From the NCBI RefSeq assembly GCF_019665765.1, contig NZ_CP081150.1:3162001-3226000 (forward strand): 64,000 nucleotides of DNA, written 5' to 3'. Shown one piece after another: positions 1 to 64,000 of this stretch. The notes beneath the pieces are model-generated. The model made no database searches and was not told the DNA's origin. It was given only the letters and a program-made list of their open reading frames with translations. Position 1 is the stretch's first letter. Every line of letters begins with the position of its first letter. Made by a program: the position numbers and the translations under genes. This stretch comes from Deefgea tanakiae (GTDB lineage Bacteria; Pseudomonadota; Gammaproteobacteria; Burkholderiales; Chitinibacteraceae).

Positions 1-537
1 CCGAATGGTCGCCAACTGGCCGTGGTGTTGAGTAAAGACGGCGGCAGTCAGATTTATATTGTGAATGTCGATGGCTCAAATCCACGCCGCATCAGCCAAG
101 GCGGTGAAATTAACACTGAACCAAGTTTCACTGGCGATGGTCAAAGCATCATCTTTACGTCAGATCGAGGCGGTAGCCCGCAAATTTATCGCGCATCAAT
201 CAATGGCGGCAATGCGGAACGGATGACTTTTTCGGGCGGCTACAACGCCAGCGCGAAAATCGCTCCAGATGGCAAATCGATGACTTATATCACGCGTGAC
301 AATGGTTACCGCGTCGCAGTGATGGATTTGGCAACACGCCGCAGCACAACGCTCACGTCAACCAATATGGATGATTCACCGTCGTTCGCGCCGAATAGCT
401 CGATGATTTTGTATGAGACTGACGTCGGCCGCCGTGGCACTTTGGCGATTGTTTCTAGTGATGGCAAAGTAAAACAACGCCTGAAATCGCAAAACGGAGA
501 AGTGCGCCAACCAGCCTGGGGCCCGATGCTGCGCTAA
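1..537 (+). CDS. tolB: TolB, C-terminal part (5' end outside window)
   Basis: Periplasmic beta-propeller protein of the Tol-Pal envelope system, which works with Pal in outer-membrane constriction during division. The frame is open from base 1, so the start lies upstream; about 178 residues are visible. Repeated propeller-blade signatures are seen, such as GDGQSIIFTSDRGGSPQIY and APDGKSMTYITRDNGY, and the protein ends in the TolB-like tail QPAWGPM. It lies 60 bp upstream of pal in the usual tolB-pal-cpoB order, which supports the call strongly. Confidence 0.95.
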   Translation, partial: PNGRQLAVVLSKDGGSQIYIVNVDGSNPRRISQGGEINTEPSFTGDGQSIIFTSDRGGSPQIYRASINGGNAERMTFSGGYNASAKIAPDGKSMTYITRDNGYRVAVMDLATRRSTTLTSTNMDDSPSFAPNSSMILYETDVGRRGTLAIVSSDGKVKQRLKSQNGEVRQPAWGPMLR

Positions 538-597
538 GTAGATCGGAAAATTCCGCTCGTAATCTGATATTTATTATTTTTTTAATTGGAGTAAGAC

Positions 598-1143
598 ATG
601 AAAAAAATCGCCCTCAGTATCGCCATGACAGCCCTATTGGCAGCTTGCTCAAGCACTCCGACTGCACCGATCAAAGATCCAAATGCAGGTCAACAAACGA
701 ATACTAGTGGCACGACCGGCAGCGAAATCAAAACCGTAGATACCAGCAAAACCAGCGGCAAATCGATGTATCCGGAATTGACCGACCCGAACAATGTGTT
801 GTCACAACGCCGCGTGTATTTTGATTTTGACTCATTCGTTGTGCGCCCAGACTTTAACGAAATGGTGCAAGCACACGCTAAATTCTTGCTCAGCCACAAA
901 GACGTGAAAATCATCCTGCAAGGCAATACGGATAACCGCGGTACTGCTGAATACAATTTGGCACTGGGTCAAAAACGCGCCGAAGCTGTGTTTGCGATGT
1001 TGAAAGCCTTGGGTGTACCAGAAAGCCAAATCGAAGCAGTGAGCTTTGGTGAAGAGCGTCCACTCGAAAACGGCGACACTGATGAAGCATGGGAACGCAA
1101 TCGTCGTACCGATATCGTTTACCCAGGTGAACAAAGCAAGTAA
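598..1143 (+). CDS. pal: Peptidoglycan-associated lipoprotein Pal
   Basis: Outer-membrane lipoprotein that binds peptidoglycan through an OmpA-like domain and partners with TolB. The 181-residue product has a short hydrophobic signal ending in the lipobox LLAAC (Cys17), a Ser/Thr-rich linker, and an OmpA-family domain from about residue 70 (VYFDFDSF, NTDNRGTAEYN, LGQKRAEAV, RNRRTDIVY). The Asp and Arg residues expected to contact diaminopimelate are present. The ATG is preceded by TTGGAG. Length and neighbours match the family. Confidence 0.96.
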   Translation: MKKIALSIAMTALLAACSSTPTAPIKDPNAGQQTNTSGTTGSEIKTVDTSKTSGKSMYPELTDPNNVLSQRRVYFDFDSFVVRPDFNEMVQAHAKFLLSHKDVKIILQGNTDNRGTAEYNLALGQKRAEAVFAMLKALGVPESQIEAVSFGEERPLENGDTDEAWERNRRTDIVYPGEQSK

Positions 1144-1191
1144 ACACTTGCCATGCCGCCGCTGGCTCGAATAAGCTAAGCGCCATCAACG

Positions 1192-1216
1192 ACAAACCCC
1201 GCTGGTCGGGGTTTGT
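1192..1216 (+). terminator. Hairpin between pal and cpoB
   Basis: ACAAACCCC and GGGGTTTGT form a perfect 9-bp stem around a 7-base loop. No clear U-run follows, so it may only weaken read-through or protect the pal end, with cpoB still co-transcribed. Confidence 0.5.
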
Positions 1217-1242
1217 GTATTTCAGATCAATGGTCAAAACCT

Positions 1243-1986
1243 ATGAAAAACTTTAAAAAAAGTCTCATCGCCTTCGCATTGGTGGCTTGGAGCGCACATT
1301 CCCAAGCGGGTTTGTTCGACGATGATGTGGCCCGTAAACAAGTGGCCGACCTGACCGCCAAAGTGCAAATGCTGCAAGAACAAAATCAACAGCGTATCGA
1401 GCAGCTCGAAGCGGGCAATAAACAAATCATTAATTTGGTACGCCAAATCGAATCGCAAAAAGACACCTTGGCCAAACTCAATGGCCAAAATGAAATGCTG
1501 CAATTTAATCTGGATGAAGCCGTTAAACGCCAAAAAGATTTATACGTCGATTTAGATACGCGTTTGCGTGCCATTGAGCAAGTCAAAGCAGAAACAAAAG
1601 CTGCGGTGCAGTTGAGCGAACAAGACAGCTTTGATAGTGCAGTCGCCTTGGTGCAAGCGAAAAAATTCAAAGACGGCAGCGCCGCGCTGAACAAATTCGC
1701 AGTTGACTACCCGAAAAGCGAAAAACTCCCTGCTGCGCAATATTGGCTAGGCACCAGTTATGCTTTTAGTAAAGACTACAAATCAGCGACTTCAGCTTTT
1801 AAAAACGTCGTAGAAAACGCACCCAATGATGCCAAAGCCCCGGATTCATTACTCGGTTTGGCTTCGGTAGCCGCAGCGACGGGCGACAAAAAAACCTCAC
1901 GCAATTACTTGATTACAATTATCGAGCAATACCCACAATCCGATGCCGCTGGCAAAGCCAAAAAAGCTTTGATGGCGCCCAACTAA
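1243..1986 (+). CDS. cpoB: Cell division coordinator CpoB (YbgF)
   Basis: Periplasmic Tol-associated protein that links peptidoglycan synthesis to outer-membrane constriction. The start at 1243 gives a proper signal peptide (MKNFKKSLIAFALVAWSAHSQA); the longer open frame begins inside the upstream hairpin and is rejected. The mature protein has a Gln/Glu-rich coiled coil (about residues 28-105), then TPR repeats typical of CpoB (SAALNKFAVDYPKSEKLPAA, QYWLGTSYAFSKDYKSA). About 247 residues, as usual for the family. It is third in the tolB-pal-cpoB order and ends before a strong terminator. Confidence 0.93.
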   Translation: MKNFKKSLIAFALVAWSAHSQAGLFDDDVARKQVADLTAKVQMLQEQNQQRIEQLEAGNKQIINLVRQIESQKDTLAKLNGQNEMLQFNLDEAVKRQKDLYVDLDTRLRAIEQVKAETKAAVQLSEQDSFDSAVALVQAKKFKDGSAALNKFAVDYPKSEKLPAAQYWLGTSYAFSKDYKSATSAFKNVVENAPNDAKAPDSLLGLASVAAATGDKKTSRNYLITIIEQYPQSDAAGKAKKALMAPN

Positions 1987-2048
1987 TTGGGCTTATGGTT
2001 TAGGGAAATTGTTAACAGCTCTAAATATTAAATCGGTATAAAATAGGC

Positions 2049-2077
2049 AACGGCATCGGGTTTCGATGCCGTTTTTT
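2049..2077 (+). terminator. Intrinsic terminator after cpoB
   Basis: AACGGCATCG pairs perfectly with CGATGCCGTT around the loop GGTTT, followed by a T-run. It ends the tol-pal transcript. Confidence 0.9.
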
Positions 2078-2116
2078 TATTCCCCCGGACTGTTATCCGG
2101 TTAGGAGATTTGCAAT

Positions 2117-2761
2117 ATGCGTGAAGAATTACGAATTACCGAAATATTCCATTCGCTCCAAGGCGAAACCAGCCGGATGGGTCTGCCCACCGTGTTTGTT
2201 CGCTTGACGGGCTGTCCGATGCGCTGTGGCTATTGCGACAGCGCCTATGCATTTACTGGCGGCAAAACGCAGTCAATTGACGCCATCATGCAGCAAATCC
2301 GCTCATTTTCTTGCAATACCGTCTGTGTGACCGGTGGCGAGCCATTAGCGCAAAAACCAGTTCATTTACTATTTAAACGCCTGTGTGACGAAGGCTTTGA
2401 TGTCAGTGTCGAAACTGGCGGTGGCCAGCCAATTGATTGTGTCGATCCGCGCGTTTCGCGAATTTTAGACATCAAAACACCGGGCTCGGGCGAAATGCAC
2501 AATATGCATTGGCCCAATGTCGATGCGGTTACCGCAGGTGATGAAATCAAATTTGTGCTAGTAGATCGCAGCGACTACGAATGGGCGCGCGATAAAGTCA
2601 TTGCTGAAAAACTCAATGAGCGCGCACCAGTGATTTTCTCGCCTGTTTGGGAAACGCTCAAGCCCGTTGATTTAGCCGAGTGGGTCATTGCCGACAAACT
2701 ACCGGTTCGTGTCCAAGTGCAATTGCATAAAATACTCTGGGGTGAAAAACCTGGGGTATAA
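2117..2761 (+). CDS. queE: 7-carboxy-7-deazaguanine synthase QueE
   Basis: Radical SAM enzyme that converts 6-carboxytetrahydropterin to 7-carboxy-7-deazaguanine in queuosine biosynthesis. The 214-residue product has the cluster motif CPMRCGYC (CX3CX2C), the N-terminal substrate motif EIFHSLQGETSRMGLP, the glycine-rich CVTGGEPLAQ and a conserved LDIKTPGSGE. A good Shine-Dalgarno (TTAGGAG) precedes the ATG. The last codons, including the stop, lie inside a 49-bp repeat element. queC, the next pathway gene found here, lies beyond clcA. Confidence 0.95.
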   Translation: MREELRITEIFHSLQGETSRMGLPTVFVRLTGCPMRCGYCDSAYAFTGGKTQSIDAIMQQIRSFSCNTVCVTGGEPLAQKPVHLLFKRLCDEGFDVSVETGGGQPIDCVDPRVSRILDIKTPGSGEMHNMHWPNVDAVTAGDEIKFVLVDRSDYEWARDKVIAEKLNERAPVIFSPVWETLKPVDLAEWVIADKLPVRVQVQLHKILWGEKPGV

Positions 2762-2802
2762 GCACCAAGCTATTTATATGTAATGCGCAGCTAAATATAC
2801 CT
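2754..2802. repeat. 49-bp palindromic element, copy 1
   Basis: Starts GGGTAT and ends ATACCT, exactly 49 bp. The internal CCAAGCTATT and GTAATG are shared with the copy at 48600. It supplies the queE stop codon and fills most of the queE-clcA gap. Confidence 0.75.
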
Positions 2803-2812
2803 AGGATATTTA

Positions 2813-4144
2813 ATGCTTATTAAGCGTTTACTCATCAAGATCAAGCATTTACCCACGCGTAGCCGAACCACTTTGGCGCTTTGGTTAGGTGCTGCCTTGG
2901 TCGGTTTGGTGGCTTTTTTATTGGCGACCGCGGCGGAGTGGGCATTTGCGGGTTTTAGTGCATTACAAGCAAAATGGTGGTGGTGGCCTTTATTGTCTTT
3001 GCCATTGGGTGGCATGGGTATTCACTGGCTGATGCAGCACATTGGCGCAGGCGCACAAGGTAGCGGGATTCCTCAGGTTCAAGCCGCACTCCAGCTCAAT
3101 GATAAGCCAGAACAAATTGCACGAATTCTGTCCCCGCGTATCGCCGTAGCGAAATTTATTGCTATTGTGCTGGGCTTAGGTAGTGGCTTTGTACTGGGTC
3201 GGGAAGGGCCAACGGTGCAAATCGGCGCGAGCATTATGTTTGCTTGCCGCAAATTATTGCCGATTGATGATCCTGTGTTCCGGCGACAATTGATTTTGGC
3301 GGGTGGCGCAGCAGGGATTGCGGCAGCATTTAATACGCCGCTGGCAGGGATTGTGTTTGCTTTTGAAGAACTCGCCCGCTCAGTGGAAGAAAAAACCTCG
3401 GGTAAATTACTCGGCGCGGTGATTTTGGCGGGTTTGGTTTCCTTAGCTTTACAAGGTAACTACATCTATTTTGGCAAAATACATGTGCCGCCATTTAGTT
3501 ATTCGATCTTGATCCCCTTAGTATTAATTGCGGTAGCGGCGGGCTTGATTGGCGGGGCTTTTTCTTGGCTTTGTGTGAATGTATCGACTTGGATGCCTTT
3601 TAAAATAAAGGTTTTTAGGCAATACCATCCTTATTATTTTATTGCCAGCATTGGATTACTAATTGCAATTTGTGGCCTATTTGCACCGATTTATGGCAGT
3701 GGTGCCGAGATAACCAGCGAAGTCATCGCTGGACACGCTGAATTAGCATGGTACTTTTTGCCACTGAAATTCATCGGTCAATTGGGCACATTTTTAACGG
3801 GTTTACCGGGTGGGATTTTTGCACCATCCTTAAGTTTGGGGGCGGGGATAGGCAGTTGGTTTGTGCCGCTATTTGATCCCGAACTCAAAATAAAGCTGAT
3901 TGCGATTGGGATGGTCGCCGCACTCGCTGCGATTACACGCGCACCGCTCACATCAGCGATTATTCTGATGGAAATGACCGATGGCCACGATATGGTGATT
4001 TCCATCATGGCCGCAGCGATGATTTCCGCGAGCGTTGCCCGTATTTTTAAAACGAATTTGTATCACGATTTGGCTGAACAAGTGCTTGCCAATTTACGCA
4101 ACACGCAGCCAACGCTAGCTAAAAAGAGAAGTGAAAATGAATAA
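2813..4144 (+). CDS. clcA: CLC-family chloride channel/antiporter
   Basis: Inner-membrane CLC protein, probably a chloride/proton antiporter. The 443-residue product contains the three selectivity motifs in order: [17 protein letters not shown] (with the gating glutamate) and [13 protein letters not shown]. The second glutamate needed for proton transfer in bacterial antiporters appears in FEELARS. No C-terminal CBS domains are visible. It sits between queE and queC and overlaps the queC start by 8 bases, so it is probably co-transcribed with queC although unrelated to queuosine. Confidence 0.92.
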
Positions 4145-4820
4145 AAAAGCCGTCATTTTATTATCAGGTGGTCTCGATTCCGCCACTTGCCTTGCAATCG
4201 CCAAAGCCAAAGGTTTTGATTGCTACGCATTATCTTTCGATTATGGCCAACGCCATAATGCTGAATTACAAGCCGCCGCGCGCGTCGCGAAAGCCCTTGG
4301 CGCAATTGAACACCGTATTATCAAAATTGATCTAGCCGGTTTTGGCGGCTCAGCATTGACTGATGCCAATATCGCCGTACCCGTTGATGGCGTTGAAAAT
4401 GAAAACGAAATTCCCGTGACCTATGTACCAGCGCGCAATACCGTGTTGCTGTCATTTGCTTTGGCGTGGTCTGAAGTACTCAAAGCGGGTGACATTTTTA
4501 TTGGTGTGAACGCGGTGGATTATTCGGGTTACCCTGATTGCCGCCCTGAATATATTTCTGCATTCCAAGCGATGGCGCGTTTAGCGACCAAAGTGGGCGT
4601 CGAAGGCTCATCGCTGAATATCCACACACCATTGATTCGTTTGAGCAAAGCAGAAATCGTGGCCGAAGGGTTGAAACTCGGCGTCGATTACAGTCTGACT
4701 GTCACCTGCTATCAAGCCAATGACGCGGGTGAAGCCTGCGGCGTTTGCGATGCTTGCCGCTTGCGCGCAGCAGGTTTTTCCGCCGCCAATATGGCCGATC
4801 CAACGCGTTACGCTAAGTAA
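4137..4820 (+). CDS. queC: 7-cyano-7-deazaguanine synthase QueC
   Basis: ATP-dependent enzyme that turns 7-carboxy-7-deazaguanine into preQ0 in the queuosine pathway. The 227-residue product starts [18 protein letters not shown]; the PP-loop is SGGLDSAT. The C-terminal zinc site has four cysteines (VTCYQ, then CGVCDAC). The start at 4137 is preferred to the open frame two codons earlier because AAGAGAAG lies at ribosome-binding distance. It overlaps clcA by 8 bases. Confidence 0.95.
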
Positions 4821-4831
4821 TTTTCAAAATT

Positions 4832-4853
4832 TGGCAGCTTCGGCTGCCATTTT
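4832..4853 (+). terminator. Intrinsic terminator after queC
   Basis: TGGCAGC/GCTGCCA stem with a TTCG tetraloop, followed by TTTTCT. Confidence 0.85.
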
Positions 4854-4878
4854 CTATCATCGCTGAGAAATTCAAAAA

Positions 4879-5652
4879 ATGACGACTCAACCAAAACGAC
4901 TTGGCCTTGTATTTGCTATGGCCGAAGAGCAACAAGGTTTAACCGAGCATTTGCAAGATGTGCAAATTCATCGTATCGGCAAACGTGAATATCGTAGCGG
5001 CACGCTCTGGGGCGTGCCTTGTGTTTGTGTCTTATCGGGAATTGGTAAAGTGGCGGCGGCCAGCACCGTGACCAGTTTGATCCAGCATTTTGGCGTGACC
5101 GAGATTGTACTCAGCGGCGTGGCGGGTGGCGCTGATAGTAGCCTTAGAGTTGGTGATATCGTCATTGCCGATGCATTGATTCAGCATGATATGAACGCGT
5201 TTCCGATTTTTCCTAAATTTGAAATCCCACGCAGTGGCAAAAGTCGCTTTGCCAGCTCAAATCAATTGAGCCAACAACTCAATCTGGCTGCACAGCACTT
5301 TTTGCAAAAAGAGATGGACCAGCACATCAGCGCCGCATCGCGCACGCAATTTAAGCTGTATCAAGTGCAAATTGTGAATGGCCTCATCGCCAGCGGAGAT
5401 CAATTTATTCAAGATTTAAAGGTTCTGGCCAATCTAAAACAAGAATTGCCAGACTTAATGGCCGTTGAAATGGAAGGCGCCGCGATTGCACAAGTGTGTG
5501 ATGATTTTGAGATTCCATTCGCGATTATGCGAACGATTTCTGATGAAGCGAATGAACATGCACATCTGGATTTCAAGCAATTTATTCATCAAGTCGCCGC
5601 ACAATACAGCCTTGGGATTTTACGGAAATTTTGTGCTAACTACTTAAAGTAA
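4879..5652 (+). CDS. mtnN: MTA/SAH nucleosidase family (MtnN-like)
   Basis: Probable 5'-methylthioadenosine/S-adenosylhomocysteine nucleosidase, which cleaves adenine from MTA and SAH in methionine salvage. The 257-residue product has the N-terminal acid (FAMAEEQQGL), the phosphorylase-fold loop LSGIGKVAAAST, the segment VLSGVAGGADSSLRVGDIV, and the family signatures VEMEGAAIAQV and RTISDEA with the catalytic Glu and Asp. It is slightly longer than the usual 230 residues. Single gene between two terminator-like structures. A purine phosphorylase relative with another substrate cannot be excluded. Confidence 0.88.
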   Translation: MTTQPKRLGLVFAMAEEQQGLTEHLQDVQIHRIGKREYRSGTLWGVPCVCVLSGIGKVAAASTVTSLIQHFGVTEIVLSGVAGGADSSLRVGDIVIADALIQHDMNAFPIFPKFEIPRSGKSRFASSNQLSQQLNLAAQHFLQKEMDQHISAASRTQFKLYQVQIVNGLIASGDQFIQDLKVLANLKQELPDLMAVEMEGAAIAQVCDDFEIPFAIMRTISDEANEHAHLDFKQFIHQVAAQYSLGILRKFCANYLK

Positions 5653-5666
5653 ATCGATTTACTAAT

Positions 5667-5715
5667 ATGTATTGAGCTGTAAACAATATTTAATAATTGC
5701 TACAGCTCAATACAT
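5667..5715. repeat. 49-bp palindromic element, copy 2
   Basis: Starts ATGTAT and ends ATACAT. The arms TGTATTGAGCTGTA and TACAGCTCAATACA are a perfect 14-bp inverted repeat. It fills the gap between the convergent mtnN and the DUF2845 gene; its last base is the first of that gene's stop codon. Confidence 0.8.
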
Positions 5716-6029
5716 CAACTACCGTAGCCCAGCTCGGTGATATTGGCAATCGAGCCACCAATAAATTTCACCTTCATCATAAAGCGCTGTGGACCAAAAT
5801 TATAAATCCACTCGGTATACACTTGCTCGCCACCATAACGGCGATTGCCCCAGTTATCGGTGTAGTAATACGGCGCACTGAATTCATTCTTTTCTGCAGG
5901 CGCACCACAACTATTTTCAACTTTAGTCATTGAATCGCCCAGCTCAAGCAAAGATTGCCCACAGCGTAAACCCGCTGCGGAAGCTGGCAAAGCTAAGCAA
6001 AACATAACAACTGCACATATTTTTCGCAT
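5715..6029 (-). CDS. DUF2845 family periplasmic protein
   Basis: 104-residue exported protein of unknown role. A signal peptide (MRKICAVVMFCLALPASA) is followed by the family pattern LRCGQSLLELGDSMTKVENS, then CGAP and an aromatic strand-rich tail (EWIYNFGPQRFMMKVKF). The two cysteines could form a disulfide. AAGGA lies eight bases before the ATG. It stands alone, convergent with mtnN. Confidence 0.8.
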   Translation of the reverse strand: MRKICAVVMFCLALPASAAGLRCGQSLLELGDSMTKVENSCGAPAEKNEFSAPYYYTDNWGNRRYGGEQVYTEWIYNFGPQRFMMKVKFIGGSIANITELGYGS

Positions 6030-6255
6030 ACTGAATTCCTTTTCGGCACCAGCAAAGGCGTAACAATTCAGAGTAAAGCATGCATTGCTACTGAAGCTAC
6101 CCGGTGTTTATTACAGAAAATGAAGCAAATCCACAAACCTCACGCTGCACCGGCCAGTTACTATATAAGTTGCATGCTGAACGCTGGCTGAACAGAAATT
6201 TTTTAAGTTTCAAACATGAGTGAACTACGAAAATAAATCGACTATTTTTTTCAAT

Positions 6256-6705
6256 CTATTTTTTAGGCAATAGTAATAACGGTGCTGCAATACCAAATGC
6301 CAAAGCCAACACAATCATGCCAGCCTTTACCCCGCTCACACCCGCGGCCACCAATAACTCTTGGCCAGATTCACCCACAGGCAAAGTCGCAATTCCAAGT
6401 AAAGCTTGCACAGCCTTATACATATAAGTACCAGGCACCATGGGGATCGCGGCACTAATTGCATAGATAATTGCAGGTTCATTTCGACGCGTCGACCACC
6501 ATTCAGCAATTAAGCCAATCAAAATAGCAGCCACAAGCGTACCCAAGACAATATCGCCATGCATCGTCAACACAAGTTTACGCGACGCGTGCCCCAAAAT
6601 CGCCAGTGCACCACACATCCACAATGCCCGTGGCGGTACATTAAATAATAGTGCAAAACCCAAAGCCGCCGGTGCAGCCCAAATTTCTAGCAACCAAGCG
6701 TTCAT
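6256..6705 (-). CDS. yjjB: ThrE-family exporter small subunit (YjjB-like)
   Basis: 149-residue membrane protein matching the C-terminal half of ThrE-type threonine/serine exporters. It has four or five hydrophobic segments and the motif AIPMVPGTYMYKA, matching the conserved P.VPG region. The start codon follows directly on the stop of the upstream gene, so both are surely translated from one mRNA. E. coli YjjP/YjjB have been linked to succinate export; substrate here is unknown. Confidence 0.85.
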   Translation of the reverse strand: MNAWLLEIWAAPAALGFALLFNVPPRALWMCGALAILGHASRKLVLTMHGDIVLGTLVAAILIGLIAEWWSTRRNEPAIIYAISAAIPMVPGTYMYKAVQALLGIATLPVGESGQELLVAAGVSGVKAGMIVLALAFGIAAPLLLLPKK

Positions 6706-7476
6706 TTAAATCCCCAAAATCCGTAGCGCCAAACTCACACCGACTGCAATACCAAAAATAATCACCGTACTCATCGCAAAGCGAACCATGCCATTCAGAT
6801 AATTGGCATTCAATAAATCAGATGCGCCATTAATCAACGGTACTCCCGGAATCAAAAATAAAACTGATGCCGCCAAAGCCGCTTCTGGCGTATCAGTCAG
6901 ATGGCGTAGTAGCCCTACCGATAACAGAGCGACAAAACTTGCCACAGTAGCAAACACAGAGGGTTTGAAATGGCGCAAGACTAAATAAAAGCGTACCGCC
7001 ATCCCCAGCGTCGCGCCAAAAGTCGTAATCAAAATCGCAGCCAAATCACCACCGAACAAAGCCGCAAACGCGCCACACGATAAACCAACCAAAGCAGTAA
7101 TCAACCAGCGCGGATAATGAATCGGGCGTTTTGCAATCTCATCGAGCGCCAGCTGTGCATGCGCAGGATCTGCTTCACCTTGTTCCAAATCGACCAGCCA
7201 TTGATCGAGCGACGTTAGCAAAGAAAAGTTAGCACCCATATGCGGCGCTTTACGAAATCCAGTCTCACGTTCATCGCCCCACTCAATCGTCGCCCCGATA
7301 TTAGTCGAGGAAATAATCACCTCAACCCGCGCCGCACCCAATGCCTTGGCGGTACGTTGAATAATCAAAGAAGTACGGTGCGTCCCCGCGCCAGATTGAT
7401 GGGCAAGTAGGCCAGCTTGTAGCGACAAACCCAATGTATCTGCGAGTGATGTGTTGTATTTAGTGGATATAGTCAT
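6706..7476 (-). CDS. yjjP: ThrE-family exporter large subunit (YjjP-like)
   Basis: About 256-residue protein with an N-terminal cytosolic domain (YNTSLADTLGLSLQAGLLAH, GAARVEVIISSTNIG) and five hydrophobic helices, including the FLIPGVPLINGASDLLN motif of the family. The ATG at 7476 is chosen because YjjP proteins start just before this helix; the open frame extends to 7521. It pairs with the abutting yjjB gene to form a split ThrE transporter. Confidence 0.85.
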   Translation of the reverse strand: MTISTKYNTSLADTLGLSLQAGLLAHQSGAGTHRTSLIIQRTAKALGAARVEVIISSTNIGATIEWGDERETGFRKAPHMGANFSLLTSLDQWLVDLEQGEADPAHAQLALDEIAKRPIHYPRWLITALVGLSCGAFAALFGGDLAAILITTFGATLGMAVRFYLVLRHFKPSVFATVASFVALLSVGLLRHLTDTPEAALAASVLFLIPGVPLINGASDLLNANYLNGMVRFAMSTVIIFGIAVGVSLALRILGI

Positions 7477-7747
7477 GACCGAATCATAACGTTTTATCAG
7501 CACACTGAATATTGCCAACAATCAAAATTCTTACAGAAAATCAAGCCGTTAATAGGATAAACAGCTGCGTTCATCCTGTTTATGCGACAAAAATTGAAAC
7601 CCAGACTAACTTATAAATAGAAACCAAAGATCAAAAGAAGCTGTGTCGAAGAACACCCAATTCCATAAGTGTTTAATTGGATAGCATACAACAGCATACA
7701 ACTATATTATTATTTACTTATAGTCAAAACAGTACTGTGAGAACGAC

Positions 7748-8269
7748 ATGAAACAAGCTGGTTTTACACTGATAGAAATGATGATTGTTGTAGCTTTGAT
7801 GGGCATCATCGCAGGTATTGCTGCGCCAAATTTACAAACATTCATGAAAAATGGCCACTTAACGGGTGCTTCCGAAGAGTTAATCAACAGCCTAGGACTT
7901 GCAAAATCAGAAGCAATCAAAAGAGGCGAAAGCGTCACGATTTGCAACTCTGCAAATCCATCAGCCGATGCACCGACTTGCAAGACAGGTACACCAGACT
8001 GGCGCACAGGATGGGTCGTATTTGTCGATGCGAACGGTGATAAGCAATTAGATACTGGGGAAACCGTATTGCGAGTTACCCAAGCCATCAAGAATGTAGA
8101 CAGTATTACAAGTAACAGTAACCAACTAGCTATCCGTTTTCGCTCTGTGGTGTTAGCTGGCTCAAGTGATACCAACATCACTTTTTGCAATTCAGGCGCA
8201 ACCGCAAGAATAGTGTCAGTAGACAAAATGGGCCGAATTAGCCGTACCCAAAGCGGAACATGCAGTTAG
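7748..8269 (+). CDS. fimT: GspH/FimT-type minor pilin
   Basis: Type IV pilus minor pilin, 173 residues. Short leader MKQAG followed by FTLIEMMIVVALMGIIAGIA, with cleavage by PilD expected after Gly5 and Glu at mature position 5. The GspH-like domain shows SEAIKRGESVTICNS, GWVVFVDANGDKQLD and a C-terminal Cys-bounded segment. It opens the minor-pilin operon. Base composition is close to the upstream genes, unlike the AT-rich genes that follow. Confidence 0.9.
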   Translation: MKQAGFTLIEMMIVVALMGIIAGIAAPNLQTFMKNGHLTGASEELINSLGLAKSEAIKRGESVTICNSANPSADAPTCKTGTPDWRTGWVVFVDANGDKQLDTGETVLRVTQAIKNVDSITSNSNQLAIRFRSVVLAGSSDTNITFCNSGATARIVSVDKMGRISRTQSGTCS

Positions 8270-8278
8270 GAGTAGCAA

Positions 8279-8989
8279 ATGAAACAGTCCGGCACAATCA
8301 TGCTAGAAGTTCTCATTTCAATCGTGGTTTTAGCGTTTGGAATATTAGGGCTAGCTTCACTTCAAGCTTACTCATTACGAGCTGCGCAAAGTTCAAATTT
8401 GCGCTCAATTGCTGCTGATTTAGCGTCCAGCATGGCTGAACAGATACAAACAAACAGACCAAAATCATTAGCAGCCACAGAAGCAGGACTAGATTCAAAA
8501 TATTATGGATCAAATATAGTAATGCCAATTCCACCCAATTATGCGCAAATAAAATGCGAATACGAAGATACAACAGATAATTATAGTTGCAGTAAACCTA
8601 GCGGATACACCCCAAATTCAAAAACAAAAACAAATAGTCAAACATTAGCGGAACAAGAAACATCATATTGGCTAAATCTAGTAAAAGCATCTTTACCGCT
8701 TGGTTCAAATTCAGATGGAACAATTAAAGGTGGTGCTATTGTTTGTAAAGACACTTCACCAGATGATGGAACATCACCCGTTTTAGATCCAACCGCTGCA
8801 GATTATGTGACCAATACAGGCTGCATAAGTACTACTAGTGCCGAATATGAAAATGCTCCTTATGTTATAAAAATTTGGTACGAAGAACAAATTACAAAAA
8901 CAGAACAAGGCAGTTTATCGACAGATGATAATGATAATAAGGATAAAAATGTACGTGTCCTTAGACGATTCTCTTCATCATTATTATAA
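8279..8989 (+). CDS. pilV: Type IV pilus minor pilin PilV
   Basis: 236-residue prepilin with leader MKQSG and the PilV-type helix TIMLEVLISIVVLAFGILGL; ASLQAYSLRAAQSSNLRSIA follows. Several cysteines lie in the globular part. Nine bases separate it from fimT. PilV belongs to the tip-priming complex with PilW, PilX and PilY1. AT-rich, Asn/Lys/Thr-heavy composition begins here. Confidence 0.88.
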   Translation: MKQSGTIMLEVLISIVVLAFGILGLASLQAYSLRAAQSSNLRSIAADLASSMAEQIQTNRPKSLAATEAGLDSKYYGSNIVMPIPPNYAQIKCEYEDTTDNYSCSKPSGYTPNSKTKTNSQTLAEQETSYWLNLVKASLPLGSNSDGTIKGGAIVCKDTSPDDGTSPVLDPTAADYVTNTGCISTTSAEYENAPYVIKIWYEEQITKTEQGSLSTDDNDNKDKNVRVLRRFSSSLL

Positions 8990-9000
8990 AAGGTCAACCC

Positions 9001-9783
9001 ATGAATAAAATTAACCAAAATGAAAATGGTTTTACCATCATAGAGTTAATGATTGGTTTGGCACTTGCGATGGTACTTACTCTAGCCATAGCAAACATAT
9101 ACATACAAACACGCCAAACCTTCAGAACACAATCTGCAATAACAAATCAGGCAGATGAAGGTAAATTTGCACTATCTACAATACAAAGAATGATTTTTCA
9201 AGCAGGTTATATCAATAAAACAAATATGAAAACATTACCAACGACAGCATTTACTGCAAATTTTGGTATGAATGCAGGAGAAATCATTAAAGGCAATGAT
9301 CAACAAATAAATATTAGATTTATGGGTGATACCGACGCTAATATCATAAGCTGTGCTAGTGATAGCTCTGGTAATGCAGACTATCCATCCTTAAAAGATT
9401 CAAACATTCATGGTTATCGTATTCATTTAGATGGTACTCAGCTGAAATGCAGCAAATTATCAAGTGCAGGCGCTATTTCAGATAGCCAAGTCATTGCTGA
9501 TAATATTGTTGAATTTAAAGTTACCTATGGAATAGATTCTGATACAGACAAAATATCCGATAATTATGCAGATTCAGGAATTACAGACTGGAATAAAGTT
9601 TACTCTATCAGAACATGCATTGTAACTAAAAGCAAAGAAAATAATATAGCTACAAAAACAAACAATAGAAAATATTTAAATTGTACTTTTCCAGATCATT
9701 CAAAAACAAGTATTAATAGCAATGAAGGAAGCAATTACAGAACATTCTCAACCACTGTTTATTTAAGAAACAAAATGAATTAG
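9001..9783 (+). CDS. pilW: Type IV pilus minor pilin PilW
   Basis: 260-residue prepilin: leader ending NENG, then FTIIELMIGLALAMVLTLAI with Glu5. The downstream pattern IYIQTRQTFRTQSAITNQAD, then EGKFALSTIQRMI, is typical of PilW. Eleven bases separate it from pilV, with AAAGG before the ATG. Expected to bridge PilV/PilX/FimT and the major pilin at the pilus base or tip. Confidence 0.88.
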   Translation: MNKINQNENGFTIIELMIGLALAMVLTLAIANIYIQTRQTFRTQSAITNQADEGKFALSTIQRMIFQAGYINKTNMKTLPTTAFTANFGMNAGEIIKGNDQQINIRFMGDTDANIISCASDSSGNADYPSLKDSNIHGYRIHLDGTQLKCSKLSSAGAISDSQVIADNIVEFKVTYGIDSDTDKISDNYADSGITDWNKVYSIRTCIVTKSKENNIATKTNNRKYLNCTFPDHSKTSINSNEGSNYRTFSTTVYLRNKMN

Positions 9784-9791
9784 GTGAAATA

Positions 9792-10319
9792 ATGTCTAAA
9801 AGAATAAACAAAGAAAATGGATTTGTACTTATTACCAGTATCATATTTCTAATAGCAATAACAATAGCTGTAGTGTATGCGGTAAAAAGTGCAACTGTTC
9901 GTGAACACTCAGCGGGAAATAATCGAGCCAGAACTCAAGCATTTGAAATGGCACAATTAGCAATGCTCAGAGCGCAAGCACAATTAACAGAAGATGTTAT
10001 ATTTCCAGCATCTGGTTGCGATAAAGGATTATGCAACAGCAGTACCGCAGATAGTACTTTACTGGATAACAGTACATGGACAACAGGAACTGCAACATGT
10101 GAAATAAATAATACAAGTTGCAATGTTTTATTAGGTGCAAATAAAGTTAAAACAATGAGTATGTCTGGAGTTGCTGCACAACCGCGTTGGGCTATTCGTG
10201 ATTTAGCAAATAATGTTGATGGTGATTGTACTTTTTATGAAGTGTGGGGAAAAGGAACCGGAGCTGAAGCAAATAGTTCTGTGTTATTACATTCGATCGT
10301 TAAAGCATGTGAAAGCTAG
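9792..10319 (+). CDS. pilX: Type IV pilus minor pilin PilX
   Basis: 175-residue prepilin-like protein. Leader ends KENG, then FVLITSIIFLIAITIAVVYA. Thr replaces the usual Glu5, as is common in PilX/GspK-type tip pilins. The motif SATVREHSAGNNRARTQAFE is characteristic of the PilX N-terminal family. Eight bases after pilW and ten before pilY1, so co-transcribed. Confidence 0.85.
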   Translation: MSKRINKENGFVLITSIIFLIAITIAVVYAVKSATVREHSAGNNRARTQAFEMAQLAMLRAQAQLTEDVIFPASGCDKGLCNSSTADSTLLDNSTWTTGTATCEINNTSCNVLLGANKVKTMSMSGVAAQPRWAIRDLANNVDGDCTFYEVWGKGTGAEANSSVLLHSIVKACES

Positions 10320-10329
10320 GAGTAGCATC

Positions 10330-13300
10330 ATGAAAATTAAATTAATGACATTAATAATTAGTGGTATTTTTTCAAGCCAATTAATTAATGCTGCTCCAGT
10401 GCAAAAATTTACTCAAAGTGGTAAAGATCCCTTTACACCACTGTATCAATCATCAAATGAGCCGCCATTAAATATGTTAGTGATTGGTAAAGATCATCGA
10501 CTATTTTATGAAGCTTATAATGATGCATCTGATCTAGATGGTGACGGCTCATACGATGTAGGCTACCAAGGTTGGCAAAATAAAGCCGGCTTTCCTGCGA
10601 CAAAAGGTAATTTCAAAATTGATTACTATGGTTATTTTGATAGCTATAAATGTTATCAATATGCAAATAATCGTTTTGAGCCAATAGAAATCACTACTAA
10701 TAAAAAATGCATGAATAACTCCTCTGCACCATGGAGTGGTGATTATTTAAATTATTTAACTACATCACGGATTGATGCAATTCGCAGAGTGCTCTACGGT
10801 GGAAAACGCAGCAAAGATACTGCGACAGAGACTGAATTAGAACGCGCATTCATTCCTCAAGATGCACATAGTTGGGGTAAAGAGTATCGGAATGTAGCAA
10901 ACGATGGCTATGACATTAGAGAATATACTCCAATGAATTTACCTACAGGCACAACACGTCATTTGTTTGCCAACACCACAATGTGCACACCCAATGCTTG
11001 TAGCACCAGCTTTAACAATCCACCATTGCTAAGAAGTATTAAAAATAGTCCAAGACGTGTTTGGGAATGGCTCAGTATTGAGAGACCTGTGGCCGATGCC
11101 CAATATGCAGATGGTTCAAACAACCGTGTCAATATTCCAACTGGTGATATGACAAATTACAATGTCAGAGTACAAGTCTGCAAACCAGGTTTACTAGAAA
11201 CAGAATGCAAAAAATACGGTACGTCCTATAAACCATTTGGACTTATACAGCAGTATGGTGATGCTGATTCTATGCGCTTTGGTTTAATGAGTGGTAGTTA
11301 TTCTAACAATACACAAAGCGGTGTTTTGCGTAAAAATATTTCAACAATTGATGATGAAGTTGATATCAGCAATGGTACTTTTAAAACTGCAGTTGGGGTT
11401 ATTAGATCAATAGATAATTTTAGAGTTGAAGGTTTTACCAATAGCAGGGAATGGTTTGGATTAGGCGGTAATGACAATGAGTGTTCATATGCAAATGCGT
11501 TTGCAAAACAATTAACGAATGGTAATTGTAGTGGTTGGGGTAATCCAGTCGGCGAAATGATGTGGGAAACCATGCGATATTTTTCTGGAGCAAGTGCAAG
11601 TTCTACCAGTGACGCTAAAGGGAACGCTCTGGGATTATCAGTGTCAGCATGGACTGATCCATATGGAACAAATAATGGTAAACCAAGAAACAGTGTATGT
11701 GCAAAACCAGTAATTACATTGCTATCTGATATAAATCCATCTTTTGATGATGGTATTTCTAATTCAAGTCTAAATGGTAATTCATTTAACCAATCAAATG
11801 CATTAGATCAAATATGGAAAGATGAATTTGGAGCTGTTTCAAAATCAGTAGTTATTGGTTCAAACGGCACAAATAATGATTTAGCACCAACAGTTAAAAC
11901 AACATCTTCCTTTTCAAATTTGAAAGGATTACCTGATGAGCCAGGTAAATTTGGTACTTTTTCTAGTGCTGCAGTTGCTCAATTTGGACGCATTAACGAT
12001 ATAAATGCAGCTGCAGAAAAACAATTAGTTAGTACATTTTCAATTGCATTAGCTTCACCATTACCAAAAATTGAAGTACCAGTAAGTGGTCAAAAAGTAA
12101 TTTTTACACCATTTGCTAAATCACCAGCAAATGGTGGCAGCACAGGAACTTCAGCTAATTATCGGCCCACAAACCAAATTGTTGATTATTATATTGATAC
12201 AATTAGGAATGTTCCTGGATTTCCAACTGATAATTCTGTTAATGGTGGCAGACCATATTATAAGTTCCGTATTAATTTTGAAGATGTAGAATATGGTGGT
12301 GACCATGATATGGATGCTATCGCTGAGTATACGATTAGCTTGCAAAGTGATAATAAAATTTTAGTTAAAGTTGATTCGACTTATGCAGCTGGTGGTATTG
12401 ATCAGCATATGGGTTATGTTGTTTCAGGTTCTACAAATGATGGTGTTTATTTAGTTGTTAAAGACGTTGGTGGCCGAGATGTTAATTATTGGATGGATGC
12501 AAAACCAGCCACAATCAGTTCGGGTAACCCAATCAACTCTGGTACTCCAATAAGCCCAAATGGTAATTTGACCGCATTAACTGATTCTCGAGTTTTTGTG
12601 GCTAATAGTTCAGCAGCAATAGTAACAGATTTGAAATCACCACTATGGTATGCAGCAAAATATGGTGGTTTTGTTGATGATGATGATGATACTAGTCCTA
12701 ATAAAAATATTATGGATAATACAGCTGAATGGGATGTAGATTCAGATGGTATTCCTGATAATTATTTCCTAGTAACTAATCCGCTAAAACTGAAAGAACA
12801 GTTAGATCGAGCTTTTTCACGTATTGATGCAACTAGTCGTTCTAGTGCACCAGTAGGTAGTGCTTCAGGAGGCGGTTCAACCAGTAGTGATTATCGAATC
12901 TACCGAACAGCTTACAAAGCCAATCAATGGAGTGGTAATTTATCAGCATTATCTTTATCAACTTCAACGCTTCAATTAGGAACTGTATATTGGGATGCAA
13001 ATGATCCTTCTAAATTACTTCCACCTAATCAACGAATACTGATGGCATGGAACCCAGACACACGAACAGGTACAGCATTTGATAGTGCTGCCGGCTTAGC
13101 TTATTTATCATCTAGTCAAAAAGCTGCATTAAATTATCCAAGTGGTGATCCAGGTGGTTTCGTAGTTACACCTGTTATGGAAGCACGTTCAAAATATATC
13201 CGTGGTGATAATTCAAATGAAGGAACAACAGTAGGTAAATTTAGGCAACGTGAACGGTTTAGCGAGGAGACAAATTACATTGCAGATATTTTAGATGCTC

Positions 13301-15039
13301 AACCCTATGCGGTAGGCCCCGTTCCTGATCCTACTTATTATTCTGATGCTGATTACTCAACATTTGCCAAAAATTATAAAGATCGCATAAATTTTGTTTA
13401 TGCAGGTGCTAACGGAGGGGTATTTCATGCATTTATGGATGATGTAGTTACTAACCAAGCTGATAACGGAAAAGAACGTTTTGGTTATATTCCATCATTT
13501 GTATTTAATAAATTATACAAATTAGAAGAACAAGCTTATAACCATGAATATTTTTTAAATGGTCAAGCAGCAGTTCAAGATGTGAAAATGAAGTCAGGTG
13601 ATTGGAGTACATTATTAGTTGCTACAGCTGGTTTTGGCGGCAAAGGTGTATTTGCACTTGATATTACTAAGCCATTAGAAGTTGGATCTTCAGAAATACC
13701 AAAATACACTCGTTGGGAATATTTCAATACCACAAATTCTGCACAGGGTAGCCCAGATATGGGATTTCAACCATATAGTCCATTAATTACTAAAATGAAT
13801 GATGGTAAATGGTATTCAATTGTTGGTAATGGTTTTAATAGTGATAGTGGGAATGCTGCTTTGTTTTTACTTGATGTTTCTGGTCCTACTTCATCTGGAT
13901 GGGATTCAGCAACAGCAAAAAAAATATTAATTGATCCATCTATGGCAGGTACCGGTTTTAATGGTCTATCAGCAGCAACTGCTGCGGATTTAAATGATGA
14001 TGGAACTGCTGATGTTATTTATGCTGGAGACATGCTAGGTAATTTATGGAAATTTGATGTTAAAAGTAATAATTCATCTGATTGGAAGATTGGATTAGCT
14101 GGTAAACCTTTATTTAAAGCAACAAGATCAGATGGCGCTCAATCTATTGTAAGCCCTCCCGCAATTGCTTTTGAGAAAAAGGTTGAATCCAATTTAAGTA
14201 TTGTGAATAAACGTTTAATGGTTTATTTTGGTACTGGTAAGTTTTCTGAAGATTGTGATCGATTTGGTGCAACTTGTTCTGGGCAATCTAATACTGCTGG
14301 TTTTTACGGCATTGTAGATAATGAAGAGCAATTGAGTTCCACAGGTGCAGCAACAGGAGATGTATCTTCATTTAACACCATAACAACTTCAAAATTAGTT
14401 CCGCAAAAAATTCAAGCTTATAATAGTAGTGATTTAATTAAATTGAATCAGGCTGGTTTAACACTGAGCGATATTGAAAATTTTAGATGTATTATTCCAA
14501 AAAAAGCAGATGGTACTTTCCAAACTAACTGTACTGATGAAAATTTATATACAAATGCGAGTGTCGAATTCGGTTGGTATACGGATTATCCAGTTTCAGA
14601 GGAGAGAAGTGTAGGGATGCCTCGTGTGTCTGGTGGGACTATATTATTTAATACTTTGATTCCGTATCAAGATTTAACTAATCAATGTTCATTTACTTCA
14701 CGTTCTGCATTAATGGCATTAAATCTTGATGATGGAGGTCAAACTAGACAACGCTTTGCCATGACGAAGAGTAGTGATGGTACTAAGGTTGTTATTGCAA
14801 ATGTAGGTATGATTTCATCTACGTCTACACCAAATGGTACTACCACAGTAAAAGGTGCAACGCCTTCAGGTTTAAATGATGATCGTGGATTTGGTCGTGA
14901 TTATAATAATGTTAAAAAACAAGGAAGTAACCCTTGTGAAAAGGCAATTGACGTTGATCCTTTAGGTAAAGCAACTCAAATTAATGTTTGTGATTCACGT
15001 ATTGTTGTACCTGTAAATTGGACTGAAGTTATTAAATAA
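10330..15039 (+). CDS. pilY1: PilY1/PilC-type pilus tip adhesin
   Basis: Large exported protein (about 1,569 residues) that joins the minor pilins at the pilus tip and controls extension and retraction. The ATG at 10330 gives a signal peptide (MKIKLMTLIISGIFSSQLI, NAAPV) and follows TAGGAG; the longer open frame overlaps pilX. The N-terminus has the betaproteobacterial form NMLVIGKDHRLFYEAYNDAS plus a D-rich loop (DLDGDGSYDVGY, about residue 68). The C-terminal beta-propeller contains the calcium loop DLNDDGTADVIYAGD near residue 1,220, matching the known PilY1 site. A central DVDSDGIPDN is a further possible loop. No obvious VWA domain was seen. Strongly AT-rich. Confidence 0.93.
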   Translation: MKIKLMTLIISGIFSSQLINAAPVQKFTQSGKDPFTPLYQSSNEPPLNMLVIGKDHRLFYEAYNDASDLDGDGSYDVGYQGWQNKAGFPATKGNFKIDYYGYFDSYKCYQYANNRFEPIEITTNKKCMNNSSAPWSGDYLNYLTTSRIDAIRRVLYGGKRSKDTATETELERAFIPQDAHSWGKEYRNVANDGYDIREYTPMNLPTGTTRHLFANTTMCTPNACSTSFNNPPLLRSIKNSPRRVWEWLSIERPVADAQYADGSNNRVNIPTGDMTNYNVRVQVCKPGLLETECKKYGTSYKPFGLIQQYGDADSMRFGLMSGSYSNNTQSGVLRKNISTIDDEVDISNGTFKTAVGVIRSIDNFRVEGFTNSREWFGLGGNDNECSYANAFAKQLTNGNCSGWGNPVGEMMWETMRYFSGASASSTSDAKGNALGLSVSAWTDPYGTNNGKPRNSVCAKPVITLLSDINPSFDDGISNSSLNGNSFNQSNALDQIWKDEFGAVSKSVVIGSNGTNNDLAPTVKTTSSFSNLKGLPDEPGKFGTFSSAAVAQFGRINDINAAAEKQLVSTFSIALASPLPKIEVPVSGQKVIFTPFAKSPANGGSTGTSANYRPTNQIVDYYIDTIRNVPGFPTDNSVNGGRPYYKFRINFEDVEYGGDHDMDAIAEYTISLQSDNKILVKVDSTYAAGGIDQHMGYVVSGSTNDGVYLVVKDVGGRDVNYWMDAKPATISSGNPINSGTPISPNGNLTALTDSRVFVANSSAAIVTDLKSPLWYAAKYGGFVDDDDDTSPNKNIMDNTAEWDVDSDGIPDNYFLVTNPLKLKEQLDRAFSRIDATSRSSAPVGSASGGGSTSSDYRIYRTAYKANQWSGNLSALSLSTSTLQLGTVYWDANDPSKLLPPNQRILMAWNPDTRTGTAFDSAAGLAYLSSSQKAALNYPSGDPGGFVVTPVMEARSKYIRGDNSNEGTTVGKFRQRERFSEETNYIADILDAQPYAVGPVPDPTYYSDADYSTFAKNYKDRINFVYAGANGGVFHAFMDDVVTNQADNGKERFGYIPSFVFNKLYKLEEQAYNHEYFLNGQAAVQDVKMKSGDWSTLLVATAGFGGKGVFALDITKPLEVGSSEIPKYTRWEYFNTTNSAQGSPDMGFQPYSPLITKMNDGKWYSIVGNGFNSDSGNAALFLLDVSGPTSSGWDSATAKKILIDPSMAGTGFNGLSAATAADLNDDGTADVIYAGDMLGNLWKFDVKSNNSSDWKIGLAGKPLFKATRSDGAQSIVSPPAIAFEKKVESNLSIVNKRLMVYFGTGKFSEDCDRFGATCSGQSNTAGFYGIVDNEEQLSSTGAATGDVSSFNTITTSKLVPQKIQAYNSSDLIKLNQAGLTLSDIENFRCIIPKKADGTFQTNCTDENLYTNASVEFGWYTDYPVSEERSVGMPRVSGGTILFNTLIPYQDLTNQCSFTSRSALMALNLDDGGQTRQRFAMTKSSDGTKVVIANVGMISSTSTPNGTTTVKGATPSGLNDDRGFGRDYNNVKKQGSNPCEKAIDVDPLGKATQINVCDSRIVVPVNWTEVIK

Positions 15040-15045
15040 TTATTA

Positions 15046-15074
15046 ATGGGCTTTTTATAAAGTCCATTTTTTTT
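15046..15074 (+). terminator. Terminator between pilY1 and pilE
   Basis: ATGGGCTTT pairs with AAAGTCCAT (one G-T pair) around TTAT, followed by seven T. It suggests that pilE may be made at a different level from the rest of the operon. Confidence 0.75.
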
Positions 15075-15083
15075 GAGGTAAAT

Positions 15084-15515
15084 ATGTTTAAAAAAACTAG
15101 TGGCTTTACTTTAATTGAATTAATGATTACAGTTGCTGTAATTGGTATTCTTGCTTCAATTGCAATTCCAAGTTATTCAACTTATATTAAAAAAGCAAGA
15201 AGAACGGATGCTCAAACAGTTTTATTGCAGAATGCAAATGTTTTAGAACGAATTTATACTACTGAAAATAAGTATGGTGAATCAGGTGTATGTTCAACTA
15301 GCATAATTACAGAAACTCCAATTGATGGAACAACAAAATATTACGATGTTTCATTAAATAATTGTGAACCATCTACTTATACATTGACTGCAACTCCAAA
15401 AGGAAGTCAATCTAGTGATGGTAAACTAGTTTTAACTCATACAGGTCGTAAAGGCTGGGATAAAAATAATAACGGGACTGTTGATTTTTCAGATGACTCT
15501 GAAAATAAGTGGTAA
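15084..15515 (+). CDS. pilE: PilE-like type IV pilin
   Basis: 143-residue prepilin: MFKKTSG leader, FTLIELMITVAVIGILASIA with Glu5, then IPSYSTYIKKARRTDAQTVL. Cysteine pair in the C-terminal half and the end pattern LTHTGRKGWDKNNNGTVDFS, typical of PilE minor pilins found next to pilY1. GAGGTAAAT precedes the ATG. Its stop codon is immediately followed by the stop of the opposite-strand gene. Confidence 0.85.
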   Translation: MFKKTSGFTLIELMITVAVIGILASIAIPSYSTYIKKARRTDAQTVLLQNANVLERIYTTENKYGESGVCSTSIITETPIDGTTKYYDVSLNNCEPSTYTLTATPKGSQSSDGKLVLTHTGRKGWDKNNNGTVDFSDDSENKW

Positions 15516-16037
15516 TTAAAATTTTATTTCTTTTATACTTGAAATACCTTTACCATTTTTTATTGCAGGTTTAAATTTTAATTTCCCTATTATTGTTTTT
15601 AATTCATTTAATTTTTCATCTTCAATATTTGTTTCTTCAATCTCAATATTTTCAACGATTCCTTTTTCATTGATGTAAATTTTAGCTTTAAAATTTACAT
15701 CAATTTCATTTGTAAACTCAAATTCTTCACTATTTAATAGTATTGCTTCTGAATCTGCATAATTTTCAATTTTTATTAAATTTTCAATATAATCTTGTGA
15801 AATTGTTAAATTATTAACTGCATCAGGTATTGAATCTTTTGTTTTATAGTTATAGGTGTCTATATTATGGTTCAATAATATGTTACGTAGAGGTTTTTCA
15901 AAATTAATTCTAAATTGAAATTTTTCTTTGTTGTAGCCTTGAATATTAAAATTTCCACTATTAAAAAAACAAAGAAAAATCAATAAATGTATATTTATCG
16001 AAATAATAATTGAGATAAAAAGTTTTTTTTTGTTCAT
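15516..16037 (-). CDS. Small TonB-like membrane-anchored protein
   Basis: 173 residues with a single N-terminal hydrophobic helix (LFISIIISINIHLLIFLCFF), a linker, and a C-terminal domain resembling TonB: VNFKAKIYINEKGIVENIEI, then LKFKPAIKNGKGI. TonB proteins transmit proton-motive force to outer-membrane receptors, but the Pro-rich spacer is missing, so a different role is likely. Among the most AT-rich coding sequence in the window. Convergent with pilE with no gap between stops. No Shine-Dalgarno is visible. Function unknown. Confidence 0.65.
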   Translation of the reverse strand: MNKKKLFISIIISINIHLLIFLCFFNSGNFNIQGYNKEKFQFRINFEKPLRNILLNHNIDTYNYKTKDSIPDAVNNLTISQDYIENLIKIENYADSEAILLNSEEFEFTNEIDVNFKAKIYINEKGIVENIEIEETNIEDEKLNELKTIIGKLKFKPAIKNGKGISSIKEIKF

Positions 16038-16100
16038 TGGTTTTTAAAGTAAGTGTGTCTTCTGAAATTATTTTAGGTGATGATGACTTCTCTTTGTAGG

Positions 16101-16292
16101 TTTTCTTTATATATATATTGATAAGTAAAAGATAGTAGTAATAGATAAGGATTGAAATTTCTGTGGATAAGTCTAAAAAACTATATTTATCATATACTTA
16201 AGTTATCCACATGGGCAGGTACAACTCCTGCTGCTGTTGTGGATAAAATGTGCTGCGTTTTACAGCTTTCCTGTGGGTAATACTTATCCACA
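16101..16292. other. oriC: DnaA-box cluster, candidate replication origin (oriC)
   Basis: Four perfect DnaA 9-mers (TTATCCACA or complement) lie at 16162-16170, 16203-16211, 16238-16246 and 16284-16292, and a one-mismatch box at 16272-16280. Left of the first box, after a 17-base spacer, is TAGTAGTAATAG (16133-16144), four DnaA-trio-like triplets in the orientation expected for strand opening. Further left lies an AT-rich stretch (TTTATATATATATTGATAA). The arrangement resembles the left half of E. coli oriC. Sampled G/C counts change sign across this zone. dnaA is not in the window; a DnaA-titrating locus is the alternative. Confidence 0.6.
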
Positions 16293-16384
16293 CCTCTTGC
16301 GAATTCCCCCACATTTTAAGTGACTGATTTATATAGGCTTGTGTGAATAAGCTGTATAATCGCGGGTTTTCTAGGGGATGTTCG

Positions 16385-17290
16385 ATGGCGATTCAGTGGT
16401 TTCCGGGTCATATGCATGTGGCGCAAAAGAAAGTGGCAGAGACAATGGCCAAGGTGGATATGGTCATTGAGATCGTGGATGCGCGGATGCCGCTGTCGAG
16501 TAGTAACCCAATGATTGAGAAGTTGCGCTTGCATCGTCAGCGTCCAGCTTTAAAGATCATCAACAAGACCGACCTTGCCGATCCGAAGCTAAGCCAGCTG
16601 TGGTTGAACTATTTCCGTCAGCAAGCGGGTACTGAAGCGTTGTTGATGGGCGAAGATAACAAAGCTGCTGCTATTAAACAGATTGCTGTGCTGTGTAAAA
16701 AATTAGCCCCGTTCCGCAATGATGCTGAGAAACCGCTGCGGGCGATGATTTTGGGGATTCCTAATGTCGGTAAATCGACTTTGCTCAACACTTTGGCTAA
16801 ACGTAAAGTCGCTAAAGTGGCTGATACACCGGGTGTGACTAAATCGCAGCAACGGATTGAGACGCTAGATGGTGTCATCTTGTACGACACACCGGGTTTG
16901 ATGTGGCCGAAGGTCACGCATGAACCATCTGGTTTCCGCCTTGCTTTGGGCGGTTCTATTGGTCGTAATGCTTATGATGAAGTGGTTGTTGCGTATTTTG
17001 CGATTGAAACGTTGCGTGAACGCTATCCTAAGGAGCTCATGGCACGCTACAAGCTCAGCAATCTGGATGGTACGGTCGATGAGTTGTTTAACTTGATTGG
17101 ACGCAAGCGCGGTGCCTTAATGGCCGGCGGCGTGATTGACGAGCAAAAAACCGCTGATTTGATTATCACGGATTACCGCAGTAAAGCCATTGGCCGGATG
17201 ACTTTGGAAGTTCCAGACGACTTTATCGGTGTTGATTTAAGCTATGGCGTTGATGTGGTTGAGGAAGTTGTTGAGGATAATGACGATTAA
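16385..17290 (+). CDS. rbgA: Ribosome biogenesis GTPase YlqF/RbgA family
   Basis: Circularly permuted GTPase that acts in late assembly of the large ribosomal subunit. The 301-residue product starts MAIQWFPGHMHVAQKKVAET. G-motifs occur in permuted order: NKTD (G4), then GIPNVGKST (G1), then DTPG (G3). The ATG at 16385 follows AGGGGAT and gives the conserved QWFPGHM N-terminus; the longer open frame is rejected. The region immediately upstream holds the DnaA-box cluster. Confidence 0.93.
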   Translation: MAIQWFPGHMHVAQKKVAETMAKVDMVIEIVDARMPLSSSNPMIEKLRLHRQRPALKIINKTDLADPKLSQLWLNYFRQQAGTEALLMGEDNKAAAIKQIAVLCKKLAPFRNDAEKPLRAMILGIPNVGKSTLLNTLAKRKVAKVADTPGVTKSQQRIETLDGVILYDTPGLMWPKVTHEPSGFRLALGGSIGRNAYDEVVVAYFAIETLRERYPKELMARYKLSNLDGTVDELFNLIGRKRGALMAGGVIDEQKTADLIITDYRSKAIGRMTLEVPDDFIGVDLSYGVDVVEEVVEDNDD

Positions 17291-17295
17291 TTGAT

Positions 17296-17344
17296 TAGTA
17301 TTGCCGTGTAGGTCAATGAATACATGGTTTAGGTGGCAATACAG
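17296..17344. repeat. 49-bp palindromic element, copy 3
   Basis: Starts TAGTAT and ends ATACAG; arms GTATTGCC and GGCAATAC pair. It begins six bases after the rbgA stop. The internal GTGTAGGT fits the family position. Confidence 0.65.
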
Positions 17345-17447
17345 GCATCAATTTATCAAAGATGTGATTTTTTCATGGCTTTACGTAATAATTAGCTTTG
17401 AATGAAATAATCTGGTTTAGCCTTGATGCCGCTTAAGGACGCTAATT

Positions 17448-17648
17448 ATGGAAGTTGAACTCAGTGGTTTGGAAGATAAAGTGATGCAGCTTGCTGCGCT
17501 TTGCCGTGAGTTGCGCGCTGAAAATCGTGTTTTACGTCAAGATTTACTGCTTGCTCAGCAAGAACAGCAGCATTTGACTCATAAATTGGCAGGCACTAAA
17601 GAGAAAGTTGCGGCGATTTTGGCGAAGCTGCCTGAGGATGTGCTATGA
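17448..17648 (+). CDS. zapB: Small coiled-coil protein, ZapB-like
   Basis: 66-residue, almost wholly coiled-coil protein (LAALCRELRAENRVLRQDLL, LLAQQEQQHLTHKL) with the leucine heptad pattern of short ZapB-like proteins found directly upstream of zapA in many proteobacteria. Its stop overlaps the zapA start (ATGA), so translation is coupled. Probable partner of ZapA at the FtsZ ring; inferred from shape and position rather than catalytic motifs. Confidence 0.75.
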   Translation: MEVELSGLEDKVMQLAALCRELRAENRVLRQDLLLAQQEQQHLTHKLAGTKEKVAAILAKLPEDVL

Positions 17649-17956
17649 GCGAAACGATTAAACATCTCGATATTTCAATCATGGGCCGTGAGTTTCGGGT
17701 GGCTTGCCCAGCGGATGAAGAAGCGACCTTATTGCAAGCGGTTGAACTGCTCGATGCGCGTATGCATGATATTCGCACTGCTGGTAAAGTAATCGGTATT
17801 GAGAAAATTGCCATTATGACGGCGCTCAATATGACACACGAGTTTTTGAGTACGAAAGTTGAGGGCGGCTTTGACATTGGCCGCATTCAGCGTAAAATCG
17901 ATGACATGAACTCAACAATCGATGCGGTTTTACAAGAACAAACTGAATTGTTCTAA
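17645..17956 (+). CDS. zapA: Cell division protein ZapA
   Basis: Cytosolic FtsZ-bundling protein of 103 residues. The N-terminus LDISIMGREFRVACPADEEA, then LLQAVELLDARM, and the IEKIAIMTALNMTHEFL helix are typical of ZapA, followed by a C-terminal coiled coil. It overlaps the upstream coiled-coil gene by four bases and precedes 6S RNA and fau, the conserved gene order of gamma- and betaproteobacteria. Confidence 0.92.
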   Translation: MSETIKHLDISIMGREFRVACPADEEATLLQAVELLDARMHDIRTAGKVIGIEKIAIMTALNMTHEFLSTKVEGGFDIGRIQRKIDDMNSTIDAVLQEQTELF

Positions 17957-17965
17957 CGCGTCGAG

Positions 17966-18157
17966 ACCATTAGCTTTCCTGCGGTGTTCGCGACGGTTCT
18001 AAATCTTTGAACCGATAAGCTGTATAGCATGTTTGCCAGTCATCTAGACGCCTGTTGTGCGCGTTCCTCGTTGAATGCACCTGATGGCATCTGACCGGCA
18101 ACAACTTGAACCATGGGTTCAAGATGCGAACCGAAACGGCACTGTGGGAAGCCCTCA
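17966..18157 (+). ncRNA. ssrS: 6S RNA
   Basis: Regulator of sigma70 RNA polymerase. It lies in the expected zapA-fau gap. The 3' part ACTTGAACCATGGGTTCAAG matches the conserved 6S arm seen in E. coli (CTTGAACCAAGGGTTCAAG). A closing stem forms between GCTTTCCTGCGGTG (17973-17986) and CACTGTGGGAAGC (18140-18152) with G-U pairs, and a TTCGCGACGG segment follows the 5' arm. Ends are approximate to about ten bases. Confidence 0.88.
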
Positions 18158-18164
18158 TTCTTCT

Positions 18165-18749
18165 GTGATTACTCAAAAATCTCAATTACGCCGTCAACTA
18201 CGCCAAAGTAGGGCGGCGACATCAATTGCTGATCGACAGTCTGCAGCATGGGCGTTGACTCACTACCCACCAATTCTGCAGCAACTTCGTCGTGGAAAAA
18301 AAATTGCTTTTTATGTACCAGTTGGTAGCGAGCTTTCTGCCTGGCCTTTGATATTTCTGGCCTTGCAGCGGGGTTGTTTGGTTTATTTGCCGGTTGTGCC
18401 TGAATCAGGGCGAAAACTGCACTTTGTTCGATTGAATCAGCACGCAGTCTGGCACGTTGGTGCGTATGACATTCCGGTACCATTTAATACCGAACATTGC
18501 CAAGCGCGTGATCTGGATACCGTGTTTGTTCCTTTGCTCGGTTTTGATGAGTCGCTGGCACGGTTGGGTCAAGGTGGCGGATTTTACGATACGACGTTTG
18601 CATTTCGTCGCCACCGCCAATCTTGGAAAAAACCACGTCTGATTGGTTTGGCGTTTGAATGCCAACGTGTGCCCGCATTGCCTTGTGAACCTTGGGATTT
18701 GTGCTTAGATGGATTGGCGACTGAGCTTTCGTTTTATCGTCCTATTTGA
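18165..18749 (+). CDS. fau: 5-formyltetrahydrofolate cyclo-ligase
   Basis: Converts 5-formyl-THF to 5,10-methenyl-THF using ATP. A GTG start at 18165 (VITQKSQLRRQLRQSR) is chosen because it follows the 6S RNA and gives 194 residues, the family size; the open frame runs back to 18075 through the RNA. Motifs: KIAFYVPVGSELSAWPLI, VYLPVVPESGRKLHF, and the substrate loop LGQGGGFYDTTF. Position after ssrS is the classical arrangement. Confidence 0.9.
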   Translation: MITQKSQLRRQLRQSRAATSIADRQSAAWALTHYPPILQQLRRGKKIAFYVPVGSELSAWPLIFLALQRGCLVYLPVVPESGRKLHFVRLNQHAVWHVGAYDIPVPFNTEHCQARDLDTVFVPLLGFDESLARLGQGGGFYDTTFAFRRHRQSWKKPRLIGLAFECQRVPALPCEPWDLCLDGLATELSFYRPI

Positions 18750-18806
18750 TTTAACGCAAATTAATCCAAAGCCTAGTGAAATTACTGACATACAGTGCCA
18801 TGTGCC

Positions 18807-18836
18807 TTGTTTAAGATGACAAGAATGTTCTATGCT
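18807..18836 (+). promoter_or_regulatory. Possible sigma70 promoter of ptsH
   Basis: TTGTTT and TATGCT are separated by 18 bases, about 45 bp upstream of the ptsH start. A weak match, called only from position. Confidence 0.35.
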
Positions 18837-18880
18837 GTTTGCATTGATCCCAATTGATTTCATCAAAATGAGGTTACATT

Positions 18881-19156
18881 ATGGCTGCAGTTGTTTCTTC
18901 CCCAGTGAGTATTGTGAATGCGACGGGTTTACATGCACGTCCTGCAGCAAATTTAGTGAATGTCGCTAAGCAATATAAAGCAGATATTAAGTTGGTGTAT
19001 AAAGGCATCGAAGCAAATGCGAAATCAGTTGTGTCTGTGATGGGACTGGATGTCAGTAAAGGTGACCAGATTCAAATTAAAGCCGATGGTTTGGATGCCA
19101 ATGAAGCCATCAAGGCAGTAACAGCAATTATTGCATCAGGATGTGGCGAGAACTAA
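18881..19156 (+). CDS. ptsH: Phosphocarrier protein HPr
   Basis: 91-residue cytosolic PTS phosphocarrier. The active histidine lies in TGLHARPAANLVN (His at about residue 17), and NAKSVVSVMGLDVSKGDQIQ matches the regulatory-serine region of HPr; Ser is present in KSVVSVMGL. The next gene carries a second complete HPr domain, so two HPr proteins coexist. A strong terminator separates the two genes. Confidence 0.93.
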   Translation: MAAVVSSPVSIVNATGLHARPAANLVNVAKQYKADIKLVYKGIEANAKSVVSVMGLDVSKGDQIQIKADGLDANEAIKAVTAIIASGCGEN

Positions 19157-19171
19157 ACGAATCGCTTTAAT

Positions 19172-19198
19172 AATAGGGTGGCTCAGCCACCCTATTTG
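19172..19198 (+). terminator. Intrinsic terminator after ptsH
   Basis: AATAGGGTGG pairs with CCACCCTATT around CTCAG, followed by TGTTT. Strong and symmetric, so it could act on either strand. Confidence 0.85.
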
Positions 19199-19528
19199 TT
19201 TATGTTGCTGTTCATCTGAATGTCTTGAAACTCATGTAGTTTGTTAATTAATGTAAAGAAATACCGTGTCAGGTAAATGAGCCTTTGAAAACTGATTAAA
19301 CACAATATGTGAAAAAGTTAGAACGATAAGAATGCAAGCCAAAATATAAATTGGAAACAAAAGTGGTTTAATGCTTGGCAAAATTTACTACTAAAAAGAG
19401 AAATAGTACGCTGTATGCCACTGGGATGCAGGCGGTAAACTAATGAACATCTGAACGCATAAACCATTTTAAATGCAGATCGTATGATGCGATCTGCGTC
19501 ATCAAGAATTAAACCAACAGAGGTTGTT
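19199..19528 (+). promoter_or_regulatory. Leader region of the fused PTS gene with an inverted repeat
   Basis: About 330 bases without a gene. The only clear structure is GCAGATCG (19475-19482), seven bases, then CGATCTGC (19490-19497), a perfect 8-bp dyad ending about 20 bases before the AGAGG ribosome-binding site. It could be an operator or an mRNA hairpin near the start. No convincing -35/-10 pair was identified. Confidence 0.5.
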
Positions 19529-22075
19529 ATGTCGACAAATCCAGCTTCGCAGTTTGTATTATTAGCCCCGTTTTCGGGCGTCATGGTTCCGTTAGAAACC
19601 GTACCTGATCCTGTTTTTGCTCAAAAAATGGTTGGAGATGGGATTTCGATTGATCCAACCAGCAATATTCTTGTTGCACCAATGACAGGCAAAGTAACGC
19701 AAATTCACTCAGCCAAGCATGCGATTAGCTTGGTGGCTAGCAATGGCTTGGAAGTATTGATTCATATTGGTCTTGATACCGTGATGCTCAAAGGTCAAGG
19801 CTTTACTGCGAAAGTCAAAGAAGGCGATATCGTTGATGCAGGCCAAGCACTGATTGAATTTGATATGGATGCGGTTGGCCGTAAAGCGCTGTCATTACTT
19901 ACTCAGATGGTGATTACCAATGGTGAAAAAGTAAGCAGTTATACGCCAGCTAAAGGTTTAGTTGTAGGTGGCAAAGATGCTGCGTTAACTTTGGTCATGG
20001 CTGATGGCGTGGTGCAAAACTCAACGACAGCTGATGCATCAGGCGAAGCCTATTCAGATCCAATCCGTATTCCAAACCCAACTGGTTTGCATGCTCGCCC
20101 AGCTGCGGTATTAGCCAATGCAGCAAAAACCTTTAAATCTGAAGTTAAATTGGTTCGTGCTGGTCAAGAATCAAACGCCAAATCAGTTGTAGCGATTATG
20201 GGCTTAGAAGTCCAAAACGGCGATGAAATCCGTGTTCGTGCGATTGGCCCTGATGCTTCAGGCGCAATTAAAACACTGACGGCACTCATTTTGAGTGGTT
20301 GTGGTGAAGACGTGGGTGGCGTAGTGCCGAAGTTGAAACCAAAACCGATGGACACCATTAAAATCACCAAAGCACAGCCAAAATCAGAAGATCCAAACGT
20401 GCTGACTGGCGTCTCTGCTTCGCCTGGTTTGGCTGTTGGTCAGATTTTCCAAGTTAAACAAGTTGATATCGAAGTTGCAGAAGCGGGTGAAACGCCAGAA
20501 GTTGAACGTCGCCGTTTTGACAAAGCCTTGAAAGATGCGCATCAGCAACTAGAAAATCTGAAATCTGAGATCAGCGATGAAAGCAAAGCAGAGATTTTTG
20601 CTGCTCACCAAGAGTTGCTTGAAGATCCTGATTTGTTGGCGATCGCGATTGCCGGCATCACGAACGGCAAGAGCGCTGGTTTTGCTTGGAAAGAAGCTTA
20701 TAGCACCTACTCGGCTAAATTGGCTGCGCTGAAAAATGAAGTCTTGGCGGGTCGTGCCAATGATATTCGCGATGTGGGTTTGCGTGTTTTACGCTTGATT
20801 GCTGGCATCGAAGAAGCTGCGATGGTTGTGCCTGAAAACGCGATTTTGATTGCTGAAGATCTCACGCCATCCGATACCGCTAGCCTTGACCGTACTCGCG
20901 TCCTTGGGTTTTGTACTACCGGCGGTGGCGCAACCAGCCACGTGGCCATCTTGGCGCGATCACTCAATATCCCAGCCATTTGCGGTATTGATGAAGATGC
21001 ACTGGCTTTGACCAATGGTATGCCAGTGATTTTGGATGGTACTCGCGGTACTTTGCGTAAAAATCCTTCAGAAGCTGAAGTGACTGAAATTCGTGAAAAA
21101 CAAGCGAAGCAAGCGATCAAGCGTGAAGCTGAATTGGCTGCTGCTTTTGAACCAGCCACAACCAAAGATGGCATTCATGTTGAAGTTGTTGCCAATATTG
21201 GTGGCCTTGATGAAGCTGTTCAGGGTGTTAAGCTCGGTAGTGAAGGCGTGGGCTTGTTGCGTAGTGAATTCTTGTACCTTGAGCGCACCGACGCGCCAAC
21301 TGAAGAAGAACAAAGCCAAATTTATATCGATATCGCCAAAGCACTCGGTAATGATCGTACTTTCGTCGTGCGTACTTTGGATGTGGGCGGTGATAAACCA
21401 TTGGCTTACTTGCCAATGCCAGTTGAAGAAAACCCATTCTTGGGCGTTCGTGGTGTTCGTCTCTGCTTGGCAGAACCTGAACTCTTGCATACTCAAGTTC
21501 GTGCCGTATTGCGTGCAGCACCGTATTCAAAATTGGCCATCATGTTCCCAATGATTACCAGCCTTGAAGAAGTACGCGAAGTGAAACGCATCGTGGCGCT
21601 TGAGAAAGCAGCACTTGGTATTACGCAAGACGTGCAAGTCGGCATTATGGTTGAAGTTCCTGCCACCGCAGTGATGGCTGAGCAATTCGCGCGTGAAGTT
21701 GATTTCTTCTCGATCGGTACCAATGATTTGACGCAATACACGCTGGCGATGGATCGTGGTCATCCAAAATTGGCGAAGCAAGCTGATGTAATGCATCCAG
21801 GTGTGCTTAATTTAATCAATATGACAGTGAAAGGCGCACACGCACACGGTAAGTGGGTTGGTGTATGCGGGGGTATTGCCTCAGACCCTATGGCTATTCC
21901 ATTGTTACTAGGTATAGGTGTTGATGAATTGTCAGCCAGCGTGCCAACGATTCCTGCAATTAAAGCTTTAGTACGTACTTTGAACAAAGCCGATTGTGAA
22001 AAACTGGCAGCAGAAGTCTTGCAACTCGGCACTGCCGCCGAAGTTCGCGCTCGTTTGTCGCAGTTGGTTGATTAA
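19529..22075 (+). CDS. Fused PTS protein: EIIA(Glc)-HPr-enzyme I
   Basis: 848-residue multiphosphoryl transfer protein combining three PTS steps. Residues 1-145 are EIIA of the glucose family (APMTGKVTQIHSAKHAISLV; active His in VLIHIGLDTV). About 185-270 is HPr (TGLHARPAAVLAN, NAKSVVAIMGLE). From about 300 it is enzyme I: GVSASPGLAVGQIF, active His in TTGGGATSHVAILAR, the PEP-binding TLDVGGDKPLAYLPMP, FFSIGTNDLTQYTLAMDR and catalytic Cys in VGVCGGIASDP. The ATG at 19529 follows AGAGG. It should phosphorylate the PtsG EIIB domain encoded downstream; the free HPr gene lies upstream. Confidence 0.93.
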   Translation: MSTNPASQFVLLAPFSGVMVPLETVPDPVFAQKMVGDGISIDPTSNILVAPMTGKVTQIHSAKHAISLVASNGLEVLIHIGLDTVMLKGQGFTAKVKEGDIVDAGQALIEFDMDAVGRKALSLLTQMVITNGEKVSSYTPAKGLVVGGKDAALTLVMADGVVQNSTTADASGEAYSDPIRIPNPTGLHARPAAVLANAAKTFKSEVKLVRAGQESNAKSVVAIMGLEVQNGDEIRVRAIGPDASGAIKTLTALILSGCGEDVGGVVPKLKPKPMDTIKITKAQPKSEDPNVLTGVSASPGLAVGQIFQVKQVDIEVAEAGETPEVERRRFDKALKDAHQQLENLKSEISDESKAEIFAAHQELLEDPDLLAIAIAGITNGKSAGFAWKEAYSTYSAKLAALKNEVLAGRANDIRDVGLRVLRLIAGIEEAAMVVPENAILIAEDLTPSDTASLDRTRVLGFCTTGGGATSHVAILARSLNIPAICGIDEDALALTNGMPVILDGTRGTLRKNPSEAEVTEIREKQAKQAIKREAELAAAFEPATTKDGIHVEVVANIGGLDEAVQGVKLGSEGVGLLRSEFLYLERTDAPTEEEQSQIYIDIAKALGNDRTFVVRTLDVGGDKPLAYLPMPVEENPFLGVRGVRLCLAEPELLHTQVRAVLRAAPYSKLAIMFPMITSLEEVREVKRIVALEKAALGITQDVQVGIMVEVPATAVMAEQFAREVDFFSIGTNDLTQYTLAMDRGHPKLAKQADVMHPGVLNLINMTVKGAHAHGKWVGVCGGIASDPMAIPLLLGIGVDELSASVPTIPAIKALVRTLNKADCEKLAAEVLQLGTAAEVRARLSQLVD

Positions 22076-22087
22076 AAGGAATTTTAA

Positions 22088-22411
22088 ATGTTTTATATTA
22101 TTGCTTTAGTGATTGGTATTGCGATTGGTTGGCTACTACGTGGTAATCAGCAATCAAGGACTAGCGAAGCGCGAGTGGAAAAAGAAATTCAGGCCGAAGT
22201 GATTCCTGCCGTGAAGTCTGAATTACTCAAGCCAGAGTGCTACGCTGCGCTCGGTGGTAAAGCCAATGTACGAGTGGAAGAGTTTATTGCTGCAACGCGC
22301 GTGCGAGTTGAGCTGTTTAATGGCGGACTATTGAATGAAAACGCGCTGAACAATGCGGGTATTTCAGGCTTTGCAAAAATTGATGGCACGACGCTACATT
22401 TGATTATGTAA
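22088..22411 (+). CDS. Membrane-anchored degenerate PTS EIIB-like protein
   Basis: 107 residues: one N-terminal transmembrane helix (MFYIIALVIGIAIGWLL), a charged linker, and a C-terminal domain resembling glucose-family EIIB (CYAALGGKANVRVEEFIAAT, then RVRVEL and TTLHLIM). The phosphorylated cysteine of EIIB (CITRLR) is replaced by alanine (AATRVR), so it cannot carry phosphate in the normal way. It closely resembles the extra C-terminal domain of PtsG at 24176-24396. Twelve bases after the fused PTS gene, so same operon. Role unknown; perhaps a scaffold or regulator. Confidence 0.7.
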   Translation: MFYIIALVIGIAIGWLLRGNQQSRTSEARVEKEIQAEVIPAVKSELLKPECYAALGGKANVRVEEFIAATRVRVELFNGGLLNENALNNAGISGFAKIDGTTLHLIM

Positions 22412-22428
22412 ATATTTGTGTTAATCAG

Positions 22429-22460
22429 AAAAAACCACCATTAATTTTGGTGGTTTTTTT
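22429..22460 (+). terminator. Intrinsic terminator after the EIIB-like gene
   Basis: AAAAAACCACCA pairs with TGGTGGTTTTTT around TTAATTT, with a long T-run. Confidence 0.9.
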
Positions 22461-22674
22461 TTGCTAAAAAATAATATGTCGTTTACATTGAGGCTGCTTT
22501 TAAAATATTATCACCTTGATATAAAACAATAATTCCAAGCTAATACGCTAAGGTATATCCCTGTAAGGTGATTGCTGCATAGGCAAACAAAATTTTATGT
22601 AACAAAATGAATCATGAACTTAATAAACCGGCGATAAACTGATTTATTCATTATTCGCCTTTTGGAGAAAAACC

Positions 22675-24396
22675 ATGTTTAAGAATGCATTTGCAGTCTT
22701 ACAGCAAATTGGTAAAGCATTAATGCTGCCAGTGGCTGTGTTGCCCGTTGCCGGTTTATTGCTCGGGATTGGGGCGTCTAATTTTTCGTTTATTCCGACG
22801 ATTGTGTCGCAATTAATGGCCGCAGGTGGTGGTGCGATTTTTGGCCATTTGCCTTTGATTTTTGCAATTGGTGTGGCTTTAGGTTTGACTGAAAATGATG
22901 GTGTGGCAGCGATTGCAGCAACAGTAGGTTTTGTAGTGTTACTCGCCACCATGGGCGTAATGGCACCAGTGATGGGGGTTGAACCAGCGATGGTGATGGG
23001 CATGAAATCGATGGAAACCGGCGTATTCGGCGGGATTATTATCGGTGGCGTGGCTGCAACCTTATTTAATAAATATTACCGAATCGAATTACCGCCGTAT
23101 TTGGGTTTCTTTGCCGGTAAACGCTTTGTACCGATTGTGACGGGTGTCGTTGCGATTTTTGTTGGTGTGTTGATGTCGTTTGTTTGGCCTCCAGTGCAAG
23201 GCGTGATCAACACATTCTCACAATGGGCAGCGCATTCTGACCCACGCATGGCGGCAACGGTGTATGGTTTTGTTGAACGGATGTTGATTCCATTTGGTTT
23301 GCATCATATTTGGAACGTGCCTTTCTTCTTTGAAATTGGTGCCTTTACTGATGCAAGCGGTAAAGTGGTGAATGGTGATATCGCTCGTTTCTTTGCGGGT
23401 GACCCAACGGCCGGTATTTTGTCTGGTGCGTTCTTCTTTAAAATGTTTGGTTTGCCAGCAGCAGCGATTGCGATTTGGCATACAGCTAAACCAGAAAACA
23501 AAGTAATGGTTGGCGGGATTATGATTTCAGCAGCGCTGACTTCATTCCTAACAGGTATTACTGAGCCGATTGAATTTGCCTTTATGTTTGTGGCCCCGGT
23601 TCTCTATGTGATTCATGCTTTCCTTGCCGCATCAGCGCAATTTATTGCCAATACTTTAAACATGCACATGGGTTTTACGTTTTCACAAGGTGGTATCGAT
23701 TTCTTAATCTTTAATGCCTTCGGTGTGTATGCGAAAAACTGGTGGTACGTACTAATCATTGGTCCGATTTATGGTCTTGTCTATTACAGTGTGTTCCGCT
23801 TTGTTATTACCAAATGGAATCTCAAAACACCAGGTCGTGAAGATGTTGCCGCTGATTCTGTGAAACAACAAGCCAGTGGCCATGGTATGGCGCATGATTT
23901 GGTAGTCGCTTTTGGTGGTGCAGAAAATATTAAGAGCTTGGATGCGTGTATTACTCGTTTGCGGATTTCTGTTGCCGATGCGGCGAAAGTGAATCAAGCC
24001 TCACTGAAAGCCTTGGGTGCTGCCGGTGTGATGCAAGTGGGCAATAATATGCAGGCTATTTTTGGTACTCGCTCGGAAAACTTGAAAACGGATATGTCTG
24101 AGTATCTAAAATCAGGTGGTATGGGCTTGGCGGCATCATTAAATAATTTTTCTGAGGCAATACCTGCCGCAAAAGCTGGTGAGATTCGTAATAAAGCCTT
24201 GTTAGCGGCCTTGGGTGGTCAAAGTAATATCGCTGAAGTTGCTTCAATTGCTGCAACACGGGTTCGAGTTCAATTAAAAGACATGAGCCAGTTTAATGAA
24301 TCAGCAGTGTTGGCGGCAGGCGTTGATGCCGTTGCTAAGCTCGATGGCAATGTGCTGCATTTGATTGTGGGTGATCAAACGACGGTATTGGCATAA
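22675..24396 (+). CDS. ptsG: Glucose-type PTS permease EIICB with extra degenerate EIIB
   Basis: 573-residue inner-membrane sugar permease. The N-terminal EIIC domain is very close to E. coli PtsG ([71 protein letters not shown]). An active EIIB follows with its cysteine ([12 protein letters not shown]) and [15 protein letters not shown] third module (about residues 500-573) repeats the EIIB fold but has AATRVRV in place of the cysteine motif. Good TTTTGGAG ribosome-binding site. Glucose is the likely substrate; N-acetylglucosamine is less likely from the PtsG-type residues. Confidence 0.92.
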
Positions 24397-24424
24397 AGCC
24401 CTAGATTACGAAGTACATTAATAC

Positions 24425-24455
24425 AAAGCCCATCTAAACAAGGATGGGCTTTTTT
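24425..24455 (+). terminator. Intrinsic terminator after ptsG
   Basis: AAAGCCCATC pairs with GATGGGCTTT, loop TAAACAAG, followed by T residues. Confidence 0.9.
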
Positions 24456-24499
24456 ACATGCAGCTAGATTTAGTATGAACTTTGCGCCAAACTCGTTCT

Positions 24500-25498
24500 A
24501 TGGCACGTGAAAAAAAATTAATCCTCAGTGAGTTTCAATCGGCGAAATGGCTGCCAGGTGGTCATGCGCAAACGATTTATCCTGCCTTATTTATGTGGCG
24601 CAGGGCGGCACGTTATCGCCGCGAAGCTTGGGTGACGCCTGATTTGGATAGCATCGTGGTCGACTGGACCGCTGGCCGTGCGGGCACACCGCTGATTGTT
24701 TTATTTCATGGGCTCGAAGGCAGTTCAAACAGCCACTATGCTTTGTCACTGTTTACCCAAGCCTATAAACAAGGCTGGCGTGGCGCGGTGCCGCATTTTC
24801 GTACTTGTGGCAATGTCCAAAATCGTTTGCCACGCGCTTACCATGCGGGTGATTCTGAAGAGGTGAATTGGATTTTGCGAAGAATGCGAAAAGCATTTCC
24901 AGATTCACCGATTTTTGCAGTCGGCGTATCATTGGGTGGCAATGCATTATTAAAGTGGCTGGGTGAACAAGGTGCCGCTGCCAATATGGTGATTGATGCG
25001 GCTGCCGCAGTTTCTGCACCGATGGACTTGAGTGCCAGCGGTCATCAGTTAGACCAAGGCATCAACAAGCATATATATACGCGCAATTTTTTAAGTACCT
25101 TGCGTTATAAAACGCAGATGAAGTTAAAACTGAATGCAAATCCGTATATTGATTGGCAGCAAGTTAAAAAGGTTAAAACGATGCGCGAATTTGATCATCT
25201 GGTCACCGCGCCGCTGCATGGCTTTCATAGCGTCGACCATTATTGGCAAAGTGCCAGTAGCAAAGATGTATTGAATCAGATTGCTTTGCCGACCTTAATC
25301 ATTAATGCTTTGAATGATCCATTTATACCGGAGGCGAGTTTGCCCCATCAGAAGGACATGCCTAGTTGTGTAACATTGCTGCAACCTGCTGAGGGCGGTC
25401 ATGTTGGTTTTGTCAGTGGCGCGCCACCCGGTCAATTAACTTGGCTACCTGATAATATCCTGCGTTTTTTTCAATACCACTTACCTTTGCCGCGATAA
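24500..25498 (+). CDS. YheT-family alpha/beta hydrolase
   Basis: 332-residue hydrolase of the YheT/COG0429 group. It shows WLPGGHAQTIYPALF, LFHGLEGSSNSHYA, the nucleophile elbow GVSLGGNALLKWL, an aspartate in NALNDPFIP and the histidine in GGHVGF, a full catalytic triad. The ATG at 24500 is preferred to the TTG at 24482. One base separates its stop from the next start, so the yheT-phosphohexomutase-nadC group is an operon. Substrate unknown; carboxylesterase activity is the family expectation. Confidence 0.88.
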   Translation: MAREKKLILSEFQSAKWLPGGHAQTIYPALFMWRRAARYRREAWVTPDLDSIVVDWTAGRAGTPLIVLFHGLEGSSNSHYALSLFTQAYKQGWRGAVPHFRTCGNVQNRLPRAYHAGDSEEVNWILRRMRKAFPDSPIFAVGVSLGGNALLKWLGEQGAAANMVIDAAAAVSAPMDLSASGHQLDQGINKHIYTRNFLSTLRYKTQMKLKLNANPYIDWQQVKKVKTMREFDHLVTAPLHGFHSVDHYWQSASSKDVLNQIALPTLIINALNDPFIPEASLPHQKDMPSCVTLLQPAEGGHVGFVSGAPPGQLTWLPDNILRFFQYHLPLPR

Positions 25499-25499
25499 T

Positions 25500-26873
25500 A
25501 TGATTTCTGTGCCAGCCAGCTTGTTTAAGGCCTACGATATTCGAGGCAAAATTGATTTACTCACTCCCGACTTTGCGTATTGGGTTGGTCGAGCCTGTGG
25601 TGCCGAGGCGATTCAACGTGGACTCACCATCGTTGCCCTAGGTTTTGATGGTCGTTTATCCAGTCCTGGCTTGGCAACGGCACTCAGTCGTGGCTTGGTT
25701 GAATCGGGAGTTCAAGTTTTAGATCTTGGCTTGTCCTGTACGCCACTCCTTTATTATGCCGCGCTGAATAAAGCGGCGGGCTCCGGCATTATGATTACCG
25801 GCAGTCACAATCCGCCTGATTACAATGGCATCAAAATTATGCTCGGTGGCGAAACCATTGCCGCTGAAGCTTTGCAAGATTTACGACAAAGTATCGAGCT
25901 CGCAACATTGCCAGTACAAGACGGTGGCACAGTCGCGGCACTCGATATGGCGCAAGAGTATATCGCCGCCGTGAAGCAGCAATTGCCCTTGGTGCAATTA
26001 TCAATACCACTCAAAATCGTTATTGATTGTGGTAATGGTTCACCGGGCGCACTGGCTCCCGATTTGTATCGCGAACTGGGTTGTGAAGTCATTGAGTTGT
26101 ATTGCGAAGTCGATGGCTTATTTCCTAATCATCATCCGGATCCGCAAGTCGCCGAAAATCTACGCGAACTGCAAGCCACCGTCTTGGCGCAACACGCAGA
26201 TTTGGGCTTGGCTTTTGATGGTGACGGCGACCGGCTTGGTGTCGTCACGCGCACTGGACAAATCATCCCTGGCGATCGCTTATTAATGCTGTTTGCCTCT
26301 GCCGAATTGGCGCAGCAGACTGGACATATACTCTATGACGTTAAATCTAGTCGTGCTGTTGCTCAATGGGTTTCACAGTTTGGTGGCACCTCCGAAGCAA
26401 TTCCAACCGGTCATTCACATATGAAACGCCGCTTGCGTGAAACGAAGGCACTGCTCGCTGGAGAACTTTCGGGTCACTTTGCCTTTGTTGCTTGGGGTGT
26501 TGATGATGCTTTATATGCAGGCGCTAAATTACTTCAGCAGGTTGCAGCGGGTGTGGATCTTGATGTGGAATTGACACGTTTCCCAGTCAATTATTCCTCA
26601 CCCGAGTTACAAATACCGCTCACTGAATCAGGGCACGATTTAGTTGCACAGATTGCAGAACATGCGCAGTTTCCAAGCTCACAACAAATTAGTACGATTG
26701 ATGGGCTGCGCATTGAATATGTAGACGGCTTTGGATTAATCCGCGCATCCAATACAACACCTGTTTTAACATTAAGGATTGAAGCCGAGACCCTCGCCGC
26801 GATGCAACGTATTCGGCAGGAACTCGTCACAGCCATTGCTCCCTTACCCTTTCCAAATATTGACGAGAAATGA
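25500..26873 (+). CDS. Phosphomannomutase/phosphoglucomutase
   Basis: 457-residue alpha-D-phosphohexomutase that interconverts 1- and 6-phosphates of mannose or glucose for envelope polysaccharide precursors. Four family sites are visible: FKAYDIRG, active serine in MITGSHNPPDYNG, metal loop AFDGDGDRLGVV, sugar loop GELSGHFAF, plus the phosphate loop RASNTTPVLTLR. The bifunctional AlgC/ManB type fits best. Translationally close to both neighbours (1-base gap before it, 4-base overlap after it). Confidence 0.92.
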   Translation: MISVPASLFKAYDIRGKIDLLTPDFAYWVGRACGAEAIQRGLTIVALGFDGRLSSPGLATALSRGLVESGVQVLDLGLSCTPLLYYAALNKAAGSGIMITGSHNPPDYNGIKIMLGGETIAAEALQDLRQSIELATLPVQDGGTVAALDMAQEYIAAVKQQLPLVQLSIPLKIVIDCGNGSPGALAPDLYRELGCEVIELYCEVDGLFPNHHPDPQVAENLRELQATVLAQHADLGLAFDGDGDRLGVVTRTGQIIPGDRLLMLFASAELAQQTGHILYDVKSSRAVAQWVSQFGGTSEAIPTGHSHMKRRLRETKALLAGELSGHFAFVAWGVDDALYAGAKLLQQVAAGVDLDVELTRFPVNYSSPELQIPLTESGHDLVAQIAEHAQFPSSQQISTIDGLRIEYVDGFGLIRASNTTPVLTLRIEAETLAAMQRIRQELVTAIAPLPFPNIDEK

Positions 26874-27709
26874 TGACACTTCCTCCACAACATCTGATTG
26901 CCGCTAATGTCGCAGTCGCTTTAAGTGAAGACATTGGTGATTGTGACTGGACTGCTCAGTTAATCCCTGCCCAACAAACGGCCAAAGCCAAGATTGTGCT
27001 GCGTGAAAACGCTGTGATTTGTGGTCAAGCTTGGTTTAATGAAGTGTTTCGGCAGGTCGATGCAGCAGTGAGCGTTAACTGGAAAGTGGCAGAAGGTGAG
27101 TATGTATATGCAGACCATGTTATTTGTGAGCTAGAAGGTAATACCCAGGCTTTACTAACAGCAGAAAGATCCGCACTTAATTTTCTACAAACCTTGTCGG
27201 CTGTCGCGACGGTCACCCGTCAATATGCTCAAGTTGTTGCAGGTACTTCCGCCGTAGTACATGACACACGTAAAACCATCCCCGGATTACGCCGCGCACA
27301 AAAGTACGCCGTCACCGTAGGCGGTGGTGCTAATCAACGCATCGGCTTATACGATGGCATTTTAATCAAAGAAAACCATATCCTCGCCGCAGGCAGCATT
27401 GCCAATGCTTTAGCTACTGCGCGAGAAATCGCACCGTCGAATGTCACCATTCAAGTTGAAGTGGAAAACTTGCACGAGTTGGATCAAGCCCTCGCTGCAG
27501 GTGCTACATCGGTACTATTAGATAATATGAGTTTGACTGAAATGAAGCATGCCGTTGAACGCGCCGAGGGCAAAGCGATTCTAGAGGCATCAGGTGGCGT
27601 TGATTTAACGTCGCTACGCGCGATTGCCGAGACCGGTGTCCAACGTATTTCAATCGGTAAACTCACAAAAGATGTGCTCGCAATCGATTTATCGATGCGA
27701 TTAATCTAA
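26870..27709 (+). CDS. nadC: Nicotinate-nucleotide pyrophosphorylase NadC
   Basis: Quinolinate phosphoribosyltransferase of de novo NAD synthesis. The 279-residue product shows AERSALNFLQTLSAVAT, HDTRKTIPGLRRAQKYAV, GGGANQRIGLYDGILIKENH, EVENLHELDQALAAG and LEASGGV, all typical of NadC. The start overlaps the upstream stop as ATGA. A terminator lies 30 bases downstream, just before the rRNA operon leader. Confidence 0.95.
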   Translation: MMTLPPQHLIAANVAVALSEDIGDCDWTAQLIPAQQTAKAKIVLRENAVICGQAWFNEVFRQVDAAVSVNWKVAEGEYVYADHVICELEGNTQALLTAERSALNFLQTLSAVATVTRQYAQVVAGTSAVVHDTRKTIPGLRRAQKYAVTVGGGANQRIGLYDGILIKENHILAAGSIANALATAREIAPSNVTIQVEVENLHELDQALAAGATSVLLDNMSLTEMKHAVERAEGKAILEASGGVDLTSLRAIAETGVQRISIGKLTKDVLAIDLSMRLI

Positions 27710-27739
27710 ATTTGCTGTGGTTTTAGTTTGTTTTTCACC

Positions 27740-27770
27740 AAGGGCGCGTTAGCGCCCTTGTTTGTTTCTT
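27740..27770 (+). terminator. Intrinsic terminator after nadC
   Basis: AAGGGCGC/GCGCCCTT stem with loop GTTA followed by GTTTGTTTCTT. Confidence 0.88.
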
Positions 27771-27855
27771 GCGAGTGCTGCATTTTTGTTTCAAATTGGT
27801 TTCTATGTAAATCAACGACTTATCGCCTTAGTTCTATTTTCTTTGTACGCAGGTG

Positions 27856-27884
27856 TTGACGGGTTTGGGTGGGGTGGGTATAGT
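27856..27884 (+). promoter_or_regulatory. rRNA operon promoter
   Basis: TTGACG and TATAGT are separated by exactly 17 bases, followed by a GC-rich discriminator (TCGGCC), as expected for a growth-rate-controlled rrn promoter. Transcription would begin near 27891. Confidence 0.8.
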
Positions 27885-27890
27885 TCGGCC

Positions 27891-28108
27891 TCTCTGCTGC
27901 TGACACAGCAAACGAAACAAGCGGTTCTAAAGCAAGTTTCGGTGTCTAAGCCACTGATCTTTAACAAAATACAGCCGATGAGTGTGAGTGCTTGATTTGC
28001 AAGTCAAACAAGTGCTTGCATTCACAAATGAGAAATAACTCGATGTTTACATCGAGGCGCTTTAAGTTTTGAGCGCAAGCCAAGTAGTACAAAATTAGCA
28101 CAGAGATT
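27891..28108 (+). promoter_or_regulatory. rRNA leader with boxA antitermination site
   Basis: TGATCTTTAACAAA (27955-27968) is a boxA site for Nus-factor antitermination and recurs before 23S. The rest of the leader is 16S processing sequence. A short open frame across 27762-27995 is not considered coding. Confidence 0.75.
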
Positions 28109-29643
<1,535 letters not shown>

Positions 29644-29746
29644 AAGAGAAAGACGAACAAATTAAGTACTCACACTCATCGGCTGTAGATTTGAAGAATG
29701 TCGGATTGATTGAGATGAATAATCTGAATTGAGATGACAACGATAT

Positions 29747-29823
29747 GGGTCAGTAGCTCAGTTGGTTAGAGCACCGTGTTGATAACGCGGGGGTCATAGG
29801 TTCGATTCCTATCTGACCCACCA
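29747..29823 (+). tRNA. tRNA-Ile (GAT)
   Basis: 77 bases including encoded CCA; acceptor GGGTCAG pairs with CTGACCC; anticodon GAT at 29781-29783. Standard position in the 16S-23S spacer. Confidence 0.97.
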
Positions 29824-29831
29824 CCTTAGTT

Positions 29832-29907
29832 GGGGGCTTAGCTCATCTGGTAGAGCACCTGCTTTGCAAGCAGGGGGTGAACGGTTCGAGTCCGTTAGCC
29901 TCCACCA
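29832..29907 (+). tRNA. tRNA-Ala (TGC)
   Basis: 76 bases including CCA; acceptor GGGGGCT pairs with AGCCTCC (one G-T); anticodon TGC at 29865-29867. Eight bases after tRNA-Ile. Confidence 0.97.
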
Positions 29908-30276
29908 TTAGTTTGGTCTGGAACTACCTAGTAGAAAATAGAATTCTATGGATTGCACGATGTATTGTGCAGTGTATTTTATTCTGGTTTCTAAAATTAG
30001 AATGATTCACGAAAGTGAATTGAAATATCGATCTTTAACAAAATAGAAGAAGTAATTAATTCCAATAAACATTGTTGTGGAATTAGATTTAGAGATTACT
30101 GCTTGCAGTGATGGATAAATTTGATTTCAAAGTAAATATATTGGGTTGATTGTATCTGTTCAGTTGAATTGGTCTCATGCCAGTTTGATTGAACCGCAAG
30201 TGAAATGAGAACTCACTTGCAAGTCGCAAATACGATTTCAGTAACTTGAAATACGTTTACGTGTTTGAGGTTATAG
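29908..30276 (+). other. Internal transcribed spacer before 23S
   Basis: No gene. It carries a second boxA (CGATCTTTAACAAAA, 30029-30043). At its end AGGTTATAGGATCAAG (30268-30283) pairs over 16 bases with CTTGATCCTATAACCT (33160-33175), the processing stem that encloses 23S rRNA. Confidence 0.8.
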
Positions 30277-33168
<2,892 letters not shown>

Positions 33169-33400
33169 ATAACCTGAAGCGCGTAGGCGACGAAGATATA
33201 GTCAACCCAAAGAAAGTAGAGTGTACGTAAGTGCATGATACGAAAGATAAATACTGAAACAGTGTGGTTGGAAAGTGTAGTATAATTACTTCTTCTATTG
33301 ATTTGATGAGTTAGCGCTGTAGGCGTGTTACTAGAAATAGTGCAGCTGAATGCGATAATTCAAAGTGTGGTGAGAAAACTCACCGCACCAGACAGTTTAA

Positions 33401-33517
33401 TGTCTGGCGACCATAGCGAGGTGGTCCCACTCCTTCCCATCCCGAACAGGACAGTGAAACACCTCAGCGCCGATGATAGTGCGGATTGCCCGTGTGAAAG
33501 TAGGTCATTGCCAGACT
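33401..33517 (+). rRNA. rrf: 5S ribosomal RNA
   Basis: TGTCTGGCGACCATAGCGAG at the start, TCCCATCCCGAACAGGACAG inside, and CCAGACT closing the terminal stem. About 117 bases. Confidence 0.95.
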
Positions 33518-33528
33518 TCCCTAAAGAG

Positions 33529-33557
33529 AAGCCCGATTCGAAAGAGTCGGGCTTTTT
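33529..33557 (+). terminator. Terminator of the rRNA operon
   Basis: AAGCCCGATTC pairs with GAGTCGGGCTT, loop GAAA, followed by TTT. Confidence 0.92.
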
Positions 33558-33586
33558 GCTGTGCGTTGGAAATAGATTTTTGTGTG

Positions 33587-33635
33587 ATGTATTTGTCTGT
33601 ACCTTATGCAGATAAATATCTCTGGGCATATACAT
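33587..33635. repeat. 49-bp palindromic element, copy 4
   Basis: Starts ATGTAT and ends ATACAT at the family spacing. Internal CTGTACCTTA fits the TAG-like position less well. It lies between the rRNA terminator and aceK. Confidence 0.6.
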
Positions 33636-33723
33636 CTGAGAATAGATAAATCATTCATTGCTGTAGCGCGGCATTGCAATCTATTGCCTAGAATGAAGCG
33701 ACAGCTTCTTGAAGGTTACCGAT

Positions 33724-35478
33724 ATGAATGCATTTACGCCTTGTGTTGATTCTGATGACACGCAATGTGCGGTCGCGATCGCACAGACTTTACTCGATGG
33801 TTTTAACCACCACTACACACTATTTCGTGCGGCCAGCATGGCTGCCAAGTCGAACTTTGAAATGGGTAATATCTTGGCGCAGCGTGATGCGGTAAGAAAC
33901 CGGATCGAATTTTATGATGCGCGTGTTTTAGAGACAGTTGAGCGCTTAAAGCAGGAGTTTTCAGCTGAAACCTTATCCGATTCTGCATGGTTAGCCGTCA
34001 AACAGCAATATATTGCCTTGTTGCAAAAACATCGACAAATTGAATTAGCGGAGACTTTTTTTAACTCAGTGTGTTGCCGGATTTTGCACCGAAGGTATTT
34101 TCACAATGACTTTATTTTTTATCGGCCTGCTGTTTCCACTGAATACATCGAAGAATCTGAAGCGACCTATCACAGCTACTATGTGAATAATTTAGGGCTG
34201 GCAAATACGCTTAAGCAAGTTTTTACTGACTTTGCTTGGAATTTGCCCTTTGTTGATTTAGACCGCGACGTTGCGCGTATCTTGGCGGTGTTACGCCGTC
34301 ATTTAGGTAAAAAGCTCACACCAGAATTTAATTCCCAGATTCAAGTTTTATCCTCACCGTTTTATCGCAATAAGGCCGCATACATTATCGGTAAAGCTAC
34401 GCATGGGGATGTTGAAATTCCATTTGCGATTCCTCTGTATCGCAATGAAGCCAATCAGTTGTATGTGGATGCGGCCTTATTCGAAATTGTGCATGTCCGG
34501 CAATTGTTCTCATTATCTCGCGCCTATTTTCTGGTGGATATGGAAGTACCTTCGGCGTACGTACAGTTTTTACATAACTTAATTCCGGGCAAATCTCGCG
34601 CTGAGTTGTATACGATGCTGGGTTTGGGTAAGCAAGGTAAAACGATGTTTTATCGGGAGTTATTTCATCATCTAAGGCACTCTTCTGATCCTTTTGTAAG
34701 TGCGCCTGGCACCAAGGGGATGGTGATGATTGTGTTTACGCTGCCTTCGTTTCCCTTTGTCTTTAAAATTATCAAGGATGTCTTTGCACCACCGAAAGAA
34801 GTTGATCGCGCAACGGTGCGCGCTAAGTATTTGCTGGTTAAACAGCATGATCGGGTTGGGCGAATGGCCGATTCACTTGAGTTTTCTGACGTTGCTTTGC
34901 CATTGGCTCGGTTTGAACCTGAGTTATTGGCTGAAATGCAATTATTAGCGCCTTCGGTGGTTGAGATTGAGGGTGATACGGTGGTGTTTCGCCATATGTA
35001 TATCGAATGCCGGATGAAGCCACTCAATCTATTTATTGAGCATCGCCGTGATGAGGCGGTGGAAGAGGTGATTCGAGATTATGGGAATGCGCTGCGTGAA
35101 CTAGCGATTGCGAATATCTTTCCCGGTGATATGTTATTCAAGAATTTTGGGGTGACGCGCGCTGGGCGAGTGGTGTTTTACGATTACGATGAAATTGAGT
35201 ATATGACCGATTGCGATTTTCGCCGTATACCGCCGCCGCCAGCGCCAGAGTTTGAAATGAGTGGGGAGACATGGTTTAGCGGCAATAAAAATGAAGTTTA
35301 TCCCGAAGAGTTTGGTGGCTTTTTGCTGGCGCGCGCCGATGTGAAGGCGGCGTTTAATAAATATCACGCCGATTTACTCACGCCTAAATTTTGGCAAGAC
35401 ACCAAGACGAGGATAAAAAACGGCATTATCGAAGACTTTTTCCCTTATCCACAGGCGTTACGTTTTCCACAGTCGTAA
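33724..35478 (+). CDS. aceK: Isocitrate dehydrogenase kinase/phosphatase AceK
   Basis: Bifunctional enzyme that phosphorylates and dephosphorylates isocitrate dehydrogenase to divert carbon into the glyoxylate shunt. 584 residues, as in the family. Motifs: LDGFNHHYTLFR near the start, GMVMIVFTLPSFPFVFKIIK (ATP-binding lysine region), FAPPKEVDRATVRAKYLLVK, HDRVGRMADSLEF, and the catalytic part FPGDMLFKNFGVTRAGRVVF with YDYDEIEYM. ATG at 33724 is chosen over the TTG at 33709. Followed by a terminator. Confidence 0.95.
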   Translation: MNAFTPCVDSDDTQCAVAIAQTLLDGFNHHYTLFRAASMAAKSNFEMGNILAQRDAVRNRIEFYDARVLETVERLKQEFSAETLSDSAWLAVKQQYIALLQKHRQIELAETFFNSVCCRILHRRYFHNDFIFYRPAVSTEYIEESEATYHSYYVNNLGLANTLKQVFTDFAWNLPFVDLDRDVARILAVLRRHLGKKLTPEFNSQIQVLSSPFYRNKAAYIIGKATHGDVEIPFAIPLYRNEANQLYVDAALFEIVHVRQLFSLSRAYFLVDMEVPSAYVQFLHNLIPGKSRAELYTMLGLGKQGKTMFYRELFHHLRHSSDPFVSAPGTKGMVMIVFTLPSFPFVFKIIKDVFAPPKEVDRATVRAKYLLVKQHDRVGRMADSLEFSDVALPLARFEPELLAEMQLLAPSVVEIEGDTVVFRHMYIECRMKPLNLFIEHRRDEAVEEVIRDYGNALRELAIANIFPGDMLFKNFGVTRAGRVVFYDYDEIEYMTDCDFRRIPPPPAPEFEMSGETWFSGNKNEVYPEEFGGFLLARADVKAAFNKYHADLLTPKFWQDTKTRIKNGIIEDFFPYPQALRFPQS

Positions 35479-35498
35479 TTGCTTGTTGATACTCAAAT

Positions 35499-35528
35499 CA
35501 GCCCCGTGCGAGGGGCTGTTTTTATTTT
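35499..35528 (+). terminator. Intrinsic terminator after aceK
   Basis: CAGCCCC/GGGGCTG stem, loop GTGCGA, then a T-rich run. Confidence 0.88.
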
Positions 35529-35622
35529 GGGGCTAGCCTATTTTTTATTGCTTCGCACATGTACAGATGCTGCTAATGAGCTGATAATTCGCACCATTCA
35601 TGAATTTGCTATTGAGGGTTTT

Positions 35623-36624
35623 ATGTCGTCAACCGTGTTGCCTCATCAACGATTCCAGCTTAAATCGTTTTCGTATTCAGCCTTGGATACTGGTCCTAGC
35701 CTGATTGTGTTGGGCGCTGTCCATGGTAATGAAGATTGCGGCACCAAGGCGATTCATCGTGTTATGGCTGAGCTGGATTCGGGTAAATTGCAGCTATTGC
35801 GTGGTCGGATTACCTTTGTACCGATTACGAATCCTTTGGCCTATGAGAAAGTGCAGCGCAATGGCGATCGCAATTTAAATCGCAATCTACGTGTGACCGA
35901 TGAACCGCATGATTTTGAAGACCGTATCGCCAATGCATTGTGCCCGCTGTTGGCTGATCATGATGTATTGCTCGACCTGCATTCGACGAATAATCCGGGT
36001 GAACCCTTTATTATGTTGGGACCTGAGAATAACGACGGCGATTTGCAGCCGTTTGCCTTAGCCAAAGAAGAGGAAGCGCTCGCGGTGCGTTTAGGACCGC
36101 ATCGGATTGTAGAAGGCTGGTTGTGTACTTATGCCGAGGGCGTTAAACATCGCATGGCGTATACGCCGGTGTGTGAGCGCTCGCATTTGCTGAATACTGA
36201 TCCGAGCTATGGCGTAGGCACGACTGAGTATACGCGTGCGCATGGTGGCTATTCATTGACTTTGGAGTGTGGCCAGCATAAAGATGCATCCTCGCCCGAA
36301 GTGGCATACCAAGGTATTCGCAATGCGATTGCTTGCTTGAACTTAGCCGATGTACCTCCAGCCCCTGTACAAAATGATTTGGAAGTACTCAAAATCAGCC
36401 GTGTGATTGATCGCCATCACGCCGATGATGTATTTGTCAAAACATGGGCCAGTTTTGATCGTGTTAAAGCAGGCGAGTTGATTGGCACGCGACATGACGG
36501 TACAGCCGAAGTGGCACCGTGCGATGGATTTGTATTGTTCCCAAATCCAAGCGCAGTACCCGGTAATGAGTGGTTTTACTTTGCGCAAGTCAGCGAGCGT
36601 AATGTCGGTGGTGTGCGAAATTAA
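35623..36624 (+). CDS. Succinylglutamate desuccinylase/aspartoacylase family
   Basis: 333-residue zinc-dependent acyl-amino-acid hydrolase (AstE/AspA superfamily, COG3608-like). Zinc ligands appear as HGNE in LGAVHGNEDCGTKAIH and the histidine of LLDLHSTNNPGEPF; TLECGQHKD carries the expected catalytic glutamate. The ATG at 35623 follows TTGAGGG; the open frame extends 144 bases upstream through the aceK terminator and is rejected. Exact substrate unknown. Its 3' side carries a 49-bp element. Confidence 0.87.
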   Translation: MSSTVLPHQRFQLKSFSYSALDTGPSLIVLGAVHGNEDCGTKAIHRVMAELDSGKLQLLRGRITFVPITNPLAYEKVQRNGDRNLNRNLRVTDEPHDFEDRIANALCPLLADHDVLLDLHSTNNPGEPFIMLGPENNDGDLQPFALAKEEEALAVRLGPHRIVEGWLCTYAEGVKHRMAYTPVCERSHLLNTDPSYGVGTTEYTRAHGGYSLTLECGQHKDASSPEVAYQGIRNAIACLNLADVPPAPVQNDLEVLKISRVIDRHHADDVFVKTWASFDRVKAGELIGTRHDGTAEVAPCDGFVLFPNPSAVPGNEWFYFAQVSERNVGGVRN

Positions 36625-36629
36625 ATAAT

Positions 36630-36678
36630 GGGTATTGGCAGCTAGATATTATTAATCAATGCCTAGCTGCAGATACAT
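36630..36678. repeat. 49-bp palindromic element, copy 5
   Basis: Starts GGGTAT and ends ATACAT. GCAGCTAG and CTAGCTGC form a second perfect arm. It lies exactly between two convergent genes: five bases after one stop and directly adjoining the other. Confidence 0.78.
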
Positions 36679-37059
36679 TTAGTGGTGGGCTAGGGGACTG
36701 ACTTCTTTCGGTCTGGCTTGCAGCATTGCATTATGCACCGCATCGTCTTGCAGGCCATGCCAAAACACGTGCGCTGCAACGACATGAGTATGATCATTAA
36801 TCTGCTGCCAAGCACGTACGGCATCGCTGGCCAGTTCATACGTCAAAATTGATTTATGGGCCTCAATTGCTTGCGCTTCGGTGCTCATGCCAATTTCGCT
36901 GAGATAGTGCAGCAATTTGCTACGCGAGTGGCTGGTGCGTTCATCGGTCGTGTCATAGGTTAAAAAAATCACTGCTTGTGCCATATCGGTCGACGCCATC
37001 CGAATAAAATCAACCCGTGACATAATGTTGACTGCGCCGTGTGGGGTTTTGCTCGTCAT
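36679..37059 (-). CDS. Conserved-looking hypothetical protein
   Basis: 126 residues from the ATG at 37059, which follows GCGGAGG; the open frame extends to 37101. No signal peptide or membrane segment. The sequence is mixed helix/strand and histidine-rich (HTHVVAAHVFWHGLQDDAVH) and ends PLAHH. I do not recognise the family. The upstream CGCCCC/GGGGCG inverted repeat (37094-37112) may be regulatory. Confidence 0.65.
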   Translation of the reverse strand: MTSKTPHGAVNIMSRVDFIRMASTDMAQAVIFLTYDTTDERTSHSRSKLLHYLSEIGMSTEAQAIEAHKSILTYELASDAVRAWQQINDHTHVVAAHVFWHGLQDDAVHNAMLQARPKEVSPLAHH

Positions 37060-37268
37060 TATTTCATCCTCCGCCTCATTGATCAGATACTTACGCCCCA
37101 TCGTGAGGGGCGCATGATTCTTTCTAGCAGGTTTTGTGGACTATTTTGTGGGTAAACGGTGTGTAATCTGTTTATTGTTGTGTATGACGGCTGAAAAGTT
37201 GGCGATTGTAGATTAACGCTAAGTTGGTGACTCACACTAAATCATGGTTTGATCTGAATATGCAATGT

Positions 37269-37317
37269 GGGTATATGTCTAAAGCTAAATTAATTTAATA
37301 TTTAGAGGCATATACCC
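37269..37317. repeat. 49-bp palindromic element, copy 6
   Basis: Starts GGGTAT and ends ATACCC. The arms extend outward to TGTGGGTATATG and CATATACCCACA, a perfect 12-bp inverted repeat. Internal AAAGCTAA fits the family motif. Downstream of the 66-residue gene. Confidence 0.8.
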
Positions 37318-37331
37318 ACAGGCAAAGTTAT

Positions 37332-37532
37332 TTATCGTGCTTGGCTTGCTTCACGAAGTCGTTGAATTTGCCGCTCAAAAATTCCGCGTCGAATCATTTC
37401 TAAGCGCAAGATGTTTTGTAGTCGAGATGCCATTTGGTAAAGATGACTTTGCGGCAATGTTTGGCTTAAAACTTCACCTGCTTTGGCCTCAATGGTGATG
37501 AGATCTTGAGTGTCTAGTGTTTTTGGATTCAT
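37332..37532 (-). CDS. Small hypothetical protein
   Basis: 66-residue, helix-rich, charged protein (TIEAKAGEVLSQTLPQSHLY, QMASRLQNILRLEMIRRGIF). AAGGGG precedes the ATG at a workable distance. No family recognised. It stands alone with its own 5' and 3' gaps and a 49-bp element downstream. Confidence 0.55.
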   Translation of the reverse strand: MNPKTLDTQDLITIEAKAGEVLSQTLPQSHLYQMASRLQNILRLEMIRRGIFERQIQRLREASQAR

Positions 37533-37714
37533 GATGTTGCCCCTTACTTTGCTAGTTCAATGGCAATAGAATAATGTGAGTATACAAAGATTGATTGTCC
37601 GTGCTGTGTAAGCTGATGTGCGGCTGGATTTATATTTAAGTTTTTGATTTGTAAGTATAAATTTAGCCATCGTATTACTTTTGTTGATTAGCAAAAAAAT
37701 TAAAGGTGTTGTGA

Positions 37715-38647
37715 ATGCGCCGTCTGATTCAGGTTTCGTCTTTGCTTTGGGGTATCTTGATTGGTCTCAGTGTCTCTGTGAATGCGGCATGTGTACCTGC
37801 GCCGATCGCACCGAGCGCACAAGAAATTCAGCAGCTCCAAGAGACCGCACGTGACCATGGTTTTCTGTGGAAAATCAGTAAGGATGGCCGTACATCGTGG
37901 TTATATGGCTCGATTCATGTAAACCGTTTATCGACTGCCTTTCCCGGCCCCAAAATGCGGCAAGCGCTGCAGCAAAGCCAAGTGATTGCCTTAGAGCTAG
38001 ACCCAACTGATAGCGCAACACAGGCGAAGCTGATGCAGCTCGGCGCGCAAGGTGCAGGGCAAGTGCCGCCAGCGCTCAAAGCACGCCTGCAAGTGCAGCT
38101 TGATAAAGTCTGCTTGCCTGAATCGGTCGCGCAAGCGATCCATCCGGCATTATTGTTTGCTAACCTGAGTGTATTGGGTTTGCGTGAAGCGGGTTTTGAA
38201 ACCGCTTATGGCACTGAATATGTGTTGGCGGGGGCAGGCAAGAAAATCATTCCGCTTGAAACTGCCGAAAGCCAAATACAGGCCTTGCTCGGTGATGGCA
38301 AAGTCAGCGCGGCTGAATACGCCGATGCATTGGCGATCTTAGAAAATGATAGCGAGCAGGGGACGGCGATTAAATTATTCGATGCATGGCTCAAATCGGA
38401 TTTGTTTACCTTGGAAAGCTTTGCCGATTGGTGTGATTGCATGAATACGCCGAAACAACGCGCTGATTTGCGCCGCCTGCTCGATGATCGAAATAGTCCC
38501 ATGGTCGATCGCATCGCCAAACTCCACACCCAATCCGCCCCGATTTTCGTCGCTGTTGGTAGCCTGCACATGGTCGGTAAAAACGGCCTGCCTGCATTGC
38601 TGGCGAAGCGCGGATTTAAGGTGGAGCGAGTGAATTTTGAGAATTAG
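37715..38647 (+). CDS. TraB/GumN family protein
   Basis: 310-residue exported protein with a signal peptide (MRRLIQVSSLLWGILIGLSV, SVNA). The family motifs are clear: LWKISKDGRTSWLYGSIHV near the start and FVAVGSLHMVGKNGLPALL at the end, with paired histidines and glutamates that may bind metal (IALELDP). TraB/GumN proteins are proposed metalloproteases, with no firm function in bacteria. AAAGG lies eight bases before the ATG. Confidence 0.87.
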   Translation: MRRLIQVSSLLWGILIGLSVSVNAACVPAPIAPSAQEIQQLQETARDHGFLWKISKDGRTSWLYGSIHVNRLSTAFPGPKMRQALQQSQVIALELDPTDSATQAKLMQLGAQGAGQVPPALKARLQVQLDKVCLPESVAQAIHPALLFANLSVLGLREAGFETAYGTEYVLAGAGKKIIPLETAESQIQALLGDGKVSAAEYADALAILENDSEQGTAIKLFDAWLKSDLFTLESFADWCDCMNTPKQRADLRRLLDDRNSPMVDRIAKLHTQSAPIFVAVGSLHMVGKNGLPALLAKRGFKVERVNFEN

Positions 38648-38706
38648 CATGGTGGAGAGTCCAATTGGACTAAGCTTGCTCAGCCTAACGTTTACCATGA
38701 TTAAAT

Positions 38707-38755
38707 AGGTATTTCTATGTAGGTTATATTAATAAAGACTTGTATTAAAATACCC
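38707..38755. repeat. 49-bp palindromic element, copy 7
   Basis: Starts AGGTAT and ends ATACCC; internal ATGTAGGTTA matches the copy at 62506 (ATGTAGCTAT). In the convergent gap between the TraB and methyltransferase genes. Confidence 0.7.
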
Positions 38756-38801
38756 ATCTTATTGAGCTGTTGGGTATCGCCTCGCTCCACCAATCTACGT
38801 T

Positions 38802-39734
38802 TTACTTTCTTTGAAAAACCCAAACCCCCGCGCCCAATTCTGGTGGTAATACCAAGTGGCTCAGATCGCGCCGTTCTTGCCAATCAAACAGCGTTTGCGC
38901 TTCGTAATCGCCCCAGTTGCCGGTGATAAAACGCGAATGGCTGCCGATGACGATGTAGGTTTGCACCTCGCGTTGGCGGAAGATTTGTTTTTCAAAGTGA
39001 TTACCAGCCGGTGGCCAGCAGCAGAGGACGACTTCAGGTTTGTATCTTGCGATGGCGGTGTTGGCGTCGAGTTTTTGCACATCGGCGGGGTAGTTGACGA
39101 CTTTGCCCCAGCTAAAATCGTCGCAGGCAGTGATATCGACATTCTGCCCACGTAAAAAGCGGCTGAGCGTGCCGTCGCCAGCGGCGATTTCAAGGCAAGT
39201 ACGATTGCCGATCACTTGCGCGAGCCCGGCTATCAATTCCTTGCTGTAAAAACAGTAAATTCCGCGTTTTTCGACCAAGGGCATTAAGAAATGCTTTTGC
39301 GTAATCAGCGGCCAAGTCCAGCGAAAACGTCGAATCGACACGGGTTTGCGTACCAAATCACGCTCAAATAGTAAGCACTGCATGATGAGGCCATTCCATA
39401 GATTAAAGCGCACTTTGCCCGCGCCAACGCCCGTTGCGGTTGAGAAAGCGTATTGGCGCAGCGCGAGTTCGATTAGGCGTTGCCGCTCTTGCTGTGTGAC
39501 GTAGTCGGCATAGGCGCGGCCGTCTCGTTCTCCGGATAAAAATCGGGCATCGTGTTGCGGGCGAAGACGTACTTTTTCAATAATGGCTTTGAGTTCGGCT
39601 GGATCGCGCCGCGCAAAAATACCTTCGAGTTCGCTGCGTACGCTTTCCCAAGCGGCGGGGCAGGCGGTCACCAGCTCAGTAAAACTCGGATTTGTGGCCA
39701 GCAAGGCCATGCGTTGTTCGGGGCTGAGTTGCAT
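38802..39734 (-). CDS. Putative class I SAM-dependent methyltransferase
   Basis: 310 residues. The C-terminal half carries a SAM-binding glycine motif (CLEIAAGDGTLSRFL), followed by ITACDDFSWG and VVLCCWPPAGNHFEKQIF. The N-terminal 150 residues are helix-rich with no recognised domain. A methyl acceptor cannot be guessed. The gene has no clear operon partner: convergent with the TraB gene and 84 bases from the beta-lactamase-fold gene upstream of it. Confidence 0.7.
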   Translation of the reverse strand: MQLSPEQRMALLATNPSFTELVTACPAAWESVRSELEGIFARRDPAELKAIIEKVRLRPQHDARFLSGERDGRAYADYVTQQERQRLIELALRQYAFSTATGVGAGKVRFNLWNGLIMQCLLFERDLVRKPVSIRRFRWTWPLITQKHFLMPLVEKRGIYCFYSKELIAGLAQVIGNRTCLEIAAGDGTLSRFLRGQNVDITACDDFSWGKVVNYPADVQKLDANTAIARYKPEVVLCCWPPAGNHFEKQIFRQREVQTYIVIGSHSRFITGNWGDYEAQTLFDWQERRDLSHLVLPPELGAGVWVFQRK

Positions 39735-39818
39735 CGTGCGCCTGTGTGTGCTGTTTGCTGCTCGTTTATAAGCTAGCTCACTCGTTTAAGGCAAGTTTTT
39801 GGCGCGTGATGCAGGTGC

Positions 39819-40958
39819 TTATTCAATTTTTATCATTGATGATGTCAGCAGTGATTCGGCGAATTTCACTAGTTTGGCGTCAGAGCATGCACTTTCGGCA
39901 TTGCATAAGATGGCGATGGCGCGATTTTGACTGGGCATCAGTAAGGTGTAATGGGTGTAGCCATCTTCTGTGCTGTCGTGAACACTCAGCGGACCAAATT
40001 CGGCAGACCGAATGATAGACCAGCCGAGCGCATAATGGTCAATCGGGGTATGGAGTTGCTGAAAACTAGCTGGACTCAGCAGTGTCGATTGGCCGCGTAA
40101 GCCACGCAAGTGTTCTCGCAAAAAAATACCGTATTCAGATTGGCTGAGCCTGACTGTAGGGTTGAGCCTTGCAAGGTCTTGCCGTTCTTCCTTATTCACC
40201 TTGTGCCAACGGGGTTTGCTAAACCAGTTTGTTTTTAATGATTGGTGGCCCTGTACTGAGGAAGTATTGCTGAGATGGGGATGCAGAGAGAGCTCGGAAA
40301 ATAGTTGCTGTTGCAAGATATTTTCGTAGGTATTGCTGCCTAGCAATTCAATAATAATAGCTACAATGAAATACCCAATGTTAGAGTAGTGTGTTCTTTG
40401 GTTCACTTCGCCAATGTAGGCTTGTTGCAAAATCCAACGAGCGGCGGTGCTGCGATTGGCGCTTGGATTGCCACCGAGCATCGCCAATAAATTGGAATAC
40501 TTGAGATCGCCAAATCCCCGCGCAAGCCCAGCGCGATGTTGTAGTAATTGCAACACCGTGACGGATTGAAATTCAGTACGCATTTGATCGCGCCAAGCGG
40601 GGAGTAAATCGGCCAGCGTAGAGTCCCAGCGTAATTTTCCTTGTTCCACCCAGCGCGCCACCAAGGTGGCAGTCACGGCTTTGCTGAGCGCGCCCAGTGG
40701 GAAGCTGTCGCTATTTTGAATGAATGCTGGCGCATCAATTCGCCGTTGACCACTGCAAGCACTGAGAATCGTGTCGTTTTGCACCAAGACCACGCCCACG
40801 CCGGGCAAGTGATGTTGGTGACGAAACTGCTCAACTTGGGTTTGAAGCTGAGCGTGGTCCACCACCGCAGCCTGCATTGGGCCATCATCCATGGCTGGAT
40901 ATGCACTGCGTGAGCTGGTGAAAAAACCAAGTTGATGCTGGCGCAATAGGGGATGCAT
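39819..40958 (-). CDS. Class C beta-lactamase-fold protein lacking the catalytic serine
   Basis: 379 residues with the fold signatures of class C beta-lactamases/penicillin-binding esterases: SFPLGALSKAVTATLVARWV, EQGKLRWDS, LLQHRAGL and the YSN motif in RTHYSNIGYFI. In the usual GSxSK box the nucleophilic Ser is Ala (GALSK; codon GCG), and the C-terminal HxG/KTG-type motif is not recognisable. The lysine and YSN are retained. No signal peptide is evident. AAGGA lies before the ATG. Most likely a non-hydrolytic relative with a binding role. Confidence 0.78.
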   Translation of the reverse strand: MHPLLRQHQLGFFTSSRSAYPAMDDGPMQAAVVDHAQLQTQVEQFRHQHHLPGVGVVLVQNDTILSACSGQRRIDAPAFIQNSDSFPLGALSKAVTATLVARWVEQGKLRWDSTLADLLPAWRDQMRTEFQSVTVLQLLQHRAGLARGFGDLKYSNLLAMLGGNPSANRSTAARWILQQAYIGEVNQRTHYSNIGYFIVAIIIELLGSNTYENILQQQLFSELSLHPHLSNTSSVQGHQSLKTNWFSKPRWHKVNKEERQDLARLNPTVRLSQSEYGIFLREHLRGLRGQSTLLSPASFQQLHTPIDHYALGWSIIRSAEFGPLSVHDSTEDGYTHYTLLMPSQNRAIAILCNAESACSDAKLVKFAESLLTSSMIKIE

Positions 40959-41009
40959 AACGGATGTCCTTCGTGTTAGGGGCTTTTGCTTTTGGTGGTT
41001 GCGAACCGC

Positions 41010-41840
41010 TTACCAGGTGTATTGCAATAGGGCTGAAAACTCTCCGCTGCCTTTTGATTTGACCAAGGGGCTGTCCGCTGCATCGCCAAGGAATTGGTTG
41101 TAGCTGAGTGAGCTAATTAAACGCAGTTCTTTCGTGATTGGCACGAGGCCAGTGAGTCCCACGGTCCCGAGCGTGAGTCCGCTGCCTGCTTGATACGCTT
41201 TAAAGCCGCTTTTTTGCGCTTGTTGTTTTGTTACGCCATACCAGCGCTGTTGATAATCTGCATTACTGGCGGTGAGTGAACTGTTTAACATCAGCGCGAA
41301 ATTTTCACTGTCATAGACGGTGTAATCCGCGCCCAATGTGAGCTGCTGGCCACGATTTTTGTCCGACAAGCCAGTCAAGAGCACTGTGGATAAGTTTAAA
41401 TCGCCCAGGACATAATTGAGTATGGCGCCAGCTTGTGCCGCTGATTTAATATCGCCCATGCCTTTGAAATTGATTTTATCGGTCAGCCGGTCTTTTTCTT
41501 TGCGTTCACCACTAGGGGCCAGAAAAATCGCCGCTTGCCAATCTGGGTTGACTGCATAACTCCAACCGATTCCTTTACTGGTGCCCATAAAAAATCCTGA
41601 GCGATGGGCAATATCAAAACTAGGCATTGCGCCGCCTTTATAGAAATCCCCGCCCATGACTTCGGGGGCGTACGCAACCCCGAGCCCAGCAGCAACTTGC
41701 CAATTTTTGCCATCGCTGGCTTCTGCCCACAAGCTTTGCAAGCGTGATAATCCTTGCTCGGTACTTGAATTAAGTACCGTTTCTTCAGCGAGGCAGACTT
41801 GGCTGAGTAAAATAAAAGAAAAAATAATCGGGAAACGCAT
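41010..41840 (-). CDS. MipA/OmpV family outer-membrane protein
   Basis: 276-residue predicted beta-barrel with a signal peptide (MRFPIIFSFILLSQVCLA). The family start WQVAAGLGVAYAPEVMGGDF appears near residue 45, then alternating strands, ending in an aromatic (LLQYTW) as outer-membrane barrels do. MipA acts as a scaffold for murein enzymes in E. coli; OmpV-type roles differ. Probably follows the small gene at 41862 in one transcript. Confidence 0.85.
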   Translation of the reverse strand: MRFPIIFSFILLSQVCLAEETVLNSSTEQGLSRLQSLWAEASDGKNWQVAAGLGVAYAPEVMGGDFYKGGAMPSFDIAHRSGFFMGTSKGIGWSYAVNPDWQAAIFLAPSGERKEKDRLTDKINFKGMGDIKSAAQAGAILNYVLGDLNLSTVLLTGLSDKNRGQQLTLGADYTVYDSENFALMLNSSLTASNADYQQRWYGVTKQQAQKSGFKAYQAGSGLTLGTVGLTGLVPITKELRLISSLSYNQFLGDAADSPLVKSKGSGEFSALLQYTW

Positions 41841-41861
41841 GAGTCCATCCTTGGAAAAAAA

Positions 41862-42023
41862 TTATGAGGTAGGGAGTTGAGTGGTGCGAGCATTGGCTGA
41901 TTGCTGGGCTAATTGTTTGCCATCAAGTTTCTGTTGCGGTGTTCTATTGCTTCGTGTGGGCTCGATGTTTGCTGGTGTTAATAAGCGATCGAGATCCCAC
42001 GATGTTCGGTATAAGCTCCACAT
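41862..42023 (-). CDS. Small hypothetical protein (53 residues)
   Basis: A frame of 53 codons in the gap between mipA and the lipoprotein hydrolase. ATG at 42023 is preceded by GTGGAG seven bases away, and the product begins MWSLYRTSWDLDRLLTPANI. It is polar and Gln/Thr/Asn-rich, without signal peptide or known motif. Spacing (31 bases after the upstream stop, 21 before mipA) fits an operon. Coding status is tentative. Confidence 0.45.
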   Translation of the reverse strand: MWSLYRTSWDLDRLLTPANIEPTRSNRTPQQKLDGKQLAQQSANARTTQLPTS

Positions 42024-42054
42024 ATTATTTCTCCACGCTCATTAAACTAGATCA

Positions 42055-43191
42055 TTAAGGCGCAGCTAAAAACTGTGCAATCGCGGCGGTGACTTGTTTC
42101 GCGTGCGAGATAAATAGATAGTGATTGGCTCCGGCGATGTTGAGAGAGCTGCTACCGATCAGTTCGGTTTTAAATTTGTTTTGCTGTTGTAAAAGGTAAG
42201 GGCGATAGACCTGAGTAAAGAAAGTGCTGTTGGCTGCCCATTCGGGTGATGCGGGCGTTAACCACGGCACAATGTCACTTGGATTTTGTGCATCAGCAAA
42301 AATGCCAAGGGCACGCGCTTTTACCAAACTGTAGTTGGGCGTTTCTATGCCAGCGAGATGTTGTGCTGCGATTTCGTCAGGGGTGACCGCGTTGGCCACG
42401 CTGCCATCACTATTCAAGCGAATGGCCGCTTCAATTTCAGCTTTGGGAATCGCCACGCCACGGATGCGATGAGTGTATTGGCGAAGGCCATCTAGCGAGC
42501 TGAGATCGCCAATCGTCAATTCGGGTGGCGATGGTAAGGTGAAGCTGCTCAATGCTGCATTGAATGCGATGCGGTCATATGCTGCATCCAAATAGACTAA
42601 GCGATTGACGCGTTCCGGATATTTTCCGGCAAAGCGGCTGATTTCATCACCGGCAATTGAATGCCCAATTAAATGCACGCGTTGAATACCGAGTTGATCT
42701 AAAGCTGAACGAATATCTTCTGTTAATGTTGCAGTGTCATATCCAGTGGCTGGTTGGCTGGAACCACCATAGCCACGGCGCGTTAGGGCAAATACCCGAT
42801 TTTTAGCTGTTAAGCCTTGGGCAAAACCATCAAATACATGTGCGGTATTACCTGCTCCCGCCAACAGCAAAATGACATCGCCACTACCGCCAAAATCGAG
42901 CACCTCCAGCTTAATATTCGGAGCAATTTGGATAAATTTTTGCGATGGCATCGCAGATAACGTCAGGCCTGGGGGCGGTGTTGGTGTTATGGTCGGTGAT
43001 GGTGTTGGTGTCACGCTTGGGGTTGACTTTAAGCAATTTGAAATGGTGGCCCCGCTGTCCAAACATTTTTTCACTCGCGCGTGATCGTCAGCGTTACCGC
43101 CTCCGCAAGCATTGAGTAACGTGACTAAGCCCGCCATCAAAACAGCGGAACACGATTGACGACCTAATGGATTGAATTGGATTTGCATCAT
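42055..43191 (-). CDS. Alpha/beta hydrolase lipoprotein
   Basis: About 378 residues: signal peptide ending in the lipobox LLNACGG, a Thr/Pro linker (TPTPSPTITPTPPP), and an alpha/beta hydrolase domain (EVLDFGGSGDVILLLAGAGN, TRRGYGGSSQPATGY). The nucleophile is in LIGHSIAGDE and a histidine in AGANHYLF. The start is at 43191 or the adjacent ATG at 43188; the open frame to 43611 overlaps the opposite response regulator and is rejected. Divergent from the two-component system with an 85-base shared promoter region. Confidence 0.8.
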   Translation of the reverse strand: MMQIQFNPLGRQSCSAVLMAGLVTLLNACGGGNADDHARVKKCLDSGATISNCLKSTPSVTPTPSPTITPTPPPGLTLSAMPSQKFIQIAPNIKLEVLDFGGSGDVILLLAGAGNTAHVFDGFAQGLTAKNRVFALTRRGYGGSSQPATGYDTATLTEDIRSALDQLGIQRVHLIGHSIAGDEISRFAGKYPERVNRLVYLDAAYDRIAFNAALSSFTLPSPPELTIGDLSSLDGLRQYTHRIRGVAIPKAEIEAAIRLNSDGSVANAVTPDEIAAQHLAGIETPNYSLVKARALGIFADAQNPSDIVPWLTPASPEWAANSTFFTQVYRPYLLQQQNKFKTELIGSSSLNIAGANHYLFISHAKQVTAAIAQFLAAP

Positions 43192-43276
43192 CTGCCCTGC
43201 TCTGTGAGTGAATGGCAAGCAGTATGACAAACGCAAGCTTAAGCCGAGCTTAAGGTTCTTCAGGTAAAGTGACGGC

Positions 43277-43933
43277 ATGCATATCTTAATTATTGAAGAC
43301 GACCTCGATCTCGGGTTCGCACTCCAGCAGGCACTCAAAGCCGAAGACATCAGCAGCGAATGGCGGCGCAGCATTGCCGATGCGCCACGTTCTGCGCAGG
43401 AACTGGAATTTGACTGCGTGTTGCTGGATTTAACTTTGCCGGATGGGGTGGGATTTGAGCTGCTGAATCGTTGGCGCAAGGCCGGTATTGCGACGCCGAT
43501 TATTGTGATTACGGCGCGCTCGGCTTTGGATGATCGCTTGGCGGGTTTAGATGGCGGGGCTGATGATTTTATTATCAAGCCCTTTGCCACTGCGGAATTG
43601 ATCGCCCGCATGCGCGCGGTATTGCGGCGTTATGCGCAGCAAGCCAGTGATGTGTGGCATATCGGTGATTTGCAAATCGAGCCACGCCGCTATCAGGCTA
43701 GCCTTGCTGGGACAACATTAGATTTATCGCCAAGAGAGTTTCATTTATTGCTGGAGTTAGCCAGAGAGCCTGGGATTGTGGTGCCGAAAGGCGCATTGGC
43801 GCAGCGTTTGGAGCCATTGGGCGATGCGATTGATTTTGGTGCGCTGGAAGTTCATCTCTCAAATCTACGACGGAAGATCGGTGCACAACGCATTCGGACT
43901 GTACGTGGTATTGGCTATATGTTGGTGCTATGA
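43277..43933 (+). CDS. OmpR-family response regulator
   Basis: 218 residues. Receiver domain with the acidic pair (IEDDLDLG), phospho-acceptor Asp in CVLLDLTLPDGVGFELL, ITARSA and the conserved Lys in IIKPFATAEL. The C-terminal winged helix includes LDLSPREFHLLLELA and RTVRGIGYML. Overlaps its kinase gene by four bases (ATGA). Subfamily resembles QseB/PmrA regulators; targets unknown, though the divergent hydrolase gene and the downstream amidohydrolase are candidates. Confidence 0.93.
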   Translation: MHILIIEDDLDLGFALQQALKAEDISSEWRRSIADAPRSAQELEFDCVLLDLTLPDGVGFELLNRWRKAGIATPIIVITARSALDDRLAGLDGGADDFIIKPFATAELIARMRAVLRRYAQQASDVWHIGDLQIEPRRYQASLAGTTLDLSPREFHLLLELAREPGIVVPKGALAQRLEPLGDAIDFGALEVHLSNLRRKIGAQRIRTVRGIGYMLVL

Positions 43934-45303
43934 AGCGCTATTTACATTATTTTGGCCCCAGCCTGATTCGGCGCGTGGTCATTGCGATTTTGCTTGCGTT
44001 TGCATTGTGCTGGGTTGTGTTGGCAATCTATGGCTATCTGCAAGAAACTGACCCTGTTGAGCGAGATCGGTCGCTGCTCACGAATGGCCATGCTTTAGTG
44101 GCTGCGCTGGAAAAAGTAAGCGAAGAAACTGAGGCGTTGACTGTCATTTCAACGTATTCGGACATTTATAATTTAAGTTATCGGCAGTTTAAAATTCCTC
44201 GGGTCATGCTATTGCAACTCAATGATTTGCAGGGCCGTCGAATTTATCTGTCACCTGAAGGTGGCCAGCATCAATTGCCCGCAGGTCAGTCTCAATTGTT
44301 TGATGCCAAAGTGAATGGGGAGTTGTATCGTGTTTTTCACGCGAAAACTGCCCGTTGGGATGTGATGTGGGCTGCGCCCATTTTGGATTCGCCGTGGTTT
44401 TTTATGATGGTCATTATGGAAATGACGGTGCAAATGTTGATTGCTTTACCGATTATGGTACTGACGGTTTGGCTCGTGGTGGCACGCGGTTTAAGGCCAT
44501 TGCGGATGTTGTCGAGTTTGATTGCCGATAAAAATAAAGATGATCTATCGCCGCTCAATTTTAGTAGTCCTTACGCTGAGCTAAAGCCACTGACTGAGGC
44601 ACTAGATCGCTTATTAAGTCAATTGCGCAACAAAATCGAACGTGAACATGCTTTTGTGCAAGACGCAGCGCATGAATTACGCACGCCGATGGCGGTGATT
44701 TCAGCGCAAGCGCATGTATTAACACTGGCAGAAACCCCTGCGGATCGTGATGTTGCTGAGAAAAATCTAGAGTTAGCCATTAACCGGTCCTCACATTTGA
44801 TTGCCCAGCTACTCGAAATGTCGCACATTGATAACGATAAATTGGTGGCGATTGAAACAATTGATGTCGCTGCTTTGCTGCAACAAGAGCTGGCTCGTTT
44901 AGCGCCGACGGCGATCGCGCGGCAAATTGAGCTTTCGTTTGATGCGCCAGATACGCTATTCAATGTGGTCGATGCCAATGCGGTGCAATCGATTGTGCAA
45001 AATCTACTCAATAACGCGATTTTATATGTTGGTGAGGGTGATCAGATTGAGGTTGAGTTACGCCAAGTTGGTGAGCAGATGATTTTAAGCGTCGCCGATA
45101 ATGGCCCTGGCATTGCCGAGGCGGATCGAGAGCGGATTTTCGAGCGCTTCTATCGCGGCGCAGGGCACGATGTCGCGGGGACAGGCTTGGGCTTGGCGAT
45201 TGTGGCGCAGGCGGTTGCTCGTTTGAACGGTACCATTCAATTATCGACGGGTCTCAATGAGCGAGGCTGCTGTTTTATTGTTGAAGTGCCACTTCGACAT
45301 TAA
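43930..45303 (+). CDS. Membrane sensor histidine kinase
   Basis: 457 residues with two transmembrane helices (about 12-35 and 150-180) around a periplasmic sensor region, a HAMP-like linker, then the H-box FVQDAAHELRTPMAVISAQA, the N-box NLLNNAILYV, the G1 box VADNGPGIAEAD and the G2 box GTGLGLAIV. Partner of the response regulator with which it overlaps. The sensed signal is unknown. Confidence 0.93.
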   Translation: MKRYLHYFGPSLIRRVVIAILLAFALCWVVLAIYGYLQETDPVERDRSLLTNGHALVAALEKVSEETEALTVISTYSDIYNLSYRQFKIPRVMLLQLNDLQGRRIYLSPEGGQHQLPAGQSQLFDAKVNGELYRVFHAKTARWDVMWAAPILDSPWFFMMVIMEMTVQMLIALPIMVLTVWLVVARGLRPLRMLSSLIADKNKDDLSPLNFSSPYAELKPLTEALDRLLSQLRNKIEREHAFVQDAAHELRTPMAVISAQAHVLTLAETPADRDVAEKNLELAINRSSHLIAQLLEMSHIDNDKLVAIETIDVAALLQQELARLAPTAIARQIELSFDAPDTLFNVVDANAVQSIVQNLLNNAILYVGEGDQIEVELRQVGEQMILSVADNGPGIAEADRERIFERFYRGAGHDVAGTGLGLAIVAQAVARLNGTIQLSTGLNERGCCFIVEVPLRH

Positions 45304-45319
45304 CCTTGGTGCACAGAAT

Positions 45320-46162
45320 ATGAGAATCATTGGTGTTTGGCTGGTGCTGCTGAGTGTGCCTGCTAGCGCCTGTACCTTGTGGGGCGCGGCTGGAGATGCG
45401 GTGGAGGGCGGTGGCACGCTGCTGGCCAAAAACCGTGATTGGCGGCCTGACCATGCGCAGTCGATCCGCATTCTCACGCCGAAGGACGGCTTTCGCTATG
45501 TGGGTTTGTTCGCTGATGACGGTGCTGAGCCTGGCATCAAGGCGGGTGTGAATGAGCAAGGTTTAGCAGTAGTCAGCGCGGCGGCGAGTAGTATTCCCAA
45601 GAAAATTCGCAATGCACAAACCGATGCGCGCGGTGTGATGAGCAAGATTTTGCGGCAATATGGCTCAGTGGCGGATGTGATTGTGGATGCCGCGATTTTA
45701 TTTCAACCTGCTAGGGCGAATTTTTTAATGCTGGCCGATCGCCATCAAATCCTTCAAGTTGAAATTGGCCTCAATGGTCAATATAGCTTGAGCACTCAGA
45801 GTAACGGTGTTTTGGCGCACACCAATCATTATCTCAGTCAAGAATTGGCACACTGCAATCAACTGCAGGGTGAAAGTAGTCATCTCCGTCTGGCGCGGGT
45901 ATCAAGTCTATTGGCTGTGGATAAAAAGTGGCGCTTGGATAATTTTGCGGCGATCAGCCGAGATCAGCATGATGGTGCCGACAATAGCCTATGGCGACAT
46001 GGTAAGGAATACACCTTAGCGAGTTGGCAAATTGCGCTGCCAGAGCAAGGCGCGCCGCAATTGAACTTGGTGCTGGCCAATCCGCAGCAAAGTGAGTTGA
46101 AAGCGCAGTGGACACTGGATGCCGAGTTTTGGCGGCAAAATGCGGCGGTGTTGTTGCCTTAA
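45320..46162 (+). CDS. Exported C45/choloylglycine-hydrolase-like Ntn-hydrolase
   Basis: 280 residues starting MRIIGVWLVLLSVPASA, a signal peptide, immediately followed by CTLWGAAG. A cysteine exposed at the mature N-terminus is the nucleophile pattern of Ntn-hydrolases such as penicillin acylases and acyltransferases; GGTLLAKNRDWRPD and GVNEQGLAVVSAAAS support this. Substrate probably an amide. It starts 16 bases after the kinase stop, so it is probably co-transcribed and may be a target of that system. The start at 45257 within the kinase gene is rejected. Confidence 0.75.
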   Translation: MRIIGVWLVLLSVPASACTLWGAAGDAVEGGGTLLAKNRDWRPDHAQSIRILTPKDGFRYVGLFADDGAEPGIKAGVNEQGLAVVSAAASSIPKKIRNAQTDARGVMSKILRQYGSVADVIVDAAILFQPARANFLMLADRHQILQVEIGLNGQYSLSTQSNGVLAHTNHYLSQELAHCNQLQGESSHLRLARVSSLLAVDKKWRLDNFAAISRDQHDGADNSLWRHGKEYTLASWQIALPEQGAPQLNLVLANPQQSELKAQWTLDAEFWRQNAAVLLP

Positions 46163-46291
46163 TGCGGCTTACGTTTGATTGCTGCATCAGCGATGACTAA
46201 TTTACCTTGCCGTTAATCACAAACTCCTTACGAAGTCTTTAGTTTTCGGCGTGGCGCGTCGATAAACAGTTACCAACAAAGAGGTCCCGCC

Positions 46292-47152
46292 ATGAACTCA
46301 CTCTCATCACTCCAAAACAGCCCTTTGAATGGGCTGCGTTCTAATGAGTCGGGCTTGGCGCAATCCTTGCGCAAAATGGGTGAGACGGCGGGGGCGATGG
46401 GTAAATCGCTCACCAAGGGTAGTGAATTGATTCAACAGCGGGTGGATAACCTCAGTAAAGCGACGACGCAGATGGCGAGTGATTTTATTTCTCAGTTTGC
46501 CCAGAAAATGTTCGGTGACCAAGCGAAGGGCATGACCATCGAGTTTGATGAGATGTCACTGAGCGCAGAATCGAGCTTTACCGCCATGCAGCAGTCGAGC
46601 CAAAGTGCGCAAGGTAGCTCTCAAGCTAGCGCATTTCGTTTGAGCGATACCAGTTCGTTTAGCGGTAAAGGCACGTTGATCACAGCGGATGGGCAGCGCT
46701 TTGAGATTGAAATTGAGATTCGCTATGAATCGGTCATTGAAGGTGCCAGTATTGCTCAGCAGCGCAATATGAGTAATGGCTTCAACGCAATACCTAACAA
46801 TCAACAGCAAGGGCAATCTATCGCTTCTGCGCCGATCGATGCGCTCGATTTAAATCAAGCCAATGACGCTTCGGCCAAAGTGCCCGTTTCATCGCGCAAA
46901 GACGATGACAAAAAAGTGGATGGATTCAAACAAGACTTTGCTGGCACCGCGATGGACTTGTTGCAACGCCTGAGCAGCGAACCCGTATTCCGCCCATTCG
47001 GGATGTTTAAGCCCGATGCCGACGGTAAAAACGGCTTGCAACTCTTGGGTGAAATGTCGCTGCAACTGCTGAATTTACCCGGCGGACCACGCTATTTAGA
47101 TATGAGCCCCGACCATAATCCGGATAAAAAAGTACTGGATGCAAAAGCTTAA
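46292..47152 (+). CDS. Hypothetical protein related to the calcium-loop protein at 50157
   Basis: 286 residues, polar, rich in Ser/Gln, no signal peptide. A central strand region (SGKGTLITADGQRFEIEIEI) resembles the AHGKVCLADGSSRQFAVDYQ region of the protein at 50157; both have a helical N-terminal half. The calcium-loop domain seen there is absent; the C-terminal part is FRPFGMFKPDADGKNGLQLL. AAAGAGG precedes the ATG. Function unknown. Confidence 0.7.
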   Translation: MNSLSSLQNSPLNGLRSNESGLAQSLRKMGETAGAMGKSLTKGSELIQQRVDNLSKATTQMASDFISQFAQKMFGDQAKGMTIEFDEMSLSAESSFTAMQQSSQSAQGSSQASAFRLSDTSSFSGKGTLITADGQRFEIEIEIRYESVIEGASIAQQRNMSNGFNAIPNNQQQGQSIASAPIDALDLNQANDASAKVPVSSRKDDDKKVDGFKQDFAGTAMDLLQRLSSEPVFRPFGMFKPDADGKNGLQLLGEMSLQLLNLPGGPRYLDMSPDHNPDKKVLDAKA

Positions 47153-47153
47153 G

Positions 47154-47711
47154 TTAGCCCAGCAATTGGGGCATCAATCGTAAGTGCGGCCAGCGCGCCA
47201 ACCAATTTTTCTCTTCGATTCTTCGCTGAGTCACACTCAGCGCCAAGCCAGAATGGGCGTTGTGTCGCAAGCGCAGCGCCCATGCATCGGCTAATCCTGC
47301 CGTAACACGCCATTCAATTTCATTTTTGTCATTCATGGCAGCGCCCAAACACGTCGCCGTTTCGGGAAACCGCGCAACTGCATCTTTCGCCGAGGCATAG
47401 GCCGCCACGCCATTGCGGTGATGCATGCGCGCTTGATTCCGGACTTGCCATTGCACATTGGGTAGTTGTTGCTTGAGTTTAAATTCCAATTCTAAATCAA
47501 GCTGCGGATCGATTTGCTCGCTCGAATACCATGCGACATCGACATCATTTAGCGGTGTGCTGGTGCTGAATTGATGGGCCGCATCCCAGACCAAATTGCG
47601 TACGAATCCAGCGCAAATCATCGCTTGCGGGAGTGCTAATGCCTGTACTGCTTGAAGGCAATCCATGCGCAATGCATCGGCTTGAATCAGAGCGAGGGTC
47701 TGCTTTTTCAT
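47154..47711 (-). CDS. Nucleotidyltransferase-family protein (DUF925-like)
   Basis: 185 residues. The pattern AGFVRNLVWDAAH, then LNDVDVAWYSSE, and WQVRNQARMHHRNG with the acidic pair DVDV matches the NTP_transf_6/DUF925 proteins, which have a minimal nucleotidyltransferase fold. The C-terminal RRIEEKNWLARWPHL is also typical. Biochemical role unknown. One base separates its stop from the convergent hypothetical gene. Confidence 0.8.
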   Translation of the reverse strand: MKKQTLALIQADALRMDCLQAVQALALPQAMICAGFVRNLVWDAAHQFSTSTPLNDVDVAWYSSEQIDPQLDLELEFKLKQQLPNVQWQVRNQARMHHRNGVAAYASAKDAVARFPETATCLGAAMNDKNEIEWRVTAGLADAWALRLRHNAHSGLALSVTQRRIEEKNWLARWPHLRLMPQLLG

Positions 47712-47956
47712 GCGCTTTTGCCACCATTATTTACTTGAAATTCATTTTTAATCTGGCCTGCATATTCCGTGTAAAAGTGCATTTTGTGTACTGTTTTACT
47801 GGGCTGGTCGGCATGGGTGTAACTATGTCACTGAAACGACTCAATATTTTACTTAACATGCCCGTCTTCAGTTTAGAACACTTGCATATTAGCCATCGTA
47901 AATGGACATGCGCTCCTTCCCCTTGTACCGGAGGAGTGCTCGCAAAAGGGGAATGA

Positions 47957-48586
47957 ATGGCGTTAGGCGCAAAGCTTGGATCTTTAGTCATTATGAGTAG
48001 TTTAGTTACCGGCTGTGCACTGCACCGCTGGGTGCCGCAGCAGCCAGAGAAGGCTGCGGGCGCCTGTCTGGCGAGTAGCGTAACTGCGGTGAGCTCTGCA
48101 GCGAGTTCAACTGGTGCGGCATGTCTCGTTGCCAGCAGTGCATCGGCAGTGGCCAGTATTGAGATTGAGAGTTCGGACTATCAGTTCAGCCAAAAAGACA
48201 TCGATGCGATGATTTTAAATGCGTTTAATGAAGCACGCGGTGAATCCCCAGCAGGTATTCGTGCGGTATTGGCTGTGACGATGGCGCGGGTTGAATCTGC
48301 CTGTTACCCCGATTCGGTGCATGAAGTGGTCTATCAGCGAAAACAATTCTCTTGGACCTGGCAGCAAGGTACGGCGCGAACCTTAACCGCCGCCAAGGCG
48401 CGTGAGCCGCATAGTTATCTGAAGGTTAAGTCGGTGGTGACGGAGTATATTGCGAGTGGCGCAAAGCCAAGTCAGGCGATGCTCTACCATACGCGCGACG
48501 TTAATCCCGGATGGGCGAAAGCCGCCTCAATCGCACGGCTTAAAACAATGGGCAGTCATATTTTCTACGTGAATAAGCGCTGCTAA
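47957..48586 (+). CDS. SleB/CwlJ-type cell wall hydrolase lipoprotein
   Basis: 209 residues. Signal peptide with lipobox LVTGC, an Ala/Ser-rich linker, then the hydrolase_2 domain: LNAFNEARGESPAGIRAVLA (catalytic Glu in NEARGE), VHEVVYQRKQFSWT and MLYHTRDVNPGWA. Such domains cleave peptidoglycan glycan strands; an outer-membrane location is predicted. AGGGG precedes the ATG. Upstream gap of 245 bases holds no recognised gene. Confidence 0.85.
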   Translation: MALGAKLGSLVIMSSLVTGCALHRWVPQQPEKAAGACLASSVTAVSSAASSTGAACLVASSASAVASIEIESSDYQFSQKDIDAMILNAFNEARGESPAGIRAVLAVTMARVESACYPDSVHEVVYQRKQFSWTWQQGTARTLTAAKAREPHSYLKVKSVVTEYIASGAKPSQAMLYHTRDVNPGWAKAASIARLKTMGSHIFYVNKRC

Positions 48587-48599
48587 CTAAGCTTTATTT

Positions 48600-48648
48600 A
48601 GGTATAGCTACCAAGCTATTGATTAGTAATGTCTAGCGACCAATACTG
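48600..48648. repeat. 49-bp palindromic element, copy 8
   Basis: Starts AGGTAT and ends ATACTG at the family spacing. Internal ACCAAGCTAT is identical to copy 1, and GTAATG is shared. It overlaps the 3' end and stop of the CWC gene at 48633. Confidence 0.75.
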
Positions 48649-48836
48649 CGCTGCTTAATTTGTTCAAGGCAGCGAGGGCAATAACAATCGCCTTCGCCTT
48701 CCTTGGGTAAGGGTAGGCCGATGGGCAGATCCATGCACCAACAGCCGCCTTGCTGGCCGCCCGTACCACATTGAAATGACGTACCACAGTGCTGACAGCT
48801 TTTTTGGGCCACTGGCAATTGAGGGTGGCGCGTCAT
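48633..48836 (-). CDS. Cysteine-rich CWC family protein
   Basis: 67-residue small protein with seven cysteines in a CWC-family spacing: CQHCGTSFQCG, then CWCMDLP, then CYCPRCLEQI. Probably binds zinc; function unknown. Its ATG overlaps the last base of the TonB-like stop (TAATG), so translation is coupled to that gene. The last codons lie in a 49-bp element. Confidence 0.82.
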   Translation of the reverse strand: MTRHPQLPVAQKSCQHCGTSFQCGTGGQQGGCWCMDLPIGLPLPKEGEGDCYCPRCLEQIKQRSIGR

Positions 48837-49648
48837 TATTGCTTCCAGCGCACATTGCGCTCATCAACAAATTGGTAATAACGCGAAAGAACGATTTGTC
48901 CTTTATGGTCGAGTAATTCAATAGGTACTGGACCAAATGGGGCGGCAATCCGAATGATATTGAGCGCATCTTGATCAAGCTTCATGTTGCCCGATGAGCG
49001 GGTTAATTCCAATTTGGCGATACTGCCATCGCCATTCAGTACCACTTTAAACTGCATTAAGCCAAATAAAGGACGACCATTTTCGTCGCGCGGAAAATTC
49101 TGCTGGCCAATCCGCTCGACTTTTTGGCGAATTTGTTGCTCCCAAATTCCAAAAATCGCACGAACTTTTTCTGAACCTTCTTGGCTACGCGTCGCCCCGT
49201 CTTCTTGCTGGCGAGTTTCAAAAGTGGGTTTTTCTGGACGGTAAGTTAAGTCCAATGTCTTAGGTTTACCTTGCTTGGCACTGCCATTACCGAGGTCGAG
49301 TCCCGCGATTTCGACTTCTTTGGTGTCTGATGGTTGCGCAAGCACTTTTGGCGCACTAGCTTTGGTGGTTTTCTTGGGGGCTGGTTTAGCGCGGAACTCG
49401 GGTTTTTTCTCGCTTGGAGCCTGTGTCATCACCTTGGCTTCGGGTTCTGGCTCGGGCTCGGGTGCTTTCGGTGGCTGCTTTTTTTGGATCGTCATTTCTA
49501 GCACATTGCTACTCAGTGCTTTAAGTGTGGGTTTTTCTGAGGCTGGAATCAGCAAAAAAAGCATGTGGAGCAAAATAGCTAGGATGAGCGCCTGCACGAG
49601 CCATTTGTCTTGCGAGCTGGCGATATTACCAAGGTCGTTGTGCGGCAT
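48836..49648 (-). CDS. TonB-like energy transducer
   Basis: 270 residues: one N-terminal transmembrane helix (ALILAILLHMLFLLIP), a Pro/Glu/Lys-rich periplasm-spanning linker (PPKAPEPEPEPEAK, KPAPKKTTK), and a TonB C-terminal domain (LMQFKVVLNGDGSIAKLELT, SSGNMKLDQDALNIIRIAAP, FGPVP). Unlike the small gene at 15516 it has the classical three-part layout. No exbBD or receptor genes are nearby, so partners are unknown. Confidence 0.83.
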   Translation of the reverse strand: MPHNDLGNIASSQDKWLVQALILAILLHMLFLLIPASEKPTLKALSSNVLEMTIQKKQPPKAPEPEPEPEAKVMTQAPSEKKPEFRAKPAPKKTTKASAPKVLAQPSDTKEVEIAGLDLGNGSAKQGKPKTLDLTYRPEKPTFETRQQEDGATRSQEGSEKVRAIFGIWEQQIRQKVERIGQQNFPRDENGRPLFGLMQFKVVLNGDGSIAKLELTRSSGNMKLDQDALNIIRIAAPFGPVPIELLDHKGQIVLSRYYQFVDERNVRWKQ

Positions 49649-49797
49649 TCAAAAAAGTCCGAGTGACATAAGTATAAGCAGGGCTGCATTCTACCGTGAA
49701 GTGCCGGAATATAGCGTGCTAGATAAACGCCATTGGGCTTAGGTGCTTGATTTTGCATAAAAATGCTATTTTTCACGAAAAAAATTTAAAAAAAAGC

Positions 49798-49826
49798 TTA
49801 CTGTTTTAAAAAACATCAGGTATTAT
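49798..49826 (+). promoter_or_regulatory. Promoter of tRNA-Gln
   Basis: TTACTG and TATTAT are spaced by 17 bases, followed by a GC-rich discriminator (TCGCCCCC), about 40 bases before the tRNA. Confidence 0.7.
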
Positions 49827-49865
49827 TCGCCCCCTAAGTTGCTAAATTAAGTTTTGGCAAGCGTT

Positions 49866-49942
49866 AGGGGAGTCGCCAAGTTGGTTAAGGCACTGGATTT
49901 TGATTCCAGCATGCGAAGGTTCGAATCCTTCTTCCCCTGCCA
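49866..49942 (+). tRNA. tRNA-Gln (TTG)
   Basis: 77 bases including CCA; acceptor AGGGGAG pairs with TTCCCCT (one G-T); anticodon TTG at 49900-49902 in loop TTTTGAT. Single tRNA with its own promoter and terminator. Confidence 0.96.
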
Positions 49943-49951
49943 GAATATAGT

Positions 49952-49984
49952 AAAAAAGAGTCGCTGATGCGGCTCTTTTTTATT
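49952..49984 (+). terminator. Terminator after tRNA-Gln
   Basis: AAAGAGTCGC pairs with GCGGCTCTTT (one G-T) around TGAT, then T-run. Confidence 0.88.
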
Positions 49985-50006
49985 GCCTAAAATATATGCA
50001 ATGCTG

Positions 50007-50055
50007 AAGTATTGCCTTCTAGCTATTGCTTTATATTACCGCTGTGGTAATACCC
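50007..50055. repeat. 49-bp palindromic element, copy 9
   Basis: Starts AAGTAT and ends ATACCC; contains CTAGCTATTG, a good match to the internal motif. Downstream of tRNA-Gln. Confidence 0.68.
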
Positions 50056-50156
50056 ACTCACTCTCGTTTTAATCTGGTCTGCATTTCGTATTTTTCACTA
50101 AGACGGGCACGCTTTATGCGTGATTTGGTGTTCCACCACGAGCGAGGTAGAACATC

Positions 50157-51158
50157 ATGAAAGTTCAGCATTCAGAACTTAAGTTCAGTAGTGAGCACCA
50201 TCTGTTGCAGGAATCAAAACTGCAAATACAGCTCAATATGTCAGCTGAAACCGCCAATTCGTTTTCAAAACAATTGACTGAAGAAATCAATGCGCTATTA
50301 CCCCGCATTCAGTCGCAACAGGATGAGTCGCAAGCCCTGATTTTGGAAAAAAGTAAGGTACAGCGTTTTCAATCGCTGTTGGCGCTGTTGTTTGGTGATG
50401 GCGAGTGCAGTTGTGGCGGATCACCGCTTGAGATGACCGCGCCTGCAGCAGGCGATACGAAGCTGAACCCAGCGGCCAGTGGAGGAGGATCGAGATTGCA
50501 AGTTTTGGTGACGGAGCAAATCCGTGAAAGCGAGCAATCTAGTTTTGCAGCTCACGGCAAAGTTTGCCTTGCCGATGGCAGCTCTCGGCAATTTGCGGTG
50601 GACTATCAACTATCTCGTGATACCGAAATCAAACGTGAGCTGGGTTTCGATTGGCTAAAATTACAAGATCCGCTGGTCTTGGATTTTGGAGCACCAACAG
50701 CAAAATTGCATGAAACAAGTGTTGAGTTTGATTTGGATAATGACGGTCAAAAAGAGCGAATGCGGATGCCAGATGCCACATCGGCGTTTTTGTTTTGGGA
50801 TCGAAATCGCAATGGTTTGGCCGATAACGGTAGCGAGTTGTTTGGCCCGAAGACGGGCAACGGGTTTAGTGAATTAGCCAGTTTGGATAACGATCAGAAT
50901 GGCTGGATTGATGAAGGCGATAGCGCATTTAAAGACTTGAAACTTTGGCAGTCCGCAGAGCATGGCGCTGGGGTGCAAACTTTAAGCCAAGCGGGGGTTG
51001 GGGCCTTGGCTGTGACTGCAGTAAGTACTGAATTTAGCCTAAAAGAGCAGGGCGATCTATTGGGGCAAATTCGGGCGAGTAGTGTGTGGCTGGGCGAGCA
51101 TATGGGGGCTGGTGTGGTGCGGCAAATTGATTTGGCAACAAAGCGGATTGAATCTTAG
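50157..51158 (+). CDS. Hypothetical protein with calcium-binding loops
   Basis: 333 residues, no signal peptide. A helical N-terminal half, a strand region (FAAHGKVCLADGSSRQFAVD), then LQDPLVLDFGAPTAKL and three acidic loops resembling EF-hand/dockerin loops: DLDNDGQKERM, DRNRNGLADNGSELFGPKTG and DNDQNGWIDEGDSAF. I recall similar calcium-loop proteins in other Proteobacteria, without known function. Paralogous in part to the protein at 46292. GAGG lies nine bases before the ATG. Confidence 0.78.
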   Translation: MKVQHSELKFSSEHHLLQESKLQIQLNMSAETANSFSKQLTEEINALLPRIQSQQDESQALILEKSKVQRFQSLLALLFGDGECSCGGSPLEMTAPAAGDTKLNPAASGGGSRLQVLVTEQIRESEQSSFAAHGKVCLADGSSRQFAVDYQLSRDTEIKRELGFDWLKLQDPLVLDFGAPTAKLHETSVEFDLDNDGQKERMRMPDATSAFLFWDRNRNGLADNGSELFGPKTGNGFSELASLDNDQNGWIDEGDSAFKDLKLWQSAEHGAGVQTLSQAGVGALAVTAVSTEFSLKEQGDLLGQIRASSVWLGEHMGAGVVRQIDLATKRIES

Positions 51159-51174
51159 CCATTGGCGTGATGGA

Positions 51175-51198
51175 AAAGAGCCGCACTAGCGGCTCTTG
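51175..51198. terminator. Bidirectional terminator
   Basis: AAGAGCCGC/GCGGCTCTT stem with loop ACTA between convergent genes. T-runs are weak on both sides. Confidence 0.75.
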
Positions 51199-51205
51199 GT
51201 GGCTT

Positions 51206-51715
51206 TTATTGGTCGCTCAAGGCGGCTTTCACTTCACGCTCACCGACATCGGCAGCCCCCCGGTAGCCTGAACGCCTGAGCGCCACACCCCATTGCTCAA
51301 CAATCGGCGCGAAATCTTCAGCTCGCCGCACGGTGCTCAGTAGCTCAGCTAGACGTTCTTCCCAGCTTTGCCCGAGATATTCTTGCGTCACTTTGAGGAT
51401 GACTTGCCGAGCGGCTTCGATTTGGCGTTTTTGCTTCAAATCTTGCGATAATTGTGGCGCAACGGTGGTCGGGCCGGAAAATTGAATTTGATCGATGGTC
51501 TTACTTTGCGAAACCGAGCTAATCAGGCCGAGGCTCTGCATCTTTTGCAAAATACCCAGTACATCGATATTGGGCAGCATCCCTGCTAGCGCCATACTGT
51601 GTCGAGCGCCATCAATCATAAAGAGCACTTGGCGCTCTTTTTGCCCGATTAAGCCGCTGCGTTGGGTAATTTCTTGCTGACCAAGAGCCGTTTTGTGATA
51701 AATCGCATTTTCCAT
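51206..51715 (-). CDS. Hypothetical protein with winged-helix-like N-terminus
   Basis: 169 residues. The segment LIGQKERQVLFMIDGARHSM, followed by ALAGMLPNIDVLGILQKMQS and LGLI, follows the pattern of winged-helix-like modules common in betaproteobacterial proteins of unknown role. The C-terminal half is a long helix-rich region (QKRQIEAARQVILKVTQEYL). No membrane segment. Function unknown. Confidence 0.68.
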   Translation of the reverse strand: MENAIYHKTALGQQEITQRSGLIGQKERQVLFMIDGARHSMALAGMLPNIDVLGILQKMQSLGLISSVSQSKTIDQIQFSGPTTVAPQLSQDLKQKRQIEAARQVILKVTQEYLGQSWEERLAELLSTVRRAEDFAPIVEQWGVALRRSGYRGAADVGEREVKAALSDQ

Positions 51716-51817
51716 GATGACACTCAGTTTCGGTGGTACATGGAGTATGTATAAGTCAAAACTAATGTAGTTGAAAACTAAACACTACATCTTGTTGCAA
51801 AAAGAATACGCTGTGTA

Positions 51818-52330
51818 TTAAATCAATGACTTAAGTGCTTCTTGTGAGACTTTGGGGGCATTCGGTCTGGTGATTGAATCGCGCAATGCAGCTTCCGCTA
51901 CCACGAGTAGGGGCGCATCATTGTGATTAGATTGCTGGGTCAAGCTCGCAACATTCGGGGTTTCTTCTTCAAACTGAATCACACCCGCAATTTTCCACAC
52001 GCCATCAATCCGTTTGAGGTGGTAGCTGGTTCGATATTCCCACGGTGTTCCGTCGTTGCGCATGACGCGCCAAGCGAGTTGGGCGGTACCCAGTGTGCTA
52101 CTAATTTCTAGCACACTCAGGATTTTATATTGAGCGTCGTGAAAGCCTTGTGCGGCGTACCAGTTGAACAGTACTTGCGTGGTTTCATACAGCGGTGGCA
52201 TGTCTGGCCAGTCGGTGCGTTCATCGTTAATTAGTGTGAAAAATGGCATGGTGAACAGTTGAGTGACACCTTCTACATCCAGTTGTGAATAGACAACAGA
52301 GAAGTGCTCAAAAAATTCTTCCAAACTCAT
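51818..52330 (-). CDS. NTF2-like (SnoaL-type) domain protein
   Basis: 170-residue cytosolic protein with the compact alpha+beta pattern of the NTF2 superfamily: LEEFFEHFSVVYSQLDVEGV, FFTLINDERTDWPD, AWRVMRNDGTPWEYRTSYHL and VWKIAGVIQFEEE. Such folds bind small ligands or act as accessory subunits. AGGA precedes the ATG. No function can be assigned. Confidence 0.75.
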   Translation of the reverse strand: MSLEEFFEHFSVVYSQLDVEGVTQLFTMPFFTLINDERTDWPDMPPLYETTQVLFNWYAAQGFHDAQYKILSVLEISSTLGTAQLAWRVMRNDGTPWEYRTSYHLKRIDGVWKIAGVIQFEEETPNVASLTQQSNHNDAPLLVVAEAALRDSITRPNAPKVSQEALKSLI

Positions 52331-52587
52331 TTTAAAATTCCTAGGTTGTTCATGGCTTTAATTATCAGCGGATCAATTTGAAAACTCAACCTAGGCTGAC
52401 TTGTTTGGAAATTTTGTAGCAATTTTATTACGGATTCTAGCAAGGTTTGATTTGTGAGCCGCACATTTTTTGCCAGGAATGTGTGATATTGAATGTATTG
52501 CCGCTTGAAAAGGCGGATTTTAGCGCCATGTAAGTGTCAAATCATGAATGTTCGTGATATTCAATTACAGCAAATTGCAGGAGTTCA

Positions 52588-52869
52588 ATGATGGTTCAAG
52601 CTACCGCCAGTCACCTATTGGTAAAAACAGAAGCACAATGCGAAGCATTGAAACAAGAAATTTTGGCGGGCGCGGACTTTGCTGAAGTGGCAAAAGCCAA
52701 TTCAAGCTGCCCATCATCAGCGCAAGGCGGCGCTTTGGGTTCATTTGGCCCTGGCATGATGGTGCCCGAGTTCGATAAAGTCGTATTCAGCGCACCACTC
52801 AATGAAGTGCAAGGCCCTGTTAAAACGCAATTTGGTTACCATTTATTGGTTGTGACTAGCCGCGGCTAA
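52588..52869 (+). CDS. ppiC: Parvulin-type peptidyl-prolyl isomerase
   Basis: 92-93 residues, a stand-alone cytosolic parvulin like E. coli PpiC. Motifs: ASHLLVKTEAQCEALKQEIL, GADFAEVAKANSSCPS, GGALGSFGPGMMVPEFDKVV and TQFGYHLLVV. Two adjacent ATG codons (52588 and 52591) follow GCAGGAG; the second has better spacing. Followed by a strong terminator. Confidence 0.93.
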   Translation: MMVQATASHLLVKTEAQCEALKQEILAGADFAEVAKANSSCPSSAQGGALGSFGPGMMVPEFDKVVFSAPLNEVQGPVKTQFGYHLLVVTSRG

Positions 52870-52887
52870 TTCAGCCCTGTAGTCGAG

Positions 52888-52917
52888 AAAAAACCGCCAA
52901 ACTGTGGCGGTTTTTTT
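52888..52917. terminator. Terminator shared by convergent ppiC and DUF1289 genes
   Basis: AAAAAACCGCCA pairs with TGGCGGTTTTTT, loop AACTG; runs of A and T on both sides allow use in either direction. Confidence 0.9.
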
Positions 52918-53098
52918 ATGCCGTCTGTATTGACTGCTCGCAGGGCGTTCGCTTTAGGCGTTGCCAAACAGCGAGTTTGTCTGGGTCGGATAGCTTTGAC
53001 CATGCCCTAATTTCATCCAGCGTGCGCAGGCAGCCTTGGCAATACGCGCGGCTTGGGTTGAGTTGGCAGGCATTGATACAAGGTGAAGCGATACTCAT
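52916..53098 (-). CDS. DUF1289 family protein
   Basis: 60-residue protein with the family pattern SPCINACQLNPSRAYCQGCL, then RTLDEIRAW. The cysteines suggest a small metal site. Function unknown; widespread in Proteobacteria. Confidence 0.88.
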   Translation of the reverse strand: MSIASPCINACQLNPSRAYCQGCLRTLDEIRAWSKLSDPDKLAVWQRLKRTPCEQSIQTA

Positions 53099-53157
53099 CG
53101 TAACTACCGTTGGGTGGTGAGGTCGCTATTGGACGGGATTCTGCTCTCGCTGACAAG

Positions 53158-53191
53158 GTCAAATAAAAATGGCCACAGTTTACTGTGGCCA
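53158..53191 (-). terminator. Terminator of the first chemoreceptor gene
   Basis: TGGCCACAGT pairs with ACTGTGGCCA. Read on the minus strand it is followed by TTTTTATTT. Confidence 0.85.
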
Positions 53192-53215
53192 GATGTGTGT
53201 CCTTCGCGCTGTTAT

Positions 53216-54829
53216 TTAGACGCGATAGCGGGAAATCGCGGAATCGAGCTCTTGGCTCAATTGACGCAATCGCTCACCTTCGCCAGCGGTGCTCTGTGCT
53301 ACCGAGCTACTTTCTTCTGACATTTGTGCCACTTGTTCGACTTGTTGCGCCATCATCGCGCTCGCCGCGCTTTGTTCACGCATCGTGCTGGTGATTTCGC
53401 TGACTTGTATGACGACTTGATCGGCGTTTTGGCGGATTTTGGAAATGGCATCGCTGGCTTCTTGCGCGCGTTCCACGCCTAAATCCACTTGGCGCACCGT
53501 TTGCTGCATCGTCGTCACCGTGATGTTGGCTTCATTTTGGATCGCACTTACGGTACCGATAATTTCCTGTGTAGAACTGGCTGTGCGCTCAGCGAGTTTG
53601 CGTACTTCATCGGCCACCACCGCAAAGCCACGCCCTAAATCACCGGCACGCGCAGCTTCAATCGCAGCGTTTAGTGCCAACAGATTAGTTTGATCCGCGA
53701 TGTCTTTAATGACATTGACCACTGCATTGATGCTGGCGGTGCGATCTTTGAGGGATTCAATTTGCTGAGCCGAAACACGGACATCTTCGGCAATTTGATT
53801 GATGCTGGTGATGGTGCTTTCAATAACTGTGCCGCCAGTGCTGGCCATTTGCCCCGCTTCGCGTGCGGTGCGATCACATTCATCGGCGCTGTCGGCCATA
53901 TGGCTAATACTGACCGTCACTTCTTCAACCCCCGCTGCCATACTGGATGCTGCATTGCTGACATTGTGAGAGGCGCTGGATAATTGCTGGCTGGCATTCG
54001 ATAAGCCGCTGGCCGTACCGGTGACATCACGGCCGATGCGATTGAGTTGTTGCAAACTGGTTTGTAGGGTGTTGATGAGGCCATTGATCGCTTCGAGTGA
54101 TTCCCCGATTTCATCGCGGTGTGTCACCGCCATACGGCGTGTGAAGTCGTAATCCGTTCCGAGTTGCACGACGAACTGGCGCATACCATTGAGTGGATTC
54201 ACAATACTTCGCCCGATCATCACCCCAATGACGCAGATGACCGCAAATAGAAGCAGGCCAAATGTCAGGGAAAGTGAAACGGCAGATGTGATTGCGTTAT
54301 TAATTTCTTTGCGTGATTCCTCAACGTATTGCTGATTCAGTTTTACGGCTTCGGTGGCCGCACTGAGTACTTTCTGCGCTTGTGGTGCCGCTTTGCTTCG
54401 GCTTAATTCGATCGCTTCTTCTTGTTTTTGAGCTTGCGATAGGGCCATCACTTCCCGTGTGACGGTGGCATAGGCACTGAGTTCGTTTTTAAAGGTATCA
54501 ATATTTTTACGGTCTAGCTCATCAACGATATAAGACTCGTATTTTTTCAGCGCTTCTAAGGTTTTTTCGATGCTTTGATTAAAATTATCTGCGCGGACTT
54601 TCTTTTCGGTTTCGTCCGCTTGTAGCATTTGATTTAAAGCGTGGATCCTAGCGCCAGAAAGCTCGAGTTGCGCATCTGAAAGTAGTAATACTGAAGGTAA
54701 GACATTATCACTCACATCTGCGGAATGTGTTTTTACATCTTGGAGTTTAAAGTAACTTACTACTGTGAGGATGATGATGGCTAATCCAGCGAGGGCCACC
54801 AGTGAGACCAATTTGTGTGCGATTTTCAT
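53216..54829 (-). CDS. Methyl-accepting chemotaxis protein (first of two)
   Basis: 537 residues: N-terminal TM helix (about 8-30), a helical periplasmic sensor of four-helix-bundle type, second TM (about 190-212), HAMP segment, and a long signalling coil with the hairpin tip ([35 protein letters not shown]). The ATG at 54829 follows CGAGG; the open frame to 54865 is rejected. No CheR-docking pentapeptide at the C-terminus (ISRYRV). Ligand unknown. The signalling half is nearly identical to the gene at 55159. Confidence 0.93.
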
Positions 54830-55110
54830 GTCGATATAACCTCGGTAGTTACAAAAGTAATCCAATTCTTTTTAGTGTAACAAATGGTGTATTAGTATTC
54901 TCTAAATTGCTCTGTCTATGTTGCTCTTTATCTACTCCGGTTTCGTCATCATCAGCTTTATTTGTTTTATTACTATTCTTTAACGATTGCTTGAAAAAGT
55001 GTTCATTTATCATTCAAGTCGATAATGAAATCGTAACTTGCATCAATGATTTATGCGTGAAGGCACCGATGTTGATGAATATGATCTTATGAAGATGATT
55101 TTTAATAAGA
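54830..55110. other. Gap between the two chemoreceptor genes
   Basis: AT-rich, no convincing gene. Open frames across it lack ribosome-binding sites and family resemblance. It should contain the promoter of the first receptor, not identified. Confidence 0.5.
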
Positions 55111-55138
55111 ATAAAAAAGCCACAGCGAGCTGTGGCTT
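55111..55138 (-). terminator. Terminator of the second chemoreceptor gene
   Basis: AAGCCACAGC pairs with GCTGTGGCTT; on the minus strand TTTTTATTC follows. Confidence 0.85.
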
Positions 55139-55158
55139 GAATGGGGTAACAGTTTTAT

Positions 55159-56772
55159 TTAGACGCGATAGCGTGCAATCGCGGAATCGAGTTCTTGGCT
55201 CAATTGACGCAATCGCTCACCTTCGCCAGCGGTGCTCTGTGCTACCGAGCTACTTTCTTCTGACATTTGTGCTACTTGCTCCACTTGCTGTGCCATCATT
55301 GCACTCGCCGCGCTTTGTTCACGCATCGTGCTGGTGATTTCGCTGACTTGCACGACGACTTGATCGGCATTTTGGCGGATTTTGGAAATTGCATCGCTGG
55401 CTTCTTGCGCACGCTCCACGCCGAGGTCCACTTGGCGCACCGTTTGCTGCATCGTCGTCACCGTGATGTTGGCTTCATTTTGGATCGCACTTACGGTACC
55501 GATAATTTCCTGTGTAGAACTGGCTGTGCGCTCAGCGAGTTTACGTACTTCATCGGCCACCACCGCAAAGCCACGCCCTAAATCACCGGCACGCGCAGCT
55601 TCAATCGCAGCGTTTAGTGCCAACAGATTAGTTTGATCCGCGATGTCTTTAATGACATTGACCACTGCATTGATGCTGGCGGTGCGATCTTTGAGGGATT
55701 CAATTTGCTGAGCCGAAACACGGACATCTTCGGCAATTTGATTGATGCTGGTGATGGTGCTTTCAATAACTGTGCCGCCAGTGCTGGCCATTTGCCCCGC
55801 TTCGCGTGCGGTGCGATCGCATTCATCGGCGCTGTCGGCCATATGGCTAATACTGACCGTCACTTCTTCAACCCCCGCTGCCATACTGGATGCTGCATTG
55901 CTGACATTGTGAGAGGCGCTGGATAATTGCTGGCTGGCATTCGATAAGCCGCTGGCCGTACCGGTGACATCACGACCGATGCGATTGAGTTGTTGCAAGC
56001 TGTTTTGCAGGGTGTTGATGAGGCCATTGACTGCTTCGAGTGATTCACCGATTTCGTCTTGTTGGGTGATCGTGACGCGGCGGGTGAAGTCAAAATCAGT
56101 ACCCAGTTGCACGACAAATTGGCGCATCGCGTTGAGGGGGTTAATGATGCTGCGCGCAATCCACAGCCCGATGATACTAATCGCAATAATTAAGATTAAA
56201 CCGGTACCAATTGAAAAACTGATCGCAGCAGCAATCGCTTCGGTAATTTCTTTTTTGTCTTCATTCGCACCTACCTCATTACGCTTGGTTGCGATGATTA
56301 GTTGTTCTTCAACTTTCTGTGCTTGTGGAGTGGCTTTCGTTTTGACCAAGGCTTCTGCGGCTGCGGCATCGTTTGATTCGGAAGCTATTTTGACTAACTT
56401 GCCAATTTCGATCCATTGATCAGCTTCTTTGCGAATGTTGGCGATATTTTGCTGGCCCTCAGCGCTAGAAACATAATGATCGTAGGCTTTTAATTTTTCA
56501 TCAAATTGAGCTAAGTATTGGTTTAATTTGGTGTCAACTACTTTTTTTTCGTCCGCATTAGATTGAATGACATGTTCGACAAGTGCGTGGCGTGCATTGG
56601 CAAACGCTAAGTTAATTTCACCAATTAAAATAACGGATGGCAATGCATCATCAGTGATCATGATTGAGTGCTCTTTCACACTTTGAAATTTATTAAAGTT
56701 GACTGCTGTAATTAGTACAATCGCCAGCGCGGCGAGTGCAATCAGTAGCATTAGTTTTTGGGAAATCTTCAT
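55159..56772 (-). CDS. Methyl-accepting chemotaxis protein (second of two)
   Basis: 537 residues with the same layout as its neighbour: TM1 (about 8-25), four-helix-type periplasmic sensor, TM2, HAMP and signalling coil. The sensor half differs clearly ([20 protein letters not shown] here), while the last roughly 300 residues are almost identical. AGGG precedes the ATG. Tandem duplication with divergent sensors suggests different ligands feeding one kinase. Confidence 0.93.
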
Positions 56773-57058
56773 TTGAGGCCCTGCCTGTTCGGTGGGTTAA
56801 GTTATGTGTCAGTATAGTACTAATAATTAGATCTATTTAATCTAAATTGACCGTTGAGCCTCTAAAAAACCGAATTTATTTTGCGGCTACGGGAGTTGCG
56901 TGGCTGGCGCTTGAATTGAGTTTGGGCTTGATTTTTTCAGTGGGATTACAAATTTGTTATAGCAGAGCTCACGTTTCTGACTATCTAAAACGTAAACTAG
57001 AAGTGATGGTGTGGCTGTGTTCTTTGCTTGGTGTGCAAAAAAGGGATAGGTCATAAGA
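56773..57058. other. Gene-free gap upstream of the second chemoreceptor
   Basis: About 290 bases. A 69-codon plus-strand frame (56847-57056) has no ribosome-binding site or family resemblance. Presumably holds the receptor promoter. Confidence 0.45.
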
Positions 57059-57086
57059 ACTCCGTTGAGCAAGAACTCAACGGAGT
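57059..57086 (-). terminator. Hairpin after the 121-residue gene
   Basis: ACTCCGTTGAG pairs perfectly over 11 bases with CTCAACGGAGT; loop CAAGAA; only a weak T-run on the minus strand. Confidence 0.75.
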
Positions 57087-57094
57087 GTAGAACT

Positions 57095-57460
57095 TTATTT
57101 TTGTGAATCAATATCGGCGAGCGATTCTTCGCCCTTGGTGGTGATGAAATGGCCGACTTCGCCTTCACGTGTTTCGAGGTGGCCTTTGCGCAGCAAAAAC
57201 GCCAGTGCTTCACCGTTAATTTTGAGCGTTGGATTGGCTTTGAGTTGGCGCAGGCTGTCGATACACAGCGCCATGAAAATTGTTTGTTTACCCAAGTCGG
57301 TAATTTGCAAAATACCGGTTTTACGTTCGTAAGCGCACAGCTTTTGCCCTGTGAGGACTTTGATATTTTTAAACACAGCGTGGCTTAAACGCGTGCTTTT
57401 CAGGCCGCGGCTCACTTCGATTAGTGAGGCCATTTCATCTTTTGATAACTTCGTACTCAT
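57095..57460 (-). CDS. Hypothetical protein, possible winged-helix fold
   Basis: 121 residues, cytosolic. Helix-strand alternation near the centre (LCAYERKTGILQITDLGKQT) and the end (LAFLLRKGHLETREGEVGHF, ITTKGEESLA) resembles winged-helix architecture, but no family is recognised. GAGGG precedes the ATG. Could be a small regulator. Confidence 0.65.
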   Translation of the reverse strand: MSTKLSKDEMASLIEVSRGLKSTRLSHAVFKNIKVLTGQKLCAYERKTGILQITDLGKQTIFMALCIDSLRQLKANPTLKINGEALAFLLRKGHLETREGEVGHFITTKGEESLADIDSQK

Positions 57461-57591
57461 CGTTCACCCTCATTGTCAGTGTTGATATAGTACGCTGTCT
57501 GCTCTGGCTTGCGCTAATTTGTTCCACAGGCGGGTTGCAAGGCGAGGCACCTTGCATGTCATTTAATGTGTGCGTGATGAAAATTTCTGTT

Positions 57592-57636
57592 GGGTATTGC
57601 CGCAAAAGCATTATTAATGCATACCAAGAGATACCT
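57592..57636. repeat. Shortened member of the 49-bp palindromic family
   Basis: Starts GGGTAT and reaches ATACCT about four bases earlier than in the other copies. Contains GCATTATTAATGC as an inner hairpin. Downstream of the OlsB-like gene. Confidence 0.45.
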
Positions 57637-57685
57637 GCTTGCTATAGCGTGCGCTGTGACAAGCAGGTTTGATTTCCGCTCTGGC

Positions 57686-58435
57686 TTAGCGATTAAAGTG
57701 CTTCGCGTAGCGCATGTCCAGTTGCTTGGTTGGCAATAGCATTAAGAAATCGGCGCAATTAAAGTACGGGTCCCAAGCCGGTTCGCCACAAATCATCGCG
57801 CCAGCGCGCAGATAGCCTTTGATCAGTGCTGGCGTTTCGACTTTTTGCGCGACGGTGTTCATTGAAAACGGCAGTGGATTGTTTGGGAACACGCGCCATT
57901 CAATCGGCGCCAGCGCTGAAGCGGCGAGTTTTTTGTATAAGTTCACCGCCAAATGGCCGCCGTCGTTCACGGGCACACTCGCGCAGCCAATCAGATATTG
58001 ATAGCCATGTTGCTGGATGTAATTGGCGATACCCGACCACAATAGCGCAATCGTTGAGCCATTGCGGTATTTCGGGTGAACGCAGGTGCGGCCTAGCTCG
58101 ACCATTTGTGGACGAATATTTTGCAAGCGAGTGAGATTAAACTCGGTATCGGAATAATAGCTGCCCACTTTTTGCGCTTGGTGTGGCGGTAAAATGCGAT
58201 ACGTACCGATCACTTCGCCCGTGTCTTCATCGTGCGCCACTAGGTGATCGCAGTAACGGTCAAATAGGTCTTGATCGATGCCGGGGATTTTACTATTGAT
58301 TTGTGCGCCCATTTCTTCAACAAAAACTTGATAGCGCAAGGCTTGCGCCGCCAAAATCGTTTCTGGATTGCTGGCAATCGACACCGTCAATGTGCGTTTA
58401 TGTTTATGAATTGAAGCAGAACTTTCAACTAGCAT
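57686..58435 (-). CDS. olsB: OlsB-like N-acyltransferase (ornithine lipid synthesis)
   Basis: 249 residues with a GNAT-type fold: TILAAQALRYQVFVEEMGAQ, FDRYCDHLVAHDEDTGEVIG, TYRILPP, VELGRTCVHPKYRNGSTIAL and LIGCASVPVNDGG. The pattern matches OlsB and related hemolysin-type acyltransferases that transfer a 3-hydroxyacyl group to ornithine. GGAGAGA precedes the ATG. No olsA homologue is adjacent, so ornithine as substrate is an inference from family resemblance. Confidence 0.8.
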   Translation of the reverse strand: MLVESSASIHKHKRTLTVSIASNPETILAAQALRYQVFVEEMGAQINSKIPGIDQDLFDRYCDHLVAHDEDTGEVIGTYRILPPHQAQKVGSYYSDTEFNLTRLQNIRPQMVELGRTCVHPKYRNGSTIALLWSGIANYIQQHGYQYLIGCASVPVNDGGHLAVNLYKKLAASALAPIEWRVFPNNPLPFSMNTVAQKVETPALIKGYLRAGAMICGEPAWDPYFNCADFLMLLPTKQLDMRYAKHFNR

Positions 58436-58688
58436 CTTTCTCTCTCCAGAGTTTTGCTAGCTAAATTACTAGCTGATTATTACAGCAAGGTTTTTATTTT
58501 GTGAATTTGGTATGACAAAAAATGACGATAGATCAATAGCTTGCCCTTGTCTTGGTTGCCGTCTCGCTGTGGCGGTATCTGGGGCTCAATCGGGTCGGCA
58601 AATCGCGTTGATTTGAATCGTCACAGTGCATTCACCGTCTTTTGTTAAGCTGTCTCTCATTTGTCACTTCCTCTTGCGGGCTCATACC

Positions 58689-59714
58689 ATGCGCTTAAAA
58701 ATGTGGATGCAGAGTATTTGCATCATTGTATTGGCGGCTCATGTTCACGCCGCAACGGGTTTGACTGAAATTGCGGCGACCGCTCAGCATTCCACCGTCA
58801 CGGTGTTTTATCCCGCCAGCGGTCAAAATCAGAAACTCAATAAAATCGGCTTGCCCGTTTTTGCCTTACCCGATGCGCCTCCGCTTAAAGGCAATGGACG
58901 CTTGATTGTGATGTCGCATGGTTCGGGCGGTTCGCCGTGGGATTATGCGGATTTGGCTGGCGTGTTAGCGGAGGCTGGTTTTGTCGTTGCGCTACCCGAT
59001 CATCTGCGCGATAACCATCAAAATGGCAAAGATGCAGGTCCGACGAGTTGGAAGATTCGACCCCAAGAAATCACTAGCGCGATTGATGTCATCGCTAAAG
59101 ATCCACGTTTTGCACCGAACTTAAAACTCGACCAAGTGGGTATGTACGGTATTTCGGCGGGCGGCTTAACCGCGCTGACTTTGGCGGGCGGGCGCTGGTC
59201 GCCGGCAAATATGGTGCAGCATTGCAATGTCAATATTCGCGCTGATTTTCATGCCTGCGTGGGTTTGCTGTTTGAATTGAATGGCGGGATGTTTGACGGT
59301 TTAAAAGTATTCATGGCGCGGCAGATTTTGCGCTGGCGCTTTAATGATGCGACATGGCAAAGCCACACCGACCCGCGCATCACCGCGATTGTGGCCGGTG
59401 TTCCTTATAGTGTCGTGTTTGATTTGAACTCGTTGGCGCAGCCCAAAATCCCCGTTTCGCTGATTACGGCGCGTAAAGACGTTTGGCTGCATCCGCAATT
59501 TCATAGCGACCCGATTGTTCGCGCTTGCCAAAGTTGCACGGTATTGCACGACTTTGAAAAAGGCGGCCATGGTGCGTTACTGTCGCCCATTCGTTCACCG
59601 CTAGAAGGGCTCGTTGCCCGATTAATCGGCGATCCTGTTGGCTTTGATCGGCAAGAAACCGCGTTGGTGAATCAAAAAATTAGCCGCTATTTTCAGCAAT
59701 GGTTGTTGCCGTGA
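58689..59714 (+). CDS. Exported alpha/beta hydrolase
   Basis: 341 residues with a signal peptide (MRLKMWMQSICIIVLAAHVH) from the ATG at 58689; the open frame to 58626 is rejected. Hydrolase features: LIVMSHGSGGSPWDYADLAG, the nucleophile elbow GMYGISAGGLTAL and a histidine in KGGHGALL. Resembles dienelactone-hydrolase or PAF-acetylhydrolase-like esterases. A cysteine pair may form a disulfide. Substrate unknown. Confidence 0.82.
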   Translation: MRLKMWMQSICIIVLAAHVHAATGLTEIAATAQHSTVTVFYPASGQNQKLNKIGLPVFALPDAPPLKGNGRLIVMSHGSGGSPWDYADLAGVLAEAGFVVALPDHLRDNHQNGKDAGPTSWKIRPQEITSAIDVIAKDPRFAPNLKLDQVGMYGISAGGLTALTLAGGRWSPANMVQHCNVNIRADFHACVGLLFELNGGMFDGLKVFMARQILRWRFNDATWQSHTDPRITAIVAGVPYSVVFDLNSLAQPKIPVSLITARKDVWLHPQFHSDPIVRACQSCTVLHDFEKGGHGALLSPIRSPLEGLVARLIGDPVGFDRQETALVNQKISRYFQQWLLP

Positions 59715-59778
59715 CTGATGAAAGCCCGCACCCTCTGGGTGCACCGTGTTTTGCAGTCGCAATCCGCGACGGGGACTC

Positions 59779-59804
59779 ACTTTTCTTGCTTCGCCAAGAA
59801 AAGT
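59779..59804. repeat. Palindromic intergenic repeat-like hairpin
   Basis: ACTTTTCTTG pairs with CAAGAAAAGT around CTTCGC, followed by AAGCAAAAGAAGGCGACCCG and GC-rich sequence. This resembles a widespread proteobacterial intergenic repeat known to me by its CTTCGCCAAGAAAAG core. The copy number in this genome cannot be judged. Confidence 0.5.
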
Positions 59805-59973
59805 AAGCAAAAGAAGGCGACCCGGGCGCGCATCGGTCCCCGATGCCCTCGATCCGTCGTGAGCCAAACGATAAAACTGTTTGTCTCTCTCCCTCACTCG
59901 GTGCGCTTAAACGGGATTTTTAAGCCCCAGATCAACGAGCGTGGCGCAGCATCAATACCAAATCTGATCCGGC

Positions 59974-60180
59974 CTAGTTCAAGTGCAAGATCTCATTCGC
60001 CTGTTGTTGTGCCGCGCGGTAGGCATCCCATGCTTTTTCGTGGAAGAAATACGCCACTGTGTTCACCATCGGTTCGATCAAGGCCAAAGCGCTCGCAACG
60101 CCAAGGCTGCCCGTAATTAAATAAGCCACGCTGAACGCAACGCTAAAGTGAACGATGGCGAAAGTGATGGTTTTTAACAT
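59974..60180 (-). CDS. DUF2061 family membrane protein
   Basis: 68 residues from the ATG at 60180. Two transmembrane helices and the family motif TFAIVHFSVAFSVAYLITGS, then LIEPMVNTVAYFFHEKAWD. The open frame extends to 60279 but the family starts here (MLKTITFA). Function unknown. Confidence 0.87.
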   Translation of the reverse strand: MLKTITFAIVHFSVAFSVAYLITGSLGVASALALIEPMVNTVAYFFHEKAWDAYRAAQQQANEILHLN

Positions 60181-60321
60181 ATTGCCTCCTCGGCTGCGAT
60201 CAGCGGGAATGGATTCGGACAGGCAAATGATAATGGTTCGTGTTTGATTGATGAAATTGATTGTTGCAACCAAATTCATAGTGATTTGCTATGGCTTGGG
60301 TTAGTGGATTACGCTGTGTAT

Positions 60322-60370
60322 GGGTATATCAGTCGAGACTATTTTAATTAATGTATAGATTGATATACCC
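60322..60370. repeat. 49-bp palindromic element, copy 10
   Basis: Starts GGGTAT and ends ATACCC. ATGGGTATATCA and TGATATACCCAT form a perfect 12-bp inverted repeat. Downstream of the aminotransferase gene, ending nine bases before its stop. Confidence 0.8.
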
Positions 60371-60379
60371 ATGAGTATG

Positions 60380-61531
60380 CTATTTCCCTAGCACATCCCC
60401 CAGCGCCTTCAGCAGCAGCGCAATATTTTCGCGGCGGGCGGCGTAGCCCATTAGGCCGATGCGCCATGCTTTTCCCGCCAGCGCGCCAAGGCCAGCTCCG
60501 ATTTCGAGGTTGTATTCATTCAATAAGCGCGCGCGAACTGCGGCGTCGTCAACGCCAGCGGGGATGTGCACTGTATTGAGTTGCGGCAGGCGGTCTGCGG
60601 CGGCGACGACAAATTCAATTCCCATTTTTTCCAAGCCATCGCGCAGCTCAGCGTGCATTGCTGCATGGCGTGCCCAAGCAGCTTCTAGTCCTTCATCGGC
60701 GAGTAGGCGCAATGCTTCGTGCAAGGCGTAGAGCGCGTTGACCGGCGCAGTATGGTGATAGCTGCGTTTTGCTCCCGTCGCATTACCCCAATATCCCATC
60801 ACCAAGGTTTGATCGAGGAACCAGCTTTGCACCGGCGTTTTGCGCGCTTTGAGCTTTTCAACCGCAGCGGGTGAGAACGACAGTGGAGACAAGCCTGGCA
60901 CGCACGACAAGCACTTTTGGCTGCCAGAATAAATCGCGTCGATGCCCCAAGCGTCGACACGCAATTCGATGCCGCCGAGGGATGTGACTGCATCAACAAT
61001 GCTCAGACAACCGTATTTTTTCGCCAGCGCACACAAAGCCTGCGCGTCTGAGCGTGCGCCCGTTGATGTTTCCGCGTGCACAAACGCTAGAAATTTCGCA
61101 TCGGGATTGGCCTTGAGTGCGGCTTCAACCGCAGCCACATCGACTGCCGTGCCCCACTCATTATCGACCAGCACCGCCACAGCGCCGACGCGCTCTACGT
61201 TCTGGCGCATCCGTTCACCAAACACGCCGTTGCGGCAAACGATGACTTTTTCGCCCGGCTCGACCAAATTCACAAAACACGCTTCCATCCCCGCGGAGCC
61301 CGGCGCAGACACCGCCAGCGTCATCTCGTTTTGCGTCTGAAACGCATATTGCAGCAGCGTTTTCACCTCATCCATCATGCCCACAAACAGCGGATCCAGA
61401 TGGCCGAGGGTCGGCTTTGCGCCCGCAGCCAGCACGCTAGGATAAACATCCGACGGCCCCGGCCCCATCAAGGTACGGCGCGGGGGGAAAAACGGTGCGA
61501 TTTGCGGTTGAGAAATAGTGTGCTCAGACAT
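60380..61531 (-). CDS. Alanine/serine-glyoxylate aminotransferase family
   Basis: 383 residues, class V PLP aminotransferase. Motifs: MGPGPSDVYPSVLAAG, PTLGHLDPLF, APGSAGMEACFVNLVEPGEK, VDAVTSLGGIELRVDAWGID and the PLP lysine in YSGSQKCLSCVPGLSP. The ATG at 61531 follows GGAG; the longer frame is rejected. It could act on alanine/glyoxylate, serine/glyoxylate or ureidoglycine (PucG-like). No purine-degradation genes are adjacent, so the substrate is open. Confidence 0.88.
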   Translation of the reverse strand: MSEHTISQPQIAPFFPPRRTLMGPGPSDVYPSVLAAGAKPTLGHLDPLFVGMMDEVKTLLQYAFQTQNEMTLAVSAPGSAGMEACFVNLVEPGEKVIVCRNGVFGERMRQNVERVGAVAVLVDNEWGTAVDVAAVEAALKANPDAKFLAFVHAETSTGARSDAQALCALAKKYGCLSIVDAVTSLGGIELRVDAWGIDAIYSGSQKCLSCVPGLSPLSFSPAAVEKLKARKTPVQSWFLDQTLVMGYWGNATGAKRSYHHTAPVNALYALHEALRLLADEGLEAAWARHAAMHAELRDGLEKMGIEFVVAAADRLPQLNTVHIPAGVDDAAVRARLLNEYNLEIGAGLGALAGKAWRIGLMGYAARRENIALLLKALGDVLGK

Positions 61532-61716
61532 AACAGGCTCCGGTGAGATCGGTGATGGTTCATTATGGCTGCGTGGCAAAAAGCGGTCACGGTTTTGTTG
61601 CAGCTGCAGCATGCGCGACACAGCCTTGTGTCTGTTGACCAACATTCCACAAAATCGACTTCGCAACACAGATGCGGCGACCTAAGCTAGCCGGACTGAA
61701 TGAGGAAATAAATGCC

Positions 61717-62499
61717 ATGAATTGCACCGGATGTGGCGCGGCGCTGCCAGTAGATCAATTGGTTTGTACGTATTGCGGCTTGCACAATGCGGTGGATTTG
61801 CTCGCGATTCGTGATTTTAAGGTGCTGGCTGAGCACAGCGAATTGCCCTGCCCGAATGGTTGTGGCGATTTGCAATTGCTGCGCTTGGGCGCGGGGATGG
61901 GCGCGACAGTGGGGCATTGCACGACGTGTTTTGGGCTGCATTTTGCCCCGGGCGCGCTGCAAATCACGCTGGATCATGTCGCTGGGCAAGTCCGAGAAAT
62001 CAATCACGGTCGACTTAAGCAAATTATTGAGCAGCGGGTGAAGCCCGACGCGGTGCGTTATAAGCCTTGCCCTGTTTGCCAGAAAATGATGAACCGTAAC
62101 GCCTTTAGCAAACACATCGCTGTGATTGTCGACGAGTGTCGTGGGCACGGCGTGTGGTTGGATAATGGCGAATTCACGGTGCTGGCCGAATGGATGGAGG
62201 CGGGCGGTCGCCAGCACGTCGAGGCTGAAATGGCACGCCAAGCGCGGATTGATGCTGCAAATGGCAATGTCGCTCCCGTGAAATACCAAGCCAATGTTGA
62301 GTCTGCAAGTAATGAATTGCCCGAAGACTTAGCGCAGCTTTTAAATCGAGACAGTAAAGCGCAGCCGATGAGTGAGGACCTTCCTGCTTGGTTGGTTGGC
62401 ACGGTGCTGGCGGTCTTGCTGTGGTTTTTGATTGGCTTGAGCTGGCCCGTGTATTTGTTGGCGGCGGGTAGTGCGGCAGCTTGGTGGATGAAAAAATAA
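61717..62499 (+). CDS. Zinc-ribbon membrane protein
   Basis: 260 residues. An N-terminal zinc ribbon (MNCTGCGAALP, then CTYCGL), a second set (CPNGCGDL, CTTCFGLHF), a TFIIB-type zinc-finger motif (CPVCQKMMNR, DECRGHGVWLDNGE), and C-terminal TM helices (LVGTVLAVLLWFLIGLSWPV). The start at 61717 follows GAGGA. Family is widespread but functionally undefined. Cytosolic zinc domain tethered to the membrane. Confidence 0.8.
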   Translation: MNCTGCGAALPVDQLVCTYCGLHNAVDLLAIRDFKVLAEHSELPCPNGCGDLQLLRLGAGMGATVGHCTTCFGLHFAPGALQITLDHVAGQVREINHGRLKQIIEQRVKPDAVRYKPCPVCQKMMNRNAFSKHIAVIVDECRGHGVWLDNGEFTVLAEWMEAGGRQHVEAEMARQARIDAANGNVAPVKYQANVESASNELPEDLAQLLNRDSKAQPMSEDLPAWLVGTVLAVLLWFLIGLSWPVYLLAAGSAAAWWMKK

Positions 62500-62505
62500 T
62501 TCAAC

Positions 62506-62554
62506 GGGTATCTTAATGTAGCTATTTTTGTATGTTGCCTATATCGATATACCC
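62506..62554. repeat. 49-bp palindromic element, copy 11
   Basis: Starts GGGTAT and ends ATACCC; internal ATGTAGCTAT is close to the family consensus. Begins six bases after the zinc-ribbon gene stop. Confidence 0.72.
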
Positions 62555-62665
62555 TGCCAATTAATCTTGTTAAGCACTATGGACTTTATTATTCATCGCG
62601 ATGAAATGAAGTCTTTATCATGTCTCGCGTCTAGAATAACGCCCTGCTTGTTTTAAAATATTGCT

Positions 62666-63022
62666 ATGACTGCAAAAAAATTCTTCTTTGGCCTGATTGT
62701 GCTGAGCCTACTTGGCGTGGCGCTGGCGTTTTTTATTCTGCAAGAAAAAGAACGCGATGGTCATTGGCCGTGGCCGCTCAATGGTCGAGTGATCAACCAA
62801 AGCCCAGTTGCAGTTAAAGTGTGGGATGACGACCATGGGTTTTATACCATCGCAGCCGGACAAAGTAGTAGCAACAACAACGATATCGATCATGTACAAG
62901 AGCCGAGTAGCCAGCGTTGGTGCAAAATCGATGCGCATTCCTTGGTCGTGAAACCTGATGGTTTCTTTGCCAATTGCCCGTGTTACGCCCTCGGTGCGGG
63001 TCGGGCGTGCATTAAGTTTTAA
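62666..63022 (+). CDS. Hypothetical membrane-anchored protein
   Basis: 118 residues: N-terminal hydrophobic helix (FFFGLIVLSLLGVALAFFIL), then a hydrophilic region with VINQSPVAVKVWDDDHGFYT and a C-terminal segment with four cysteines (RWCKID, CPCYAL, ACIKF). Periplasmic and possibly disulfide-bonded. No clear ribosome-binding site. Family not recognised. Confidence 0.6.
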   Translation: MTAKKFFFGLIVLSLLGVALAFFILQEKERDGHWPWPLNGRVINQSPVAVKVWDDDHGFYTIAAGQSSSNNNDIDHVQEPSSQRWCKIDAHSLVVKPDGFFANCPCYALGAGRACIKF

Positions 63023-63124
63023 GCGTTTGACTCGCGTCGCGCCCGCAATCCGCATTATTACCCACAGCAAAATTAGCCCGTTTCGGCATAATCTCACCAT
63101 CGATGATGGAGAGGTTGAGTTGAG

Positions 63125-63922
63125 ATGTACCGATTTTTATTGATCTTGCTGTGCTTTGTGATGGCGCCGACGATGGCGATTGAGCTGATTGCTGAGCCAA
63201 AAATCAGCGCGCAATTCTCACAGGCGAAGGCAAGCGGCACTTTTGCCATGCTCGATGTGAAGGCGCAGCGCTGGATTGGCCACAATGCCGATCGTGCGGC
63301 GACGCGGTTTTCTCCTGCTTCGACGTTTAAAATCCCCAATAGTTTGATTGGTTTGGCCACGGGCGCCGTGAGTAGTGTGGATGATGTCTTTTATCATCAC
63401 GATGGCCAGCCCAAATACCTCAAATCATGGGAACACGATATGGGTTTGCGCGGGGCGCTGCCGATTTCGAATGTGGCGGCGTATCAGGAATTGGCACGGC
63501 GAATTGGATTGCCAGCGATGCAACAGCAACTCGACCAACTCAATTATGGTAATCACCAAATTGCTGGCGGTGTGGATCAATTTTGGCTCAACGGCAGCTT
63601 AACCATCAGCGCGATTGAACAGGTGCAATTTTTAACCCGCCTTGCGCAAGGCGCATTGCCTTATCCGGCAGAAATGCAGGCAGCGGTGCGTGAGATTGCC
63701 TTGTTGGAAGTCGGTAAAAATTGGAAGCTATACGGTAAAACGGGTTGGACTGGCCGCAAGCAACCTTCAATCGGCTGGTTTGTGGGTTGGGTTGAGCAAG
63801 ACGGCAAGTTGTATAGTTTTGCGCTGAATATGGATATCCCGGATGCCAGTGATTTGCCTAAGCGAATTGAGATCGCCAAGGCTAGTTTACGCACGCAGGG
63901 ATTGCTTCCTGTAGTGAAATGA
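63125..63922 (+). CDS. Class D (OXA-type) beta-lactamase family
   Basis: 265-residue exported serine beta-lactamase-like protein. Signal peptide (MYRFLLILLCFVMAPTMA), then the active-site SxxK in SPASTFKIPNS, ISNVAAYQ at the SxV position, LNYGNHQIAGG (YGN motif), FWLNGSLTIS and the KTG box YGKTGWTG. All class D landmarks are in order, so the enzyme is probably active. No mobile element flanks it, which points to a resident chromosomal gene. Spectrum cannot be inferred. Confidence 0.9.
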   Translation: MYRFLLILLCFVMAPTMAIELIAEPKISAQFSQAKASGTFAMLDVKAQRWIGHNADRAATRFSPASTFKIPNSLIGLATGAVSSVDDVFYHHDGQPKYLKSWEHDMGLRGALPISNVAAYQELARRIGLPAMQQQLDQLNYGNHQIAGGVDQFWLNGSLTISAIEQVQFLTRLAQGALPYPAEMQAAVREIALLEVGKNWKLYGKTGWTGRKQPSIGWFVGWVEQDGKLYSFALNMDIPDASDLPKRIEIAKASLRTQGLLPVVK

Positions 63923-63928
63923 AATTGA

Positions 63929-63960
63929 AAAAGGCCATCGAAATGATGGCCTTTTGCTTG
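63929..63960 (+). terminator. Terminator after the class D beta-lactamase gene
   Basis: AAAAGGCCATC pairs with GATGGCCTTTT around GAAAT. Perfect 11-bp stem. Confidence 0.88.
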
Positions 63961-64000
63961 AGTGCTGCAGCAACTACAGCAAAATGCTGGCAAGTACAAA

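Follow-up and report, generated by a model that had tools for sequence, protein, structure and literature searches.

Positions 16100 to 16320 of the window, the whole 64,000-bp stretch of Deefgea DNA analyzed here, very probably constitute the chromosomal replication origin (oriC) and act in the manner proposed below; this origin lies upstream of rbgA in Chitinibacteraceae and between dnaA and dnaN in sister families. The Deefgea chromosome (Neisseriales, Chitinibacteraceae) is a closed molecule of 3,557,673 bp, of which the window covers positions 3,162,001 to 3,226,000. The RbgA-type protein of the source is 94 to 98% identical to those of Deefgea, including the Deefgea salmonis and D. rivuli records. 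A preliminary description of the window had proposed an origin at this site with no dnaA gene beside it and had named the location of dnaA as a check. The gene was found to start at base 4 of the chromosome, 379 kb away from the cluster of DnaA boxes at 3,178,162 to 3,178,292. The proposal of an origin is now supported by the position of dif, the orientation of the rRNA operons, the strand-controlled skew, and the conservation of the unit upstream of rbgA.

The limits of the unit follow from its conservation and from the profile match described below. It occupies the entire conserved intergenic region between a small open reading frame (ORF) on the minus strand (15516 to 16037) and a plus-strand gene encoding an RbgA/YlqF-type GTPase (16385 to 17290). 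The latter had already been recognized as rbgA, and its product indeed carries a Pfam GTPase domain (MMR_HSR1), the gene name itself being one that we assume from knowledge of the family. Calling the left-hand neighbor TonB-like was not substantiated, as this ORF has no match in Pfam. Beyond it, the origin is bordered by a run of pilus genes that includes a PilY1-type gene (10213 to 15039) and ends with a minor pilin gene (15084 to 15515) matching ComP_DUS, the Pfam family of the DNA-uptake-sequence receptor. To the right, 1.7 kb away from the origin, is the 6S RNA gene (ssrS, 17973 to 18154), flanked by zapA and a ygfA-like gene.

The left part of the unit has the features of a region prone to open. 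According to nearest-neighbor energy, positions 16100 to 16149 form the lowest-stability 50-mer of the 64-kb window and are a putative DNA-unwinding element, with an AT content of 83% over bases 16101 to 16160. Overlapping this tract, a DnaA-trio-like sequence on the plus strand (16133 to 16148) reads TAG-TAG-TAA-TAG, corresponding to TAGTAGTAATAG at 16133 to 16144, and is completed by a TAA (16146 to 16148) that is shifted by one base relative to the preceding trios. The AT-rich and trio-like tracts beside the boxes were thus as previously described. The spacer to the first DnaA box measures 13 bp from the last TAA and 17 bp from the in-register run. Adenines 16134, 16137, 16140, and 16147, which are the middle letters of TAG or TAA trios, are invariant in 17 sequences. 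Among the 32 perfect DnaA boxes found in 2.0 Mb of sampled genome, only two are preceded by at least two TA[AG] trios, namely, the one in oriC and the one in a second element at 3,042 kb.

The DnaA boxes follow in a compact array, and the four perfect boxes and one near-perfect box reported earlier within 131 bp were found again. Box 1 (16162 to 16170, minus strand, reading TGTGGATAA on the top strand) is a perfect, R1-like box that adjoins the trio tract and is kept in 11 of 11 genera. It is followed by an IHF-like site, TATCATATACTTA (16188 to 16200, plus strand), which differs from the consensus WATCAANNNNTTR at one position and is the best match, at +17 after box 1. Box 2 (16203 to 16211, plus strand, TTATCCACA) is perfect and is present in Deefgea, in most Chitinibacter, and in genus g9. 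Box 3 (16238 to 16246, minus strand), also perfect, lies 76 bp past box 1, a spacing held at 76 to 77 bp across genera. The near-perfect box TTACCCACA (16272 to 16280, minus strand, one mismatch) and the perfect box 5 (16284 to 16292, plus strand, TTATCCACA) complete the array. Only 37 perfect boxes, i.e., TTATCCACA or TGTGGATAA, exist in the whole 3.56-Mb genome, and the chance of finding three more of them within 131 bp of a given one is about 4e-10 for each. The cluster is the only one of its kind in the genome, and nothing else in the 2.0 Mb sampled approaches it in density of DnaA boxes. No GATC occurs between 16100 and 16320, and sequestration by SeqA as in E. coli is therefore unlikely there.

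A weaker box, TTATTCACA (16342 to 16350, minus strand, one mismatch), is located shortly upstream of rbgA and is also found in Deefgea and Chitinibacter relatives. This proximity, along with the unit directly preceding the gene, would fit boxes that serve only the regulation of rbgA transcription by DnaA. We give this reading next to no chance, since it leaves unexplained the skew, dif, the rRNA operons, the unwinding element, the trios, and the homology to dnaA-dnaN origins.

The geometry of the chromosome also points to the rbgA site. The only dif-like site in the genome is at position 1,389,229. The point opposite the cluster, at about 1,399,400, is 10 kb away from it, and that opposite dnaA is at about 1,779,000. 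In all seven rRNA operons, the 5S gene points from the cluster toward dif. An origin at dnaA would place the plus-strand operons at 3,195 and 3,302 kb head-on to replication. The operon within the window (28109 to 33516, plus strand, delineated by Rfam matches) had been noted as co-oriented with a fork departing from the site, and the same relationship thus extends to the entire genome. Both perfect parS sites are situated 31 to 34 kb from the cluster. Within 140 kb of the cluster, there are 15 additional perfect DnaA boxes (P about 7e-9). Overall, 19 of the 37 perfect boxes of the genome map to a 230-kb zone, 3,040,000 to 3,270,000, that encloses the whole window. This box-rich zone possibly forms a belt around oriC that titrates DnaA. 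In E. coli, DnaA motifs have been reported to occur at high density in a zone close to the origin (PMC12371093).

The skew analysis covered 2.0 Mb of the genome, sampled in 20-kb stretches. The cumulative skew of this sample, a check that the preliminary description had proposed for the whole chromosome, has its maximum at 1.36 Mb and its minimum at 3.08 to 3.18 Mb, not at dnaA, which is positioned deep within the G-rich arm. A point against an origin at the rbgA site is that the raw cumulative curve is flat from about 2.9 to 3.18 Mb. We located the changepoint more finely with fourfold-degenerate sites, handling plus- and minus-strand genes apart. The 95% bootstrap interval (3,171,001 to 3,199,715) includes the cluster at 3,178,200. 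The likelihood optimum, at 3,190 to 3,196 kb, falls 12 to 17 kb rightward of the cluster, which also speaks against the site, though its advantage is only 3.3 log units. The switch from a C-rich left side to a G-rich right side had originally been deduced from four hand counts of 60 bases each. These counts are exact but not representative of the region. Raw skew in 2-kb steps is mixed on the left side, being G-rich at 10 to 16 kb of the window because of the plus-strand pil genes, and the switch becomes apparent after control for strand and codon position. The earlier conclusion on skew is right but had been weakly supported by these counts.

To what extent this arrangement is shared was examined in the Chitinibacteraceae, where a single clear orthologue of RbgA was found in 43 of 43 genomes. 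The unit precedes rbgA in the representatives of each of the 11 genera, as shown by alignments of 17 to 19 sequences or by profile matches. Its conserved order comprises an AT-rich tract, a TAAGAATAGATAATAAGG-like tract, box 1, the motif TCAAnnnnTTR, and box 3 at 76 to 77 bp. The TCAAnnnnTTR motif has zero to two mismatches to the IHF consensus WATCAANNNNTTR and, in 16 of 17 sequences, keeps an offset of +17 relative to box 1. The rbgA loci of Burkholderiaceae-like genomes, of a Neisseriaceae-like metagenome-assembled genome, and of Vibrio, Photobacterium, and Shewanella have no box cluster upstream of the gene, so the link between rbgA and the origin is not general.

The dnaA locus of the family looks different. 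No perfect DnaA box was detected in the dnaA-dnaN gap of 17 Chitinibacteraceae genomes read, and that of Deefgea G000 contains neither a perfect nor a one-mismatch box. A single perfect box precedes dnaA in 18 of 20 relatives, the stretches of the other two being cut short at contig starts. With this single box upstream and none in the dnaA-dnaN gap, the dnaA promoter was rejected as a candidate origin; the conserved box probably serves autoregulation. In closed or near-closed genomes of the family, dnaA and rbgA are 28 to 412 kb apart. Ten other relatives allowed the antipode of dif to be computed. It falls 5 to 76 kb from rbgA in eight of them; it is 463 and 184 kb off rbgA in G027 and G030, respectively, a point against an origin at rbgA, though dnaA is further off in both. 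The orientation of rRNA operons is consistent with an rbgA origin among closed relatives, for instance in G022 and the Chitinibacter genome G006. In the latter, 412 kb separate dnaA (1,281 kb) from rbgA (1,694 kb). Its skew is negative left of dnaA and remains so up to rbgA; the last negative stretch ends at 1,694,000, at rbgA, and the skew is positive from 1,696,001. The dif antipode of this chromosome is 5 kb from rbgA.

These data also bear on the fallback offered in the preliminary description, according to which the cluster would be a DnaA-titration or reactivation site resembling datA or DARS, with the true origin at dnaA. Sites of this kind consist of clustered DnaA boxes not located at dnaA, and boxes are enriched here over the 230-kb zone. 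We nevertheless regard this explanation as very improbable. The skew, dif, rRNA orientation, and parS sites all exclude dnaA as the origin, and the Chitinibacter skew takes no account of dnaA. Furthermore, no box cluster was found at dnaA in any member of the family checked, and the site combines an unwinding tract and trios with homology to dnaA-dnaN origins elsewhere.

This homology was revealed by a sequence-only profile (R1) built from the Chitinibacteraceae rbgA unit, with which 399 genomes of the order were searched. The Deefgea site was matched from 16110 to 16260 (76 bits, E = 2.6e-22). Beyond Chitinibacteraceae, the profile matched the dnaA-dnaN gap in families f13, f20, f21, and f25, with E values down to 6e-14. 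The dnaA-dnaN flanks of profile matches were confirmed by tblastn with DnaA and DnaN, and by dnaA position in f31. The dnaA-dnaN origins of f13, f20, f21, and f25 share the succession of trio tract, box 1, TCAAnnnnTTR, and box 3 with the Chitinibacteraceae unit, which differs from them in lying upstream of rbgA, 28 to 412 kb from dnaA. By finding dnaA-dnaN gaps in other families, the profile is validated as an origin finder, and the similarity indicates that the rbgA site is a homologue of the standard dnaA-dnaN oriC whose location changed in Chitinibacteraceae. The simplest history that we infer is that an origin formerly at dnaA-dnaN came to lie at rbgA in the ancestor of Chitinibacteraceae, later rearrangements having changed its distance to dnaA.

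The second trio-box element of the Deefgea chromosome is found outside the window at 3,042,097 to 3,042,366, 136 kb from oriC and between proB-like and marC-like genes. It comprises four TA[AG] trios followed by a perfect TGTGGATAA box, is also present in Deefgea G020 (L270:511-667), and is matched by the profile with 36 bits (E = 1e-8), compared to 76 bits at the rbgA site. These properties, as well as its closeness to the flat minimum of the raw skew, could suggest that it is the true or main origin and the rbgA site a secondary one. As a changepoint, however, it falls 75 log units in likelihood below oriC, and it was rejected as the main origin on this ground. In addition, the antipode of dif is 126 kb off this element, compared to 10 kb for the cluster, and no second match was among the matches listed for the Chitinibacter genomes searched. 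That the element is the main origin is thus hardly credible. It is possibly a minor, secondary, or relict origin or a DnaA control site.

Alternatively, both elements could fire, so that Deefgea would initiate at two linked origins. A trio-box unit is present at both places, the skew between them is weak, and close pairs of profile matches also occur in G038, G011, and family f21. Yet the weak skew is not confined to this interval but continues leftward past 3,042 kb as far as about 2.8 Mb, and we consider dual initiation quite unlikely. In G038, a member of genus g10, strong matches flank rbgA on both sides (L271:378-524 and L271:1559-1703), which suggests a duplicated or bipartite origin, and in G011 a second unit lies about 1.5 kb further on. 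Family f21 has a dnaA-dnaN unit and another one 18 to 55 kb away (L255:1501-1654 and L265:1501-1601), and the second unit outscores the dnaA-dnaN one in genome G151. Families f32 and f51 have profile matches at a waaC-like/glycosyltransferase locus (L263:1501-1863, L264:1205-1632, and L273:2604-2990), the genes of which were named by eye. There, dnaA is elsewhere, 408 kb away in the closed genome G242, and the locus possibly represents an independent relocation of oriC. As a tentative scenario with a rather small chance of being correct, origins in this order may have spread by duplication and loss, some chromosomes may fire two linked DnaA origins, and f32 and f51 may have relocated theirs independently.

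For Deefgea, our preferred reading remains that replication starts at the unit upstream of rbgA. From its location, anatomy, and conservation, the skew switch, and the geometry of dif and the rRNA operons, all of which are read directly from the DNA, we infer how the unit would bind DnaA and IHF, unwind, and initiate replication. DnaA would occupy box 1 as well as boxes 2 to 5, aided at the latter by IHF, which would bend the DNA between boxes 1 and 2. From box 1, a DnaA oligomer would extend over the 13- to 17-bp spacer onto the trio-like tract and open the AT-rich tract at 16100 to 16149, where two helicases would be loaded. Forks are predicted to depart both ways and to meet near dif at 1.39 Mb.

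Origins are usually located, and genomes rotated, on the assumption that oriC is beside dnaA. A whole family breaks this rule, and origin predictors based on dnaA as well as coverage-ratio growth estimates may consequently misplace the origin. The Chitinibacteraceae also constitute a natural experiment on the purpose of the dnaA-oriC linkage: with a dnaA distance that varies from 28 to 412 kb between genera, the effect of dnaA dosage relative to origin firing is directly comparable. No description of the origin of Deefgea, Chitinibacter, or Chitinibacteraceae was found in open-licence papers. Origins off dnaA are already known from E. coli and Synechococcus lividus; a family-wide origin fixed at rbgA and homologous to dnaA-dnaN origins was not found in the literature searched.

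In E. coli, oriC is located away from dnaA, is flanked by mnmG-mioC, and is GATC-rich. The Deefgea unit resembles it in being off dnaA and in the order of its parts, with an unwinding element, TGTGGATAA (R1), an IHF or IHF-like site 17 to 18 bp downstream, and further boxes; the IHF site of E. coli is the element at +18 after R1. In contrast, the flanks in Deefgea are rbgA and a small unclassified ORF, the distance to dnaA is much larger, and the unit lacks GATC, with no sign of SeqA/Dam control. The profile gives only a weak, wrongly placed match of 13 bits on E. coli oriC. The bacterial origin unwinding system (BUS) consists of a box, a spacer with a length peak at 10 to 13 bp, and period-3 trios with a conserved middle adenine (Pelliciari et al. 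2021, PMC8287927). The Deefgea unit likewise has a box and period-3 TAG/TAA trios with a conserved middle adenine. Its spacer is 13 bp when counted to the nearest TAA, within this peak, and 17 bp when counted to the in-register trios, from which the last TAA is displaced by one base. Unlike in the BUS, box 1 has no tandem second box beside it. Finally, S. lividus PCC 6715 has an oriC far from dnaA and dnaN (DoriC 10.0, PMC6323995), i.e., a DnaA-box cluster distant from both genes as in Deefgea. While a single genome is named in that case, the place of the origin in Chitinibacteraceae is fixed in 11 genera, next to a constant neighbor gene.
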